Origin: Gammaproteobacteria bacterium
GTDB lineage: Bacteria > Pseudomonadota > Gammaproteobacteria > RBG-16-57-12
Length of the DNA stretch: 62,811 nucleotides
Direction: 5' to 3'
Assembly (NCBI GenBank): GCA_021647245.1
Contig: JAKIVC010000013.1
Span: 1 to 62,811, forward strand
The position numbers were made by a program, and so were the translations under genes. The notes beneath the pieces are model-generated. The model was not told where the DNA came from and ran no database searches. It saw only the letters and a program-made list of their open reading frames with translations. Position 1 is the stretch's first letter, and every line of letters starts with the position of its first letter. Of the stretch, positions 1-62,811 are shown piece after piece.

Positions 1-35
1 ATTTCCACCTAGCGACTAGCACTAGAATTAGGGTG

Positions 36-64
36 TTGACAGAAAAAAAACGCCTCTGTATAGT
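36..64 (+). promoter_or_regulatory. sigma-70 promoter of tRNA-Leu
   Basis: A perfect -35 box TTGACA (36-41) is followed after 17 bp by TATAGT (59-64). A C/G-rich discriminator (cgccc) comes next, as is typical of stringently controlled stable-RNA promoters. The tRNA begins about 40 bp downstream. Confidence 0.85.
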
Positions 65-103
65 TCGCCCTCATCGAACACCCTGTTCGAGTTCATCGCG
101 CAT

Positions 104-190
104 GCCTGGGTGGTGAAATTGGTAGACACGCTAGCTTCAGGTGCTAGTGGGGGCAACCCCGTGGAGGTTCAAGTCCTCTCCCAGGCACCA
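104..190 (+). tRNA. tRNA-Leu (anticodon CAG)
   Basis: A class II tRNA of 87 nt. The acceptor stem GCCTGGG (104-110) pairs with CCCAGGC (180-186), followed by discriminator A and an encoded CCA. The anticodon stem CTAGC/GCTAG encloses the loop TTCAGGT, giving anticodon CAG, which reads the Leu codon CUG. The long variable arm and the T-arm (GGTTCAAGTCC) are present. An open frame reads through it but is a by-product of the tRNA sequence. Confidence 0.97.
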
Positions 191-517
191 TTTTTCCAGA
201 ACACACCCATTATTCTGCTATTTTTTAACCGCCCAGCATATCGGCACTTTTTATTTGCAGAGCGCGATCTTTGCGCAGACTTGTGCAATACCCAAGTGAA
301 TACCGAGCTTTCAACTGAAACACTCACTTAGAGTCACTACTCATAGCTGGCCGTCAAGACCACAAAGCCACACTCCAACTAAAACTTGACCATCAAATAG
401 ACAAAACCATAAATTGAAGCCCTATTTTCCTGCCTTTACCACTATTTATAAACTACCTATACGGCAATGAACCTCATCGAGCTAACAAAAAAGGGAGAAC
501 CGATTGAAAGAAGATAA

Positions 518-781
518 GAGCTTGGTTTATCAAGCTGGACAGTTAAGCGGATAATATTGCATTTAACCCCTTCTTCACTTTTTCAAATTTTATCCGGCTT
601 GATCACCTATCTTCTGTTAGCTATTTACTGCCATGAGGAACATGATAAATGCGTTTCTATAAAGCACGTGAGAGAGCTGCGAACCAAAGCCCTCAATGAA
701 ACCCGAGAATCACAGGTCATACCACCAGATCCTGGGGACGTAGATTCTCGAAATCCGGAGGGTTTACATGCAAGTACCTAA
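518..781 (+). pseudogene. possible transposase C-terminal remnant (IS4-like)
   Basis: The frame open from the stop at 515-517 encodes about 87 residues. It includes the hydrophobic segment SLFQILSGLITYLLLAIYC followed by a charged region HEEHDKCVSIKHVRELRTK. The pattern of a short helix, a TYLLLAIY-like segment and a basic VRELR stretch is reminiscent of the C-terminus of IS4-type transposases. No upstream catalytic domain, start codon with a ribosome site, or terminal inverted repeat was found, so if real it is a fragment. The family assignment rests on pattern memory only. The alternative is a chance open frame in intergenic DNA. Confidence 0.35.
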
Positions 782-899
782 CCGGACACTACTGACAAAA
801 AAGCGCATACAGTGCCAGAATCCAACCCACATCAACCGATACAACACACACCCTAATCCCCACACTGTCAATCATGATAATAAAAAAGCATCGGTAACA

Positions 900-930
900 T
901 TGACAAAGCAGCAAAAAAAACGCATATTAG
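900..930 (+). promoter_or_regulatory. probable rpsT promoter
   Basis: TTGACA at 900-905 is followed by CATATT at 923-928 (17 bp spacing) or TATTAG at 925-930 (19 bp), then a G/C-containing discriminator (ccgacc). This leaves an mRNA leader of roughly 50 bases before the UUG start of rpsT. Confidence 0.6.
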
Positions 931-985
931 CCGACCTTCGGTATCGATCGAACAATATTCAACGGAAAATTTTAGGAGTAGACCT

Positions 986-1249
986 TTGGCAAATTCAGCA
1001 CAAGCTAAAAAACGTGCCCGCCAGGCAGAGAAGAGCCGTCAACTGAACACTTCTCAACGCAGTGAAATGCGCACTACCATCAAGAAAGTACTAAAAGCCC
1101 TGGACGGTGGTGATAAAGCACTCGCTGAAGCTGCTTACAAGGCCGCGGCACCCGCGCTTGACAAAGCGGCTCGCAAAGGACTGATCCATGCAAATAAAGC
1201 AGCTCGCACCAAGAGCCGCCTAAATGCACGCATCAAATCTGCCGCTTAG
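986..1249 (+). CDS. rpsT: 30S ribosomal protein S20
   Basis: Ribosomal protein S20 binds 16S rRNA early in assembly of the 30S subunit. The 87-residue product begins MANSAQAKKRARQAEKSR and is Lys/Arg/Ala-rich throughout, with the C-terminal NKAARTKSRLNARIK motif typical of S20; the length is normal. The start is a TTG preceded by the ribosome site TAGGAG at 972-977. E. coli rpsT also starts with UUG, which limits its translation and takes part in autogenous control, so this start is likely genuine rather than an annotation artefact. It is monocistronic, with its own promoter and terminator. Confidence 0.96.
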   Translation: MANSAQAKKRARQAEKSRQLNTSQRSEMRTTIKKVLKALDGGDKALAEAAYKAAAPALDKAARKGLIHANKAARTKSRLNARIKSAA

Positions 1250-1267
1250 TAGAGACACCAGCTGCAC

Positions 1268-1293
1268 AAAAAAACCCGCATTGCGGGTTTTTT
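1268..1293 (+). terminator. rho-independent terminator of rpsT
   Basis: The stem AACCCGC/GCGGGTT encloses a three-base ATT loop and is followed by a run of T, 20 bp after the rpsT stop codon. The upstream A-run means it could also act for leftward transcription leaving proB. Confidence 0.9.
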
Positions 1294-1318
1294 ATGTCTG
1301 TCAATAACTAGATTTAAC

Positions 1319-1390
1319 GTCACTATTCAGCGTGTTTATATTTCCCCTAAAACCGAGACGCTTTCGCGATGAATACGCTGATCAGCTACG
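1319..1390. repeat. dispersed repeat, short copy (A)
   Basis: These 72 bp between the rpsT terminator and the proB stop match 29096-29239. The first 20 bases (GTCACTATTCAGCGTGTTTA) are identical. About 30 more are similar (cctaaaa-cgag-ttcgc), and after a gap both resume with AATACGCTGA and TACG. Copy A lacks about 71 bp of the middle of copy B. The two lie in unrelated intergenic regions, which suggests a dispersed intergenic repeat or insertion-element remnant. Confidence 0.7.
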
Positions 1391-1392
1391 AT

Positions 1393-3559
<2,167 letters not shown>

Positions 3560-3621
3560 TCACACCGCCAAGGGGCCAACACCCCAATGGGTTCAACCAG
3601 ACATCATTCAGATCTTAAATA

Positions 3622-3656
3622 ACAAAAAAAGCCCTACCAGAAAAGGCAGAGCTTCT
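3622..3656 (-). terminator. terminator or attenuator between rpmA and obgE
   Basis: Read leftward, AAGCTCTGCC and GGTAGGGCTT form a 10-bp stem (two G-U pairs) around a short U-rich loop, followed by seven T. It sits between rpmA and obgE and should end part of the ribosomal-protein transcript before the GTPase gene. Confidence 0.8.
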
Positions 3657-3681
3657 TCAACACAGAGTCAGGCTCGTCTGC

Positions 3682-3939
3682 TTAAGCTGCCAATACGCTC
3701 ACAAACTTACGATTCTTAGGGCCCTTCACCTCAAAGACAACACGACCATCTGCTTTTGCAAACAGTGTATCATCTTTACCAATGCCGACATTCAAGCCAG
3801 GATGGAAATGAGTGCCGCGCTGGCGGATCAGAATATTACCAGCAACTACTTCTTGACCGCCAAAACGCTTAACACCCAAGCGTTTGGAGACAGAATCGCG
3901 ACCGTTACGAGTACTACCACCCGCTTTCTTATGTGCCAT
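3682..3939 (-). CDS. rpmA: 50S ribosomal protein L27
   Basis: L27 reaches toward the peptidyl-transferase centre with its N-terminal tail. The product has 85 residues and starts [16 protein letters not shown], the conserved tail, followed by [11 protein letters not shown] and a [10 protein letters not shown] segment; length and sequence are standard. There is no N-terminal extension of the kind that Firmicutes L27 must cleave. It lies 22 bp downstream of rplU and is followed by a hairpin terminator, so rplU-rpmA form the main transcript. Confidence 0.98.
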
Positions 3940-3961
3940 TGCTAAACCCCTTACAAATTAG

Positions 3962-4273
3962 TTAAGCCGAAATCCCAGTAATCTGGACCTCAGTATATGC
4001 TTGGCGATGACCCGCCTGCTTACGATAGTGTTTACGGCGCTTGAACTTGATAATCATCACTTTCTTGCCACGACCATGGGAGAGCACGGTAGCGCTAACC
4101 TTGCCACCCTCTACCCGAGGAGTGCCGACTTTGATATCCTCACCGTCAGCAACCAGTAAAACATCGTCAAATGCCACTGCACCACCTACTTCAGCAGTCA
4201 GTTTTTCAATCTTCAGGGTTTCGCCTTCAGATACTTTATATTGCTTTCCGCCGGTCTTGATTACAGCGTACAT
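3962..4273 (-). CDS. rplU: 50S ribosomal protein L21
   Basis: L21 binds 23S rRNA in the large subunit. The 103-residue protein begins [17 protein letters not shown] and ends with the family-typical [15 protein letters not shown] and TEVQITGI segments. The frame stays open 28 codons further upstream, but the ATG at 4273 matches the family N-terminus and is preceded on the coding strand by a GGAG-type ribosome site, so I use it. It is the first gene of the leftward rplU-rpmA-obgE-proB set. Confidence 0.97.
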
Positions 4274-4357
4274 GTTAAATCTCCAACTCTGCACCCGCAC
4301 CACCTGATTAGGCTGCGCAATGCGTAAACTTATAAACCATACGTTTCGAGGCGGCAA

Positions 4358-4386
4358 AGTTTAACCACATCTACCACAGCCGTCAA
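4358..4386 (-). promoter_or_regulatory. promoter of rplU-rpmA (leftward)
   Basis: Read leftward, TTGACG (4386-4381) and TAAACT (4363-4358) are separated by 17 bp and followed by a G/C-rich discriminator (ttgccgcc), as expected for a growth-rate-controlled ribosomal-protein promoter. It leaves a leader of about 75-80 bases before rplU. Confidence 0.7.
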
Positions 4387-4523
4387 ATGGTTTACGCTAT
4401 TAATTCGCCACCCAGATAAAACCCTATTCAAAATCACAGAATAAAATGAGATAGCGTTTGCATCCTGAGATTGGGCAAGGTAGATTTATCGACTCAAACA
4501 ACAGCCAGATTCTGAATATTTTA

Positions 4524-5525
4524 ATGTCTGACACACTTACCACAAAACAGCGCGATCATGAGTTGGCTGAAATACAGGCGCTAATCGAAGAGGAGCGCCA
4601 TTCGGTCGATCAACTGATCACTGAGAGCCTGCACTCCGATGTCGCACTCATCAACCAGATGGGTCATCACATTATAAATAGTGGTGGCAAACGCCTACGC
4701 CCAATGCTGCTGCTGCTGACGGCACGCGCCTTTGACTATCAGGGCAGTGACCACATCAATCTTGCCACCATTGTCGAGTTTATTCACACCGCAACCCTGC
4801 TGCACGACGATGTGGTGGACAACTCACTGCTACGTCGTGGATCAGAAACGGCCAATGCCATCTGGGGTGACCAGGCCAGCGTCTTGGTGGGTGATTTCCT
4901 CTACTCGCGTGCCTTTGAGATGATGGTAGCACTCGACAGCATGCGGATTATGGGGATCATGTCCCACACCACCAACACCATTGCGGAAGGTGAGGTGATG
5001 CAGCTACTCAACAGTCGCAACCCGGATACCAGCGAAGAGAGCTACATGGCAGCCAATCGCTGCAAAACAGCCAAACTATTTGAAGCCGCCACACAACTCG
5101 GCGCGGTCATCAGCAACAGCAGCCAAGCACAAGAGAAAGCGATGGCTAACTTTGGCTTGCATCTGGGCATTGCTTACCAATTAATAGATGACGTACTGGA
5201 TTACAGTGCCACCGCTGAGGAGATGGGCAAGAATGTAGGCGATGACCTGGCCGAAGGCAAGCCGACCCTTCCCCTAATATACGCCATGCGTACCGGCACC
5301 GAGCAGCAACGGGAGACCATTCGCAACGCCATCATTAACGGCGATCGTAGTTTAATTGACCAGGTCAGTGAAGCAATCACTGCGACCGGATCTATCGACT
5401 ACACCGCTGAAATTGCCCAGCGCCAAGCTGAAATTGCCAGAGAGTCACTCAGCCACCTACCCGACTCGCCGTTTCGCAATGCACTCCATGAGCTGCTTAA
5501 TTTTTGTGTGGAGCGTCGCTACTAG
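4524..5525 (+). CDS. ispB: octaprenyl (polyprenyl) diphosphate synthase
   Basis: A trans-isoprenyl diphosphate synthase that extends farnesyl diphosphate to the polyprenyl side chain of ubiquinone or menaquinone. The protein carries the GGKRLRP motif, the first aspartate-rich motif DDVVD at about 95-99 and the second DDVLD near residue 220, with the GKNVGDDLAEGKPTLPL stretch after it. I chose the ATG at 4524 (333 residues) because the product then matches the length of IspB; a TTG at 4458 would add 22 poorly conserved residues. Its stop overlaps the GTG start of pilS by one base. The gene is divergent from rplU, the usual arrangement in Gammaproteobacteria. Confidence 0.95.
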   Translation: MSDTLTTKQRDHELAEIQALIEEERHSVDQLITESLHSDVALINQMGHHIINSGGKRLRPMLLLLTARAFDYQGSDHINLATIVEFIHTATLLHDDVVDNSLLRRGSETANAIWGDQASVLVGDFLYSRAFEMMVALDSMRIMGIMSHTTNTIAEGEVMQLLNSRNPDTSEESYMAANRCKTAKLFEAATQLGAVISNSSQAQEKAMANFGLHLGIAYQLIDDVLDYSATAEEMGKNVGDDLAEGKPTLPLIYAMRTGTEQQRETIRNAIINGDRSLIDQVSEAITATGSIDYTAEIAQRQAEIARESLSHLPDSPFRNALHELLNFCVERRY

Positions 5526-7123
5526 TGCAACACCCGGCGGTAGCGTCATCGCAAGCTCATCCTTGGCGCACCCTGCGCCTATTCAACATCTTCCGCATCA
5601 TTCTGGCAACAACACTTTTCGGACTCACACTACTGCCCACAACCAACAGCGTCGTGCAGACAGCACATTCGGCACTTTTTCAGAATGCCAGCTTGCTGTT
5701 TCTACTTTTTTCAGTGGTCAGTTTAATCACCACCCACAAACAGCAGCCCCGCTTCGGCACCCAGGTCTACCTCTACGCCATTATCGACATCATCGCCATC
5801 ACCACGCTCACCCACGCCCTTAACAGCGGCGAAGGTTCTTTAGAGATACTGCTGATCATCACCATCATCGGTACCGCGCTGCTACTGCCCGAGCGCGGCG
5901 CCATCCTCATCGCCTCCTTCGCTACACTGGCATTACTGGGCGAACGAGGCTACAGCCAATTAATTGACCAGCTCAGCGTTAACTACACCCAGGCCGGTCT
6001 GCTGGGAGCTACTTTTTTTGCTGTGGCGCTGCTCAGCACCGCCCTTAACCGCCGACTAAAAGAAAGTGAGCAGCTGGCCGAGCAGCGGGGCATTGACCTG
6101 GCCAACCTTGCCCAGCTAAATCAACATGTCATACAGCTGCTACAATCGGGCGTGCTGGTGATCGACAAAAATCAACGCATTCGCCTCGTCAACCAAACGG
6201 CTCTGCAACTTTTAGGGCTGCCAGACAAGAGCGTCCACCTCAACCAACTGCCGGCCACACTACAACAACACTACCAACACTGGGCAGAGACAAAACAGCA
6301 ACCCGATAGCCATTTTAAAACACCACAAAAGGGCAGTAAAATCAGCGCTCACTTCAAACTACTGGGCAGCCAAGCAGAGCAGGGGACTATTATTTTCCTA
6401 GAAGATAGCTCCGCCCTCTCCCAGCGAGTACAACACCTTAAGCTCGCCTCCCTCGGCCAACTGACTGCCAGCATTGCTCACGAAATCCGCAACCCGCTGG
6501 GAGCGATAAGCCATGCTGCACAGCTGCTCGATGAATCCCCGGCACTGGAGCAAGAAGATAAACGCCTGATCGAAATCATCAGCAACCACTCCAGCCGCAT
6601 GAACACCATCATTGAGAGCATTTTACAACTGAGCCGGCGTGAAGAGTTTAAGCCAACAACCATTGTCGTCGATGAGTGGCTCGAGACCTTTTTAGATGAA
6701 CTCATCAGCAGCAACCCGATCGACATAGATGATATAGCGATTCACATCAACAGCAATGAAACCATTGCTATGGACCCCACCCACCTCTACCAAATCGTCT
6801 CTAACCTCTGCAACAATGCCATACACCATAGCCGTCACTGCCCAGACACCCCGAAAGTAGAGCTCCACTATGGCACCTCACCAACCCACCAGCACCCCTA
6901 TCTCGATATAGAAGATCATGGCCCCGGCATTAGCCCGGCAGATGCGGAACATATCTTCGAACCCTTCTACACCACCGAAAACAGCGGCACTGGACTCGGC
7001 CTCTACATTGCGAGAGAATTGTGCGAATGCAACCACGCGACACTGGACTATATAGAGAGTAGTCGTGGCGCTCGCTTCCGAATCACCTTCAGCAACCTGG
7101 ATACTACACAGCAGAGACTATGA
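5525..7123 (+). CDS. pilS: type IV pilus sensor histidine kinase PilS
   Basis: PilS is the inner-membrane sensor that phosphorylates PilR and adjusts pilin transcription, in Pseudomonas by sensing pilin in the membrane. The sequence shows about six hydrophobic segments in the first 180 residues, a PAS-like region (about 200-295), a dimerisation/phosphoacceptor domain with SIAHEIRNP (His319), and an ATPase domain with NLCNNAIHH, DHGPGIS and GTGLGL. The start is placed at the GTG that overlaps the ispB stop by one base; an upstream TTG at 5504 in the same frame is possible. Its end overlaps pilR by four bases (ATGA), so the pair is translationally coupled. Confidence 0.93.
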   Translation: MQHPAVASSQAHPWRTLRLFNIFRIILATTLFGLTLLPTTNSVVQTAHSALFQNASLLFLLFSVVSLITTHKQQPRFGTQVYLYAIIDIIAITTLTHALNSGEGSLEILLIITIIGTALLLPERGAILIASFATLALLGERGYSQLIDQLSVNYTQAGLLGATFFAVALLSTALNRRLKESEQLAEQRGIDLANLAQLNQHVIQLLQSGVLVIDKNQRIRLVNQTALQLLGLPDKSVHLNQLPATLQQHYQHWAETKQQPDSHFKTPQKGSKISAHFKLLGSQAEQGTIIFLEDSSALSQRVQHLKLASLGQLTASIAHEIRNPLGAISHAAQLLDESPALEQEDKRLIEIISNHSSRMNTIIESILQLSRREEFKPTTIVVDEWLETFLDELISSNPIDIDDIAIHINSNETIAMDPTHLYQIVSNLCNNAIHHSRHCPDTPKVELHYGTSPTHQHPYLDIEDHGPGISPADAEHIFEPFYTTENSGTGLGLYIARELCECNHATLDYIESSRGARFRITFSNLDTTQQRL

Positions 7124-8499
7124 GCAACCACCTGGCCTTAATTGTTGATGATGAACCCGACATTCGCGAACTGATGATGCTGACCCTAGGGCGCATGGGT
7201 ATCGAATCCTTCACCGCTGCCACACTCAAAGAGGCTTACAGCCTGCTGCAGAAGCACAAATTCCATATCTGCCTCACCGATATGCGGCTGCCGGACGGCA
7301 ATGGGCTCACCCTGGTAGAACACCTGCAACTCAAAGCGCCCGAGATGCCGTGCGCGGTAATCACCGCACACGGCAACGTCGAGTCAGCGGTACAGGCACT
7401 CAAATACGGCGCATTCGACTTTGTCTCAAAGCCGATTGAGCTACCCATTTTACGCAACCTGGTTAAATCAGCACTCAAACTAAATAACACGCCAGATAAA
7501 GATCGGCGCTCACGAGATACTCTGCTCGGCGAGTCAGATGTCATGCGCACCACCCGCTCAATGATTGCCAAGCTCTCGCGCAGCCAGGCGCCGGTTTATG
7601 TCAGCGGTGAATCCGGCACTGGCAAAGAGCTGGTCGCCCGGCTGATACACGATAAAGGACCACGAAGCGAAGGCCCCTTCATCCCGGTTAACTGCGGCGC
7701 AATACCCGGTGAACTGATGGAGAGCGAATTTTTCGGCCACAAAAAGGGTAGCTTCACCGGTGCTATTGCCGATAAACCGGGGCTTTTTCTCTCCGCCGAT
7801 GGCGGCACACTTTTTCTGGATGAAGTAGCCGACCTGCCGTTTCACATGCAGGTGAAGCTACTGCGCGCCATCCAAGAGAAAGCGGTACGCCCGGTGGGCG
7901 GTGACAAAGAGCTCTCCACCGATGTACGCATTCTCTGCGCCACCCACAAAGATCTCGCCAAACTGGTAGAGAGTGGAAAGTTTCGCCAGGATCTCTTCTA
8001 CCGACTCAACGTGATTGAACTACGAGTTCCACCGCTGCGCGAGCGTCAGCAGGATATCCCACAGCTGGCGGAGCACATTATCAATAAGCTCGCCCAACAG
8101 GCAAACATCACCCCGCCACAACTCACTGAACAAGCAAAGCACGCACTCTATCAATACCACTTCCCTGGCAATGTCCGCGAACTGGAAAACACCCTTGAAC
8201 GCGCCTTAACCCTCTGCGAAGGAGAAGAGGTCATCCTCAGCGACCTGCAACTACCGCCGCCAGTTGAAAGACCAAGCCCAACAGAGACCACCACAACCAC
8301 CAACCCGCCACAGCAGCAGACCACCGCCATCGCCGCCAATGACAACATCCAGCTGGAGGAGCACCTGGAGTCCATCGAGCGGGAGCTGATTCAAAAAGCC
8401 CTGGAAAAAACCCGCCACAACAAAACCAAGGCGGCCGAGCTACTCGGCATCACCTTCCGCGCCCTGCGCTATCGCCTCAAAAAACTCGACATGGAATAG
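7120..8499 (+). CDS. pilR: sigma-54 response regulator PilR
   Basis: PilR is an NtrC-family activator that remodels sigma-54 RNA polymerase at pilA. Its 459 residues comprise a receiver domain with phosphoacceptor Asp54 (TDMRLPDG), an AAA+ domain with Walker A GESGTGKE (163-170) and the sigma-54 contact loop GSFTGA (210-215, the Ser variant of GAFTGA), and a C-terminal Fis-type helix-turn-helix (about 415-455, NKTKAAELLGIT). A Thr/Pro/Gln-rich linker (about 385-410) precedes the DNA-binding domain. pilA, its expected target, lies just downstream behind a sigma-54 promoter. Confidence 0.95.
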   Translation: MSNHLALIVDDEPDIRELMMLTLGRMGIESFTAATLKEAYSLLQKHKFHICLTDMRLPDGNGLTLVEHLQLKAPEMPCAVITAHGNVESAVQALKYGAFDFVSKPIELPILRNLVKSALKLNNTPDKDRRSRDTLLGESDVMRTTRSMIAKLSRSQAPVYVSGESGTGKELVARLIHDKGPRSEGPFIPVNCGAIPGELMESEFFGHKKGSFTGAIADKPGLFLSADGGTLFLDEVADLPFHMQVKLLRAIQEKAVRPVGGDKELSTDVRILCATHKDLAKLVESGKFRQDLFYRLNVIELRVPPLRERQQDIPQLAEHIINKLAQQANITPPQLTEQAKHALYQYHFPGNVRELENTLERALTLCEGEEVILSDLQLPPPVERPSPTETTTTTNPPQQQTTAIAANDNIQLEEHLESIERELIQKALEKTRHNKTKAAELLGITFRALRYRLKKLDME

Positions 8500-8568
8500 A
8501 TACCACAATAAATACAATAAAATAGAGGGTCACTACGCCACAAGGTATCGCCACAGCGGGGCGGAAGC

Positions 8569-8583
8569 TGACAAAAATTGTCA
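8569..8583. promoter_or_regulatory. inverted repeat, candidate PilR enhancer site
   Basis: TGACAA-AAA-TTGTCA is a perfect 6-3-6 palindrome about 120-135 bp upstream of the pilA -24 box, a normal distance for an NtrC-type enhancer. Pseudomonas PilR recognises TGTC-containing sites, and this palindrome carries TGTC on both strands. The function is inferred. Confidence 0.5.
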
Positions 8584-8704
8584 CACTATCTAACATCAAT
8601 ACAGACAGATCGCAACCGAAATCAGACAATAAAACCAGCGCAACACCCTGAAAAGGAAAGAGTTCTCAAAACAAAATAAAACATTTGATTTCAAAAAGAC
8701 AACT

Positions 8705-8720
8705 TGGCACACTGAGTGCA
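8705..8720 (+). promoter_or_regulatory. sigma-54 (-24/-12) promoter of pilA
   Basis: TGGCAC-actga-gTGCA matches the consensus TGGCAC-N5-TTGCA except for one base. GG (8706-8707) and GC (8718-8719) are exactly 10 bp apart. The position, about 115 bp before the pilA ATG and downstream of pilR, fits PilR-dependent transcription. Confidence 0.88.
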
Positions 8721-8835
8721 GCTTACACAAGCAAGGCAATCAGCCGATTCCGAAGTCACTGCCACCCGAAGGGCACAAGCAGTCTCTAAGGGTAAGTAGC
8801 AACTTTGAATTAATCATCACCGTGGAGAACACATC

Positions 8836-9276
8836 ATGATCATACAAAAACAACAAGGCTTCACCCTCATCGAACTCATGATCGTTGTAGCGATCATCGG
8901 CATTCTGGCAGCAGTAGCACTGCCTGCCTATCAAGATTATACCGTACGCGCCAAAGTAACCGAAGGGCTTAGTCTTGCCGCAGGTGCCAAAATCGCCGTT
9001 GCTGAAAATGCCGCGCAAGCCGTAAATCCACTAAGCGAAGGCTGGACCGCCCCCGCTGTCACTGATGCGGTAGCTGGTCTCGCCATTGACGGAGCGAATG
9101 GCCAAATCACCATATCCTATACCGCAGCAGCGGGTGGTAACACCATCGTACTTACTCCAGAAACAGGGGGGGCTGCACTGGTTGCAGGCACCATTCCTGC
9201 CGGTGGCTCAATTGAGTGGGATTGCGCTACTAACAGCACCAATGATGTGAAATACCGTCCTGCCACATGTCGTTAA
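8836..9276 (+). CDS. pilA: type IV major pilin (type IVa)
   Basis: This encodes the subunit of the pilus fibre. The short leader MIIQKQQG ends in Gly before the [18 protein letters not shown] hydrophobic helix, the cleavage and N-methylation site for PilD. Glu5 of the mature protein is present. The body is a Gly/Ala/Thr-rich globular domain ending with a Cys pair (WDCATNS and ATCR), which would close the usual D-loop. With 146 residues it is a normal class IVa pilin. The C-terminus is Cys-Arg, not the terminal Ser modified by TfpO. It is monocistronic, with a sigma-54 promoter and a strong terminator. Confidence 0.94.
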
Positions 9277-9311
9277 TGCCGCACAGGGTTTGATTTAAAC
9301 CCACCCGACAG

Positions 9312-9346
9312 AAAGCCCCCTCAATAACTTGAGGGGGCTTTTTTTG
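9312..9346 (+). terminator. terminator of pilA
   Basis: The stem AAAGCCCCCTCA/TGAGGGGGCTTT is followed by a T-run, about 36 bp after the pilA stop. It separates the pilin from the glycan cluster. Confidence 0.93.
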
Positions 9347-9472
9347 TATCTGCAGCTGCTTTAAAAATAGGGCCTTACCCGCTTACTGGCTGATATTGTG
9401 ACGACGCTGTTCCTCGCTGGGGATTAGGGTGTTAACATCAGCCACTCTTTTACCACTGCCAAGATCATTCCC

Positions 9473-10348
9473 ATGATAAGCACACTGTCCAATAAGCTCT
9501 CTATCATCATCCCCGCCAAAAATGAAGCCGCCTCGCTACAGCACCTTCTTCCGTTACTCCTAAAAGCCCATCCTGACGCTGAAATTATTATTATCAACGA
9601 TGGCTCAAGCGACAACACCACAGAGATATGCTCTCAACACAACGTAAAGGTAATCACCCACCCCTACTCCATAGGCAACGGTGCGGCGATAAAATCCGGT
9701 GCACGTGCCGCCAGTGGCGATATTTTGCTGTTTATGGATGCGGATGGGCAGCACCAGCCAAAAGAGATTCAGCCACTACTGGACAAGCTGGATCAGGGGT
9801 ACGATATGGTGGTGGGTGCCCGTGACCGTAAAGGGCAGGCGGGTATTGGGCGGCTCTTGGCAAACGGTGTTTACAACAGATTGGCCAGCTGGATGACTGG
9901 GCATACCGTAAAAGATCTCACCTCCGGTTTTCGTGTGGTACGCGCCGACAAGTTTCGTGAGTTCCTCCACCTGCTACCCAACGGCTTCTCTTACCCCACC
10001 ACCAGCACCATGGCTTTTTTCCGCGCCGGTTATGCGGTGGCCTACCTGCCGATTAATGTGCAGCAGCGAAAAGGAAAAAGCCACATTAATATCTGGCGGG
10101 ATGGCGTACGTTTTCTGCTGATCATTTTCAAAGTGGGCACCCTCTACTCGCCGCTCAAGCTGTTTATTCCCATTAGCCTGCTACACGGCGCTATTGGCTT
10201 AAGTTACTACGCCTACACCTTTTTTACTGAAGGTCGCTTTACCAATATGAGTGCCATGCTGCTAAGCAGTGCGGTGATTATCTTTCTAATCGGCCTGATT
10301 TCAGAGCAGATCACCGCGCTACTTTATCAGGACAAAAACCGCAAATGA
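9473..10348 (+). CDS. GT2 family glycosyltransferase (DPM1/DPG synthase-like)
   Basis: Family 2 transferase of the dolichyl/undecaprenyl-phosphate sugar type, which moves a sugar from a nucleotide donor to a lipid or glycan carrier at the inner face of the membrane. Residues 8-230 form the GT-A fold: IIIPAKNE, the nucleotide motif INDGSSDNT, DADGQHQP with the metal-binding DxD, and a GFRVVRAD segment. Two hydrophobic helices follow (about 232-255 and 262-283). The 291 residues overlap the next gene by four bases (ATGA). It is the first gene of an eight-gene glycan cluster; the actual sugar and acceptor are unknown. Confidence 0.88.
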   Translation: MISTLSNKLSIIIPAKNEAASLQHLLPLLLKAHPDAEIIIINDGSSDNTTEICSQHNVKVITHPYSIGNGAAIKSGARAASGDILLFMDADGQHQPKEIQPLLDKLDQGYDMVVGARDRKGQAGIGRLLANGVYNRLASWMTGHTVKDLTSGFRVVRADKFREFLHLLPNGFSYPTTSTMAFFRAGYAVAYLPINVQQRKGKSHINIWRDGVRFLLIIFKVGTLYSPLKLFIPISLLHGAIGLSYYAYTFFTEGRFTNMSAMLLSSAVIIFLIGLISEQITALLYQDKNRK

Positions 10349-11409
10349 GGGTATTAATTGATATTGGCCACCCCGCTCATGTTCACTTCTTCCACCAGCC
10401 AATCCGGCAGCTACAGGCCGATGGGCATGAGATCATCATCACCAGCCGAGATAAGGAGTGTGCGCTGGCACTGCTGGACGGCATGGGGCTGGAGCACCAC
10501 CCACTTTCAGCTTTAGGCAAAGGCGGCCTCTTTGCCCTCGGCAAGGAGCTGATCTGCCGGGACATGGCACTGCTTAAGGTGGTAAAAAAAACTAAACCCG
10601 ACATCATGGCGGCCATTGGCGGCGTTTTTATCGCCCATGTGGGTAAGCTGACCGGCGTACCGTCACTGGTTTTTTACGATACGGAAAATGCCACCCTGCA
10701 AAACGCTATCACCTACCCACTCGCTTCTGCTGTTATCGTGCCCGACTGCTACCACGCCTGGCTCCCCAAGCAGCGGCATATTCGCTATCACGGCTATCAC
10801 GAACTCAGCTACCTGCACCCTCATTACTTCACTGCTGAGCGCGAAGTTGCGATAGAAAATGGCCTCAGCGATACAGCGGATACTTTTTTTCTGCGCCTGG
10901 TCTCTTGGCAAGCCAACCATGATGTGGGTGAAAATGGCTGGAGTGAGGCACTACTGGAAAAGTTAATTAACAAACTCAGCCCCCTGGGTAAGGTGTTAAT
11001 CTCCTCAGAGGCTCCACTCAGTCCGGCGATGGATCGCTACCGTTATCAGGGCAATATAAATCAAGTTCATCATGTGATGGCGTATAGCCGGCTATTTATT
11101 GGCGAAAGCGCCACCATGGCCTCAGAGTGTGCCGTATTAGGTGTACCGGCACTCTACGCGGCTGAGACCGGACGCGGCTACACCACCCAACAGGAGCAGC
11201 AGTTTGGCTTGGTAAAAAACCTGCACACCATTGAGTGGTCTGCGCTTGAAAAGAGTATTGATGAGCTGTTAGCCCACCCCGAAAGCCATTGGCAGCAGGC
11301 TCGCCAGCAACTACTGAACGAAACCATCGACGTTGCACGGTTTGTCACGCACTGTATCACCACCTTTCCAGCGCCGCTGCAACACTACCAAGCCTCACTG
11401 GAGTCGTAA
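10345..11409 (+). CDS. DUF354 family putative glycosyltransferase
   Basis: A 354-residue protein beginning MRVLIDIGHPAHVHFFH, the hallmark of the DUF354 family. These proteins have a GT-B-like fold and occur in polysaccharide clusters of bacteria and archaea. The GESATMASECAVLGVPALY segment (about 252-271) corresponds to the donor-binding C-terminal half in related UDP-sugar enzymes. The start overlaps the upstream gene by four bases, and asnB begins right after its stop, so the three are co-translated. Enzymatic activity is inferred from fold and context only. Confidence 0.8.
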   Translation: MRVLIDIGHPAHVHFFHQPIRQLQADGHEIIITSRDKECALALLDGMGLEHHPLSALGKGGLFALGKELICRDMALLKVVKKTKPDIMAAIGGVFIAHVGKLTGVPSLVFYDTENATLQNAITYPLASAVIVPDCYHAWLPKQRHIRYHGYHELSYLHPHYFTAEREVAIENGLSDTADTFFLRLVSWQANHDVGENGWSEALLEKLINKLSPLGKVLISSEAPLSPAMDRYRYQGNINQVHHVMAYSRLFIGESATMASECAVLGVPALYAAETGRGYTTQQEQQFGLVKNLHTIEWSALEKSIDELLAHPESHWQQARQQLLNETIDVARFVTHCITTFPAPLQHYQASLES

Positions 11410-11410
11410 C

Positions 11411-13261
11411 ATGTGTGGCATTGCCGGCTGGTTTTCCGCTGCCCCGATCAGCGCCGATGCAGAGACATCACTCAGGTCGATGATCCGCACCCTTATCCAT
11501 CGCGGCCCAGATGGTGAGGGTATAAAACTGTTTGACCACGCGGCATTAGGCCACTGCCGCCTTGCTATTATCGACCCCAATGGTGGTCAGCAACCGATGC
11601 ACAGCCACGATGGACGTTACTGCATCATTTTTAACGGTGAAATATACAACTATCAAGCACTGCGCAAAACATTAGCCGAGCGAGGCCACACCTTTCAGCA
11701 CCACTCCGATACCGAGGTAATTCTCGAGCTCTACCGTGCCGATGGCTGGCAGGGGTTTTCGCGGCTACGCGGTATGTTCAGCTTCGCCCTGTGGGACAAT
11801 CAGCTTAAGCAGGGCTTTCTGGTGCGTGATCCACAGGGTATCAAGCCGCTGTTTATTCAGCATCAGGGGGGGCAGCTCTACTTTGCTTCAGAGGCCAAAG
11901 CACTGCCCGCCTGCCAGCCACAAAAGAGCCAGCTAGATCATAATGCACTGCACCAGCTAATGAACTTCCGCTACCTGCCAGGGAGTATCAGCCTGTTTAA
12001 AGGGGTTTCACAACTTCCCCCCGCTACGGTATTAAGCTGGCAACCCAGCGGTGTACTGCAACAGCACTTGATTCAACCTACCGCCACAACCACCGGCGAC
12101 ACGCTGTCACAGCTTCGCAACAGCGTAGAGCAACACCTCACCGCCGATGTAGAGGTGGCCTGCTACCTCTCCGGTGGCATTGATTCCGCCACCATCGCTG
12201 CCATTGCGGTGCAACAACAGCCGCTGCGCAGCTTTACCCTGGCGGTGGGTGATGACCCAAACGAAGCGATCAACGCCGCAAGCAGTGCTCAGCTCTTAAA
12301 CATTCAAAATCAACAAGGTGAGATTGGTGGCGACCTGGAGCAGCAGTTACTGAGTCTGGTCTGGCATCTGGAGACACCCAAGGTCAACGCCCTGCAAGTG
12401 AGTCAGCTGGCGCAGCTGGCGAGCAAAGAGGTTAAAGTGGTGCTTTCTGGGTTGGGTGGAGATGAGCTGTTTTTCGGCTACAATGCCCATAAAATATTCA
12501 ACCAATGCCAGCACCTCAGCCGCTGGCTCCCCAGGTTGGCCAGCCAGCCACTGGGGGCGCTGGGCAACCAGCTAATAAGCACCCTGCAACGCACCCCCTG
12601 GAGCGAACCCCAGCGGGCGATGCAGATGTTGCAACAGCTGGGCAACTGGCCTCAGCTCTATGGCCTGTTACGCAATGTATGGGATAACCCCAAAATGCGC
12701 CGGCAGATCTACGGCCCGAGAATGCTGGATCAGCCACTCGACAATAGCTTTGAACTGCTCGAACGGCGCTGGCCTAAAACAGCATCTCCCATCGCCTCAA
12801 TGGCGCAATTTGAGCTGCATAACAAGATGGTCAACGACCTGCTTTGGCAGGAAGATCGCGTCAGCATGGCGGTCGGAGTTGAAGTACGTACCCCGTTTGT
12901 AGATGCTCCCTTGATTGCCCATATGCAGCAATTCCGCCCGGAGCAGCTAATGAGCGGGGGCGCTAAAGGGTATCTGCGCCAGGTCATAAAGGAGCTGTTA
13001 CCTGCTGAAATTCTGCAACGCCCTAAAAGCGGCTTTCAACTGGACTCACCGCACTTCTTTCATCAGCAGCTCAAACCCATTGCCGAGCGTTGGTTAAATC
13101 AGGAGATCACTGAGCGGCATGGGCTGTTCAACTACACATTTATCGATTGGGTACAAAAACACCCCCCTCGCACCGGACTGCGCTGGCATTACTTCATGCT
13201 TTACCTTATGTTATTGACCCATATGTGGATGATGCAATTTGAAGGTAAAGATGCCAGTTGA
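11411..13261 (+). CDS. asparagine synthase, glutamine-hydrolysing type (glycan cluster)
   Basis: A 616-residue two-domain amidotransferase. Met is followed by the catalytic Cys2 (MCGIAGWF), starting a class II glutaminase domain with HRGPDGEG and the ammonia-tunnel motif NGEIYNY. A synthetase domain follows with the PP-loop SGGIDS (254-259) that adenylates a carboxylate. The start at 11411 is required because Cys2 must become N-terminal. AsnB-like proteins are common in capsule and exopolysaccharide clusters, where they may amidate a uronic acid or another acid rather than make asparagine; which applies here cannot be seen. Confidence 0.88.
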   Translation: MCGIAGWFSAAPISADAETSLRSMIRTLIHRGPDGEGIKLFDHAALGHCRLAIIDPNGGQQPMHSHDGRYCIIFNGEIYNYQALRKTLAERGHTFQHHSDTEVILELYRADGWQGFSRLRGMFSFALWDNQLKQGFLVRDPQGIKPLFIQHQGGQLYFASEAKALPACQPQKSQLDHNALHQLMNFRYLPGSISLFKGVSQLPPATVLSWQPSGVLQQHLIQPTATTTGDTLSQLRNSVEQHLTADVEVACYLSGGIDSATIAAIAVQQQPLRSFTLAVGDDPNEAINAASSAQLLNIQNQQGEIGGDLEQQLLSLVWHLETPKVNALQVSQLAQLASKEVKVVLSGLGGDELFFGYNAHKIFNQCQHLSRWLPRLASQPLGALGNQLISTLQRTPWSEPQRAMQMLQQLGNWPQLYGLLRNVWDNPKMRRQIYGPRMLDQPLDNSFELLERRWPKTASPIASMAQFELHNKMVNDLLWQEDRVSMAVGVEVRTPFVDAPLIAHMQQFRPEQLMSGGAKGYLRQVIKELLPAEILQRPKSGFQLDSPHFFHQQLKPIAERWLNQEITERHGLFNYTFIDWVQKHPPRTGLRWHYFMLYLMLLTHMWMMQFEGKDAS

Positions 13262-14432
13262 AAACAGTGAGATAGAGGCGGTCCTCGACCAGCTCTATAA
13301 CTACAGCCGCCAGCAAACATGGCGCGGCTATAACAAACATGATGGCCTGAATAGCCCACTGCTAAAAGCCAGCCTGGGCTGGTCAAAATGGCCACGGCTG
13401 GTTGCCATTCAGGGGGTGATGCGCTCACCGCTTAACCTGCGCCCACTACTGCTTAACCCCAAGGTGTACAACCCCAAGGGGCTGGCACTTTTTGCCATGG
13501 GCTTGTTTGATCGCTACCGTGTCTCTAACCAGTCACAACACCTTGCTGAAGCTGAACAGCTACTCACACTGATAGAACAAAACCGCTCACCCGGCAACTG
13601 GTCGGGAAGCTGTTGGGGCTACCACTACCCGTGGCAGGACCCTGGCTTTTACGCACCCACTAACACCCCCAACGCGGTCGTCAGCTGCTTTGTCTGCGAA
13701 GCATTTTTAGAGGGGTATCGATGCAGCCAAAACCCTCGTTACTTGGAGATCGTCGCCAGCACCCTGCAGTTTTTACTCAATGATTTAACCCCACTCAAAG
13801 ATCAAAAAAATGAACTCTGCCTAGGTTATATGCCAATGCCCATGAGTATGCGGGTCATGGATGTCAGCATCTTGATCGGCACCGTCATCGCCCAACACAA
13901 TGCCCTTAGCAACGAAAGTAAACACCAACAAACTGCCGAACGTCTGGTGCGCTATGTGATCAACCAGCAGACCGATTATCACGCCTGGTGGTATACCGAC
14001 CCACCCACCGACTCGCGCATCAGCCACGACAACTACCACACCGGTTTCATTCTCGATGCGCTGCAACGCTATATGGATGCAACAGCCGATTATCAGTGGC
14101 AACAAAACTACGATAACGGCCTAGCGTTTTACGCCGAAAAGCTCTTCAACCCCGACGGTTCGCCCCGCTGGATGCACGATGTGGATTTCCCCCACGACAT
14201 TCATGGTGCCGCCCAGGGGATTCTCACCTTCTCGCGCCACCCGCAACAGTACCCAGGGCTGGCGGAAAAGATCACCCGTTGGACGCTGGATAACATGTAC
14301 CACCCCGAGGGGCGCTTCTATTACCAGCAGACCAAGCACTTCACCAAACGCTTTACCCTGTTGCGCTGGTGTAATGGTTGGATGGCGCGAGCACTGGGTA
14401 ATCAGCAGTACAACAAGCAACTGAATTTATGA
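13251..14432 (+). CDS. six-hairpin (alpha/alpha) glycosidase-like protein
   Basis: A cytoplasmic-looking protein of 393 residues with no signal peptide, rich in Trp/Tyr/His. Repeated helical-hairpin signatures such as GLALFAMGLFDRYR, WSGSCWGYHYPWQD, DNYHTGFILDALQRY and HDIHGAAQGILTF resemble the (alpha/alpha)6 barrels of glycan-processing hydrolases, lyases and epimerases. Homologues in polysaccharide clusters are often mislabelled. The ATG at 13251 is preferred over a TTG at 13239 because AAGGT sits just upstream. It overlaps asnB by 11 bp and abuts the heptosyltransferase-like gene by an ATGA overlap. The substrate is unknown. Confidence 0.65.
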   Translation: MPVENSEIEAVLDQLYNYSRQQTWRGYNKHDGLNSPLLKASLGWSKWPRLVAIQGVMRSPLNLRPLLLNPKVYNPKGLALFAMGLFDRYRVSNQSQHLAEAEQLLTLIEQNRSPGNWSGSCWGYHYPWQDPGFYAPTNTPNAVVSCFVCEAFLEGYRCSQNPRYLEIVASTLQFLLNDLTPLKDQKNELCLGYMPMPMSMRVMDVSILIGTVIAQHNALSNESKHQQTAERLVRYVINQQTDYHAWWYTDPPTDSRISHDNYHTGFILDALQRYMDATADYQWQQNYDNGLAFYAEKLFNPDGSPRWMHDVDFPHDIHGAAQGILTFSRHPQQYPGLAEKITRWTLDNMYHPEGRFYYQQTKHFTKRFTLLRWCNGWMARALGNQQYNKQLNL

Positions 14433-15484
14433 AAAAAATCCTCTACCTTGGCCCTTCTGGCATTGGCGACTGGTGCTTTATCTACCCCTCGCTAACCGCA
14501 CTGCTGGCTAAATACGGTGCAGAGAAAATTGACCTGGTTATCCCCTACCCCAATGCAGGCAATCAGCTACTTTCACACAACCAACTGATTGGCGATGTTC
14601 ACTATTTAAAGCGCCAACTTGGTGGCATTGGCCTGATCCGTTACCTGTTTCGCTGGCTAAATCGCCTTCAGGCGATCAGACAAGAGCATTATCAGGCCAT
14701 CGTAATCAGTTTTTTATCCAACCAGCCTGATATGTTGCTGCTCGCCCGCTTGTCTGGCTGCCACAAAAGAGTAGGCATTCACACACAACCCAACTGGCTG
14801 CAAAAGTCAGCCATCAATAATCCTGTTGATGCGGGCGACGAGCAGAACCGCCTTACCCTACACCAGCTCTATGCCGCAGAACCACAATACCAATCGCTCA
14901 CCCCTCCGCCCTTTATTGCTAGCAACAGCGCGGATGAGGTCACCCAGTTACTACAACAGTATGATATTAACCGCCCCTACATTGTTCTGGGTGCGGGGGG
15001 CGGGCGAAATGCCCAGTGGCGCTTTTGGCCTGCCCACCACTACGCCGAATTGATCAATCTGGGTGCTCATTTTCAATGGGTCATACTGGGCGGTGGTGAC
15101 GATGACCAAGCGCAGGCTCAATCTATTCTTCGCCATACCACCCAACAACAGCGTGTTAAAAACTTGGTCGATAAAACCTCAATGCCCGATGCGCTCGCAC
15201 TCATCTCTCAAGCACACGCCGTTGTTGGCAATGATAGCGGCATTGCCAATTTATCCACCGTCATGAAAACCCCAACACTCTGTCTCTATGGGCCAACCTC
15301 CGCCTTGCTCACTGGCCCGGCACTCAACGGTGCCATCGCGCTGGAGAGCAAACTAGCCTGCCGCCCCTGCTTCGACAACCAAATGAACCCAGAAAAAGCC
15401 ATACACTGCCCCGATAGAGAGTGCCTCGAGCACATTACCCCTCAACAGGTATATAATCACCTTCCGCCGCTGAAGGGGTATTGA
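14429..15484 (+). CDS. GT9 family glycosyltransferase (heptosyltransferase-like)
   Basis: A GT-B fold enzyme of the ADP-heptose:LPS heptosyltransferase family. In its 351 residues, the N-terminal LGPSGIGDWCFIYPSL corresponds to the acceptor-side loop, GAGGGRNAQWRFWPAHHYAEL to the interdomain region, and VGNDSGIANLSTVMKTPTLCLYGPT to the donor-binding motif of the family. The C-terminal CPDRECLEHITP is also family-typical. It overlaps its upstream neighbour by four bases. Its place outside an LPS-core locus suggests that it adds a sugar to the glycan built by this cluster rather than inner-core heptose. Confidence 0.85.
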   Translation: MKKILYLGPSGIGDWCFIYPSLTALLAKYGAEKIDLVIPYPNAGNQLLSHNQLIGDVHYLKRQLGGIGLIRYLFRWLNRLQAIRQEHYQAIVISFLSNQPDMLLLARLSGCHKRVGIHTQPNWLQKSAINNPVDAGDEQNRLTLHQLYAAEPQYQSLTPPPFIASNSADEVTQLLQQYDINRPYIVLGAGGGRNAQWRFWPAHHYAELINLGAHFQWVILGGGDDDQAQAQSILRHTTQQQRVKNLVDKTSMPDALALISQAHAVVGNDSGIANLSTVMKTPTLCLYGPTSALLTGPALNGAIALESKLACRPCFDNQMNPEKAIHCPDRECLEHITPQQVYNHLPPLKGY

Positions 15485-15491
15485 ACAACCG

Positions 15492-16439
15492 ATGAAATAT
15501 AGATTTAGATCACTACTGCACATGCTGGCAAACCAACTAAAACAGTTCACGCCGCTGCGAAAACTCTATGCTGCACTGTTCGACGCTGAAAGAAGCCGGC
15601 AGTTTGAACTCACCGAGTGGATGAAGCGGGGGTGTAACATCAGCCATAAGCAGGCATTCAAAAGGGTCATCTTCGAGGCGGGTGAAGCGTGGGTGACACT
15701 ACCCAATGGGCTGGAGATACGATATATCACGGAAATCCCCGGCGCCGGGGTTGAGCCTTGCATCTACCGCGGTGAGTATGAACCCGAAATCACACAGCGA
15801 CTACTTGAACAGCTCAACAACAGCAGCACCTTCATTGATATTGGAGCCAATATTGGTTGGTTCACACTTCACGCGGCCCATCGCTATCCCGGCATCAGCA
15901 TTCACGCTTTTGAGCCGGGTGCCTTCGCCTACAGCAATATAGACAAAAACATTGAGCGTAACCGGTTCAAATCACACGTCAAACTAAACCAGCGGGTAGT
16001 AAGCGACCGCTGTGGCAGCGAGATATTCAGCACCCAGCAACTTGGGCACCCACTCAACCATATCATTCGATCCAAGCATAGCTCGCCAGCAAAAGGAACC
16101 CCGGTAGCGGCCACCACCCTCGACCACTATATAGAGCACCACGCCATCACCTCAATTGATCTGATCAAATGTGATGTAGAGGGTGCGGAAATGTTGGTAT
16201 TAAAAGGTGCCCGCAAGCTGCTTAAATCACACCAGCCAGAACTACTACTCGAGGTTAATCCACTCTGGACAGCGCGCTTTGACTACACGCCAGAACAACT
16301 TTGGGCTTTACTCAAGGATTTCGGTTACCATTACCAGATCATTGAGAGTGATGGCAGTACGCGATGCAGTGGCCACTTCGCTAGCGATGTGGGAGAGGGT
16401 GCCAATGTCTACTTCTCGGTGCAAAAGAAACAACCTTAA
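15492..16439 (+). CDS. FkbM family methyltransferase
   Basis: A SAM-dependent O-methyltransferase of the FkbM family, 315 residues. Motif I is FIDIGANIGWFTLHAA (about 114-129), followed by the acidic strand HAFEPG. The characteristic IKCDVEGAEMLVLKGA (about 223-238) supplies catalytic and SAM-binding residues. FkbM enzymes in glycan clusters methylate sugar hydroxyls. It starts 7 bp after the GT9 gene. The N-terminal 70 residues are basic and amphipathic without a clear signal peptide. Confidence 0.85.
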   Translation: MKYRFRSLLHMLANQLKQFTPLRKLYAALFDAERSRQFELTEWMKRGCNISHKQAFKRVIFEAGEAWVTLPNGLEIRYITEIPGAGVEPCIYRGEYEPEITQRLLEQLNNSSTFIDIGANIGWFTLHAAHRYPGISIHAFEPGAFAYSNIDKNIERNRFKSHVKLNQRVVSDRCGSEIFSTQQLGHPLNHIIRSKHSSPAKGTPVAATTLDHYIEHHAITSIDLIKCDVEGAEMLVLKGARKLLKSHQPELLLEVNPLWTARFDYTPEQLWALLKDFGYHYQIIESDGSTRCSGHFASDVGEGANVYFSVQKKQP

Positions 16440-16461
16440 CTCGAATGATCATAGCCACTCC

Positions 16462-17523
16462 ATGCCTAAATTACCCACTATTCTGTTCTCAACCACACAG
16501 CAATTTAACCCCGGAGATGAGGTGATTCTGATGGGCATCGAGCGACTACTGGCGGCCGCTGGCATCCGCTATCAGAAGAGAGTTTACGACCGCAACCCTG
16601 CCCATAAACAACAGCGCATAGATGCCCTGAGTAGTGCCCACCCACAAGCCATTGACTACGTTATTTTTGCAGGTACGCCTGAGTGGTGCTCAGAATTCCC
16701 AAGCCTGGGTGATCTGTTAAAAGGCCCCTATAGCGCCCGTTTTTTGGCCCGAATACTGCGACTGCGGCAAACCGATCGTAGCAATGACCCGCTACTACGC
16801 TACATTATAAAGCAGCGCATTCATTGCGCATTTTTGGGTGTTGGTAGCTCCAAACCCCCCGTCGCCACACAAAAAATTGACCAGATTCTGCGCCAGCTCA
16901 CTGAGCTCTTTATCGTGCGAGATCAGCAGACTGCAAGCTGCTTTACGCCATATCAACCCCAGCAGGCCCCTTGCCCTGCCTTCTTCTGCTCAGACCAAAC
17001 AGCACCACGCCACTCGCTCAACAAAATTGGTATCACACTACAAGCCCCCCACAGCAATCTGATTCGCATGAATAGATCGGGCTTCGAATATGCCATAAAC
17101 ACTTTTCATAAAGTTCGACAGCATTTTGCCAATGTCGAGCTGATTTGCCACTCAAAAAAAGATGCTGAATATTTAAAAACAGTCGCTGCCGACACAAAAA
17201 TCAACACCATTAGCAGTGGTGAATCACTGCTCGAAACATACCAACAGTTTGATGCCATACTCTCCACCCGGCTGCATGGCTGCGTCGCCGCCTGCTCCTT
17301 GGGGCTACCTACATTTCAACTGTGGCACGGCTTGCGAATGTCAACTTTGAAGCAACTTCCGGTTGATAACAGAGAAGGAGGAGCGTGCGCCATAAAGTGG
17401 CTTGAGAGTATGGATATTGCAGCACACTCCCAAGCAATTCTTGACCAAAAACAGCTGGCATTCAGGTACTATTTGACTCAAATGGAATCTTTAAAGCAGC
17501 TCCGAACTCGCGTCGAAATGTAA
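16462..17523 (+). CDS. polysaccharide pyruvyl transferase family protein
   Basis: A member of the family that transfers pyruvate ketals onto polysaccharide sugars (the CsaB/WcaK type), 353 residues. The N-terminal FNPGDEVILMGIERLL and the C-terminal STRLHGCVAACSLGLPTFQLWHG segments are the family signatures. Upstream of the ATG at 16462 the frame is open into the FkbM gene but encodes nothing family-like. The ribosome site is weak, so translation may depend on coupling. The stop TAA is immediately followed by the ATG of the next gene. Some members are sugar transferases without pyruvylation activity. Confidence 0.8.
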   Translation: MPKLPTILFSTTQQFNPGDEVILMGIERLLAAAGIRYQKRVYDRNPAHKQQRIDALSSAHPQAIDYVIFAGTPEWCSEFPSLGDLLKGPYSARFLARILRLRQTDRSNDPLLRYIIKQRIHCAFLGVGSSKPPVATQKIDQILRQLTELFIVRDQQTASCFTPYQPQQAPCPAFFCSDQTAPRHSLNKIGITLQAPHSNLIRMNRSGFEYAINTFHKVRQHFANVELICHSKKDAEYLKTVAADTKINTISSGESLLETYQQFDAILSTRLHGCVAACSLGLPTFQLWHGLRMSTLKQLPVDNREGGACAIKWLESMDIAAHSQAILDQKQLAFRYYLTQMESLKQLRTRVEM

Positions 17524-18486
17524 ATGGGTCTATTCAGAGGCTCCTTGAAGAAGGTGGCGTTTTCTCTCACACCCACGACAACAAAGATAGTCAGTATCGT
17601 GCTGTGGCTCGCAATCCTCGGCTACGCCTGGAGTATTCGCGAGCTATTCCAACCGGTTATCGAGCTGCCCGCGTCAACCATTGCGGCACTGCTCCTGCTC
17701 ACCGTCATTCAGCTCGGCTTGCAGACTGTATTACTACCCCTCATGCTCTCTTGTCTTGGCACTCAATTATCATGGCGAACCTGGCTTCCCGTGGGCATTC
17801 TTAGCGGCACCGCCAATATGTTGCTCCCCGCACAAGGGGGCACCGCGCTCAAAAGTCTCTACCTCAAAAAGCAGCACAACATCGACTACAGCGACACCGT
17901 TGCCATTGCTGGGTTTCAGCTTATAATCCGCCTCAGCTGCTTCACTCTGATTGCACTGATTGCACTCTCTGTTTACCTCTATAAACAGAGTTCTGACTAT
18001 CTACCCTACCCACTCATAATACTCCTAGTGCTGCCTATCTTGCTGACCCTGGCTTGGCACTTTCAACAGCACCTTGTTGCAAGAGTGAGCCAGCCATGGC
18101 TCAAATCATTAGCCACTGCCTTTTTTCAGTTAGCCCGTAACCGCCGCCTGTTAGTCTCAAGTTCACTCATTAATCTTTCAATTCTTCTCAGCAACGCACT
18201 GTTGTTTGCCATTCTGTTTACAACCTTCAATGTTCCCGTGAGTACCGAGCTTATAATGCTCTACACATCACTCAAGTTTATCTCGCTGGTTATCAATATA
18301 ATCCCTGGAAATATGGGGATTTCAGAGTTGCTCAGCGGCTTTTTTACCTCACTGCTACATGGAAATTTTGAAGCGGGTGTAGCCGCTGCACTCACTGCTC
18401 GCGGGGTGGCGCTGTTGGTCTCACTCCTGAGTGCCGCTATGGTTGTCATTTTCTCCCGCAACAGCGCAAAGAGAAATATAGGTTAA
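17524..18486 (+). CDS. LPG-synthase-TM/AglD-type membrane protein (possible flippase)
   Basis: A polytopic inner-membrane protein of 320 residues with about eight hydrophobic segments. It carries features of the lysylphosphatidylglycerol-synthase transmembrane family: a LLPAQGGTALKSLYLKK-like loop near 100-115 and NIIPGNMGISELLSGFF near 258-275. Members lacking the soluble aminoacyl domain, like this one, occur in glycan clusters and are suspected lipid-linked glycan transporters. It is the last gene of the cluster, with its start directly after the pyruvyl-transferase stop. Role inferred from family and context. Confidence 0.75.
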   Translation: MGLFRGSLKKVAFSLTPTTTKIVSIVLWLAILGYAWSIRELFQPVIELPASTIAALLLLTVIQLGLQTVLLPLMLSCLGTQLSWRTWLPVGILSGTANMLLPAQGGTALKSLYLKKQHNIDYSDTVAIAGFQLIIRLSCFTLIALIALSVYLYKQSSDYLPYPLIILLVLPILLTLAWHFQQHLVARVSQPWLKSLATAFFQLARNRRLLVSSSLINLSILLSNALLFAILFTTFNVPVSTELIMLYTSLKFISLVINIIPGNMGISELLSGFFTSLLHGNFEAGVAAALTARGVALLVSLLSAAMVVIFSRNSAKRNIG

Positions 18487-18653
18487 TCGAAGCGCAGAGA
18501 GCGTTTACTTTTTTCCGCAAGCGCCGATAACCTTCCCAACCAGTAGACAGAGCAGCGGCAAGCTATATGCTGCGGGGTACGCCGAGGGTGTAATATGCAG
18601 CCCCAGCAAGTATACTGAAAAACTATCATCTAAAACCTCACATAGAAGTATAT

Positions 18654-20372
18654 ATGGGCAGTGAACAGATAAGACTCAGCGGACTGGCTCGTCGATTGGT
18701 AATGGACGGTTTCATCGATGAAGCCGTCGCGAAAAAAGCACAACACGATGCGCAGGAAGCAAAGCGGACGCTGGTAAACCATCTTGCCGTGGAAGAGATC
18801 GTCTCCAGCCTGAACTTAGCCCAGCTGGCATCGAATGAATTTGGCATGCCGCTACTGGATATCAATGAGGTTGATATCAATATTGATATCATCAAGCTGG
18901 TTGACCCCAAGTTAATTAGCCAACACCGCGGCCTGCCCATTAGCAAGCGTGGTAATTATCTCTTTGTTGCGGTCTCCGACCCCACCGACACCCAGGCGAT
19001 CGATGAGATAAAATTCAATACCGGACTGGCCATTGAATCGATCTTGGTTGAAGATGACAAATTGCAGCAACGCATCGATGAGATGCTCGAAGCCTCTGAC
19101 ACCTCGCTGGCCGATTTCGGTGATAGCGATCTGGATAATCTCGACATCAGCTCTGGCAATGAAGAGCCTGATACCAGTACCGATGTCGATATTGATGACG
19201 CCCCGGTGGTGCGTTTTGTCCATAAAGTACTGCTTGATGCCATCAACAGAGAAGCTTCTGATATTCACTTTGAACCCTATGAGAAACAGTTTCGTGTTCG
19301 TCTACGCATCGACGGCATGCTGCATGAGCTGGCTCAACCCCCCATCGCCCTGGCGGGACGGGTATCGGCTCGCATAAAAGTCATGGCATCACTGGATGTC
19401 TCCGAGCGGCGCATTCCTCAAGATGGCCGCATTAAAATGAAGCTTTCCAAAAAACGTGCGATCGACTTTCGTGTTAACACCTGCCCAACACTGTTTGGCG
19501 AAAAAATTGTCATGCGAATTCTCGATCCGAGCAGTGCCAGCCTCGGCATCGATGCCCTCGGCTACGAACCGGAGCAGAAACAGCTCTACCTAAATGCGCT
19601 GGCCAAGCCCTATGGGATGATTCTGGTCACCGGCCCCACCGGCAGCGGTAAAACGGTCTCTCTCTACACCGGCCTCAATATTTTAAACACCGAGGATCGC
19701 AATATTTCCACCGCTGAAGACCCGGCTGAAATTAACCTCTATGGCATCAACCAGGTTAATGTGCATGAAAAAGTGGGGCTCACCTTCTCGGTAGCACTCA
19801 GAGCATTTCTACGCCAGGATCCCGATGTGATCATGGTGGGTGAGATACGTGACCTTGAAACCGCCGGAATCGCTATCAAAGCGGCTCAAACCGGTCACCT
19901 GGTGCTCTCCACTCTGCATACCAATGATGCCCCGCAAACACTCTCCCGCATGATGAATATGGGCATCGCACCCTTCAATATTGCCTCTGCGGTCACGCTT
20001 ATTATTGCCCAGCGTCTGGCTCGGCGTATTTGCGAAAAATGCAAACAACCGGCTGACATTCCTTCCGAAACGCTACTCGCTGAAGGCTTTACAACTGAGC
20101 AGGTAAGCAAAGTACAAACCAAAGAGATTACCCTTTATAAGCAGGTGGGCTGTGATCACTGCAGTGACGGCTATAAAGGGCGTGTGGGCATCTACCAGGT
20201 CATGCCTATTTCAGATCAGATAGGCCGCATCATAATGGAAGGGGGAAACGCCATCCAAATTGCTGACCAGGCCAGGGCCGAGAAGATCCCCGATCTCAGA
20301 GAGTCCGGCCTGAAAAAAGTTTTACAGGGTAAAACCAGCCTTGAAGAAATCAACCGTGTAACCAAGGACTAA
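18654..20372 (+). CDS. pilB: type IV pilus extension ATPase PilB
   Basis: The hexameric cytoplasmic ATPase that powers pilus assembly. It has 572 residues: an N-terminal MshEN/GspE_N region (about 1-150), an acidic linker (SDLDNLDISSGNEEPD), then the secretion-ATPase core with Walker A GPTGSGKT (327-334), an Asp box, Walker B VIMVGEIRDLETA, and a tetracysteine zinc site C460-x2-C463 and C500-x2-C503. It starts 5 bp upstream of pilC's ribosome site region and is co-transcribed with pilC and pilD. Upstream are 167 bp without a gene. Confidence 0.97.
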   Translation: MGSEQIRLSGLARRLVMDGFIDEAVAKKAQHDAQEAKRTLVNHLAVEEIVSSLNLAQLASNEFGMPLLDINEVDINIDIIKLVDPKLISQHRGLPISKRGNYLFVAVSDPTDTQAIDEIKFNTGLAIESILVEDDKLQQRIDEMLEASDTSLADFGDSDLDNLDISSGNEEPDTSTDVDIDDAPVVRFVHKVLLDAINREASDIHFEPYEKQFRVRLRIDGMLHELAQPPIALAGRVSARIKVMASLDVSERRIPQDGRIKMKLSKKRAIDFRVNTCPTLFGEKIVMRILDPSSASLGIDALGYEPEQKQLYLNALAKPYGMILVTGPTGSGKTVSLYTGLNILNTEDRNISTAEDPAEINLYGINQVNVHEKVGLTFSVALRAFLRQDPDVIMVGEIRDLETAGIAIKAAQTGHLVLSTLHTNDAPQTLSRMMNMGIAPFNIASAVTLIIAQRLARRICEKCKQPADIPSETLLAEGFTTEQVSKVQTKEITLYKQVGCDHCSDGYKGRVGIYQVMPISDQIGRIIMEGGNAIQIADQARAEKIPDLRESGLKKVLQGKTSLEEINRVTKD

Positions 20373-20377
20373 TCATC

Positions 20378-21607
20378 ATGGCCAAAGATGCTAAAAAACC
20401 ATCGGGATCTTTTACCTGGGAAGGCATTAACAAAAATGGCCACCCCGTTAAAGGGATAATGGACGGCGCATCCATTGCACTGATTAAAGCGGAGCTTCGC
20501 CGCCAGGGGATAAAACCCACCAAGGTAAAAAAGAAGCCAAAACCTCTCTTTGGCGGCGCTGGGGGAAAGAGAAAAATAACCACCAAAGATATCACCATCT
20601 TTGCCCGACAACTGGCCACCATGATGTCTGCCGGTGTGCCGCTGGTACAGTCATTCGAAATTGTTGCCAAGGGACATGACAACCCCACCATGCAAGCACT
20701 GCTGCTGGTGGTGAAAAGTGATATTGAAGGGGGCTTATCCTTGGGCGAGGCGCTAGCGAAACACCCCAAACAGTTTGACACGCTATTTTGCAATCTGGTG
20801 GCGGCGGGCGAGCAGGCGGGTATTCTTGAAGGCTTGCTACACCGACTCGCCACCTACATGGAAAAAAGTGAGGCGATCAAGTCAAAAGTAAAAAGCGCCA
20901 TGTTCTATCCCATCGCAGTGATAGTCATCGCCTTTGTAGTTACCGCGATTCTACTGATTTTTGTGGTACCCCAGTTCCAGTCAATGTTTGAAAACTTTGG
21001 GGGCGAACTCCCGGCATTGACCCAGTTTGTAGTAGACCTCTCCGAAATTCTTCAGGAGACGTGGTATCTTGTCTTTGGCGTCATCGTGGTCATTGCCATT
21101 ATCTTAAAAAAACTAAAAGCCAGCTCCAAACAGTTTAATCGCTTGCTCGATCGGATTGTTCTGAAGCTCCCTATCATCGGCACCATTTTGGAGAAATCGA
21201 TCATTGCACGTTTTGCCCGTACCCTCTCAACCATGTTTGCAGCCGGTGTGCCGCTGGTAGAGGCGATGGATACCGTATCCGGCACTGTTGGCAACAGCCT
21301 TTATGGAGAAGCGATTGCGGTGATGCGTGATGAGGTCGCCACTGGCCAACAGCTGACCATTTGTATGCGACAGGCCGAGCTTTTCCCCAATATGGTGTTG
21401 CAGATGGTCTCCATTGGCGAAGAGACCGGCGCGTTAGATGGCATGCTGGAGAAGATTGCCGATTTCTATGAAGCAGAAGTTGATGATGCGGTTGATGGCC
21501 TCACCAGCCTACTGGAGCCGCTCATCATGGCTTTTCTCGGCATCATCATTGGTGGATTGGTTATCGCCATGTACCTGCCTATTTTCAAAATGGGTTCCGT
21601 TGTCTAA
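20378..21607 (+). CDS. pilC: type IV pilus inner-membrane platform protein PilC
   Basis: The polytopic platform protein that couples PilB and PilT to pilin insertion and extraction. It has 409 residues: a basic N-terminal segment (KKPKPLFGGAGGKRK), then two homologous T2SSF domains (about 70-200 and 275-400), each beginning with FARTLSTM/FARQLATM-AGVPLV. Each is followed by hydrophobic helices (about 170-190, 215-245 and 375-400). The length is normal. pilB ends 5 bp before it and pilD starts 2 bp after it. Confidence 0.97.
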   Translation: MAKDAKKPSGSFTWEGINKNGHPVKGIMDGASIALIKAELRRQGIKPTKVKKKPKPLFGGAGGKRKITTKDITIFARQLATMMSAGVPLVQSFEIVAKGHDNPTMQALLLVVKSDIEGGLSLGEALAKHPKQFDTLFCNLVAAGEQAGILEGLLHRLATYMEKSEAIKSKVKSAMFYPIAVIVIAFVVTAILLIFVVPQFQSMFENFGGELPALTQFVVDLSEILQETWYLVFGVIVVIAIILKKLKASSKQFNRLLDRIVLKLPIIGTILEKSIIARFARTLSTMFAAGVPLVEAMDTVSGTVGNSLYGEAIAVMRDEVATGQQLTICMRQAELFPNMVLQMVSIGEETGALDGMLEKIADFYEAEVDDAVDGLTSLLEPLIMAFLGIIIGGLVIAMYLPIFKMGSVV

Positions 21608-21609
21608 CG

Positions 21610-22488
21610 ATGAATTTTTTGATAGAGCAACTACAGCAAAGCCCCGGCCTTTTTACCGCGCTGAGTGCCGTGTTAGGGCTATTGGTGGGTAGCTTTTTAA
21701 ATGTAGTTATCCACCGCCTGCCCAAAATAATGGAGATCGAGTGGCGCAGCCAATGCCTCACACTGCTAGAACCCGATACAGAGCAGAAAGCCGCTACACC
21801 ATTCAACCTCGCCACTCCAGCATCACGCTGCCCACACTGCAATCACAAGATTCGCCCGTGGGAGAATATCCCGCTAATCAGCTATCTGCTACTGCGTGGC
21901 AAGTGCAGCTCGTGCCAAAATCCAATATCCATTCGCTACCCGACCGTTGAGTTGGTCTGCGCTATCATGACCGCTATCGTTGCATGGCATTTTGGTGCAG
22001 GCTGGCAAGCACTTGCAGCAATGATTTTCAGCTGGTCTTTAATTGCCCTGACCATGATCGATTTTGACCATCAGCTGCTACCCGACAACATCACCCTGCC
22101 ACTGCTCTGGCTTGGGCTGCTCATTAGCCTAGGTGGGGTATTTGTCGATAGCCACGCCAGCCTAATCGGTGCTGCCGCCGGCTATCTGGTTCTCTGGTCA
22201 GTCTACTGGCTCTTCAAGCTACTCACCGGAAAAGAGGGAATGGGCTACGGCGACTTCAAGTTGTTGGCCGTGCTGGGTGCCTGGATGGGCTGGCAACTAC
22301 TGCCGGTGATTATTCTACTCTCCAGTATTGTGGGTGCTGTCGTTGGCATTACGCTGATCCTCGCCCGTGGCCGGGATCGCAATATCCCCATTCCATTTGG
22401 CCCATACCTAGCTGCGGCTGGCTGGATAACGCTTATCTGGGGAGCTGAAATCAACCAGGCTTACCTGGAGTTTGCAGGGCTAGCCTAG
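21610..22488 (+). CDS. pilD: prepilin peptidase / N-methyltransferase PilD
   Basis: A bifunctional aspartic protease and N-methyltransferase of the inner membrane that processes PilA and the minor pilins. Its 292 residues contain two zinc-binding CxxC pairs (C74/C77 and C99/C102) in the cytoplasmic loop, typical of the methylating form. The two catalytic aspartates lie in MIDFDHQLLPD and GYGDFKLLA. About seven or eight membrane helices follow. It lies directly after pilC. Confidence 0.96.
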   Translation: MNFLIEQLQQSPGLFTALSAVLGLLVGSFLNVVIHRLPKIMEIEWRSQCLTLLEPDTEQKAATPFNLATPASRCPHCNHKIRPWENIPLISYLLLRGKCSSCQNPISIRYPTVELVCAIMTAIVAWHFGAGWQALAAMIFSWSLIALTMIDFDHQLLPDNITLPLLWLGLLISLGGVFVDSHASLIGAAAGYLVLWSVYWLFKLLTGKEGMGYGDFKLLAVLGAWMGWQLLPVIILLSSIVGAVVGITLILARGRDRNIPIPFGPYLAAAGWITLIWGAEINQAYLEFAGLA

Positions 22489-22507
22489 CCTGCAAAATAT
22501 AAATCGT

Positions 22508-23134
22508 ATGCTAAAAATAGGCTTAACCGGTGGTATTGGCTCAGGGAAAACCACGGTAACAAAACACTTCTCCTCACTGGGCATACCCATTATTGATGCC
22601 GATCTCATTGCGCGGGAGATCACTGCCCCCGGGCAACCTGCACTGCAAGAAATAAGCACGCTGTTTGGTAAGCAGGTAGTCGACAACCGTGGCCAGCTGA
22701 AGCGCCGAGAGCTGCGTGAGATCATCTTCTCCAGCCCGGAAAAACGTAAGCAACTGGAGGCCATTTTGCACCCGCTCATTCGACAGCGAATGCTGGAGAG
22801 GAGCAATAGCGTATGCCGCAATGTACCCTACTGCATTTTGAGCATCCCACTACTACTAGAGAGCAACTGGAAAAACAGGCTGGATCGGATTTTAGTGGTT
22901 GATACTCCAGAACAGCAACAACTGCAACGCACAATGCAGAGAGACCATATTGATGAAAAATCAGCCAGCGCCATTCTTGATTCACAAGTCAATCGGCAAG
23001 AGCGCCTACAAGCTGCCGACGACACCATTGAGAACAGTGGCAGCATCAATGATCTGCAAGAAAAAATACAACAACTGCACCTGAAATACTTGAAACTGGC
23101 TGACAAGCATTTGTCAGAAGCTCCAAAGTGTTAG
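22508..23134 (+). CDS. coaE: dephospho-CoA kinase
   Basis: Catalyses the final ATP-dependent step of coenzyme A synthesis. Its 208 residues begin MLKIGLTGGIGSGKTTV, holding the P-loop, followed by DADLIAREI and a lid with HPLIRQRM. Length and motifs are standard. It follows pilD by 19 bp, as in Pseudomonas and many relatives. Confidence 0.96.
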   Translation: MLKIGLTGGIGSGKTTVTKHFSSLGIPIIDADLIAREITAPGQPALQEISTLFGKQVVDNRGQLKRRELREIIFSSPEKRKQLEAILHPLIRQRMLERSNSVCRNVPYCILSIPLLLESNWKNRLDRILVVDTPEQQQLQRTMQRDHIDEKSASAILDSQVNRQERLQAADDTIENSGSINDLQEKIQQLHLKYLKLADKHLSEAPKC

Positions 23135-23170
23135 ACAATCGCACAAATCGCTTCACCATCGGATATATTT

Positions 23171-23938
23171 GTGCAAAAAATGGTCTACTACGAACAACCT
23201 CTCAATGAACGAGTGCGCACTTTGTTGCGCCTGGAGTTACTCTTTCAGCAAAGTGATCACTTTCTTGCAGGCCAGACCTGCTGGGATAGCCGCGGTGCTC
23301 TCAGCGCGCTGATCGATATTCTCGAGGTACTTAACCGTGCAGATTTGAAAACTGAATATATTAAAGAGATGGAGCGCCAAAGCAACGCCTTGGCTCAGCT
23401 AAAAGAGCGACCAGAAGTCGACAAAAAACAATTGGATACCATTCTCCAGCAGCTAGAGCGCTACTCCGATCAGCTCATTGGCATCAGCGGCGTACTGGGG
23501 CAGGCGTTACGTCAAAATGAGCTGATCAACAATATCAAGCAGCGTTCAGCTATTGCGGGGGGCACCTGTGACTTTGACTTGCCGATGCTCCATTTCTGGC
23601 TGGAACAATCGGTTGAAAACCGCCAATACGACCTTAAATTATGGCATCAACTGCTACGCCCGGTACGCCACGCCAATGATCTGCTCATCAAGCTTATCCG
23701 TGAAAGCTCGTCGCCGCAGCAAAAATTTGCTGATAATGGCTTTTTCCAACAGACACTGGATAGCAGCCACCACTACCAAATGATTAGAATTGGTGTCAGT
23801 GCAGAAGATAATACCTTTCCTGAGGTGAGTGGTGGCCGCCACCGTTTTACGGTTCGTTTTATGGAGGCATCGATCACCTCGCGCCCTCAACAGGCAAACA
23901 AACCCGTTAATTTTCAACTTACACTGAGCGGATTATGA
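23171..23938 (+). CDS. zapD: cell division protein ZapD
   Basis: ZapD cross-links FtsZ filaments at the division ring. The 255-residue product begins [22 protein letters not shown] and contains [13 protein letters not shown]-like C-terminal strands typical of the family ([12 protein letters not shown] here). The GTG at 23171 is preferred because the resulting N-terminus has the same spacing to the PLNE motif as E. coli ZapD; an ATG three codons later is the alternative. Its end overlaps yacG by four bases. Confidence 0.93.
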
Positions 23939-24117
23939 ACATCATCAAAGTAAAATGCCCCACCTGTCAAAAGAGTGTCAAATGGGAAGCTGAGTCTCGC
24001 TGGCGTCCCTTTTGTAGCGAGCGCTGCAAACTAATTGACCTGGGTGAGTGGGCAAGCGAAGGACACCGAATCAAGGGTGAACCGACCCCTGTCAACCCAC
24101 TGGATAGTGAGTCGTAA
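23935..24117 (+). CDS. yacG: DNA gyrase inhibitor YacG (zinc finger)
   Basis: A 60-residue zinc protein. Cysteines C8-x2-C11 and C27-x3-C31 (CPTCQK and CSERCK) form the family's zinc finger, followed by [11 protein letters not shown]. coli YacG binds GyrB and blocks DNA binding by gyrase. The ATGA overlap with zapD indicates coupling. Confidence 0.95.
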
Positions 24118-25095
24118 TCACACACCCCATAAAGCACTAATTGCCGCAATCCCCTGTCCACCACATCGATGCGCTTTACCTTCTAGGGAAGTATCCATAC
24201 CACCCAGTGCGTAGACGGGCAGTGGTACCTGCGCAACCAGTGCTGCAAACTGGCGCCAACCAAGTGGCTCCGCATCTGGGTGGGTTGCGGTTTTCAGTAC
24301 GGGTGAAAGCAGCGCAAAATCCGCACCCATTTTCACCGCATGCTGAAGTTGGCCCAGCGTGTGGCAGGAGACTCCCAATAGTTTATCTGCCGCAATTGGC
24401 CGCTCACTGAACCCACGACTATGGTGGCTGGAGAGTTGAATCCCATCCGCCTCCGGCAACGCTGCCATCAGTGAAGGGACTCCATTCAACAACACTTTTG
24501 CACCCGCGTGATGACACCGCGAAAGCACACGTTTGGCCAAAGAGAGAAACGCCTCGTCACTCAATGTTTTTGTGCGCAACTGAACCAGTGTAACCCCTCG
24601 TTGCAGCGATTTTTCAAGCCTTTGCATAAACAACTCAGGATCATCCGCCGGTCTACCGGTAATTAGGTAGCGTGAAGGGAGTCGTATTGCGCTGATAATT
24701 GCCCGGTTAGCCTCTGGGAAGGTGAACATATCCAGCTGATCCACGCTGACCCAGGCAACCGCCTGACCCTCACGTCCATACGGCACGCCGGCATAGGCGG
24801 TCACCCGCCAAACATCTAATACGACAGAGTACTCTGGGTACTCAAATGGGATGGTGATGAGGGGCACCGCCTGCCCCACCTCTATCGACAGCTCCTCATG
24901 CAGCTCCCGGCAGAGCGCCTGCTTTACGCTCTCATTTAGCTCAAGCTTGCCTCCCGGAAACTCCCAACACCCTCCTTGGGGTTGATGTGCAAGGCGTTGA
25001 GCTATCAGTATTTCGCCTTTATCATTACTGACAACACCCACCGCCACATGAATGTGCTTTTTCCTTCTACTTTGCTCAGGTTCTGTATTCTGCAT
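24118..25095 (-). CDS. Nudix hydrolase fused to ThiE/TenI-like domain
   Basis: The two-domain MutT-type protein found next to argJ and secA in pseudomonads. Residues 12-135 form a Nudix domain with the box GGKLELNES...RELHEEL, expected to hydrolyse oxidised nucleotides such as 8-oxo-dGTP. Residues 140-325 resemble thiamine-phosphate synthase/TenI. In that half QLRTK is kept, but the usual ND metal pair reads NG and the GVHLGQ-type strand reads GIQLSS, so thiamine-phosphate synthase activity is doubtful. It has 325 residues. The start lies within the last 20 bp of argJ, so translation is probably coupled. Confidence 0.9.
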   Translation of the reverse strand: MQNTEPEQSRRKKHIHVAVGVVSNDKGEILIAQRLAHQPQGGCWEFPGGKLELNESVKQALCRELHEELSIEVGQAVPLITIPFEYPEYSVVLDVWRVTAYAGVPYGREGQAVAWVSVDQLDMFTFPEANRAIISAIRLPSRYLITGRPADDPELFMQRLEKSLQRGVTLVQLRTKTLSDEAFLSLAKRVLSRCHHAGAKVLLNGVPSLMAALPEADGIQLSSHHSRGFSERPIAADKLLGVSCHTLGQLQHAVKMGADFALLSPVLKTATHPDAEPLGWRQFAALVAQVPLPVYALGGMDTSLEGKAHRCGGQGIAAISALWGV

Positions 25096-26296
25096 TTATT
25101 TTCACATAGTCGTAGCTAAAATCACAGGTCCAGACAGTGCAATTCACAGCACCCCGTGCCAGCTTAATGGTGATGGTAATCTCATCTGCTTTCATCACCT
25201 GCTGTCCAAGCGCTTCACGGTACGACTCGGCCCTGCCCCCACCCTTCACGATGCAAAGATCACCAAGATAGATCTCGACTCTCTCCAAAACCAACGCCTC
25301 AACACCCGCTCGACCTACGGCAGCCAAGATACGCCCCCAGTTAGGATCACTAGCAAAAAAAGCGGTTTTAACCAGCGGTGAGTGCGCCACCGTATAGGCG
25401 ACCGCCTGCGCTTCCGCATCGCTTGCCGCCTCGAGTACATCAACGGTAATTAACTTGGTCGCCCCCTCGCCATCACGGACAATTTTTTGCGCCAAGGTCT
25501 CAAACACCGCACTCAAAGCTGAAAGCAGTGTTTTATATCGAGGATCATTTTCGTCACTCAATTCAGGAAGAGTGCTGCTACCCGTAGCGATCAATAGGCA
25601 TGCATCATTGGTAGAGGTATCTCCATCGACAGTAATTCGATTGAATGAACGATCAAGCAGCTGTTTCAGGCATTGGGCCAACAGCGGCGGGGCAATCGCC
25701 GCATCAGTGGCAATATAGGCCAACATAGTGGCCATGTCCGGGCGGATCATACCCGAGCCTTTTGATACTCCAGTAATGGTTACCGCATGCCCATCAACTT
25801 CAACTTCAAAAGAGGCCCCTTTGGCCACCGTATCGGTTGTCAGAATACCCCAGGCGGCCTCTTTCCAGCCCTGCTCATCAAGTTTTGCAACCGCCTCAGG
25901 CAGCACCGCTTCAATCTTTTCGACCGGCAGCGCCTCACCAATCACCCCGGTTGAAAACGGTAAAACCTGATTATCCCGACAGCCGGCAACTTGAGCCAAC
26001 GAGTGGCAACTTTGCTGTGCGGCCTGCAAGCCCGCATTACCGGTGCCCGCATTGGCGTTTCCGGTATTAATCAACAGATAACGGGGAGCCCCCGCATTCA
26101 GGTGCTGCTTAGCGATAACGACTGGCGCCGCACAAAAGGCATTCTGTGTAAAAGCCGCCGCACAGCGTGTCGATTCGGCTAGTTCAATCAAAACTACATC
26201 ATCTCGACCCGGCTTTTTAATCCCCGCACTCACTGAGGCTAAACGCACGCCAGCAATGGGTAACATAGTGGGTAATTCTGTGCTGCCAACCGCCAT
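25076..26296 (-). CDS. argJ: bifunctional ornithine acetyltransferase / N-acetylglutamate synthase
   Basis: ArgJ transfers the acetyl group from N-acetylornithine to glutamate and can also use acetyl-CoA, running the cyclic arginine pathway. The 406-residue protein carries the autocleavage site at KGSGMIRPDMATMLAYIATDA, where the Thr after the Ala-Met stretch becomes the N-terminal nucleophile, and the TVDGDTSTNDA motif. The ATG at 26296 has AAGGAG six bases upstream and is preferred to an ATG eight codons earlier. A miniature inverted-repeat element sits 40 bp upstream, so it may have replaced or altered the promoter. Confidence 0.94.
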   Translation of the reverse strand: MAVGSTELPTMLPIAGVRLASVSAGIKKPGRDDVVLIELAESTRCAAAFTQNAFCAAPVVIAKQHLNAGAPRYLLINTGNANAGTGNAGLQAAQQSCHSLAQVAGCRDNQVLPFSTGVIGEALPVEKIEAVLPEAVAKLDEQGWKEAAWGILTTDTVAKGASFEVEVDGHAVTITGVSKGSGMIRPDMATMLAYIATDAAIAPPLLAQCLKQLLDRSFNRITVDGDTSTNDACLLIATGSSTLPELSDENDPRYKTLLSALSAVFETLAQKIVRDGEGATKLITVDVLEAASDAEAQAVAYTVAHSPLVKTAFFASDPNWGRILAAVGRAGVEALVLERVEIYLGDLCIVKGGGRAESYREALGQQVMKADEITITIKLARGAVNCTVWTCDFSYDYVKINAEYRT

Positions 26297-26609
26297 TGTC
26301 AACTCCTTAAAAACGCCCATTAAATTATCGTTAAGCTAGGAGGCTGTCGGGCTGAGGGTGAACCTACTGTGGAAAAGCCATTCCGGCCCATTTCTTCGAT
26401 CCTTTTCGTTGAATATGCCCAACACTCGCCTCAAACAATCAAAAAAATGGACTCAAAATGGCTTTCCCTCGCTACGATCACCTCAGTCCGACAGCCTCCT
26501 AACCCTGAACAGGTCATGAATATTTTATGCTCAGCATAAAGCAGCCGTGGCTTGATCAGCGTCTCCTTCAACAACAACAAATGATACACTGAATGGAGAA
26601 CTCTTATCC
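26297..26609. other. divergent intergenic region with a MITE
   Basis: These 313 bp between argJ (leftward) and the histidine kinase (rightward) contain the inverted-repeat element 26337-26501 and then about 108 bp before the kinase ATG. The ribosome site GGAG lies at about 26594-26597. No convincing -35/-10 pair or sigma-54 site is visible. Confidence 0.6.
26337..26501. mobile_element. MITE-like element with 22-bp terminal inverted repeats
   Basis: The left end TAGGAGGCTGTCGGGCTGAGG and the right end (reverse complement TAGGAGGCTGTCGGACTGAGG) differ at one base. The arms stay related inwards: GGAAAAGCCATT...CCATTTCTTCGAT on the left faces AATGGCTTTCCC with similar flanks on the right, so the whole 165 bp can fold into a long imperfect hairpin. 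It has no coding capacity. Both ends include TA, consistent with a TA or YTAR target as used by Tc1/mariner-like or IS5-like transposases. The flanks (CTAG and CTAA) are not an exact duplication. Confidence 0.85.
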
Positions 26610-27740
26610 ATGCCAGAAGCGAGCAATATGAGAAAACATCTCCATTCACTCACTTACCTTTTTTTTGATTTTTCACCAAAAGTGCAGTGGGGTATCATCA
26701 TACTTCTACTGACCAGCATCGCCATTGCGCATAACAGCATGCAGATTCCTGACATGTCACTGCTGATGGTGGTCACCCAAAAGCTGTTCTTCATTCCGGT
26801 TATTCTTGCCGGCTTTATCTCCGGCGTACTGGGCGGAACCCTGGTGGCCATCGTAGCCGCCGTACTCTACCCCCACTACCTGCTGCCACACCTGCATACA
26901 GAGTATATGTTCAGCATCCCCGTCGTCAGTGATATGGTGCTGCTGGTGGTGGTTGGCCTCACAACCGGCTGGCTGAGTGATCGAATCAAAGATGAGTTGG
27001 AACGTCACCGCCGCACAGCACAACAGCGTGACCAAGCCCTACAAGAGCTAACTCTAAGCTATGAGCGCGCCCGGCGCGCCGAACAACTTGCTGCACTCGG
27101 GCAGATGGCAGCCGGCATTGCCCATGAAGTACGCAACCCCCTTACCAGTATGCAGGGTGCGGTTGACCTGCTTAAACGCAGCATTTCCAGCAACCCGGAA
27201 AGAGCCACCACTCTGCTTAGCCGGCTCGAGAAAGAGATTACTCGCCTGGATGATATTACCCAGCATGTACTGCAATATGCCCGCCCACCCAAGGCCTCTC
27301 TCGAACCCATCAACCCCCTCGATTTATGCAATGATGTGTTGGAGACCGCCAAGCCACAGGCCAAAAGCCAAGGTCTCTCACTCAAGTTTACCCAGGCGCA
27401 CTCAGCCAATACAAAAATTCACGGTGATCGAGATCAACTACAACGGGTCATACTCAATCTAGTTCTCAACGCCTTACAGTTCTCGGATCCGCACACCACA
27501 GTTAGCATGAACTCATCACTGGATGAAAATAATTGGCACCTTATCATCAGCAACCATGGGCCTGCCATTAGTGAAGATGACCGAAGGCATATCTTCGAAC
27601 CCTTTTTCACCACCCGCGCTGAAGGCACGGGCCTTGGCTTGGCAATTGGTGCGAGAATTGTCGAGTCACATAATGGTACACTCGTCTGCCAGAGCAACGA
27701 TGGGGTAACCCGCTTCATATTAACCATCCCAAAGGCATAA
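26610..27740 (+). CDS. membrane sensor histidine kinase (NtrB/ZraS class)
   Basis: A 376-residue kinase. About four hydrophobic helices lie between residues 25 and 125 (for example IIILLLTSIAIA and VILAGFISGVLGGTLVAIV), with almost no periplasmic domain. A short coiled-coil follows, then the phosphoacceptor GIAHEVRNPLTS (His172) and an ATPase domain with NLVLNALQFSD, NHGPAIS and GTGLGLAI. Sensing is probably within or at the membrane. It ends one base before the response regulator. I cannot assign it to a named system. The pair interrupts the secA-argJ neighbourhood, which is contiguous in related genomes. Confidence 0.88.
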   Translation: MPEASNMRKHLHSLTYLFFDFSPKVQWGIIILLLTSIAIAHNSMQIPDMSLLMVVTQKLFFIPVILAGFISGVLGGTLVAIVAAVLYPHYLLPHLHTEYMFSIPVVSDMVLLVVVGLTTGWLSDRIKDELERHRRTAQQRDQALQELTLSYERARRAEQLAALGQMAAGIAHEVRNPLTSMQGAVDLLKRSISSNPERATTLLSRLEKEITRLDDITQHVLQYARPPKASLEPINPLDLCNDVLETAKPQAKSQGLSLKFTQAHSANTKIHGDRDQLQRVILNLVLNALQFSDPHTTVSMNSSLDENNWHLIISNHGPAISEDDRRHIFEPFFTTRAEGTGLGLAIGARIVESHNGTLVCQSNDGVTRFILTIPKA

Positions 27741-27741
27741 C

Positions 27742-29091
27742 ATGTCAGCACCCCTTATTCTTATTGCAGATGATGATCCCGGCATTCGTGAGGTACTGGC
27801 CTTTCAGTTGGAAGATGCGGGCTACCAGGTCCTACAAGCGTGCCATGGTGCCGAAGCGTTTAAAATCTACCAAGAGCAACAGCCTGACCTGCTACTCACC
27901 GACCTGCGAATGCCAATACAAGATGGCCATGCACTGCTGCAATCGGTACTCGAAATTGACCCCTTTGCCACGGTTATTGTCATGACGGCCTACGCCAGCG
28001 TAGAAGCCGCTGTTGATATTATGAAAACCGGCGCTTTTGATTTTTTGGTAAAACCATTCAAGGAGGAGGAGGTACTCTCCATTCTGGAGCGCGGCATTCA
28101 GGTCGCCAAACTAAAAGGGGAGAACAAGCGCCTGCGGAAAGCACTCCAGGCGACTCAGGACGGAGAGCTACAGAGTCGCTCTGATAAAATGCAACTGGTC
28201 TATCAACAGGCACACAGCATTGCCGATACAGATGCCAATGTCTTGATCAACGGGGAGACCGGCACCGGCAAAGAGCATCTTGCACAAAGCATTCACCGCC
28301 ATTCACATCGTGCAGGCAGTGCTTGGATAGTGGTTAATTGTGGCGCACTACCCGAACAACTGGTGGAGGCAGAGCTGTTTGGGCATACCAAAGGGGCTTT
28401 TACCGGCGCAAGCCAAGCGCGGGATGGGCGCATTGCGGCGGCTGATAATGGCACGCTACTGCTTGATGAAATTGGTGACCTGCCTCTCAGTGCACAAGTG
28501 AAACTGCTGCGTTTTCTACAGGAGGGAGAGATTCAAGCCATTGGAGCCGATGCCCCACGCCATGTCGATGTACGGGTTATTGCCGCAACCCACAAAGATC
28601 TGCACGCGATGATGAAGGAGGGGTCATTCAGGGAGGATCTCTACTACCGCCTCAGCGTTATCACCTTGCATCTGCCCGCCCTGCGCGAACGCAGAGAAGA
28701 CATTATGCCGCTGGCCAATATGTTTCTCGAACAGTCTGCCGCCAGCCACAACCGGCAGCCCGCATCATTCACCCCCGCAGGTGCCAAACTGATTGAAAAC
28801 TTTGGCTGGCCAGGTAATGTACGCCAACTGAAAAACCTCTGTGAACGCTGGGTGCTGCTCTACGCAAACAAAGAGCTAAACTCCGAGACGCTACAAGCCG
28901 ATCTCAGCAGTAACACGCAATCAAGCAGCTGGGAGCTACCCCCTGAAGGGGTTAATTTGGCCGAACTGGAGCGTCAATTAATTGAGCAGGCACTCGCCCG
29001 AACACAAGGCAACAAGAGCCAGGCAGCACGGCTATTGGGGATTAGCCGGCACACCCTCGATTACCGCCTAGAAAAATACAAAATAAAATAG
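27742..29091 (+). CDS. sigma-54-dependent response regulator (NtrC class)
   Basis: The partner of the preceding kinase, 449 residues. A receiver domain carries Asp54 (TDLRMPIQDG), an AAA+ domain carries Walker A GETGTGKE (171-178) and the canonical GAFTGA loop (218-223), and a C-terminal Fis-type helix-turn-helix reads GNKSQAARLLGISRHTLDYRL. It should activate sigma-54 promoters. The PEP-CTERM gene promoter at 37815 is a sigma-54 site in this window without an assigned activator, but a link is speculative. A repeat copy begins 4 bp after the stop. Confidence 0.92.
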   Translation: MSAPLILIADDDPGIREVLAFQLEDAGYQVLQACHGAEAFKIYQEQQPDLLLTDLRMPIQDGHALLQSVLEIDPFATVIVMTAYASVEAAVDIMKTGAFDFLVKPFKEEEVLSILERGIQVAKLKGENKRLRKALQATQDGELQSRSDKMQLVYQQAHSIADTDANVLINGETGTGKEHLAQSIHRHSHRAGSAWIVVNCGALPEQLVEAELFGHTKGAFTGASQARDGRIAAADNGTLLLDEIGDLPLSAQVKLLRFLQEGEIQAIGADAPRHVDVRVIAATHKDLHAMMKEGSFREDLYYRLSVITLHLPALRERREDIMPLANMFLEQSAASHNRQPASFTPAGAKLIENFGWPGNVRQLKNLCERWVLLYANKELNSETLQADLSSNTQSSSWELPPEGVNLAELERQLIEQALARTQGNKSQAARLLGISRHTLDYRLEKYKIK

Positions 29092-29095
29092 CCGA

Positions 29096-29239
29096 GTCAC
29101 TATTCAGCGTGTTTAGATTTTTTCCTAAAATCGAGGCATTTTCGCACGAAAAGAGGGCGCATATGGAGGTATGTGACCGAATTGAGTACGAAAATAACCA
29201 AGAGATGAGGCAAAAGATCAATACGCTGAGTCGTTACGC
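29096..29239. repeat. dispersed repeat, long copy (B)
   Basis: A 144-bp segment related to 1319-1390. It shares the first 20 bases exactly and about 30 more approximately. It then carries about 71 bp absent from copy A, and ends with GATCAATACGCTGA and TACG matching copy A. It starts 4 bp after the response-regulator stop and runs up to the haem-motif lipoprotein gene. Confidence 0.7.
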
Positions 29240-29282
29240 AGCCGATACAGCGGGGAGTATTCCCTGGAGGAGTGATAGATGA
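29163..29282 (+). CDS. possible 39-residue leader or small protein
   Basis: An ATG at 29163 with AGAGGG just upstream opens a frame of 39 codons (MEVCDRIEYENNQEMRQK...). Its TGA overlaps the ATG of the following lipoprotein gene (ATGA), which would couple their translation. Most of the frame lies inside repeat copy B, and the product is unfamiliar, so it may be a chance frame or the remnant of an element's coding sequence. Confidence 0.3.
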   Translation: MEVCDRIEYENNQEMRQKINTLSRYAADTAGSIPWRSDR

Positions 29283-29590
29283 AAAGGGTAGTTACACTTG
29301 CAATAATGGCCACGATGGTTACGGCGTGCAGCTTCAGGCCGCCACCGCCTTCCACCCTCTCAGATGAATTTTCATTTTATCAGACACGCTGCGGCAGCTG
29401 TCATGAACCGGTCGCACCTGAGCTGCACTATAATTATCAATGGGAGCGCCTACTCACCTTAATCGAGCGAGCGCTGGATAAAGATCATCAAAAGATGCAA
29501 CCACAACTCACAACTCAGGATAAAACACGCCTTTTAAAGTACCTAAAAACATATTCGCTCACAGATGTAGCGGATACACCTAAACTGTAA
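29279..29590 (+). CDS. lipoprotein with a c-type haem motif
   Basis: A 103-residue protein with a short signal peptide and lipobox MVTAC, giving lipidated Cys17. A proline-rich spacer and a single CGSCH haem-attachment motif (C38, C41, H42) follow. A Met at KMQP near residue 75 could be the sixth haem ligand. The size and the C-terminal helix (TRLLKYLKTYS) fit a small monohaem cytochrome anchored to the outer or inner membrane facing the periplasm. A strong GGAGG ribosome site lies at 29266-29270. It is downstream of the two-component pair and convergent with secA. Its redox partner is unknown. Confidence 0.78.
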   Translation: MKRVVTLAIMATMVTACSFRPPPPSTLSDEFSFYQTRCGSCHEPVAPELHYNYQWERLLTLIERALDKDHQKMQPQLTTQDKTRLLKYLKTYSLTDVADTPKL

Positions 29591-29629
29591 GTAAAACCTG
29601 AAGACCCTACCGTTGCGTTGCTTAGCCGA

Positions 29630-32377
29630 CTAATTCAGCTCACCATGGCAACGTTTATATTTTTTCCCTGAACCACAGGGGCAAGGGTCATTTCGACCCA
29701 CTTTTTGGCCTTCGCGCACATAGGGCTGAGCCTCTTCAACGCGCTTTTCTGGCTTGGCAAAAGCAGCAGAACCGGCCTCTTCTGCCTGGCTCTGCATCGC
29801 CGTTACCTGGTCGTGCTTATACTCGACCTCATCACGCTGCCTGCGCTCTTGTTCAACCCGCTCCACATCCTCATTCGATAAGAACTTAACGCGACTGAGT
29901 ACCTTGATAACATCCAGCTGAATATTCTCCAGCAGTGAGCTAAAGAGTGCAAACGCCTCACGCTTATACTCTTGTTTCGGATTTTTCGCCGCATAGCTAC
30001 GCAACCCGATACCTTGGCGAAGATAGTCCATTGCCGCCAGGTGCTCCTTCCAAAGGTGATCCAACACATTCAGCATCACCTCTTTTTCGAAGCGACGCAT
30101 CACATCACTTCCCGCCTGCTCCTCTTTGTGAGCGTAAATTGTGGTCATCTCATCGACAATTTTCTCGCGTAGCGGCTCCTCATGTAGATCATCATCCTCT
30201 GCCAGCCAGTCTTGAATCGCCAGCTCAGTTGCGTACTCTTCCTTAAACACCTCCTCCAGAGCGGGGACATCCCACTGCTCTTCAAGGCTTTGCGGCGGAA
30301 TAAAGCGACTGATAACATCATTTATAACCGAGACACGCATCTCGAAAATTGTCTCAGAGATATCCTCTGCCGCCATTAGTTCATCGCGCTGTTCGTAGAT
30401 AACCTTACGCTGATCATTGGCCACATCATCATACTCAAGCAGCTGCTTGCGAATATCAAAGTTATGGCCTTCCACCTTGCGCTGAGAGTTTTCAATGGCA
30501 CGGGAGACCCAGGGATGCTCAATAGACTCACCCTCCTTCATCCCCAGCTTTTGCATCATGTTGGCTATACGGTCTGATGCAAAAATACGCATCAAATCAT
30601 CTTCCATGGAGATATAAAAACGACTGGAGCCAGGATCACCCTGCCGCCCTGAGCGACCGCGCAACTGATTATCAACACGGCGGGATTCATTCCGCTCTGT
30701 GCCTATAACGTGCAAGCCACCACTGGCAATAACCGCATCGTGGCGTTGCTGCCAATCCTGGTAGAGCTCTTCACGTTGCTGATCAGTAATATCATCACCC
30801 CGCATCTGCATCTCTACTTCAAAATTACCGCCCAACACAATATCGGTACCGCGACCTGCCATATGTGTTGCGATGGTTACTGCACCCGGGCGACCTGCCT
30901 CAGCAATGATCTGTGCTTCACGGGCATGTTGCTTAGCATTCAATACTTCATGCTTAATTCCCGCCTTGCTCAACAGTGCGTCCAGTGTCTCTGAAGCCTC
31001 TATCGACGAGCTACCAACCAGCACTGGCTGACCAGCAGATTGGCATTTTTTAATCTCTTCAACCGCCGCTTGGTATTTCTCTTCTTTTGATAAAAAGACC
31101 ACATCACCATGATCAGTACGCCGTATGGTGCGATTGGTTGGAATAACAACCACTTCCAAGCCGTAGATATCCTGAAGTTCAAACGCCTCGGTATCTGCAG
31201 TACCGGTCATACCAGAGAGTTTGCTATAAAGACGGAAGTAGTTCTGAAAGGTGATCGATGCCAGCGTTTGATTCTCTGCCTGAATAGGCAACCCCTCTTT
31301 CGCCTCAATCGCCTGATGCAACCCTTCAGACCAGCGGCGGCCAGACATGGTTCGCCCGGTAAATTCATCTACAATAATGGCCTCATTGTCACGCACAATG
31401 TAATGCACATTACGCTGATAGAGGTAGTGTGCGCGCAGGCAGGCATTCAGCTGATGAACCAGCCCGATGTTTCCAACATCATAGAGGCTTTCACCCTCGG
31501 GTAAAATTCCGGCTTCGGCCAAAAGATCTTCCGCTTTTTGGTGGCCCAGCTCTGTCAGAAAAATCTGACGGCTTTTTTCATCAACCGTGAAATCTTTGAT
31601 ATCCGCCTCATCTTCAGGCTCCTCCATCTCCTGTTTCACCAGTGATGGAATAAGGCTGTTGATTTTAACGTAGATATCCGGGCTTCCCTCAACCGGGCCA
31701 GAGATAATCAAGGGAGTACGTGCCTCATCGATGAGGATTGAGTCCACCTCATCGACTACGGCAAAACCCAAACCACGCTGCACTTTATTCTCGATAGAGA
31801 ACGCCATGTTGTCGCGCAGGTAATCAAAGCCATACTCATTATTGGTGCCGTAGGTGATATCGGCCTGGTAGGCAGCTCGTTTCTCTTCAGCACTTTGTCC
31901 CGAATAGATTACACCGGTGCTCAACCCCAGAAAGGTGTACAAGCGTCCCATCCACTCAGCATCTCGCTTGGCCAAGTAGTCATTCACGGTAACGATGTGA
32001 ACGCCTTTGCCTGTCAGTGCATTGAGGTAGACGGGAAGCGTTGCCATCAGGGTCTTACCCTCTCCGGTACGCATCTCCGATATCTTACCCTCATTGAGTA
32101 CAATGCCACCGATCAACTGCACATCAAAGTGGCGCATTTTGAAGACACGCTTGCTGGATTCACGCACCACAGCGAAGGCTTCCGGCAAGATTTGCTCAGG
32201 CGTCTCCCCCTGCTCCAGGCGAGATCTAAACTCGACACTCTTCTGGCCTAGCTCATCATCGCTTAAATCACCAACTTTGGATTCCAGCGCATTTATCTGC
32301 TCGACACGTTTTTTTAACTGTTTCAGTACGCGATCATTGCGACTACCGAAAACTTTATTGAGTATTTTACCAATCAT
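29630..32377 (-). CDS. secA: preprotein translocase ATPase SecA
   Basis: The motor of Sec-dependent protein export. It has 915 residues with all SecA regions: Walker A in MRTGEGKTL, the [15 protein letters not shown] helicase box, the preprotein cross-linking domain, the second helicase fold with [14 protein letters not shown] and [12 protein letters not shown], and the C-terminal zinc-binding tail [14 protein letters not shown] that contacts SecB and lipids. It is transcribed leftward 71 bp downstream of the M23 peptidase gene. No secM-like arrest gene is seen upstream. Confidence 0.98.
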
Positions 32378-32448
32378 TGAATAAAACCATTAACCGCCAC
32401 TAGAGGATGGGAACATATTAGAGCAAAAAAAAGGGGGGTTGTCAGAGA

Positions 32449-33378
32449 CTATTTGCGTGCAGTGTAAATATACTTGGCAGGATCAACAGGATTACCGTTT
32501 TGCAGCACCTCAAAATGGACATGGGGGCCAGTTGAACGCCCGGTTGAACCCATAAGTGCCAACACCTCACCCTTTTTAACAACCTGACCCACACTGACCT
32601 GCAACGATTTGTTATGTCCGTAGCGGGTCACGTAACCATTGCCGTGGTTAACTTCGACCAAATTACCGTAACCGTAGCGTTTTTCCGCAGCCGTAACCAC
32701 ACCCGCCGCCACCGAGATCACATGACTCCCCTCTCTCCCTGCAAAATCAACGCCATTATGCTGCGCCAGCTTGCCTGTAAAGGGATCAGTGCGCTCACCG
32801 AAATGAGATGAAAGCCACCCCTTGATAACAGGGCGACCCTGGGGCGAGACCTCGCCCTGGAGGCTACGACTCATCAGCAAACCTTCCAGTACATTCATCT
32901 GCTGGCTTCTATGCTCCAGCTTCAGGGATAACGCGTCTAGAGAGCGAATAAAGTCATCCACTGTAGTGTCACGCATCATTGCACCCCGTTCTGGGCCACC
33001 CTGAGCGGGAGCAACTGAGAAATCAAATTCATCTCCGTCAATCTTTGCCATCTCCGTCAAGCGCTCACCCAGCGCATCAATTCGCATGATGTGCGCTTGC
33101 AGTTGGCCTACTTTTATTGCCAACACATTGAGATTCTCTTGTGCCTTTTGCTTTTCCTCAGCCAGCGCCAACTGCTGCTGTTGTTGGCCCTGTTGCCACT
33201 CAAGCTGAATGGGGTGAAGTGTCGAAACGCTCTCCCCCTGCCCCAGCAAATACCCACCATAGAGTGCTACGAGCGGCACCATCAAGAAGGCCAGCAACCC
33301 CAAGCTCACCACATGCCATCGACGCAGACTCAATGAACCCTTCTGTCTTAAGCCTTTTGTTAGTAAAATGATATCCAT
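32449..33378 (-). CDS. M23 (LytM-type) peptidase, membrane-anchored
   Basis: A 309-residue cell-wall endopeptidase or regulator. It has one N-terminal transmembrane helix (about 23-46), then a Gln/Lys/Ala-rich coiled-coil (about 60-115) and a C-terminal LytM domain (about 190-305). The zinc-site segments are HNGVDFAGREG and TGPHVHFEV; both HxxxD and HxH are intact, so the enzyme could be active. This gene commonly precedes secA in pseudomonads and relatives. It is divergent from dciA, with 83 bp between them. Confidence 0.92.
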   Translation of the reverse strand: MDIILLTKGLRQKGSLSLRRWHVVSLGLLAFLMVPLVALYGGYLLGQGESVSTLHPIQLEWQQGQQQQQLALAEEKQKAQENLNVLAIKVGQLQAHIMRIDALGERLTEMAKIDGDEFDFSVAPAQGGPERGAMMRDTTVDDFIRSLDALSLKLEHRSQQMNVLEGLLMSRSLQGEVSPQGRPVIKGWLSSHFGERTDPFTGKLAQHNGVDFAGREGSHVISVAAGVVTAAEKRYGYGNLVEVNHGNGYVTRYGHNKSLQVSVGQVVKKGEVLALMGSTGRSTGPHVHFEVLQNGNPVDPAKYIYTARK

Positions 33379-33461
33379 AAGTAGCTACTTCATATTTTTT
33401 GACTAAAATTCTGCCATGATTTTAACTGTGTTCACCCCTAAGAGGCAACAACAGCATACAA

Positions 33462-33908
33462 ATGAGAAAATCGATCCGCCCCAAGTTAGCAACCAAAATT
33501 CTCAATAAACAAGGGGGTACCTCTCTGCAACCACTCCTTGGCTACGCTGACTATTTGCACCAGCAAAGCAAGCTGCTGCGCCAATCGCTGAGCGAACCCA
33601 TTGCCAGTCACATCGCACTTGCCAACATTCAAAATGGCGTTGCAACTATCGTGGTTGACTCATCGAGCTGGCTTGGAAAAGTAAGGTATCTGGCTCCCAT
33701 CATCCGGCAACTCTTAACCCGCCAGGGTTTGGCAATCAGCCGAGTCGAATTTAAGGCCGACCCATCCCACCACCTAACACGCAAAATAAAACCACAGCCC
33801 GCTGTGATGTCTGCGGCAACGGGGAAGCTACTACACAGCTTCGCAGAGAGCGTCAACAACCCAGCGCTGCAAACGGCGCTACTGCGCCTATCCAAACATG
33901 GAAAATAA
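33462..33908 (+). CDS. dciA: DciA-type replicative helicase loader (DUF721)
   Basis: DciA is the ancestral loader of the DnaB helicase in bacteria lacking DnaC. The 148 residues contain the DUF721 core with LANIQNGVATIVVDSSSWLGKVRYLAPIIRQLL, which forms the KH-like fold, after a basic N-terminus. It replaces DnaC functionally in this lineage. It lies divergent from the M23 gene and close to secA, its frequent neighbour. Confidence 0.88.
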   Translation: MRKSIRPKLATKILNKQGGTSLQPLLGYADYLHQQSKLLRQSLSEPIASHIALANIQNGVATIVVDSSSWLGKVRYLAPIIRQLLTRQGLAISRVEFKADPSHHLTRKIKPQPAVMSAATGKLLHSFAESVNNPALQTALLRLSKHGK

Positions 33909-34070
33909 CACCCTTCTGTAGCGTCCATTCCGAAAAAATCCTGAACAGCTCACCCCACCCCACACACCAAACAGAGGGGTGCCACACACAATGAGCTCTG
34001 CCGTAGCCTTGCAATTACAGCATGTGTCACACAGACTCAAAGGGTGGGTAGCTAAGAGAGTAGATTGCGA

Positions 34071-35393
34071 ATGTGGAGCGACAAACATTACAAGCGTTTC
34101 CTAGCATGGCTTTGGCAACCAGAAATTGAGCCGCTACCCACTGCCAAAGCGGGTGTGATTCGAGCACTCCGCGTCGCCTACCAGGTAATAAATGAGCTTC
34201 ACAGTGGGCTGTTAAATCTGCGCGCCATGAGCTTGGTTTATACCACGCTGCTGTCACTGGTACCTCTACTGGCTGTGAGTTTTTCACTACTCAAAGGCTT
34301 TGGCGTACATAACCAGCTGGAGCCACTGCTGATTAACCTGCTGGCACCGCTGGGCCCACAAGGGGAGCTAATCAGCAGTCGCATCATCGAATTTGTTAAT
34401 AACACCCGAGCCATGGCGCTCGGGTCACTTGGATTGGCACTGCTGATCTTCACCGTTATTTCATTGATGAAAAAGACCGAGCAGGCGTTCAATCATACTT
34501 GGCACATCACTAAGCAACGCCCCTTTATCCAACGCTTCAGCCACTATTTAAGTGTGATTATTGTTGGGCCGGTACTGCTCTTTAGTGCCTTGGGCATAAC
34601 CGCTTCAATGCTTAGCACCACCTTGATGCAACAGCTGATCAATCAACCCGGCATTGGCTGGCTAGTGCAGCATCTCCAGCTACTACTCCCCTTTCTACTG
34701 ATTAGTGCTGCATTTACACTGATCTACCTGTTTATTCCAAATACCCGGGTAGAGGTTAAGTCGGCACTATTCGGTGGGTTAATAGCGGCCCTGTTGTGGC
34801 AAAGCTGTGGCTGGCTATTTGCCTCGTTTGTGGCAAATTCTGCCTCGCATGCCGCAATATACTCCACCTTTGCCGCGCTGATCCTCTTTATTATCTGGAT
34901 CTACCTTAGCTGGCTGATTTTACTGGTGGGAAGCTCAATCGCTTTCCACCTTCAACACCCAGTAGCTCAAGCAGAGCAAGCAAACATTGCCACCATAAGC
35001 ATCCAGGACCGCGAACAACTCGGCTTGTTGATTATACAGTTGATCAGTCAGCGCCATTATCTCCAACTCCCCGCCTATTGCAGCGAATCCATTAGCTATG
35101 AACTGGGAGTACCGATACCGCTGGTATCGGCACTGCTATCCGCACTACAGCAGTCCGGCATCATTGCTGAGTGCAGCAATGATGAGGGTGAGCACTTACT
35201 ACCCGCACGCCCTTTCGATGAGGTTATGGTAAGCGATGTTTTACGCGCATTGCGCAGTCACGGCCACGCCATTTCACTCAAGAAAAAACATTCCAGCCGC
35301 TACCCGTTGGAACTGCTTAATACCAACCCGCTGTTCGATCTCACACTAAAACAGCTGGCAGCTCAATCCAGCGACCCAAAGGGCAAGCAATAA
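34071..35393 (+). CDS. YihY/BrkB family inner-membrane protein
   Basis: A 440-residue membrane protein of the YihY family, once called ribonuclease BN; family members are now regarded as membrane proteins of unclear function. About six helices cover residues 30-300, with signatures NLRAMSLVYTTLLSLVPLLAVSFS and HAAIYSTFAALILFIIWIYLSW. The C-terminal cytoplasmic part (about 310-440) resembles a winged-helix domain found in longer members. ATG 34071 has an AAGAGAG ribosome site ten bases upstream; a TTG at 34065 is the alternative. Confidence 0.9.
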   Translation: MWSDKHYKRFLAWLWQPEIEPLPTAKAGVIRALRVAYQVINELHSGLLNLRAMSLVYTTLLSLVPLLAVSFSLLKGFGVHNQLEPLLINLLAPLGPQGELISSRIIEFVNNTRAMALGSLGLALLIFTVISLMKKTEQAFNHTWHITKQRPFIQRFSHYLSVIIVGPVLLFSALGITASMLSTTLMQQLINQPGIGWLVQHLQLLLPFLLISAAFTLIYLFIPNTRVEVKSALFGGLIAALLWQSCGWLFASFVANSASHAAIYSTFAALILFIIWIYLSWLILLVGSSIAFHLQHPVAQAEQANIATISIQDREQLGLLIIQLISQRHYLQLPAYCSESISYELGVPIPLVSALLSALQQSGIIAECSNDEGEHLLPARPFDEVMVSDVLRALRSHGHAISLKKKHSSRYPLELLNTNPLFDLTLKQLAAQSSDPKGKQ

Positions 35394-35410
35394 ATAAGGA
35401 ACATACCGCA

Positions 35411-36445
35411 ATGCTGAAGAAAATCACCCGGTGTTGGGTTCCCTGGCTGCTTATGCTGCTGTTGGTGCTCTATATGGCATTCACCCCAACAAAGGGACTT
35501 ATCGGCCCAGTGCAGCTTCCCCACGATGATGCCTTTTTACCTGATGAAAATGTGCAGTGGTGGTATTGGACCGGCCACCTTGAGAGTGAAGAGGGAATGA
35601 CATTCGGCTTTGAGGTGGTCTTTTTCACTTTCGACAGCTTTTTCATCTTCAAAGATCAATTAATTCAAGCGGCAGTCACCGACATAAATAATAATAGTTT
35701 CCACTTTGAGGAGCATGTCAGAACCCTTTCGCTACCTAAAAGAGTCCCCAACGCATTCAACCTCAGCTCTGGAGGGGACAACAAAGTAACCGCCATGGGT
35801 GGTGGTGGTAACGACACCCTGCATAGCGAGGTGGGGGATTATGTGCTGGATTTGCAGCTGAAAGCCGACAAAGAGCCGGTGATCCACTACGGCGGCGGGC
35901 CCCACCCCTATCGTTTTGGCGGCTTTACCTATTACTACTCACGGGAATCGATGAAAACAACCGGCACCATTACAATCAAAGGTAAATCCTACAAAGTCAC
36001 GGGCAGTAGCTGGTTTGATCGTCAATATGGCGAGCTCTACCAGGCAATCGAACAAGGGTGGCAGTGGTTTGCTATTGAGCTGGATGACAGCCGGCAGATC
36101 ATGCTCTACGACATCAACGGTCAACAAAATAGAGTCGAAAGCTATGCATCGGTTACCGATGCGAAGGGCAAAACCCGAAACCTAGGGCCGGACGAGTTTA
36201 CAATGACTATTCTCGACCACTGGACAAGCCCCAGCACCGGCTGTACCTATCCAAGCGGCTGGCGAGTCAAGATTGGTAGTGAGGAGTGGATTATTGAGCC
36301 ACTGGTAAAAGACCAAGAACTTCAGGCTGAGCACCACTTCTGGGTTGGCCCTAAATACTGGGAGGGTGCCAGCAGCGTAGCCAGCAGTAACGGTGACAGT
36401 AAGGGCAAAGCCTATGTCGAATTAAATGGTTACTGTAAAAAATAG
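35411..36445 (+). CDS. AttH/CrtC-type lipocalin-fold protein
   Basis: A 344-residue exported or anchored protein with one N-terminal hydrophobic segment (about 8-25). It then has the double-lipocalin fold of the AttH / carotenoid 1,2-hydratase family: DENVQWWYWTGHLESEEG, GFEVVFFTF, WFDRQYGE and WQWFAIELDD are family hallmarks. CrtC hydrates carotenoids, but most members outside carotenoid clusters have unknown roles. No carotenoid genes are nearby, and it follows yihY by only 17 bp. Hydratase activity should not be assumed. Confidence 0.8.
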   Translation: MLKKITRCWVPWLLMLLLVLYMAFTPTKGLIGPVQLPHDDAFLPDENVQWWYWTGHLESEEGMTFGFEVVFFTFDSFFIFKDQLIQAAVTDINNNSFHFEEHVRTLSLPKRVPNAFNLSSGGDNKVTAMGGGGNDTLHSEVGDYVLDLQLKADKEPVIHYGGGPHPYRFGGFTYYYSRESMKTTGTITIKGKSYKVTGSSWFDRQYGELYQAIEQGWQWFAIELDDSRQIMLYDINGQQNRVESYASVTDAKGKTRNLGPDEFTMTILDHWTSPSTGCTYPSGWRVKIGSEEWIIEPLVKDQELQAEHHFWVGPKYWEGASSVASSNGDSKGKAYVELNGYCKK

Positions 36446-36466
36446 TGAGTAGTCGCAATAAAGAGG

Positions 36467-36916
36467 TTAAGCGCCCTCTTTTATGATATCAGGCGTGTTG
36501 GTTGTCACCCAGCGCGTACCTTGCTCACCCTGCTCACTTTTCCAAAAGGGTGCGTACTGTTTTAGATCATTGATAATGCTACGGCAACCATCAAACGCGG
36601 CGCTGCGATGGGCCGACCAGACCGCCACCAGCACAATCGGCTCATCGGGGGTGATCTCACCCACCCGGTGAATCACCAGAGCATCATCCACCGAATATTG
36701 CTCCAACGCCTTCTGGCAGCTGCATTCGATCTGCTTTTCGGTCATGCCGGGGTAATATTCAAGGGTCATGGTTGAGACTTCACCCCCATCATTGAAATCC
36801 CGCATCACCCCCACAAAACTCACCACCGCGCCATAGCTACCGGCACGCAGCCCCTTTTGATATTCAACCAGAGCTGCATAGGGGTCAAAGCAGTGGGGTT
36901 TAATAACAACCGACAT
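36467..36916 (-). CDS. moaE: molybdopterin synthase catalytic subunit
   Basis: MoaE uses the thiocarboxylate of MoaD to convert cyclic pyranopterin monophosphate to molybdopterin. The protein has GAVVSFVGVMRD, LEYYPGMTEKQI, IHRVGEI and VWSAHRSAAFDGCR, with the PFWKSE motif that carries the catalytic Lys. I use the ATG at 36916 (149 residues), just after the moaD stop; a GTG at 36925 overlaps moaD. It is the last gene of leftward moaC-moaD-moaE; moaA and moaB are not in the window. Confidence 0.95.
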   Translation of the reverse strand: MSVVIKPHCFDPYAALVEYQKGLRAGSYGAVVSFVGVMRDFNDGGEVSTMTLEYYPGMTEKQIECSCQKALEQYSVDDALVIHRVGEITPDEPIVLVAVWSAHRSAAFDGCRSIINDLKQYAPFWKSEQGEQGTRWVTTNTPDIIKEGA

Positions 36917-36917
36917 A

Positions 36918-37154
36918 TTAACCACCGGTTACTGGTGGGAAAAAAGCGACTTCATCACCTTCAGCCAGCCGTGTTGCCAAGTCACAATACGCCATATTTA
37001 CCGCTACCAAGGTATTAGCTGGCAACGGTTCATTCGCAAGATAGACTCCCCACAACCCCTCTACCGTCAGTAATGACTCACTCACCTGAACTTGCTGCTC
37101 AGCACAGCCCATACGCTCGCGCATGCTGGCAAAATACTTCACATTAATCTGCAT
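36918..37154 (-). CDS. moaD: molybdopterin synthase sulfur-carrier subunit
   Basis: A ubiquitin-like sulfur carrier of 78 residues that ends in the required Gly-Gly (FFPPVTGG), where the thiocarboxylate forms. It begins [16 protein letters not shown]. The start at 37154 lies 11 bp inside the end of moaC, and the stop precedes the moaE start by one base, so the three are translationally coupled. Confidence 0.94.
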
Positions 37155-37635
37155 TTTCACACTCTCGCGACCAGTCAGCCGACTTTCCGCCCGCTTTAGA
37201 GAGCAGCTTAACCCCACTAATCTCCATACCTTTATCCACAGACTTACACATATCATAGATAGTCAGCAGCGCCACCTGCACGGTATTCAGGGCCTCAATT
37301 TCTACCCCTGTCTGGCCGCTACATTTTACAGTAGCAAGACAGTGCACTGCGCCCTCACCTCGTGCCTCAAACTCTACTTTAATCCCACACAGGGCAATGG
37401 GATGGGCCAGCGGGATCAACTCAGGGGTCTTTTTGGCAGCCATAATTCCGGCAATACGAGCAATCGCTAAAACATCACCCTTTTTATGCCCTTGCTGTTG
37501 AATCATGGCAAGGGTTTTCGGCCGCATGATAATCGACCCTTCGGCAACAGCAATACGCTGGGTGACCGCCTTGGCACCGATATCCACCATATGGGCATCG
37601 CCCTGATTATTGAAGTGTGTAAGTTTTTGAGGCAT
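37144..37635 (-). CDS. moaC: cyclic pyranopterin monophosphate synthase
   Basis: MoaC acts after MoaA in the first stage of molybdenum cofactor synthesis. The 163-residue product has [46 protein letters not shown] and the C-terminal [23 protein letters not shown] segment with the active-site Lys. The frame extends 79 codons upstream without family similarity, so MPQKLTHFN at 37635 is the start. I see no molybdenum-cofactor riboswitch in the 260 bp upstream, which it shares divergently with the PEP-CTERM-like gene. Confidence 0.95.
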
Positions 37636-37737
37636 GGGGCTGTTTTCATTTAGTGAGTGTGGCAGACAGTATACAGGGTACCCCAAGGAGCTTACACAAC
37701 TTGTGGCCTTTGCACGGCTAACCAACCCATAAATACC

Positions 37738-37766
37738 GTCGAAAAACCTTACAAATAAAAATGTAA
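37738..37766. promoter_or_regulatory. candidate enhancer upstream of the PEP-CTERM-like gene
   Basis: TTACA (37749-37753) and TGTAA (37762-37766) form an inverted repeat. The left half extends to GTCGAAAAACCTTACA, which on the other strand reads TGTAA-N7-CGAC. The centre lies about 57 bp upstream of the -24 element, where an NtrC-type activator could bind. Function inferred. Confidence 0.45.
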
Positions 37767-37814
37767 AAACAAACCATCCCGCACAACTCACTGTTAAATA
37801 AATTAAATAACAAA

Positions 37815-37830
37815 TGGCACGCCCATTGCA
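37815..37830 (+). promoter_or_regulatory. sigma-54 promoter of the PEP-CTERM-like gene
   Basis: TGGCAC-GCCCA-TTGCA is an exact match to the -24/-12 consensus with GG and GC ten bases apart. It lies 67 bp upstream of the ATG at 37897. Confidence 0.9.
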
Positions 37831-37896
37831 ATGTCTCTTTTTAATTGCGGTAATCGCAGCTCGATGTATCACTTAATAATTAATAGGATATAAATT

Positions 37897-38727
37897 ATGA
37901 TAGGGCACCAATCAAAATTTCTTAACCCGCTAGTCGCGTCTGCTTTCAGTGTTGCGCTGCTGGCTATCAGCTCAGCAAGCGCTGCAACCATTACCAACTT
38001 TAGTGATTGGCAAATTAATAGCTCAAATCTCTCCAGCGGCAATAGCGCCGTTAACTATATTACGGAAGATCAACACGCCGATTTCCTAGATCCAGGCTAT
38101 GGCGGGCAAGACTATGATGCAGAAGCAATTTACACCACATGGGACAGCAATTACCTCTATATCGGTGTCATGACAGGCCGCGAGCAAAACCCAGGTGATG
38201 GCTGGGCGCCAGGTGATATCGCAATCGACATTGGCTCTAACGGCAGCTATGAATTTGGCATGGTCACCTCCAGTGCCACGGGCGACAATCCCGCCACTGC
38301 AGGCATAGGCTTAGCGGCTGATTTATACGCTGTCAGCAGCTGGAATAATGGCATTTGGGATAGTGCTGGTAACTATGTAGGGGCCAACAGCCCACTGGTT
38401 GACACCAGCCACCCCACCAGTGTCGCTTCAGGTAGCCTTATCGGTACTGCCACCAGCTTCTCCTACGACTCAATAGGTAGCGGATACGGTAATTGGGCAA
38501 ATGATGAACACTACTTCATCTCTGCGGTTATCGATCTTAACCTACTGGGTGGCGCTAATCTTATGGATGATGGCTTCTCTATTCACTGGACTGCGAACTG
38601 CAACAACGACTGGTTGCAACTGGACATTCCAGCAAGCGCTGTTCCAGTTCCCGCTCCGTTAATGTTGCTCATGGCGGGTCTGTTGGGACTGATCGCCAGT
38701 GGTCGAGCCAGAAAAAACACCGCCTGA
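37897..38727 (+). CDS. PEP-CTERM-like exported protein
   Basis: A 276-residue secreted protein with a signal peptide (about 1-30, ending SSASAA). The body is Gly/Ser/Asn/Asp-rich with segments such as SNYLYIGVMTGREQ and GDIAIDIGSNGSYEFG, suggesting a beta-sandwich domain. The C-terminal sorting signal VPVPAPLMLLMAGLLGLIA followed by SGRARK (249-276) is a variant of the VPEP-transmembrane-Arg tail that exosortase A recognises. The normal Glu of VPEP is replaced by Val. No exosortase gene is in the window. The sigma-54 promoter upstream fits the control known for PEP-CTERM genes. A hairpin follows the gene. Confidence 0.85.
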   Translation: MIGHQSKFLNPLVASAFSVALLAISSASAATITNFSDWQINSSNLSSGNSAVNYITEDQHADFLDPGYGGQDYDAEAIYTTWDSNYLYIGVMTGREQNPGDGWAPGDIAIDIGSNGSYEFGMVTSSATGDNPATAGIGLAADLYAVSSWNNGIWDSAGNYVGANSPLVDTSHPTSVASGSLIGTATSFSYDSIGSGYGNWANDEHYFISAVIDLNLLGGANLMDDGFSIHWTANCNNDWLQLDIPASAVPVPAPLMLLMAGLLGLIASGRARKNTA

Positions 38728-38744
38728 AAATAATATAGATGAAA

Positions 38745-38769
38745 GCCGGGCTGAGAGGCTCAGCCCGGC
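38745..38769. terminator. strong hairpin between convergent genes
   Basis: GCCGGGCTGAG/CTCAGCCCGGC encloses a three-base loop. It lies between the PEP-CTERM-like gene and the convergent FKBP gene. There is no T-run on the rightward side, so it may be a bidirectional barrier or mRNA stabiliser rather than a classical terminator. Confidence 0.7.
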
Positions 38770-38783
38770 CACCACCCCGTGCG

Positions 38784-39458
38784 CTACTGAGCTAGCACTT
38801 CAAAAAGCTCAATATCAAAAACCAATACCGCGTTAGGTGGGATTTGCTCATCAAAGCCCTCCTCTCCATAGGCAAGGTGCGCCGGAATAGTCACCTGCCA
38901 CTTACTACCCGCAGACATCAAGGGCAACACCTCTTGCCAGCCCGGCATGTTTTGTTCAACCTGCATCACCAGCGGATTACCACGCGAGTAGCTGTTGTCA
39001 AACACAGTGCCATCAATAAGCCGCCCTTCATAGTGCACGCTGATACGATCTTTAGCATGCGGCCTCGGCCCCGAGCCAGGCGTAATAATACGGTACTGCA
39101 GGCCACTCTCTGTTATCTCAACACCACGTTTCGTAGCGTTGGCCTTCATATAAGCTTGCCCCTGTAATAGGTTTCTCCGACGCTCCTCTTCTATCAAACG
39201 CTCTTTTCTTTCCCTAAACTCAGCCACCGTTTGCTGCTGTATTGAGAAGCCCAGCTGCGGTTCATTGCTGTCGAGAAAATCAGCAATCCCCTTAAACAGT
39301 GCCTCACGATCAACCGGTATTTTTTCCATAAGCAGTTGCTGCCCAATCTGCTGCCCCACCGTGTAGCTGATTTTTTTATCTTGAGTATCCAGCGCTATCT
39401 CCGCCTGTAGTGGCAACGCAAGCAGTAGCGATATCGCTATAAAAACCCTACTTTTCAT
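38784..39458 (-). CDS. FKBP-type peptidyl-prolyl isomerase, periplasmic
   Basis: A 224-residue protein of the FkpA/Mip type. The signal peptide MKSRVFIAISLLLALPLQA is followed by the helical dimerisation domain (about 25-115, with KISYTVGQQIGQQLL and a charged helix RERKERLIEEERRR). The FKBP domain (about 120-222) has VHYEGRLIDGTVFDNSY, VMQVEQNMPGWQEVLPLM and PAHLAYGEEGF. It helps fold outer-membrane and secreted proteins in the periplasm. It precedes a single leftward run with hemW, rdgB and rph upstream, though 89 bp separate it from hemW. Confidence 0.92.
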   Translation of the reverse strand: MKSRVFIAISLLLALPLQAEIALDTQDKKISYTVGQQIGQQLLMEKIPVDREALFKGIADFLDSNEPQLGFSIQQQTVAEFRERKERLIEEERRRNLLQGQAYMKANATKRGVEITESGLQYRIITPGSGPRPHAKDRISVHYEGRLIDGTVFDNSYSRGNPLVMQVEQNMPGWQEVLPLMSAGSKWQVTIPAHLAYGEEGFDEQIPPNAVLVFDIELFEVLAQ

Positions 39459-39547
39459 CAGTGATTACTCCAAAATATTTTCGATGACGTACCGCAGAGA
39501 GACCCTTAAGTACCTCAATTGTTCCGCACTCCTCTCTCTGCCGCTCC

Positions 39548-40705
39548 CTATTCGAGAAACTCTCCAACAACACTATCCAGATATCGCCAGCCGTGCTCAG
39601 TGGTTTTAATTGTATTTAGACCCCATTCAATCAACCCTTTTTGCTCCAGTCGCTTGAGCGCCCCTTCAACCTGTGTGATGGGCAAGCCGGTGTGCTGTGC
39701 AAACAGCTCTGTATTAAAACCAGCCTTAAGACGCAGAGCGTTCATCATAAACTCTAAGCCTGCATCAGCCCGGCCAAGCACCTGCTCACCACCCAGTACC
39801 GCAGGAGAGCTGGCAACCCCCAGGTACATTGCGGGTTGCTTTATCTTCCAACTTCGAGTGATGCTTTGCTGGTTTGCATCAGATATTTTAGCGTGGGCAC
39901 CTGCACCAATACCCAGGTAATCGCCAAACTGCCAGTAGTTACTATTATGGCGGCACTGCATACCGTTTTGTGCATAAGCCGACACCTCATATTGACCAAA
40001 GCCCCCTTGCGCTAGGGCCTGCTGGCCTTGCTGCTGCATCGCCCAGACGGCATCATCTACCGGCAGCACTGGAGGTTGGTGATGAAATAGCGTATTTGGC
40101 TCTAGGGTCAGTTGGTAATATGAGAGGTGTGCGGGCTGCAGGTCAATCGCAGTTGCGATATCTTGCGCTGCTATTTTGATATTTTGCCCCGGCAAGCCAA
40201 ACATCAGATCGAAATTAAAGCACTCAAAGCCTGCATCATGGGCCTGCTCAGCCGCCGCTATCGCCTCTCTGCGGCCATGAATGCGCCCCAGGCGACGCAA
40301 CATATCATCATTGAAGCTTTGAATGCCAATGGAGAGCCGGTTGATGCCCACGCTGCGAAACTCGGAAAATTTACCCGCTTCAACGGTACCAGGGTTCGCC
40401 TCCAGGGTGATCTCACAATCAGCCAACAGATTAACCCGTGCACGTACTCCCGATAGCAGCAGATCCAACGACTCGGGTGAGAAGAGACTGGGCGTACCGC
40501 CACCAATAAAGATTGAGACCACTTTACGCCCCCAAATTCGTGGCAGCTCTTGTTCCAGATCGCTCAGCAGCGCCTCTATATAGTCGCCTTGTAATAGGCC
40601 CGCGCCCATTTCGTGTGAGTTAAAATCACAATAGGGGCACTTTTTGACACACCAAGGAATATGTATATAGAGGGAGAGCGGGGGCAGGGTGGTAAAATTA
40701 AACAT
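39548..40705 (-). CDS. hemW: haem chaperone HemW (radical SAM)
   Basis: HemW is a radical-SAM-family protein that binds and delivers haem to membrane proteins and was formerly annotated as coproporphyrinogen oxidase. Of its 385 residues, the first are followed by HIPWCVKKCPYCDFNSHE, whose CxxxCxxC binds the 4Fe-4S cluster, then FIGGGTPS and TLEANPGT. The C-terminal HemN domain has the helical segment TELFAQHTGLPI. The Cys pattern with Phe after the third Cys-Asp is that of HemW rather than HemN. It lies about 100 bp downstream of rdgB. Confidence 0.92.
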   Translation of the reverse strand: MFNFTTLPPLSLYIHIPWCVKKCPYCDFNSHEMGAGLLQGDYIEALLSDLEQELPRIWGRKVVSIFIGGGTPSLFSPESLDLLLSGVRARVNLLADCEITLEANPGTVEAGKFSEFRSVGINRLSIGIQSFNDDMLRRLGRIHGRREAIAAAEQAHDAGFECFNFDLMFGLPGQNIKIAAQDIATAIDLQPAHLSYYQLTLEPNTLFHHQPPVLPVDDAVWAMQQQGQQALAQGGFGQYEVSAYAQNGMQCRHNSNYWQFGDYLGIGAGAHAKISDANQQSITRSWKIKQPAMYLGVASSPAVLGGEQVLGRADAGLEFMMNALRLKAGFNTELFAQHTGLPITQVEGALKRLEQKGLIEWGLNTIKTTEHGWRYLDSVVGEFLE

Positions 40706-40803
40706 TCTGTATTCTGATACCCAATAATAAAGTGATTAGCTCGGCCGCATAGCCTGAGATAAATAAGAGTAATTTCCAGCAACCTAAAACAATCCTGGCG
40801 CGC

Positions 40804-41409
40804 TCAGCGCTTCTCTTGCAACTCTAGCACATCAACCAATTGGCGTAGCGCCTGGCCACGATGACTGAGCCGGCTTTTCTGTTCCGCAGATAACTGAGCC
40901 GCACTACGCCCCGACGCCTTTATGTAAAAAAGAGGATCATAGCCAAAGCCGTTTTCACCTTGTGGGGTGTGAAGAATCGAACCCTCCCAGCTACCTTGGC
41001 AGATCAGAGGCACAGGATCATGCTCATGGCGCAAGTAGACCAGAACACACTGAAACCGTGCGCTGCGCTGTGCATCTGCAACACCCTCAAGCTCAGCCAG
41101 TAACTTCATATTGTTATCCACATCGCCCGCATCTGGGCCAGCAAAGCGTGCCGAGTAGATGCCCGGCGCCCCTTTTAGTGCATCAACCTCCAATCCAGAG
41201 TCATCTGCAATAGCAGGCAAACCGGTGCATTTAGCGGCATTGCGTGCCTTAAGTAAGGCATTTTCCACAAAGGTGAGGCCATTCTCCACTATTTCGGACA
41301 CTGCAAGCTCAGTTTGGGCGATCACATTAATACCGACACTCTCCAACATTCCGTTCAGTTCGAAAACCTTCCCCTGATTACCTGTTGCCAACACAATACG
41401 CTGCCGCAT
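40804..41409 (-). CDS. rdgB: XTP/dITP diphosphatase
   Basis: A house-cleaning nucleotidase that removes inosine and xanthosine triphosphates before they enter DNA. The 201-residue protein shows [16 protein letters not shown], the acidic metal site, [23 protein letters not shown] and [12 protein letters not shown], all conserved in the Ham1/RdgB family. It starts 2 bp downstream of rph, a common pairing. Confidence 0.96.
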
Positions 41410-41411
41410 AA

Positions 41412-42128
41412 TCAGCTACCCAGCGCATCGACTTGCTTGACAATTAAGTGCTCAATTCCACTCGTCGCCAGTGTCAACATCGCATCAAGTTCATCCTTAC
41501 GAAAAGCGTGCCCCTCTGCCGTACCCTGCACCTCAATAAAAGCGCCCGCTTCATTCATTACCACATTCATATCGGTTTCTGCATTGGAGTCTTCGTCGTA
41601 ATCCAAATCCAGCACCGGCACGCCCTCGAAAATACCAACCGAAACCGAAGCCACATGTCCATGAATAGGCGACTTTTTCAGCTTACCGTTTTTTATCAGG
41701 TAATCAATCGCATCAACCATCGCAACATAAGCACCCGTAATGGACGCTGTACGGGTGCCGCCATCCGCCTGAATCACATCGCAATCCACCGTAATAATAC
41801 GCTCGCCCAGCGCCTCTAAATCGACCACAGCACGCAGTGAACGGGCAATTAAACGCTGAATCTCCATGGTGCGACCGCCCTGGCCACCACGCGCAGCCTC
41901 GCGCTGCATGCGGGAGCCGGTAGAGCGAGGCAACATTCCATATTCCGCTGTCACCCAACCCTTGCCCTTACCTTTCAACCAGCGCGGCACACGATCTTCA
42001 ATAGAAGCCGTACAGATCACTTTAGTATCGCCAAACTCTACCAGCACCGAACCTTCAGCATGTTTGGTATAGTGACGGGTCAGACAAACTTCGCGCATCT
42101 GGTCGGGATTACGGCCACTGGGACGCAT
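41412..42128 (-). CDS. rph: ribonuclease PH
   Basis: A phosphate-dependent 3'-5' exonuclease that trims tRNA precursors and degrades structured RNA. The 238-residue protein begins [14 protein letters not shown] and has [33 protein letters not shown] and [20 protein letters not shown], the active-site features. The ATG at 42128 has TGAGG upstream and fits the family length; the frame also opens four codons earlier. It is divergent from rpmB. Confidence 0.96.
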
Positions 42129-42314
42129 GGAAAACCTCACTTTTAATTAATTTAGGGCGGCTCTGATTTAAGTCTGGATCAATTTAGGCCATTTCAGCCA
42201 GTATAAAAATTCATGACTTATTCAGAGCTTCTTTAGGGTATCGTTTAATCGATGGCGGGAATTATAGCGGCATCTTGCTAGAGGCAGGAGAAATAATTTA
42301 TCTTGCACCCGAAC

Positions 42315-42343
42315 TGTACATTGCAACAACGCTATGGTATAAA
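42315..42343 (+). promoter_or_regulatory. promoter of rpmB-rpmG
   Basis: The extended -10 element TGG-TATAAA (42335-42343) is preceded at 17 bp by TGTACA (42315-42320), a fair -35. A G/C-rich discriminator (ttcgcgcc) follows, as in ribosomal promoters. It lies about 68 bp before the rpmB ATG. Confidence 0.6.
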
Positions 42344-42410
42344 TTCGCGCCTCGACCCGCAGTCTGGGCGAACAGATATTCAGATTATAAGATTTTTCGG
42401 AGGCTCAACA

Positions 42411-42647
42411 ATGTCACGTGTATGCCAGGTAACAGGCAAGCGCCCTATGGCGGGGAACAATGTTTCTCACGCCCACAACAAAACCCGCCGTCGTTTTCTG
42501 CCAAACCTGCAAACGCATCGCTTTTGGGTTAGCAGTGAGAACCGCTGGGTTCGTCTACGCACCTCAACCAAAGGCATGCGTATTATCGACAAGAATGGTA
42601 TTGACTCAGTACTAAAAGATATCCGTTCACGCGGCATTAAAGTATAA
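42411..42647 (+). CDS. rpmB: 50S ribosomal protein L28
   Basis: A 78-residue protein starting [24 protein letters not shown], the L28 hallmark, ending [11 protein letters not shown]. The frame is open further upstream, but the ATG at 42411 has a GGAGG ribosome site and gives the family N-terminus. It is followed 11 bp later by rpmG. Confidence 0.98.
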
Positions 42648-42658
42648 GGAGCTAAACC

Positions 42659-42826
42659 ATGGCTAAGTCTGTACGTGAAAAAATACGCTTGGTTTCAAGT
42701 GCCGGTACCGGTCACTTCTACACCACGACCAAAAACAAGCGCAACAATCCTGAAAAAATGGAATGTAACAAATACGACCCTACCATTCGTCGTCATGTCA
42801 CCTACAAAGAAGCGAAGATTAAGTAA
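42659..42826 (+). CDS. rpmG: 50S ribosomal protein L33
   Basis: Reading from ATG 42659 gives 55 residues, [23 protein letters not shown]...[18 protein letters not shown]. It is a typical L33 with only one Cys, i.e. the zinc-independent (C-minus) form. A GGAG ribosome site overlaps the region after the rpmB stop. It ends just before a terminator. Confidence 0.97.
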
Positions 42827-42833
42827 TTAATCA

Positions 42834-42864
42834 CAAAAGCCCAGTTAGATACTGGGCTTTTGAT
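42834..42864 (+). terminator. terminator of rpmB-rpmG
   Basis: AAAAGCCCAG/CTGGGCTTTT encloses a short loop (ttagata) 8 bp after the rpmG stop and ends in T residues. The A-run on the other side makes it possibly bidirectional. Confidence 0.92.
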
Positions 42865-42985
42865 TATTCAGCCTCTCCGCACTTGATTTATTCTGCGCCA
42901 GCATTCAAGATAACAACTTTTTAACGCCTCCCTAAAGAGAGTAACATCAACTGTAGGGCTTTCTTTATACCATATAGGTACCATT

Positions 42986-43546
42986 ATGAAACTGCGCGCA
43001 CTCACTGCTGCAATTTTTTTTGTTGTCACAGGGCATGCCCAGGCTGCCACCGTCGATGTTGCACTCAGCGATGAAAGTGCACGCTTTGCACTCAGCTCTT
43101 TTGTGGGTGGCTTTTCAGAGGGGCGCACCCTCATGAATACCAGTATATTTTACAATACCGAAAATGACAGTGTGGTGAGTGCCGGCCTGCACATGATCGA
43201 TGTAGTGGGCAGCAAAACACCCGGCCTACAGATTGGCGTGGGCTTTCAGGCCTACTACTCTCACCTAACCAATCATGATGGCCTTGCGCTCGCCTTGGGC
43301 GGCATTATCAGCTACCGCGCACCGCAACTGAAACGAGTCAACTTTGTTATTCACGGCCACCACGCACCCAGCATAACCAGCTATATGGACAGTGATCGAC
43401 TAAGCGAATATGGGTTCGCCATCGAGTACTCGCTACTACCCCAGGCTGATGTCTACATTGGTTACCGAAAATTTGACATCGAAGATCAAAACCTCTCGTT
43501 TGAACTGGATGACAGTGGCCACATCGGGCTGCGCATAACTTTTTAA
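42986..43546 (+). CDS. YfaZ-like outer-membrane beta-barrel protein
   Basis: A 186-residue protein with signal peptide MKLRALTAAIFFVVTGHAQA. Alternating hydrophobic strands follow (SIFYNTENDSVVSAGLHM, LALALGGIISYRAP, ADVYIGYRKFDI) and it ends in Phe (HIGLRITF), as outer-membrane barrels do. The pattern matches YfaZ-family proteins. It stands first in the ten-gene rightward run ending at 52373, so it may be the outer-membrane component of that machine. The gene after it begins 21 bp later. Confidence 0.75.
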   Translation: MKLRALTAAIFFVVTGHAQAATVDVALSDESARFALSSFVGGFSEGRTLMNTSIFYNTENDSVVSAGLHMIDVVGSKTPGLQIGVGFQAYYSHLTNHDGLALALGGIISYRAPQLKRVNFVIHGHHAPSITSYMDSDRLSEYGFAIEYSLLPQADVYIGYRKFDIEDQNLSFELDDSGHIGLRITF

Positions 43547-43567
43547 CCCTAGCAAGGGATATTGAAC

Positions 43568-44116
43568 GTGAATTATAAACAACTCATTTTCGCCTTAATT
43601 CTGTCACTCTCTGTCAGCCTCTGCTGGGCCGAAGAGACGCTTGACACCCAGGAGCAATTTAAAAGCCTGGATAATCGAATTCAAAATCTCAAACGCTCCG
43701 CTGTAGAACTCGGCAAAGAGATTGCGATACTGGAGGAGGAGCTGCTCTTCCCAGCCAGCACCCAGTATGGCCTCTACCTCTCCATGGATACTGATGAGAG
43801 CTATAAATTAATTACCGTCATCGTTAAACTGGATGGCAATGTAGTTAACAACTACATGTATGATGTCAGTGAGTTGAATGCACTGACAAATGGCGCCGTC
43901 CACCAGCTACACAAAGGTAACTTAAAAACCGGCAAACACACCCTTAGCATCACCTACATGGGTAAAGTTGGCTCTCGCATGACGCGACTGACCAATACCC
44001 ATGAGTTCGAGAAGGGTGATAAACCAATCTTTATTGAGCTCAATATCAGCGGGAAACAGCTCGGCAAATCTGGCCAAGCAAAAGAGCCGACAATTAACGT
44101 GAAACAGTGGAGCTAG
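43568..44116 (+). CDS. exported coiled-coil protein of unknown function
   Basis: A 182-residue protein with signal peptide MNYKQLIFALILSLSVSLCWA, then a predicted coiled-coil (about 25-58, QEQFKSLDNRIQNLKRSAVELGK). A likely beta-rich domain follows, with YGLYLSMDTDE, KLITVIVKLDG and KTGKHTLSITYMGKVG. I do not recognise the family. The GTG start at 43568 is chosen for its AAGGG ribosome site nine bases upstream; a TTG at 43562 is possible. It is embedded in the motor-like operon and is probably a periplasmic part of it. Confidence 0.7.
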   Translation: MNYKQLIFALILSLSVSLCWAEETLDTQEQFKSLDNRIQNLKRSAVELGKEIAILEEELLFPASTQYGLYLSMDTDESYKLITVIVKLDGNVVNNYMYDVSELNALTNGAVHQLHKGNLKTGKHTLSITYMGKVGSRMTRLTNTHEFEKGDKPIFIELNISGKQLGKSGQAKEPTINVKQWS

Positions 44117-44131
44117 TCGGCTGTTTTTATT

Positions 44132-45982
44132 ATGACTACTGTTAACCGATTTATCAGCCTGACTTTCATTGGCCTCTGTTACTGCAGCACTTTAAGTGCT
44201 GGTACCGAGGTGAAATGGAAAAACGTCGAAGACCCTATTCTGGGAGATGCGCTCTTTCACCTATACCAGGACCAAAACTTCAGCGGCATTATCCAGCTCT
44301 CTGCCGACCAGCAACTGGGTCGGGTCAAACTACAAAAAAAAGAAGCCGAGCTGGTACTTACCATGCTCAACCTCTCATATGGGCTACACCGTGAAGCAGC
44401 CAGCGACATGGTTACGCTACAGAAGCGAGGCGGTGTAAACAAAGATATTAGCAACCACATCTGGTTCTATATTGCAAAAATTCGCTACCAGCGTGGCTAT
44501 TTCGCCATGGCTGAGAGTGCCTTGTCACAAATTAGTGGCGCTCTTCCTTGGGAGCTTGAGCAAGATTTACAGCTATTCATGGCACTATTGCTAATGGATA
44601 GGGGCGAGTTTTCGCCCGCCAGCAAAGTACTTGGGCAGATAAAAGGCAATACGGGCGCGGTCCCTTTTGCGCGCTTCAATAGTGCAGTCAGCCTGGTGCA
44701 AAATGAAGAGATGGAAGAGGCACTGGCCGCACTGCAACAGGTCTCCGAAATGGAGTTCAGTACAGAGCAAGAGAAGTATCTGCATGACAGAGCGAATATC
44801 TATCTTGGTTATTATCAGCTGCTCGAAGAGGAGGATCCTGAAAAGGCGATTAGCTATTTTGAGAAAGTTCACCTCTTTGGAGTGGAGTCCAATGAAGCGC
44901 TTCTTGGACTGGGCTGGGCGCACTATGCCCTCGATCAATATGAGCCTGCATTGGTTGCCTGGTCAGAGCTGACCACCCGCAACACCTCAGATCCAAACGT
45001 ACAAGAAGCGATGATTGCAGTCCCTTTTACGCTGGCAAAAAATGAAAGCTTCGCACGCTCAGCTGATCTCTACAATCTCGCCCTACAGGCGTTCAACCGC
45101 GAGATTAAAAGCATTGAAAGCACCATCAAATCTGTCAAGAGAGGTGCTTTTTTCGACAAGCTTCTAACCGACATCAGTGAGGGCGAAAAAGGCTGGAACG
45201 GGGATGTCTACACGCTGCCAAAAAGCAGTGAAAGTTACTACTTCACCCAAATGTTGGCACGCCACGATTACCAAGAGGCGCTGAAAAACTACCGTGACCT
45301 CCGCTATCTGCAAAACAAACTTACCGAATGGCGGCGCGATCTGGCGACATTTGATGATACAAACCACTACTGGATAGATAACCTCTTGAATCGTGCCAAA
45401 GGGTTTAGCCAGCAGCAGTTTACAAAAACATCTCAGAAGCTCAAAGATACCCGTACACAGTTCATGGCACAACTGGCCGTAATTGAGGCCAACCGGGATG
45501 CTATGGCGCTCGCCAGCAGCAAGGAGCAGCGACAACTGGCCAAGGTAGTTGAACTAAAAGCCTCACTGGAACTGGGTGCCCGCAGCAACCCCAGTGCCCA
45601 ACAACAACGCCGCCAACTCAGCTTGCTGGAGCGGCAGATTCTCTGGGGCATTCACAGCAAATTCAGCTCACGTCTGCGCAAGGCAAAGCTGGATCTTGAC
45701 GAGGTTGTCAATACAATTACACAAGCGACACAACGACACCAGGCACTCACAACGCTGGCTCAGGATGCGGTTACTCACGCCCGCACATTTGATGGAAAAA
45801 TAAGCCGTGTCAACGGAAAAATAAACACCTTGCAGCCTAAAATAGCCGACGCCATAGGAGAGACCGAGGCACACTTGATCAATATTGCTGTCTTCGCCCT
45901 GGAAGAGCGCCGAACCCAGCTGGAAGCCTTTATTGCACAGGTATCATTCTCTGTTGGTGTCTCTTACGATGGGAAGCGCTAA
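44132..45982 (+). CDS. TPR and coiled-coil periplasmic protein
   Basis: A 616-residue protein with a signal peptide (about 1-23). The N-terminal two-thirds carries TPR-like helical repeats (for example YFAMAESALSQI, EEALAALQQVSEM, PEKAISYFEKVHLFG, ALLGLGWAHYALDQYEPALVAW). The C-terminal third (about 400-600) is a long coiled-coil rich in Gln, Arg, Leu and Ala. No catalytic motif is visible. Comparable TPR proteins belong to the Agl-Glt machinery (GltD/GltE). It starts 15 bp after its upstream neighbour and ends 3 bp before the next TPR gene. Confidence 0.75.
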   Translation: MTTVNRFISLTFIGLCYCSTLSAGTEVKWKNVEDPILGDALFHLYQDQNFSGIIQLSADQQLGRVKLQKKEAELVLTMLNLSYGLHREAASDMVTLQKRGGVNKDISNHIWFYIAKIRYQRGYFAMAESALSQISGALPWELEQDLQLFMALLLMDRGEFSPASKVLGQIKGNTGAVPFARFNSAVSLVQNEEMEEALAALQQVSEMEFSTEQEKYLHDRANIYLGYYQLLEEEDPEKAISYFEKVHLFGVESNEALLGLGWAHYALDQYEPALVAWSELTTRNTSDPNVQEAMIAVPFTLAKNESFARSADLYNLALQAFNREIKSIESTIKSVKRGAFFDKLLTDISEGEKGWNGDVYTLPKSSESYYFTQMLARHDYQEALKNYRDLRYLQNKLTEWRRDLATFDDTNHYWIDNLLNRAKGFSQQQFTKTSQKLKDTRTQFMAQLAVIEANRDAMALASSKEQRQLAKVVELKASLELGARSNPSAQQQRRQLSLLERQILWGIHSKFSSRLRKAKLDLDEVVNTITQATQRHQALTTLAQDAVTHARTFDGKISRVNGKINTLQPKIADAIGETEAHLINIAVFALEERRTQLEAFIAQVSFSVGVSYDGKR

Positions 45983-45985
45983 CCG

Positions 45986-48817
45986 ATGATATTGCGAATT
46001 ATCCTCACTGGGCTACTGCTGCTAACCCTCTCACCTCTCGCTGCCAAAACCCCGGCAAATGAATTGACGTTGAAAGACCTACGAGAGCGCAGCTATGTGA
46101 TGGAGAAAGATGCTCGCCCTGATCAAGCCCTCAAACGCTCCACTCAAGGTTATCAGCAATTTCTTGACTCGCCGCTCGGTGGTGCAATGCGCCGGGAAGC
46201 TTTGCGCCGTGTCGCTGACCGGATGCAACAGCAGTTGGAAGAAGATGAAGATCGCATGGTCTCGGGCGAGGTAATGCCGGATGAAGAGACTATATTCGAG
46301 GATGCCAGCTACGAAAAAGTGATTCAGCACTACAATGAAGCAGTGAACAATTACCCTGACTTCCCGGGTAATGAGCACATATACTATCAGTTGGCACGCG
46401 CCTATGAGGCTAATGGCGAACCTAAGCAAGCCATCTGGGCATTGCAGCAGCTGATTCAAAACCATAGTGACTCTGACTACATCGACGAAGCACACTTTCG
46501 TGCTGCCGAGCTCAGTTTTTTAACACAAAAATTCCCCCAGGCAACAAAATACTACAGCGAGCTGACTCGCCTGGGCGTGGAAAACCAGTTCTACCGTGTT
46601 GCAATGTATAAATCGGGCTGGGCGCTGTTCAAAAACAAAAGCTACAAAGAGTCCCTTGACCAGTTTATCGAACTGCTCGACCACATGACGCTTGATGCTA
46701 GCCTCGACGATATGCTGGCAGAACTCCCCCAATACACCATTGGCGAACGAGAGATGATCAAGGACTCGTTACGGGTAATGAGTATCGCAATAACCCACCA
46801 AGAAGAGCCTCTGCCTTATCTGCAAAATTACCTGACAACCCTAAGCGAACCACGCCCATACGAGTTCATGTTATATCAGGCGCTGGGGGATATGTATTAC
46901 TACCAAGAGCTCTATCAGGATGCAGGACAAACATTCGCAGCCTTTGCCCAGCGATTTAACTTACATCCTCAAGCACCTTTTTTCCAAATCATGGCCATTG
47001 AGACCTACCGAAAAGGGCGGTTTAGCGCACTTCAAGATGAAGGCATTCGCGACTTCTCCAATAACTTTGGCTATCAGACCCGCTTCTGGACAGCGGACAA
47101 AACCACCCGGCTCAAGCAGCAACTAGAACCCTATCTTCGTCAATACCTCTCCATGTTTGCCCTTCGATACCATGCCGCGCTGCAGAAAAAACCTGACGCG
47201 ACAAACAAGCAGCAGGCACTACATTGGTACCGCACCTATCTTCAATCCTTCTCCAAGGATAGTGAAGCCGCTCACATAAACTTCCTGCTGGCAGAGCTAT
47301 TATATGAGACGGGCGACTATAAGGCAGCAGCAGCCGAGTACAACAAAACCGCTTATGACTACGGTTACCATGACGAGTCCCGCGAGGCGGGTTATGCCGC
47401 CATTCTGGCTTTTGACAAGCAGCGGGCTGGGCTAGAGGGAGAAGCACTAAACATATGGCGCAGACAGTCACTTGAAAATGCGTTGCACTTTGCAAAGGTA
47501 TTCAGTGATGATGAGCGAGTCCCCAGCATCATCACCAAAACAGCTCAAGATCTGTTTGAAGTGGGTGCCTACGACACCGCAATCAAAGCCGCCAGCATCA
47601 TCCTGAACCTGAAGGGGCTTACCCCGCAAAAAGAGCGTAGTGCTCAACTTGTTATTGGCCACTCCTATTTTGAAAAGGGAGATTATCCGCGCTCTGAAAA
47701 TGCCTATCACGCTGCCCTACGTTTGATGGAGAAAAATGATAAGGATTACGACGGCACCTATGAGCGAATTGCAGCGGCCATTTACAAACAAGCCGAGCAC
47801 CAGCAAACAAATGGCAACCTGCAAGCGGCCATACGTGAGTACCAGCGACTGGTCATCGTCACTCCACGCAGCAAAATCCGTGAAACCACTGAGTTTGACA
47901 TGGCAACCGCGCACCTACAGCTCAAACAGTGGCAGAGTGCTATCGATATCTTGGTAAAAATGAGAAATAGCGCATTCGGCAAAAAGCACGCCATGGACAT
48001 CACCCAAAAACTAACCGTTGCCTATTTGGAAACCGATCAAAACCAAAATGCCGCCGCAGAGCTTGAAACATTGGCGCTACTCGCACCCAGTTATGACGTT
48101 CAACGAGAGGCCGTCTGGCGTGCTGCCGAGCTTTATGAAAAAGAGGGCAATATCGTAGCAACGATTAAAGCATTTGAAGATTATGTAAAGCGCTACCCCA
48201 GCCCAGTTGATGCCAACATTGAAGCGCGCTACAAGCTGGCACAGCTCCATCAACAACAAAACAACGAGCGCCTTCATATCGCACGCCTTAAGGATGTTAT
48301 TAAACACGATGCCAAAGCACTGGATCAGCGTACCTCGCGTACCAAGTATCTCGCAGGCATCTCTTCACTGGCGCTGGCAGATCTCGCCTATGAGGAGTAT
48401 AAGAGCATCAAACTGGTTGAGCCGATCAAGAAAAACCTGAAGCGCAAGAAAGATCAGATGCAGTCCGTTATCAAGGGTTATGGCAAGGTCTCTGAATACG
48501 CTATCGCCGAGCTCATTACCAATGCAACCTTCAAAATTGCTGAGATCTATCGTGATTTTTCCTACGCCCTGATGACATCAGAGCGGCCAAAAGGGCTGGA
48601 TGATGATGAGCTGGAGATGTATGACATCATGCTTGAAGAGCAAGCCTTCCCGTTCGAAGAGAAAGCGATCGAACTGCACGAGAAAAATTACCACCGCATT
48701 AACGAGGGTGTCTTTGATCAATGGGTTGAAAATAGCCTGGGCATACTCAGTGAGATCATTCCAGGGCGCTATGATAAGTCAGAAAAAGAGGTAGGCTACA
48801 TTGAAATATTCAACTAG
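45986..48817 (+). CDS. large TPR periplasmic protein
   Basis: A 943-residue protein with signal peptide (MILRIILTGLLLLTLSPLAA). TPR-type repeats run over most of its length: YEKVIQHYNEAVNNYPDFPGNEHIYYQLARAYE, EPKQAIWALQQLI, GDYKAAAAEYNKTAYDY, GDYPRSENAYHAALRLM and NVVATIKAFEDYVKRYPSP-like units. It suits a scaffold that holds partners along the periplasm. No enzyme motif is seen. The next gene starts inside its last 17 bp. It resembles the TPR-rich GltD/GltI-type components by composition and neighbourhood; homology must be tested. Confidence 0.75.
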   Translation: MILRIILTGLLLLTLSPLAAKTPANELTLKDLRERSYVMEKDARPDQALKRSTQGYQQFLDSPLGGAMRREALRRVADRMQQQLEEDEDRMVSGEVMPDEETIFEDASYEKVIQHYNEAVNNYPDFPGNEHIYYQLARAYEANGEPKQAIWALQQLIQNHSDSDYIDEAHFRAAELSFLTQKFPQATKYYSELTRLGVENQFYRVAMYKSGWALFKNKSYKESLDQFIELLDHMTLDASLDDMLAELPQYTIGEREMIKDSLRVMSIAITHQEEPLPYLQNYLTTLSEPRPYEFMLYQALGDMYYYQELYQDAGQTFAAFAQRFNLHPQAPFFQIMAIETYRKGRFSALQDEGIRDFSNNFGYQTRFWTADKTTRLKQQLEPYLRQYLSMFALRYHAALQKKPDATNKQQALHWYRTYLQSFSKDSEAAHINFLLAELLYETGDYKAAAAEYNKTAYDYGYHDESREAGYAAILAFDKQRAGLEGEALNIWRRQSLENALHFAKVFSDDERVPSIITKTAQDLFEVGAYDTAIKAASIILNLKGLTPQKERSAQLVIGHSYFEKGDYPRSENAYHAALRLMEKNDKDYDGTYERIAAAIYKQAEHQQTNGNLQAAIREYQRLVIVTPRSKIRETTEFDMATAHLQLKQWQSAIDILVKMRNSAFGKKHAMDITQKLTVAYLETDQNQNAAAELETLALLAPSYDVQREAVWRAAELYEKEGNIVATIKAFEDYVKRYPSPVDANIEARYKLAQLHQQQNNERLHIARLKDVIKHDAKALDQRTSRTKYLAGISSLALADLAYEEYKSIKLVEPIKKNLKRKKDQMQSVIKGYGKVSEYAIAELITNATFKIAEIYRDFSYALMTSERPKGLDDDELEMYDIMLEEQAFPFEEKAIELHEKNYHRINEGVFDQWVENSLGILSEIIPGRYDKSEKEVGYIEIFN

Positions 48818-49415
48818 CAACTATTTGGCAATCGTATTCATCTTGGTACTGCTATCCGGTTGCGCCGGAAAACCGACCCCAAAAGCGGTTATTACACTCT
48901 CAGATGATGCCAACAAAGAGGAGCAACTGCGGCTTGATACCGCGGGTAAAGCATTTTCCCAGGCACTGAAAGAGCTCAACGAAAAAGAGTATCAAAAAGC
49001 ACGCAATATTCTGACTAGTCTTGCGCGCCAATATCCTGAATATGCAGGAATATATGCCAACCTTGGCATCGCGCAGATGAATCTGGGCGAAGATGAAGAG
49101 GCACAAAAGTCTTTTAAAGCAGCACTTGAGCGAAAAGAGAACTTCCCTCAAGTCTACAATCAGCTGGGCCTGCTGCACCGCGAGCATGGCCGCTTTAAAG
49201 AAGCAGAAACCGCCTACAAAAAAGCCATTGAACTCGACCCTAACTACGCCGATGCACACCGTAACCTTGGCATTCTTTACGACCTTTATTTGATGGACCT
49301 CACAAATGCGCTAACCCACTACATAAAATATAAAGAACTGGCAGCCCCAGCCGAAAAAGACCCCATACATAAGTGGATCATCGATTTAACAAACCGAACA
49401 AATCCAGTAAGATAG
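48801..49415 (+). CDS. TPR lipoprotein
   Basis: A 204-residue lipoprotein. The hydrophobic segment ends in the lipobox LLSGC, giving Cys21, followed by Ala-Gly. About three TPR motifs follow: YQKARNILTSLARQYPEYAGIYANLGIAQMNLGE, EEAQKSFKAALERKENFPQVYNQLGLLHREHG and FKEAETAYKKAIELDPNYADAHRNLGILYDLY-type units. The start is TTG 48801 with GAGG about 10 bases upstream, overlapping the previous gene; no ATG precedes the signal. Ala/Gly after the Cys suggests outer-membrane placement. It resembles PilF/GltE-type pilotins and scaffolds. Confidence 0.85.
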   Translation: MKYSTSNYLAIVFILVLLSGCAGKPTPKAVITLSDDANKEEQLRLDTAGKAFSQALKELNEKEYQKARNILTSLARQYPEYAGIYANLGIAQMNLGEDEEAQKSFKAALERKENFPQVYNQLGLLHREHGRFKEAETAYKKAIELDPNYADAHRNLGILYDLYLMDLTNALTHYIKYKELAAPAEKDPIHKWIIDLTNRTNPVR

Positions 49416-49419
49416 TCCC

Positions 49420-49707
49420 ATGTTGAAAAAGAGCATCTCACTATTAATGTTTAGTCTCGTATTGGTCGCCAGCATTGGCCACGCCGAAGTGCGACTAGAC
49501 CTTGATGCCACGTCAATCATTGGCAACCGCGAATTACCGCGGATTGTCTATTTGATCGCTTGGCGTGATGCCCCTGAAGGCGATATTCTCGAGCAGTCGC
49601 TTGAGAGCAACCATGATAATCGGATGATCCCGCTAGATCGTGATGTGTTTCAGCGCCAAATCAGCTATTACGAGCTACTGTTTGGCGCTGAAAATAATAA
49701 ACAATAA
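49420..49707 (+). CDS. small exported protein of unknown function
   Basis: A 95-residue protein with a clear signal peptide (MLKKSISLLMFSLVLVASIGHA) and a 73-residue mature part (EVRLDLDATSIIGNRELPRIVYLIAW...). I do not recognise the family. It lies four bp after the TPR lipoprotein gene, within the motor-like operon, and is the last periplasmic gene before the stator genes, so it is probably a periplasmic partner. Confidence 0.7.
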   Translation: MLKKSISLLMFSLVLVASIGHAEVRLDLDATSIIGNRELPRIVYLIAWRDAPEGDILEQSLESNHDNRMIPLDRDVFQRQISYYELLFGAENNKQ

Positions 49708-49759
49708 TTCCCGTTTTAAAAAATTTAGAAATTAATGCTATTTGAGTGAGGAGCATACT

Positions 49760-50401
49760 ATGGACACTATTATTCGTTTTTTCCAGGAGGGGGGGGTTTT
49801 CATGTACCCAATCACCCTTATCTTGGCACTGGGCATGGCGATCGCTCTGGAGCGCTACCTCTTCCTGAGTAGTGCAAAATCGAAAAACAATAAGACTTGG
49901 AATCAACTTATTCCGCTGATTAATCAAGGCGACATTGCGGCAGCAACTAAAGTGGTTGAAAAGACCAAATCCCACATTGGACATGTGGTTGCTTATGGCC
50001 TCAACCAGCGCAAAACCTCAAAACACCGCGAAGATATTGAAACTGCGATGGAAGAGGGGCTAATGGAGGTACTACCCAAACTCGAAAAGCGCACTCACTA
50101 CGTCGCAACCTATGCCAACATCGCCACCTTAATGGGCCTACTGGGCACCATCATCGGCCTGATTCAGGCCTTTACTGCGGTAGCCAATGCTGATCCAGCT
50201 GAAAAAGCCAATTTACTCTCTGCTTCTATCTCGGTCGCCATGAACACCACCGCTTATGGCTTGATCGCTGCCATTCCATTACTGCTAATGTTTGCACTGC
50301 TGCAAACTAAAACCACCGAAGTGGTTGATAGCCTCGAGATGGCCTCTGTCAAAATCGTTAATTTAATTAGCGGTGAAAACAGCAAGAATGGAAATGCATA
50401 A
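49760..50401 (+). CDS. MotA/TolQ/ExbB-family stator protein
   Basis: A 213-residue inner-membrane proton-channel subunit. It has three membrane helices: about 14-34 (VFMYPITLILALGMAIAL), about 108-130 (YVATYANIATLMGLLGTIIGLIQAF) and about 155-180 (SVAMNTTAYGLIAAIPLLLMFALL). The LLGTIIGLIQAF and NTTAYGL segments are family signatures. The ATG at 49760 has GAGG upstream. In TolQ, ExbB and AglR such proteins form a pentamer around a dimer of ExbD/TolR-type partners. The ExbD partner genes follow directly. Confidence 0.93.
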   Translation: MDTIIRFFQEGGVFMYPITLILALGMAIALERYLFLSSAKSKNNKTWNQLIPLINQGDIAAATKVVEKTKSHIGHVVAYGLNQRKTSKHREDIETAMEEGLMEVLPKLEKRTHYVATYANIATLMGLLGTIIGLIQAFTAVANADPAEKANLLSASISVAMNTTAYGLIAAIPLLLMFALLQTKTTEVVDSLEMASVKIVNLISGENSKNGNA

Positions 50402-50403
50402 CC

Positions 50404-50916
50404 ATGAGCATTCGCAATCGCCGTCATAAGCAAGAGGTTCCGGAGCTCGATATCACCGCCTTCCTCAACCTGATGGTGGTATTGATTCCGTTTCTACTGG
50501 TTAGCGCCGTCTTCACTCAGATAACAGTGATCGAACTCAATATGCCGCCCCCCTCTGATGATCCTCAACAGAATAATGAGGATAAAAAAGAGAAGCTTGA
50601 TCTAGAGATTGTTATTCGTGCCTCAACCATTGAAATACATGGCGGTAAAGCGGGACTGCTACAACGCTACAAGATGAGCGATGGGCAATTTGACTACGCA
50701 GAAATATCCACCTACCTGCAAAAGCTCAAAACCCGTTATGCAGAAGAGACCACCTCTATGATCCTGGTAGAGCCCGAAATTAACTACGATACCCTCGTGC
50801 AAGTGATGGACACTGTGCGCCTGTTTGAAATGAAAGAGGATGGTGGCCTGATACAGGCTGAACTGTTCCCCGACATGTCAATCGGTGACGCACCCATACT
50901 TGGCAAAGGTAAGTAA
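50404..50916 (+). CDS. ExbD/TolR-family protein lacking the conserved aspartate
   Basis: A 170-residue protein with one membrane helix (about 19-40, FLNLMVVLIPFLLVSAVF) and a periplasmic domain. In ExbD, TolR and AglQ the helix starts with an Asp essential for proton transfer (TPFIDVM in E. coli ExbD). Here the aligned segment is TAFLNLM, with Asn22 in that place. Proton relay by this subunit should therefore be absent. It starts 2 bp after the stator gene and precedes a second ExbD-like gene that keeps the Asp. Confidence 0.9.
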   Translation: MSIRNRRHKQEVPELDITAFLNLMVVLIPFLLVSAVFTQITVIELNMPPPSDDPQQNNEDKKEKLDLEIVIRASTIEIHGGKAGLLQRYKMSDGQFDYAEISTYLQKLKTRYAEETTSMILVEPEINYDTLVQVMDTVRLFEMKEDGGLIQAELFPDMSIGDAPILGKGK

Positions 50917-50927
50917 AGGCGTACTTA

Positions 50928-51434
50928 ATGAAGATGTCACGTCGAGCAAAACGTATGGAGAAGAGCCATAAGCGGAACAAAGGTGCTTCGCTAAACATGG
51001 TCTCATTGATGGATATATTTACCATCTTGGTCTTCTTCCTACTGGTTAACTCATCCGATGTACAACTCACACAAAGTGAAAAGGTTCAGCTACCTGAATC
51101 CAAAGCAAACCAGCTGCCCAACGAAACATTGGTGATCATGGTCAGCGGTGACCAGGTGTTAGTGCAAGGCCGCCTAGTGGCTACTGTCGATGAGATCATG
51201 GCGATGAAAGGTAACATTATTCCCGCACTCAAAGAGGAGCTGCAATTCCAGTCGGATAATAGCCGCAGGCAACTCTCTGAAAGTGAGCTGCGTGAGATAG
51301 GGCGTCCCATCACTATCATGGGACACAAAGAGATCCCCTATCAATTGTTGAAAAAAATCATGTTCACCAGCTCCAAAAGCAATTACAGCAATATTTCACT
51401 TGCCGTGTTGAAAAAAACTGAAGGCGAGGGGTAG
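50928..51434 (+). CDS. ExbD/TolR-family protein with intact aspartate
   Basis: A 168-residue protein with a basic N-terminus (KMSRRAKRMEKSHKRNK) and one helix (about 24-46) reading SLNMVSLMDIFTILVFFLLV. Asp29 occupies the position of the proton-carrying Asp of ExbD/TolR. A periplasmic domain follows with PITIMGHKEIPYQLLKKIM, close to the ExbD fold. Together with the preceding Asn-bearing paralogue it could form an asymmetric dimer inside the TolQ-like pentamer. It starts 11 bp after that gene. Confidence 0.9.
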   Translation: MKMSRRAKRMEKSHKRNKGASLNMVSLMDIFTILVFFLLVNSSDVQLTQSEKVQLPESKANQLPNETLVIMVSGDQVLVQGRLVATVDEIMAMKGNIIPALKEELQFQSDNSRRQLSESELREIGRPITIMGHKEIPYQLLKKIMFTSSKSNYSNISLAVLKKTEGEG

Positions 51435-51440
51435 CGTGAG

Positions 51441-52373
51441 ATGAACAAACAGCCCCTGAACCCCAAACTTTTTTATGACTACAGCGATCAGCGCCTTAAG
51501 GTTATTGCGGCCATAATTATCGCCATTTTTCTGATAGCCAACATCAGCTTTAACCTTATGCCAACCCCTGAAATTGATCGTAAAGCAGCCAATGAGCTCC
51601 CTCCCCGCATCACTAAAATGATGCTGGAGAAGCGCACCCCGCCGCCACCTCCTCCTAAAGAGGAGAAGAAGGAAGAGGAAAAACCAAAGGAAGAGGAGAA
51701 GCCGAAAGAGGAGCCTAAGAAAGAGGAGAAAAAACCTGAGCCGAAAAAAGAGGAGCCTAAAAAGCGTACTGAAGAAGAGATCCGTAAAAAGGTTCAAAGT
51801 ACCGGCATTTTGGCCATGATGGATGACCTTGCAGACCTGCGTGATGATTCACTGTTCGAGGGGCTGGATACCGACAACACCCTGCTCAACACTCCAGTAG
51901 AGAGTGCAATGTCGAAAGAGCGCTCACTGATCACCTCAAATGCCATGCGAGGCAGTGGTGGCATCAACACCGCCAGCCTTAGTCGGAGCACTGGGGGAGC
52001 CACGCAACTGGCCGAACGCAGTGTTACCAAGGTTGAAGCGCCCGTGGAAGCTGTCATAGCTGAAGATGACAATAGGAAGTCAATACGCAGCCATGAGGAG
52101 ATTGCGCTGGTTATCGACCGCTATAAGAGTCGTCTGCTGGCCATCTACCAACGGGCACTGCGTGAGGATCCTACACTGCGTGGTCAAGTTGTTTTCGAAA
52201 TCACCATTGAGCCGACCGGAAAAGTACGTATCGTCACCGTGCTCTCAAGTGACCTCAAAAATGAAGGCTTGGAGAAAAAACTCTCAACCCGAATCAAGAT
52301 GTTTAAGTTCGGAGCCAAAAAAGATGCTGAAGTCATGATTGTCACCGTACCCATCGACTTCTACCCATCCTGA
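51441..52373 (+). CDS. TonB/AgmX-like energy-transducing protein
   Basis: A 310-residue protein with one N-terminal membrane helix (about 20-42, KVIAAIIIAIFLIANISF). A Pro/Glu/Lys-rich stretch follows (about 65-125, runs of P, E and K) that could span the periplasm. The C-terminal domain (about 215-310) has RYKSRLLAIYQRALREDPTLRGQVVFEITIEPTGKVRIVTV and FKFGAKKDAEVMIVTVPIDF, the TonB-C-like/AgmX-PglI pattern. It should carry motor output to periplasmic and outer-membrane partners. It is the last gene of the run and is followed by a strong terminator. Confidence 0.85.
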   Translation: MNKQPLNPKLFYDYSDQRLKVIAAIIIAIFLIANISFNLMPTPEIDRKAANELPPRITKMMLEKRTPPPPPPKEEKKEEEKPKEEEKPKEEPKKEEKKPEPKKEEPKKRTEEEIRKKVQSTGILAMMDDLADLRDDSLFEGLDTDNTLLNTPVESAMSKERSLITSNAMRGSGGINTASLSRSTGGATQLAERSVTKVEAPVEAVIAEDDNRKSIRSHEEIALVIDRYKSRLLAIYQRALREDPTLRGQVVFEITIEPTGKVRIVTVLSSDLKNEGLEKKLSTRIKMFKFGAKKDAEVMIVTVPIDFYPS

Positions 52374-52398
52374 TCTAAAGTGGCATGCAAAAATAGAG

Positions 52399-52432
52399 AA
52401 GGCGAGCTTCAGTTGAAGCTCGCCTTTTTTAT
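52399..52432 (+). terminator. terminator of the motor-like operon
   Basis: AAGGCGAGCTTCA/TGAAGCTCGCCTT forms a 12-13 bp stem with a minimal loop and a following T-run, 26 bp after the TonB-like gene. It is one of the strongest hairpins in the window and probably serves both this operon and the convergent gene at 52475. Confidence 0.95.
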
Positions 52433-52474
52433 TAAGCACGGATTTCAGGCCATAAGCGCTTGAAGAAACACCGC

Positions 52475-52834
52475 TTATTTATCTTTTTCGGGGCTCACAT
52501 CTTTCGCTTCAGTACAGTTCACCACTAACCGCATACCACCCTTCATGAGAACCGTATTGATACGCTCCAGAAACAGCATCATCTTCTCATTAGGCAGGTA
52601 GTCACAATTCAACTGAAAGCGCACCTTACTATCAGCACGATCAGGAAACTCTTCGGCCAACTGGCCTCCGGCGGCAAACTCGACATACTTACTCATTTTA
52701 TCTTGCAGCTCGGCAATTCGAGTATCAATATCACCCCACTCTTTTGTGGCATACATTATCAGCGCAAGTTCATCGCTATCATGATCAAAGGCGACTTCAT
52801 CAATCACCCCTGCATTGTGAATACCCCGTTCCAT
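52475..52834 (-). CDS. DUF6572-like protein of unknown function
   Basis: A 119-residue cytoplasmic protein that is acidic and has no signal. The sequence (GVIDEVAFDHDSDELALIMYATKEWGD, IAELQDKMSKYVEFAAGGQLAEEFPD, VRFQLNCDYLPN) resembles the small DUF6572 domain proteins. These consist of a beta-alpha-beta unit with ELQDK-type helices; the name is from memory and unverified. It is leftward, convergent with the motor-like operon, 43 bp downstream of comF. Function unknown. Confidence 0.6.
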   Translation of the reverse strand: MERGIHNAGVIDEVAFDHDSDELALIMYATKEWGDIDTRIAELQDKMSKYVEFAAGGQLAEEFPDRADSKVRFQLNCDYLPNEKMMLFLERINTVLMKGGMRLVVNCTEAKDVSPEKDK

Positions 52835-52877
52835 AACATCCCCGTCAAATATATGATCAAACCCAATAATACCCTAA

Positions 52878-53579
52878 TCACACGGTTCGTGCCGCTACCC
52901 ATACCTCCACATATTCAACACCTGAATTTTTCAGAAGGATGGCAAGGGCATTCACTGTGCTGCCGGTGGTCATAACATCATCAATAATAGCAACATGACG
53001 TGCGGTAAGTGAATTTTTCTGGCTAAAAGCATTTTTCATATTGGCCAGGCGCTCTACGGCATCCAAATCACTTTGTGCCTGGGTACGCTGCAACCGCTGA
53101 CAGGATTTAAAGTCCAGCTCGATTTTAAGTTGTCGGGAAATATCCCGAGCCAGCTCCAGCGCCTGATTAAAGCCTCGTTCCCGCGTGCGTGTCACATGCA
53201 GGGGCACCGGAATAAGCAGTTCAGGCAATGATGCTAATGGGTGGCCAATCTGCTCAAGCATAAGGTGTGATATTACCCGAGAGTAGTGCAGGCGGGCATT
53301 AAATTTAAGTGCTTGCACCAGCGTCGAGAACGGTTTTTGGTAAAGATAAGCTGAAATCACCCGGTCGAAGGCAGGCGGTTGCTTCAAACACCTCCCGCAC
53401 TGCATCCGCAAATCACCTGTCAACGGTAAGCCACACTGACGACATGGATTGTTAATGCGAACAAGGTCACCCTGACAGCCAATACAGAGGTCAAGTGCTG
53501 GCTCACCTGCACCACCGCAGAGCACGCAACGTGACGAAAGAGAGGCGCGATGCAGATAATTTAACCAGCCGTTAACCAT
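52878..53579 (-). CDS. comF: ComF family phosphoribosyltransferase
   Basis: ComF is linked to natural transformation. It has a zinc finger (CVLCGGAGEPALDLCIGCQ, CRQCGLPL, CGRC) over about residues 18-63. A phosphoribosyltransferase domain follows with the PRPP loop VAIIDDVMTTGSTVNAL near 195-212. At 233 residues it is a normal ComF. It is divergent from bioB and shares a 92-bp intergenic region with it, the common bioB-comF arrangement. Whether this organism is naturally competent is not shown, although its type IV pili would fit. Confidence 0.92.
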   Translation of the reverse strand: MVNGWLNYLHRASLSSRCVLCGGAGEPALDLCIGCQGDLVRINNPCRQCGLPLTGDLRMQCGRCLKQPPAFDRVISAYLYQKPFSTLVQALKFNARLHYSRVISHLMLEQIGHPLASLPELLIPVPLHVTRTRERGFNQALELARDISRQLKIELDFKSCQRLQRTQAQSDLDAVERLANMKNAFSQKNSLTARHVAIIDDVMTTGSTVNALAILLKNSGVEYVEVWVAARTV

Positions 53580-53671
53580 AACAATCCTTTTCGGTTGACA
53601 GAAATCCTTTATAATAGCGAACTACAGTGCATCGAAATGTCGACAGATGTCAATCTGCAAGAGGATTACCC

Positions 53672-54706
53672 ATGGTACAGAACGAAACCTATGACCGCAT
53701 TGATGAAATTACCCAGCGGGTGCTTAATGGCGGAGAGATGAGTGCGGATGAAGGCCGCTGGATGATCGCCCTCGACCATCGCTATCTACCTTGGGTAATG
53801 GCGGGTGCTGATCGCCTGCGTCGGACTTTTCGTGGCGATGAAATCGAGTCCTGTGCCATCTCAAATGTTCGTTCAGGTAACTGCTCTGAGGATTGCAGCT
53901 TCTGCTCACAAAGCGCCCACCATAAAACAGAAGCTCCGGTTTATGACTATATTTCAAGTGATGAACTCAAGGCTCAAGCGCTGCGCGCCCGTGAGTGGGG
54001 CGTGAGTGATTTCGGCATTGTCTCCAAGGGCTGGGGAGTGCGTAACGACAAAGAGCAGCAACAGCTGGCTAAATATTTCGAAACACTCTCAGAAGAGAGC
54101 GATATTGGCCGCTGTGCAAGTCTCGGCGTCTTGACCCGAGAGAGCGCCCTCAAGCTAAAAAAGGCAGGCCTTGAGAACTATCATCACAACCTGGAAGCGG
54201 CAGAGAGCTTCTTCGATAACGTCTGTAGCACACACACCTATCAAGAAAATATCGATACCATCAAACATGCCGCCGATGCCGGGCTGCGCGTTTGTGCTGG
54301 TGGTATTCTGGGCATGGGTGAGAGCCTTGATCAACGCATTGAGCTGGCGGACACGCTGCGTAAAATTGGCGTAGAATCTGTACCGATGAACTTCCTCAGC
54401 CCAGCGGAGGGAACACCGATGCAAGATATTCCAGCCATGCGGCCCCATGAGATCCTGCTGAGTATCGCCACTTATCGTTACCTGCTGCCAAAAGCTGAAA
54501 TTCGTATTGCCGGGGGCCGCCAACACCTGCGCGATATGCAGTCGATGATCTTCTTTGCCGGTGCTTCCGGTATTATGGTCGGTGACTACCTGACCACATC
54601 AGGGCGCAGCGTTGATGATGATTTAAAGATGCTGAATGACCTGAAATTAAATATCCGTGGTGATACCCAGAAATCACGCAAAATCATCCCGATTAACGCC
54701 GCCTAG
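53672..54706 (+). CDS. bioB: biotin synthase, variant lacking the C97-type ligand
   Basis: BioB inserts sulfur into dethiobiotin. Of its 344 residues, CSEDCSFC (C71, C75, C78) binds the radical-SAM 4Fe-4S cluster. Equivalents of E. coli C128 (C148 in GRCASLG), C188 (C208 in RVCAGG) and R260 (R283 in RIAGGR) are present, but the Cys at the C97 position is missing ([11 protein letters not shown]). An extra Cys185 (NVCSTHTY) appears instead, as in biotin synthases from anaerobes that use an auxiliary 4Fe-4S cluster. ATG 53672 with an AGAGGA ribosome site is the start. First gene of bioB-bioF-bioH-bioC. Confidence 0.9.
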
Positions 54707-54719
54707 TCCGCACGAAACC

Positions 54720-55871
54720 ATGGATAAATGGCAACCACTTGCGGCGGCACTGGATGATCGCCGCCGTCAAGCGCTCTATCGACAGCGTAAAATCAGTGAC
54801 TCACCCAGCTCACCCAAGATGATGATCTCGGGTAAGCCTTGCCTCTGTTTTTGCAGCAACGACTACCTTGGTCTGGCCAACCACCCCGCAGTGATCAAGG
54901 CCTTTAAAAAAGCCAGTGACCACTATGGTGTCGGCTCCGGGGCGGCACACCTCATCAACGGGCACGCTCACGCACACCACGCACTGGAAGAGGAGCTGGC
55001 TGATTTTACAGGGCGACAACGCGCCCTGCTCTTCTCTACCGGCTACATGGCTAATCTGGGCGTCATCAACACACTCTGTGGTACCGGTGATCACCTCTAT
55101 CAAGATCGGCTCAATCACGCTTCACTACTGGATGCCGGCAAGCTGTCAGGGGCACGGCAACAGCGCTACAGCCACCTCGACAGTAAGAACCTGCTCGCAA
55201 AGTGCACTGCAAACACGCCTAAAATGATCGCAACCGATGCGGTTTTCAGTATGGATGGTGACCTTGCCGAGCTGCCACAGCTCGCCCAGATTGCCCAGCA
55301 ACACGATGCCTGGTTAATGGTTGATGATGCACATGGGCTCGGGGTTTTGGGCCACAACGGCGCGGGCACTCTGTCTCATTTTGGATTGGATGCCAAACAA
55401 GCTCCCATTTTAATGGGAACGTTAGGCAAAGGACTGGGCACCTTTGGTGCCTTTGTGGCGGGTGACGAACTGCTGATTGAGGCGTTAATCCAACAAGCAC
55501 GCAGCTACATTTACACCACCGCCATGCCGGCCGCTATTGCAGAGGCGACCCGCACCAGCTTAACCCTTCTACAAACAGAGTCATGGCGACGGGAGAAGCT
55601 ACAGCAGCTCATCAGCAACTTTAAAACCGGTGCGGCCCAACTGGGCTTACCCCTGATGCCCTCTGATACCCCGATTCAACCCCTGCTGATAGGTGATAGC
55701 GCCCAAGCAACCGCTGTGAGCCAGCAGTTGTTGGCTAGTGGTATTTTAGTCACCGCCATTCGCCCGCCCACAGTGCCCGCAAACAGCGCTCGACTACGCA
55801 TCACCCTCTCGGCTAATCACACAGAGCAGCAGGTAGCGCAACTCCTGACAGCACTGGAAAGACTCTTATGA
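54720..55871 (+). CDS. bioF: 8-amino-7-oxononanoate synthase
   Basis: A PLP enzyme that condenses pimeloyl-ACP or -CoA with L-alanine, the first dedicated ring-forming step of biotin synthesis. The 383-residue product has [44 protein letters not shown] and the PLP lysine in [11 protein letters not shown] (Lys237). The ATG at 54720 gives a family-length protein; the open frame extends upstream without similarity. It overlaps bioH by four bases and starts 13 bp after bioB. Confidence 0.96.
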
Positions 55872-56641
55872 ACCTGCATATTCAGAGCGAAGGCCTGGGA
55901 CCACCATTAGTATTTTTGCATGGCTGGGGCATGAACAGCGATGTCTGGGAAGATATTTCACCCCAACTGAGCCAGCACTATGCGGTTACCCTGATCGACC
56001 TGCCAGGGCATGGTCGCAGCACACTCACCCAGCACAGCTATCAACTTGAGCAGCTGGCAGAAGAGTTAATCGAGGTAATACCCCAAGCCGCTATTCTGGT
56101 TGGCTGGTCACTCGGGGGCTTAATTGCATTACAGATAGCACATCAATATCCAGAGCAAATTCAGGCCGTGGTAATGGTTGCCAGCTCACCTCGGTTTGTG
56201 CAAGCCAGTAACTGGCCCTACGGGGTAGACGCCGCGATCTTTGATAAATTTGCCCGTGACCTGAAAGATGATTATCAGGCCACGCTCAAGCGCTTCATCG
56301 CCATTCAAGCGATGGGGAGTGCTCATGCAAAATCCGAAATCTGCACACTTCGCGAACGAATACTACGCCATGGAAACCCACACCACAAAGCACTGCAAGG
56401 TGGGCTGCGCCTGTTGCAGCAGAGCGACTTGCGTCAGTCACTTGCCGAACTGCACTGCCCGATAAAGCTCATATTAGGTAGCCGAGACACGCTCGCACCC
56501 GCCCGTATCGCCGGCCTGTTAAGCCAGCAACACCCGCATCTGGAGAGTTCGATTATCCAAGGGGCCGCCCACGCACCCTTTATCTCTCACCCTGGTGAGT
56601 TTCTAGTCGTATTAAAAGAGTTTATTAATCATCATGTTTGA
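55868..56641 (+). CDS. bioH: pimeloyl-ACP methyl ester carboxylesterase
   Basis: BioH removes the methyl group from pimeloyl-ACP methyl ester and so ends the elongation started by BioC. The 257-residue alpha/beta hydrolase has [10 protein letters not shown] (oxyanion region), nucleophile Ser81 in GWSLGG, Asp207 in GSRDTLAP and His235 in GAAHAPF, positions nearly identical to E. coli BioH. The gene overlaps both bioF (4 bp) and bioC (8 bp). Confidence 0.95.
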
Positions 56642-57509
56642 CGATCGCTACCGCATCATTAAATCACAAATTCGCCACTCCTTTGATAAAGCGGCCCCCC
56701 GCTATGACGAAGTGGCGATACTGCAACGTGAAGTGGCTAGTCGCCTGCTGGAGCGCCTAGATCTTATCAAACTCGCACCACAACAGATCCTTGATCTGGG
56801 TTGCGGCACAGGACACAATAGCCAACACTTAGACAAGCGCTACAAACGCGCCCAAGTTATCTCGCTTGATCTTGCGCCAAACATGATCAAACAGGCACGC
56901 AAACATAAGTCCTGGTTCAACAAACAGTGCTTCATTTGTGGTGATGCGGAGGCACTCCCCCTTATGGATAACAGTGTAGACCTCATCTTCTCCAGCCTGA
57001 CCATTCAATGGTGCCATGACCTCGATAGTGTTTTCAAAGAGTGCTTTCGAATACTCAGGCCCGGCGGGCTGTTGATGTTTTCCACCCTGGGACCCGACAC
57101 ACTCCATGAGCTGCGCAGTAGCTGGCAAAAAGTTGATAGCAACAACCATGTCAACGCCTTTATTGACATGCACGACATCGGCGATGCGATGATTCGCAGC
57201 CGATTATCTGACCCGGTAATGGATGTTGAAAATATCACCATGACCTACAACCAAGTTATGACACTGATGCGCGACCTTAAAATACTCGGCGCCCACAACA
57301 TGACCCATGGCCGCCCCCGCAACCTGACCAGCAAAACAAAAATGGTCGCCATGTGCGATGCATATGAGCGCTATCGCACCGAAGGGGTTCTTCCCGCCAC
57401 CTATGAAGTGGTCTACGGCCACGCTTGGGCACCCACAAATAAACAAGAAGCACAAAATGGGGCTGATGGCGTATTTCGCTTCCCCCTCGACCAATTGCGA
57501 AAACGTTAA
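56634..57509 (+). CDS. bioC: malonyl-ACP O-methyltransferase
   Basis: BioC methylates malonyl-ACP to start pimelate synthesis on the fatty-acid machinery. The 291-residue protein has SAM motif LDLGCGTGHNSQHL near 53-66, a GDAEALPL acidic strand, and LRPGGLLMFSTLGPDTL. The first residues carry the RHSFDKAAPRYDEVA segment typical of BioC. It overlaps bioH and ends the bioBFHC run; bioA and bioD are not in the window and must be elsewhere. Confidence 0.95.
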   Translation: MFDDRYRIIKSQIRHSFDKAAPRYDEVAILQREVASRLLERLDLIKLAPQQILDLGCGTGHNSQHLDKRYKRAQVISLDLAPNMIKQARKHKSWFNKQCFICGDAEALPLMDNSVDLIFSSLTIQWCHDLDSVFKECFRILRPGGLLMFSTLGPDTLHELRSSWQKVDSNNHVNAFIDMHDIGDAMIRSRLSDPVMDVENITMTYNQVMTLMRDLKILGAHNMTHGRPRNLTSKTKMVAMCDAYERYRTEGVLPATYEVVYGHAWAPTNKQEAQNGADGVFRFPLDQLRKR

Positions 57510-57586
57510 CTAATATTGTAGAATGCACGGACAAGGGAAACACACCACGACAAAAGCAACAGATCAAAAAACATTATGGAGTAGAA

Positions 57587-58312
57587 ATGAAACCGTCAAT
57601 TATATCAAGCAGCATAGCCGCACTGCTGTTAAGCGCCAGCGCTCAGGCAACGCCTTTTTCTGGAGAGGCCGAGCTGGGCTGGATCAGCACCAGTGGCAAC
57701 ACTGAAACCGACAGCCTGACCATTAAAGCCAAAGGTGAAAAGGCCTATGGCAAAGTGAAGCATCATATAGCAGGTGAAGTACTTAGAAGCTCTAATACAA
57801 CTGCAGGTGTAAAGAGGGATACCGCCAAGCGCTATCTGCTGGCTTACAAAGCTGACTACACCCTCACCGATAAAGGCTATGCATTTTTGAGCCTCAACTA
57901 CGAAAATGACCGCTTTAGTGGTTACGATCGCCGCACCAGTGAACTGGTCGGTTACGGCCATCAATTCCACGACAACGAAACAATCAAAAGCCGCGCTGAA
58001 TTATCGGTAGGTGCGCGCCAAAGCACACTAACCACTGCGGTAAATGGTGATGACAGCGAGAGTGAAACAGTCGTCAAGTTGCAAGGTAACCTGGAATGGA
58101 CGGTGAGCGAAACCACGCTCTTCAGCCAAGATATAGCCATCGAAGTGGGTGATGAGAGCACTATCAGCAAATCAATCAGCGCTCTAAAAGTTAATATTAA
58201 CAGCAGCCTCGCAATGAAACTAACCTACACCGTTAAACACACATCAGAAGTACCTGCCGGGCTAGAGAAGCTGGATAGCGAACGGGTTGCCACGATTGTT
58301 TACTCTTTTTAG
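57587..58312 (+). CDS. DUF481 (salt-induced, YdiY-type) outer-membrane protein
   Basis: A 241-residue protein with a signal peptide (about 1-22, ISSSIAALLLSASAQA). The DUF481 beta-barrel follows: FSGEAELGWISTSGNTETDSLTIKAKGE, YLLAYKADYTLTDKGYAFLSLNYENDRFSGYDRR and a C-terminal aromatic residue (IVYSF). Members are outer-membrane proteins of the salt-induced YdiY type with uncertain function. It is monocistronic, 77 bp after bioC, and followed by a bidirectional terminator. Confidence 0.88.
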   Translation: MKPSIISSSIAALLLSASAQATPFSGEAELGWISTSGNTETDSLTIKAKGEKAYGKVKHHIAGEVLRSSNTTAGVKRDTAKRYLLAYKADYTLTDKGYAFLSLNYENDRFSGYDRRTSELVGYGHQFHDNETIKSRAELSVGARQSTLTTAVNGDDSESETVVKLQGNLEWTVSETTLFSQDIAIEVGDESTISKSISALKVNINSSLAMKLTYTVKHTSEVPAGLEKLDSERVATIVYSF

Positions 58313-58337
58313 TTTTACTAATCATCACAGCAAGACA

Positions 58338-58371
58338 TAAAAAAAGGGACGCAAAAGCGTCCCTTTTCTAT
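58338..58371. terminator. bidirectional terminator
   Basis: AAAAGGGACGC/GCGTCCCTTTT encloses a short AAAA loop with an A-run on one side and a T-run on the other. It lies between the DUF481 gene and the convergent cold-shock gene and can serve both. Confidence 0.93.
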
Positions 58372-58396
58372 CTACAGATTTGCAGTTAGCAAAGCC

Positions 58397-58606
58397 CTAT
58401 AGAGGCGTTACATTGGCAGCTTGCAGGCCTTTTTGACCTTGCTCTGTATCGAACTCAACCTTTTGGCCTTCGCTCAAAGTTTTAAAACCATCACTAGCGA
58501 TCGCACGGAAGTGAACAAACACATCGGCACCACCATTATCCTGAGTGATGAAACCAAAACCTTTCTCTTCGTTGAACCACTTAACTGTACCAGTTGTTTT
58601 AGACAT
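58397..58606 (-). CDS. CspA-family cold-shock protein
   Basis: A 69-residue OB-fold RNA chaperone. The RNP1-type GFGFI and RNP2-type DVFVHF motifs are present in [13 protein letters not shown] and [12 protein letters not shown]. It begins [11 protein letters not shown] with AGGAG upstream. It has a long leader (about 190-290 bases) toward 58900, as in regulated csp genes. Which paralogue this is (CspA, CspD, CspE) cannot be decided. Confidence 0.95.
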
Positions 58607-58900
58607 ATAAAGTCTCCTGAAAATAGATATTTTAATAATTAAAAGTACGCCATAGCGCCTCTTAGCCGGTTATATTACTTATGGTGACAAAGAGAGTGAA
58701 AACCTTCAGGACAACGGCGTTACATATGTAGCGGTCTAACGAAGTGTTCAATATCAATCTGTTGCATAAATAGCTATGTAGACAGGCTGTGCCTAGCGTA
58801 GCACGATTCCCACAATAAACAAACCAAATCCAGCCCTCTAATTCACTAGCAGCCTGTAAAAGCACTCTAATTGAGTGCCCAGCATGGCGAAAAACCTGAC
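58607..58900 (-). promoter_or_regulatory. upstream region and long leader of the cold-shock gene
   Basis: These 294 bp separate the cold-shock gene from the CapA-type gene, both leftward. Read leftward, a weak TTGTTT-N16-TACGCT pair near 58790-58815 could be the promoter, leaving a leader of about 190 bases. Long leaders act as cold-sensitive structures in csp genes. No terminator for the CapA-type gene was recognised. Confidence 0.4.
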
Positions 58901-61201
58901 TTATTCTGGTCGATAGGTTTCATAGGTCAACTGGAGTGTGTAGTGACCTGGTGCCGCTTCAATACGGAGGAAGTCCTGCGCATGCGGTGTTTGCAGGATA
59001 AACGCTCCATTGAGTGGCCGTAGCTCACCCCAGTTGATAACAGCCAACTCATCAAAGGCAACCATCCCCCCACCATACTCAGTCGGCGATTTCCGCAAAA
59101 AGAGCCTCAAAGCTCGAGGATTCAAGGATGGTTGATCCTGGTATTGCGGTAAATTTAGATCCTCCGGCATTGTCAGATCACTCAACAGTGGCTGCCAGGG
59201 AAAGTCGCCACCGGCGTGGTAATAGGCCTGCTCTTCGCCAAACACCTCTTCACCAAAACTGGCATAATAACGAACAGTGATGCGCACCTCGCCGCTATTT
59301 TCTCCACGAAGATAACCAAACAAGCTTAAATTTTTATTGGGTCTGTTTTCAGCATCACCCATAACGCGAATACGGTTGCGAAATGCACTCACCGTATCAC
59401 CGCTACTTTGAGCATCGCGCACCAAGCAAAGCCCTTGCACCCCTTGATAAGCGCCACTCATACAGGCAAAGCGACTGCTCCCCGATAGATCCCAGCGAGC
59501 GGCCTCAAACAATTGATTATCAATGTCGTAATCTTCAAAATCACCATAAAGCAATATATCCCGCCCAACGGCAATATCGAGCCCTGAACTCACTGAAGAG
59601 ACTCGCGCCAAAGAGGCTTCAGAGGGGATTAGATGACGCAGGTCGACAACCCCCACGCGACTCTCGCCAATGGTAATGGTGTGGTTTATCTGCTCCGTCT
59701 GCTTGGTATGAAGTTCACCTTGGTTCAAAATCCACGCGCTGTATTGATAAGGGAAAGAGAGGGCATTGCCACGGGAAAACTCTGACAAATGTCGAATAAA
59801 GCGGTTGGCAAGATCGCCGCTGATTCGACGAGGGCGATAATCTTCAAGATAGATCGGAATTCCCTGTGCCCGAACAATCTGTTGGTCTCGAACATCCACC
59901 TGCGCCATCAGCCCCAACATGGTGTCGTGGCGATCTTGATCAAACAGAAAGTTACCCAGCCCTTCAAATATCAACACACCGTTATGATAACCAAAACCCT
60001 GCGCAACATGAGGGTGGTGTGATATCACCAGGTCTGCACCCGACTCCACCGCCAGGGTCATACGACCATAGATATAATCACTTGGAGTCCATCTGTATTC
60101 AGCACCGCCGTGCAACTGCGTAATCACAAAATGACCTTTCGCCTGCGCGGTATTAATAGTGGTTGTCACCCGCACACCATCATTCAGATCCGCCGCCCCG
60201 CCCTGAGGGGTACAAGGGTCGTAGTTAACACCATTACAGTCGGTTGCCACATAAAGATCAGCATAACGAGAACCCGATACTGAGTTAGCTGAAACCAGCG
60301 AGATGGGCATGCCGTTAATTTCTATTTCATAGGGAGCAAAAGCCTCTTCCGGTGTTGCCCCGGCACCTGAATACTGGAATCCATATTCTGTTAGGTAAGC
60401 CAGGGTATCTTGCAAACCGGCACCTAAATAGTCATAGACGTGATTATTCCCCAGGCTGACATAGCTAATACCCGCCTCACTTAAGGCGGGTAGTGATTCG
60501 GGCAGAGAAAAGTAGACAAAATCCTTAGTGGGGTGGGGTGTCTGTGGGTTAAGCGTTACCGGACTCTCAAAATTAATCACCGGAAAGTCAGCCTGCATCA
60601 AGGTTGAACGAATATAGTCGAGCGCTTGACGGCTCCCTGGCAGGGGGTCACTACTGCGAATCAGCGCCCCTGGGTAGTCAGCAGGAATTTCATCTCTAGA
60701 GGCTAGCTCCAGAGGGTCGAGAAAACGACGCGCAAAAGAGAGATCACCACCAAACAGCAAACGCGCCTCATTGCTATTTTTTGCCGTCAGAATGAAGGGG
60801 GCCAGTTGCAGCAACTGTTGAGTGACCGGTATCTGCATTTTCAGTGGATGTTGAAATAAACGAAACCGTGTAGCATCCACGCTCAAAAGCACATTTTTTC
60901 TTGCCAGATTTTGCAAGCTAAAGCGACCCTGTTGATCCGTGTAGCCTTGCACCCCGAGAGCGGCCACCAAGGCACCCTCAACAGGGTTGCCTGACTCATC
61001 CACCACCTCGCCATGGATATCCACAGTATTGTTCTGATAGCGGTCCCGCAGCAACTGCTCCTGCTGTAAAAAATCACTAACACTTACCGCGTCATTTTTT
61101 TCACATCCTGACAGGCTCCACAATAGAGAGGCTATCAGCACCAACAGGCAGAATCTGTAAGCAGTTGCGGTATTCAATAGGTTCTCACCAGTAGATGACA
61201 C
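58901..61201 (-). CDS. CapA-type metallophosphatase lipoprotein
   Basis: A 766-residue lipoprotein. An N-terminal hydrophobic segment ends at the lipobox LSGC (Cys33). A carboxypeptidase-regulatory-like beta-sandwich follows (about 57-115, VDIHGEVVDESGNPVEGALV). The CapA/PGA-capsule metallophosphatase domain comes next (about 145-455: LLFGGDLSFARRFLDP, INFESPV, LGNNHVYDY, TQLHGGAEYRW, ISHHPHVAQGF, GLGNFLFDQ). A C-terminal 300-residue region may be carbohydrate-binding. CapA domains occur in poly-gamma-glutamate and other exopolymer systems, but no capBC genes are nearby. The gene is divergent from speE. Confidence 0.85.
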   Translation of the reverse strand: MSSTGENLLNTATAYRFCLLVLIASLLWSLSGCEKNDAVSVSDFLQQEQLLRDRYQNNTVDIHGEVVDESGNPVEGALVAALGVQGYTDQQGRFSLQNLARKNVLLSVDATRFRLFQHPLKMQIPVTQQLLQLAPFILTAKNSNEARLLFGGDLSFARRFLDPLELASRDEIPADYPGALIRSSDPLPGSRQALDYIRSTLMQADFPVINFESPVTLNPQTPHPTKDFVYFSLPESLPALSEAGISYVSLGNNHVYDYLGAGLQDTLAYLTEYGFQYSGAGATPEEAFAPYEIEINGMPISLVSANSVSGSRYADLYVATDCNGVNYDPCTPQGGAADLNDGVRVTTTINTAQAKGHFVITQLHGGAEYRWTPSDYIYGRMTLAVESGADLVISHHPHVAQGFGYHNGVLIFEGLGNFLFDQDRHDTMLGLMAQVDVRDQQIVRAQGIPIYLEDYRPRRISGDLANRFIRHLSEFSRGNALSFPYQYSAWILNQGELHTKQTEQINHTITIGESRVGVVDLRHLIPSEASLARVSSVSSGLDIAVGRDILLYGDFEDYDIDNQLFEAARWDLSGSSRFACMSGAYQGVQGLCLVRDAQSSGDTVSAFRNRIRVMGDAENRPNKNLSLFGYLRGENSGEVRITVRYYASFGEEVFGEEQAYYHAGGDFPWQPLLSDLTMPEDLNLPQYQDQPSLNPRALRLFLRKSPTEYGGGMVAFDELAVINWGELRPLNGAFILQTPHAQDFLRIEAAPGHYTLQLTYETYRPE

Positions 61202-61565
61202 TTTAAGGGGCTTCTACATAGATAGAACCCCGTAGCCAAAGTGTATCAACAGTAAGGGCTTTAGGCGAGATATTGGTCTCACCTCAATCCCTCAGATAGA
61301 AATTCGAAAATCAACCTGAGCACTTCATTAATGTGTGAAAATAGCGTGCAGCCGTTTAATTTCACCGAGAAGTTACTGAAAAAACACCCTATATTTGATC
61401 ACGAATAATAGGGGACATATTTTCTGTAGAATCAACAGACAAGTGAGGTTAAGCATGATTTATGAATTATTTTGGGCTATAAAGAACCGTTGCCGGGCCA
61501 CCCTCACTAGGCCACAATAGGGTCGAGTGAAAACACCTATACCTTACAACTTGGAGAGAGGCTGA
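61202..61565. other. divergent intergenic region, CapA-type gene / speE
   Basis: These 364 bp hold no clear gene. A short frame (61455-61520) may be a leader peptide of speE. A/T-rich segments occur near 61330-61440. I see no riboswitch fold that I can name. Confidence 0.55.
61455..61520 (+). CDS. possible 21-residue leader peptide of speE
   Basis: ATG 61455, preceded by GTGAGG with six to seven bases spacing, opens 21 codons (MIYELFWAIKNRCRATLTRPQ) and stops 45 bp before speE. A good ribosome site and the position suggest a regulatory upstream frame. The length is short enough to be chance. The idea that polyamine genes use leader peptides (as in speF) is known, but this one is only a guess. 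Confidence 0.3.
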   Translation: MIYELFWAIKNRCRATLTRPQ

Positions 61566-62420
61566 ATGTCGCTGGATAATCAATGGTTTAGTGAGTGCTA
61601 CGCACCAGGTGGCAGCGCTTTTTCACTGAAAATAGTAAAAAAACTGTACGAAGTGCAAAGCCCTTTTCAGAAAATAGAGGTCTATAAGACGGAAACCTTT
61701 GGCAATCTGATGGTCATCGATGGTGCCACCATGGTCTCAACACGCGAAAACTTCTTCTATCATGAGATGATGTCACACCCCATACTCTACACCCACCCCG
61801 CCCCCAAGCGAGTGTTGATTATTGGTGGCGGCGACTGTGGCACTCTGCGGGAAGTGCTGCGCCACCCTGAAGTGGAAACAGTACAGCAAGTCGATATCGA
61901 CGAGGAGGTAACCAAAGCCGCGTTGAAATACTTTCCGGAGCTGTGCGAGTCGAACAGTGACCCCCGCGCAGAGTTATTGTTTGATAATGGCATCAAGTGG
62001 CTCGCCAAAGCCGAAGCGGGTAGTTATGATGTTATTATTGTAGATGGCACCGACCCTGTTGGCCCAGGTGAAGGGTTATTTAACGAAGTCTTTTACAAGA
62101 GCTGTCTACGCGCCTTGAGCGATGAGGGCATTTTAGGCCAGCAAACTGAGACACCACTCTACCACATGAAGCTGCTCAATGAGGTGCACGGCGCGATGCG
62201 CAATAGCGGATTTAAGCGCATACAAACCCATACCTTTCCACAACCCATCTATCCAAGTGGTTGGTGGGCGGCTACCATGGCTTTTAAGGGTAGTCATCAG
62301 CTGCCCATCCGAACAGATGATATTGCCAACCAACCCTTTAAGTGTGAATATTACAATCAGGAGATCCACCACGCCGCATTAGCACTACCTGAATTCATGA
62401 AGCGACAACGGGTTATTTAA
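61566..62420 (+). CDS. speE: spermidine synthase (polyamine aminopropyltransferase)
   Basis: SpeE transfers the aminopropyl group from decarboxylated SAM to putrescine. Its 284 residues contain YHEMMSHPILYTHPAPKRVLIIGGGDCGTLREVLRH, the SAM-binding GGGDCG, and IIVDGTDPVGPGEGLF with the catalytic Asp. The C-terminal half has QQTETPLY and PSGWWAATMA. At 284 residues it is a normal bacterial SpeE. A GGAGAG ribosome site precedes the ATG. speD is not in the window. Confidence 0.96.
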   Translation: MSLDNQWFSECYAPGGSAFSLKIVKKLYEVQSPFQKIEVYKTETFGNLMVIDGATMVSTRENFFYHEMMSHPILYTHPAPKRVLIIGGGDCGTLREVLRHPEVETVQQVDIDEEVTKAALKYFPELCESNSDPRAELLFDNGIKWLAKAEAGSYDVIIVDGTDPVGPGEGLFNEVFYKSCLRALSDEGILGQQTETPLYHMKLLNEVHGAMRNSGFKRIQTHTFPQPIYPSGWWAATMAFKGSHQLPIRTDDIANQPFKCEYYNQEIHHAALALPEFMKRQRVI

Positions 62421-62571
62421 CCCAAACAACCTCATAGATTTGTGCAGCCACCGCTCTTTCTTTTTAAGTGTGGTTTTTAAGGCGAGATATATCGATAAAA
62501 TGAGATATTTTTATGCGCCCTCATGAAAATAACAACACAAAACCACAATTATACAGGGGTGTTTTAGTTGC

Positions 62572-62587
62572 TGTGACCAGGGTCACA
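62572..62587 (+). promoter_or_regulatory. CRP/Vfr-type operator upstream of fimT
   Basis: TGTGA-CCAGGG-TCACA is a perfect CRP consensus palindrome (TGTGA-N6-TCACA). A TTGACA at 62614-62619 may be the -35 box of the promoter, which would place the operator upstream as an activator site. The minor-pilin gene starts 110 bp downstream. Confidence 0.75.
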
Positions 62588-62697
62588 TTTTTTATCGTAA
62601 GAAGCGCTACACTTTGACAAGCCGCTTCAATTAAAAACATATTTGATGGGCTTTTATGGCAAGCTGTTTAAGCCAAACTGTTATTTAGGTGCTGACA

Positions 62698-62811
62698 ATG
62701 AAAAGTACAAAGGGCTTCACACTCATCGAATTGATGGTCACGCTTGCCGTGGCGGCGATTCTGATTGCGGTGGCGGTGCCCAACTTTGGTCAGCTGATTG
62801 CCGACAACCGA
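62698..62811 (+). CDS. minor pilin FimT/GspH-like (cut by the window end)
   Basis: The first 38 codons read [25 protein letters not shown] and continue to the window edge. The short leader ending in Gly before FTLIELMVTL is the PilD processing site, and the helix VTLAVAAILIAVAVPNF is typical of FimT/FimU/GspH minor pilins. The rest of the gene, and probably a pilV-pilW-pilX-pilY1-type operon, lies beyond the window. No SD is obvious within 10 bases of the ATG (tgacaATG). Confidence 0.88.
   Translation, partial: MKSTKGFTLIELMVTLAVAAILIAVAVPNFGQLIADNR

Follow-up and report, generated by a model that had tools for sequence, protein, structure and literature searches.

In the biotin synthase (BioB) of E. 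coli the ligands of the [2Fe-2S] cluster are C97, C128, C188 and R260, and enzymes with this ligand set are referred to here as Type I. Passages of PMC11099021 also discuss Ser43 as one of the residues around this cluster, and describe BioB-family enzymes of mycobacteria that depend on BsaP, with Ala replacing C128 in M. tuberculosis and M. smegmatis. A second class, Type II, is described in the sections of PMC11099021 and PMC11138216 that cite Lachowicz et al. 2024 as carrying a [4Fe-5S] auxiliary cluster and as being the form of the enzyme that most or all obligate anaerobes use. Two PDB entries released in January 2024 bear the titles of biotin synthases from V. parvula (8vdw) and B. obeum (8vcw); judging from species and date, these would be the Type II enzymes of Lachowicz et al. 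2024 (JACS).

The window, that is the whole stretch of 62,811 nucleotides analysed here from a gammaproteobacterial contig, contains a bioB gene at the head of a bioB-bioF-bioH-bioC operon (Table 1). It is single-copy and the sole biotin synthase of the genome, in which bioD is located elsewhere. The translation of 344 amino acids scores 363.8 bits against the TIGR00433 equivalog model (cut-off 225) and shows the Radical_SAM (PF04055) and BATS (PF06968) domain pair, which together with the operon identifies it as a biotin synthase. The BirA-like operator upstream of it matches the consensus at 13 of 18 positions, a score equal to the best of 50 shuffles, while five homologous sites reach 15/18 (L022, L023, L029, L066 and L136, the last in a Type I operon) and one further Type I operon (L138) reaches 16/18, where shuffles give at most 13/18; the E. 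coli operator, used as a control, gives 18/18.

Table 1. Features of the biotin locus and its surroundings in the window.
Feature	Position	Strand	Remarks
comF-like phosphoribosyltransferase	52878..53579	-	PF18912, PF00156; divergent from bioB; landmark of the conserved slot
BirA-operator-like inverted repeat CCGTTAACC-N15-GGTTGACAG	53569..53601	+	between comF and bioB
bioB, Type II-like biotin synthase	53672..54706	+	SAM-cluster C71/C75/C78; predicted auxiliary-site C61, C148, C185, C208 and R283; Gly115
bioF, 8-amino-7-oxononanoate synthase	54720..55871	+	TIGR00858, 471.9 bits
bioH, pimeloyl-ACP methyl ester esterase	55868..56641	+	TIGR01738, 279 bits
bioC, malonyl-ACP O-methyltransferase	56634..57509	+	TIGR02072, 266.6 bits
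PGA_cap (capsule synthesis) family protein with a carboxypeptidase-regulatory-like domain	58901-61201	-	near the bio operon

The window BioB shares with the E. coli enzyme (1r30) the reaction family, the SAM-cluster motif, the equivalents of C128, C188 and R260, and the role in the operon, but the two proteins are only 28% identical and differ at several notable residues. The window protein has exactly seven Cys, at positions 61, 71, 75, 78, 148, 185 and 208, along with Arg283. In the alignment, RFCMGAAW of E. coli corresponds to DFGIVSKG, so that C97 is replaced by Gly115 with no adjoining Cys and the Type I ligand set is incomplete, whereas EACMTLG/GRCASLG, KVCSGG/RVCAGG and RLSAGR/RIAGGR pair C128 with C148, C188 with C208 and R260 with R283. 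In addition, NIITTRTY corresponds to NVCSTHTY, which places C185 at I165 and changes TTR to STH, and Cys61 occupies the position of Ser43. The first-pass annotation had listed C71/C75/C78, C148, C208 and R283, a residue other than Cys at the C97 position and an extra Cys185; translation and alignment bear out each of these, residue numbers included, and find no Cys nearby that could stand in for C97. The annotation overlooked C61.

The pattern extends far beyond the window. Among 69 distinct gammaproteobacterial relatives (64-97% identity), positions 61/115/148/185/208/283 are C/G/C/C/C/R in all 69, Gly at the C97 position included, and because of this invariance the pattern does not reflect chance; at the level of sequence, it is a class signature. 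The 33 Type I gammaproteobacterial BioBs all have Cys at 115, Ile, Val or Ala at 185, Cys at 148 and 208 and Arg at 283, with Ser (29), Cys (3) or Ala (1) at position 61. Among the Bacillota, Cys61 is present in 25 of 25 sequences and the complete Cys set of the window protein in 21 of them, V. parvula and B. obeum included, with Ser, Gly or Ala, and once Asp, at position 115. A plasmid-borne homologue of M. intracellulare, from the BsaP-dependent mycobacterial group (PMC11099021), likewise has a Cys at 185, but it differs from the window protein in having Cys at the C97 position, Asn at 61 and a different tree branch.

Other arrangements were encountered in the same comparison. The Bacillota BioBs L174-L177, in which C61, C148 and C208 are kept, have Asp in place of C97 and Val at 185, and are possible candidates for a further auxiliary-cluster type. 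The BioBs of a member of the Desulfobacterales (L080) and of Ilyobacter polytropus (L165) are devoid of the C97 and C185 equivalents and keep C61, C148 and C208. Those of a member of the Nitrosopumilaceae (L081) and of several Campylobacterota (L086-L088, L090) have both the C97 and the C185 equivalents without that of C128, a ligand arrangement that differs from the other types.

Comparison with solved structures points in the same direction as the residues. By sequence, the nearest structures are 8vdw (301 bits; 42-43% identity) and 8vcw (238.5 bits; 35-36% identity), followed by E. coli 1r30 (161.3 bits), and the AlphaFold model of the window protein (pLDDT 89.5) matches 8vdw with Z 47.5 and rmsd 1.3, 8vcw with Z 44.3 and 1r30 with Z 39.2. 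The V. parvula and B. obeum proteins thus have the same fold, the same equivalents of C61, C148, C185, C208 and the Arg, and no Cys at the C97 position; they differ from the window protein in having Ser rather than Gly there. The Cys set 61, 148, 185, 208, used here as a mark of Type II, was defined in this work from the sequences of these two PDB entries. It could be argued that the window gene encodes a Type I [2Fe-2S] enzyme in which C61 or C185 has taken over from C97, with otherwise E. coli-like sacrificial chemistry, since C148, C208 and R283 are kept and Cys61 also occurs in 3 of 33 Type I gammaproteobacterial BioBs. However, both extra Cys are present, as in the solved Type II proteins, and sequence, fold and tree all group the window protein with Type II, so that we regard a modified Type I enzyme as improbable.

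The tree in question contains 73 BioBs, among them 21 Bacillota sequences and the two PDB sequences, and was built with the ligand columns removed. The Type II gammaproteobacterial BioBs form one clade (support 100/99), which groups with G369 (a genome of the same phylum and another class), Nitrospinia, Desulfovibrio and Bacillota (98/91), and the Type I gammaproteobacterial BioBs form a separate clade (100/100). Forcing all gammaproteobacterial BioBs into one clade costs 38.5 log units and is rejected (AU p = 0.0086); an earlier quick tree, which was searched poorly and included fewer outgroups, did not rule such a clade out. The first-pass annotation had proposed an anaerobe-type BioB, to be checked by phylogeny, and the window protein indeed nests among the anaerobe enzymes and outside the [2Fe-2S] class, so that ligand pattern, phylogeny and fold match together give good support to Type II membership. 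What does not agree with the published description is the host: compared with V. parvula and B. obeum, the window enzyme belongs to an oxygen-respiring gammaproteobacterium whose genome encodes CcoN/CcoO and superoxide dismutase, and its gene stands in the gammaproteobacterial comF/bioB-bioF-bioH-bioC arrangement. Because the association with obligate anaerobes is a habitat generalisation and not a structural criterion, class membership is left intact. The enzyme type itself is known, and it is its occurrence in this setting that is unexpected.

This occurrence is not isolated. In a survey of 369 gammaproteobacterial species drawn evenly, of which 310 have a BioB, 38 genomes carry a BioB at least 65% identical to the window protein, and the other matches listed are at 40% or less, with none in between; a further Type II match (G003, 71% identity) is a fragment at a contig end. 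Type II thus accounts for about 12% of the BioB-bearing gammaproteobacterial species sampled, across 14 families by the survey's family codes. One family (f51) is mixed: two of its genomes (G285 and G364) have Type II in the operon slot, and another (G053) has a Type I bioB with neither comF nor bioF nearby, the other sampled members being Type II.

A divergent comF followed by bioB-bioF-bioH-bioC is found around both types. Measured against the window proteins, the scores of ComF, BioF, BioH and BioC cover overlapping ranges in the two kinds of operon, and those of BioB differ about threefold. Since the slot formed by comF, the operator and bioF-bioH-bioC is the same in both, bioB alone was swapped: one type has taken the place of the other in situ, whichever way the exchange ran. 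Most of the relatives are metagenome-assembled genomes, and a foreign bioB could in principle have entered such a contig by binning; this can be given practically no weight, as a contiguous conserved operon surrounds bioB in dozens of independent genomes (including G233, on 2 contigs) and BioB and BioF subclades agree. The transfer of bioB suggested by the first-pass annotation stands, therefore, as an exchange of bioB only within a conserved operon, in which either type may have displaced the other.

As regards the number of exchanges, the BioF and ComF trees imply 9-13 changes by parsimony with weak support, and do not reject a single origin. As regards their direction, Type II may have held the comF-bioB-bioF slot first in the phylum, later displaced by Type I in most Gammaproteobacteria, in which case the Type II gammaproteobacteria would be retentions rather than recipients; this would alter the history only and leave the enzyme assignment unchanged. 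The BioF data are compatible with one clade of all Type II operons (not rejected, p = 0.485), and the Type II BioB of G369 (48% identity) is encoded upstream of bioF and preceded by a divergent gene that weakly resembles comF. On the other hand, that comF match is weak (25 bits), the bioF of G369 is divergent, the closest sampled outgroups are distant and the root of the BioB tree is unplaced, so that we entertain this reversed order tentatively, as a possibility somewhat short of even.

The window genome encodes CcoN and CcoO above the cut-offs (cbb3 oxidase), followed by a partial ccoP-like frame, as well as an Fe/Mn superoxide dismutase and, at locus L124, a NorB/NorC-like pair adjoining a Crp/Fnr-type regulator, assigned from sequence and not by a family model; the organism is therefore not an obligate anaerobe. 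No aa3-type oxidase gene was found in this genome. With the aa3 range for COX1 set at E below 1e-125, and ranges calibrated on fetched loci rather than on every genome, the survey tally gives no aa3-range match in any of 39 Type II genomes (14 in the CcoN range, 22 with a divergent CcoN-like gene only, 3 with no match); among the Type I genomes, roughly three in four have one. The association of Type II with absence of the aa3 oxidase is only suggestive, because the Type II genomes are related to each other. The low-oxygen habit proposed by the first-pass annotation is thus probable for the bearers, in that it is plausible and fits the lack of an aa3-type oxidase gene, but it is not proven, and the organism does respire oxygen (cbb3, superoxide dismutase).

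Several details of these respiratory loci may be added. A MoxR-like ATPase lies downstream of the NorB/NorC-like pair in L124, and the gene content there suggests that the host may reduce nitric oxide. In the relatives, COX1 matches near 1e-74 were considered as NorB and this reading was rejected, as the fetched loci show divergent CcoN-like genes. In the Type II relatives L192-L199 such a gene (in L192 at 226 bits, where the ccoN cut-off is 583) is the sole heme-copper match and has unusual partner subunits; its substrate could be oxygen or nitric oxide. A named relative, 'Candidatus Tenderia', originates from a biocathode kept under aerobic conditions and possesses cbb3 genes (PMC5743799, PMC5371394); the Tenderia metagenome-assembled genome behind L038 gave no COX1 match.

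Taken together, we hold with considerable confidence that the window gene is a Type II biotin synthase leading a conserved operon, with bioB swapped in situ, in oxygen-respiring hosts whose habit is probably a low-oxygen one. In the proposed mechanism, C71/C75/C78 would hold the radical-SAM [4Fe-4S] cluster that generates the 5'-deoxyadenosyl radical, which would abstract hydrogen from dethiobiotin, and an auxiliary 4Fe cluster ([4Fe-5S] in the class) on Cys drawn from C61, C148, C185 and C208 would supply the sulfur, in place of the E. coli-type [2Fe-2S] on C97/C128/C188/R260. Class membership, the conserved residues, the identity of the operon and the exchange of bioB are established by computation; the cluster type, the ligand set with the part played by each Cys, the sulfur donation and the turnover of the window enzyme, which the first-pass annotation called catalytic, would follow those of its class. 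A point that weighs against this is that one fold might serve differently in anaerobes and in bacteria that respire oxygen. At the level of the locus, bioB alone has passed between Type I and Type II with the BirA-like operator and bioF-bioH-bioC kept, and the bearers are oxygen-respiring bacteria that lack an aa3-type oxidase and whose life is probably one at low oxygen.

The passages of PMC11099021 and PMC11138216 that deal with Type II BioB present it as belonging to obligate anaerobes. In the present data, many gammaproteobacteria with oxygen-reductase genes have it as their only BioB and share the rest of the operon with Type I species. We lean towards the view that Type II is not confined to anaerobes but is the sole BioB of an oxygen-respiring gammaproteobacterial assemblage, that the two types are interchangeable in one regulated slot, and that it may be oxygen exposure, rather than ancestry, that their exchange follows. 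For the biology of the family, this means that (i) matched pairs of organisms make the effect of oxygen on two sulfur-donating clusters comparable, (ii) C61 joins the residues worth mutating and (iii) these bacteria may be a source, for biotin production, of Type II enzymes with some tolerance of oxygen.
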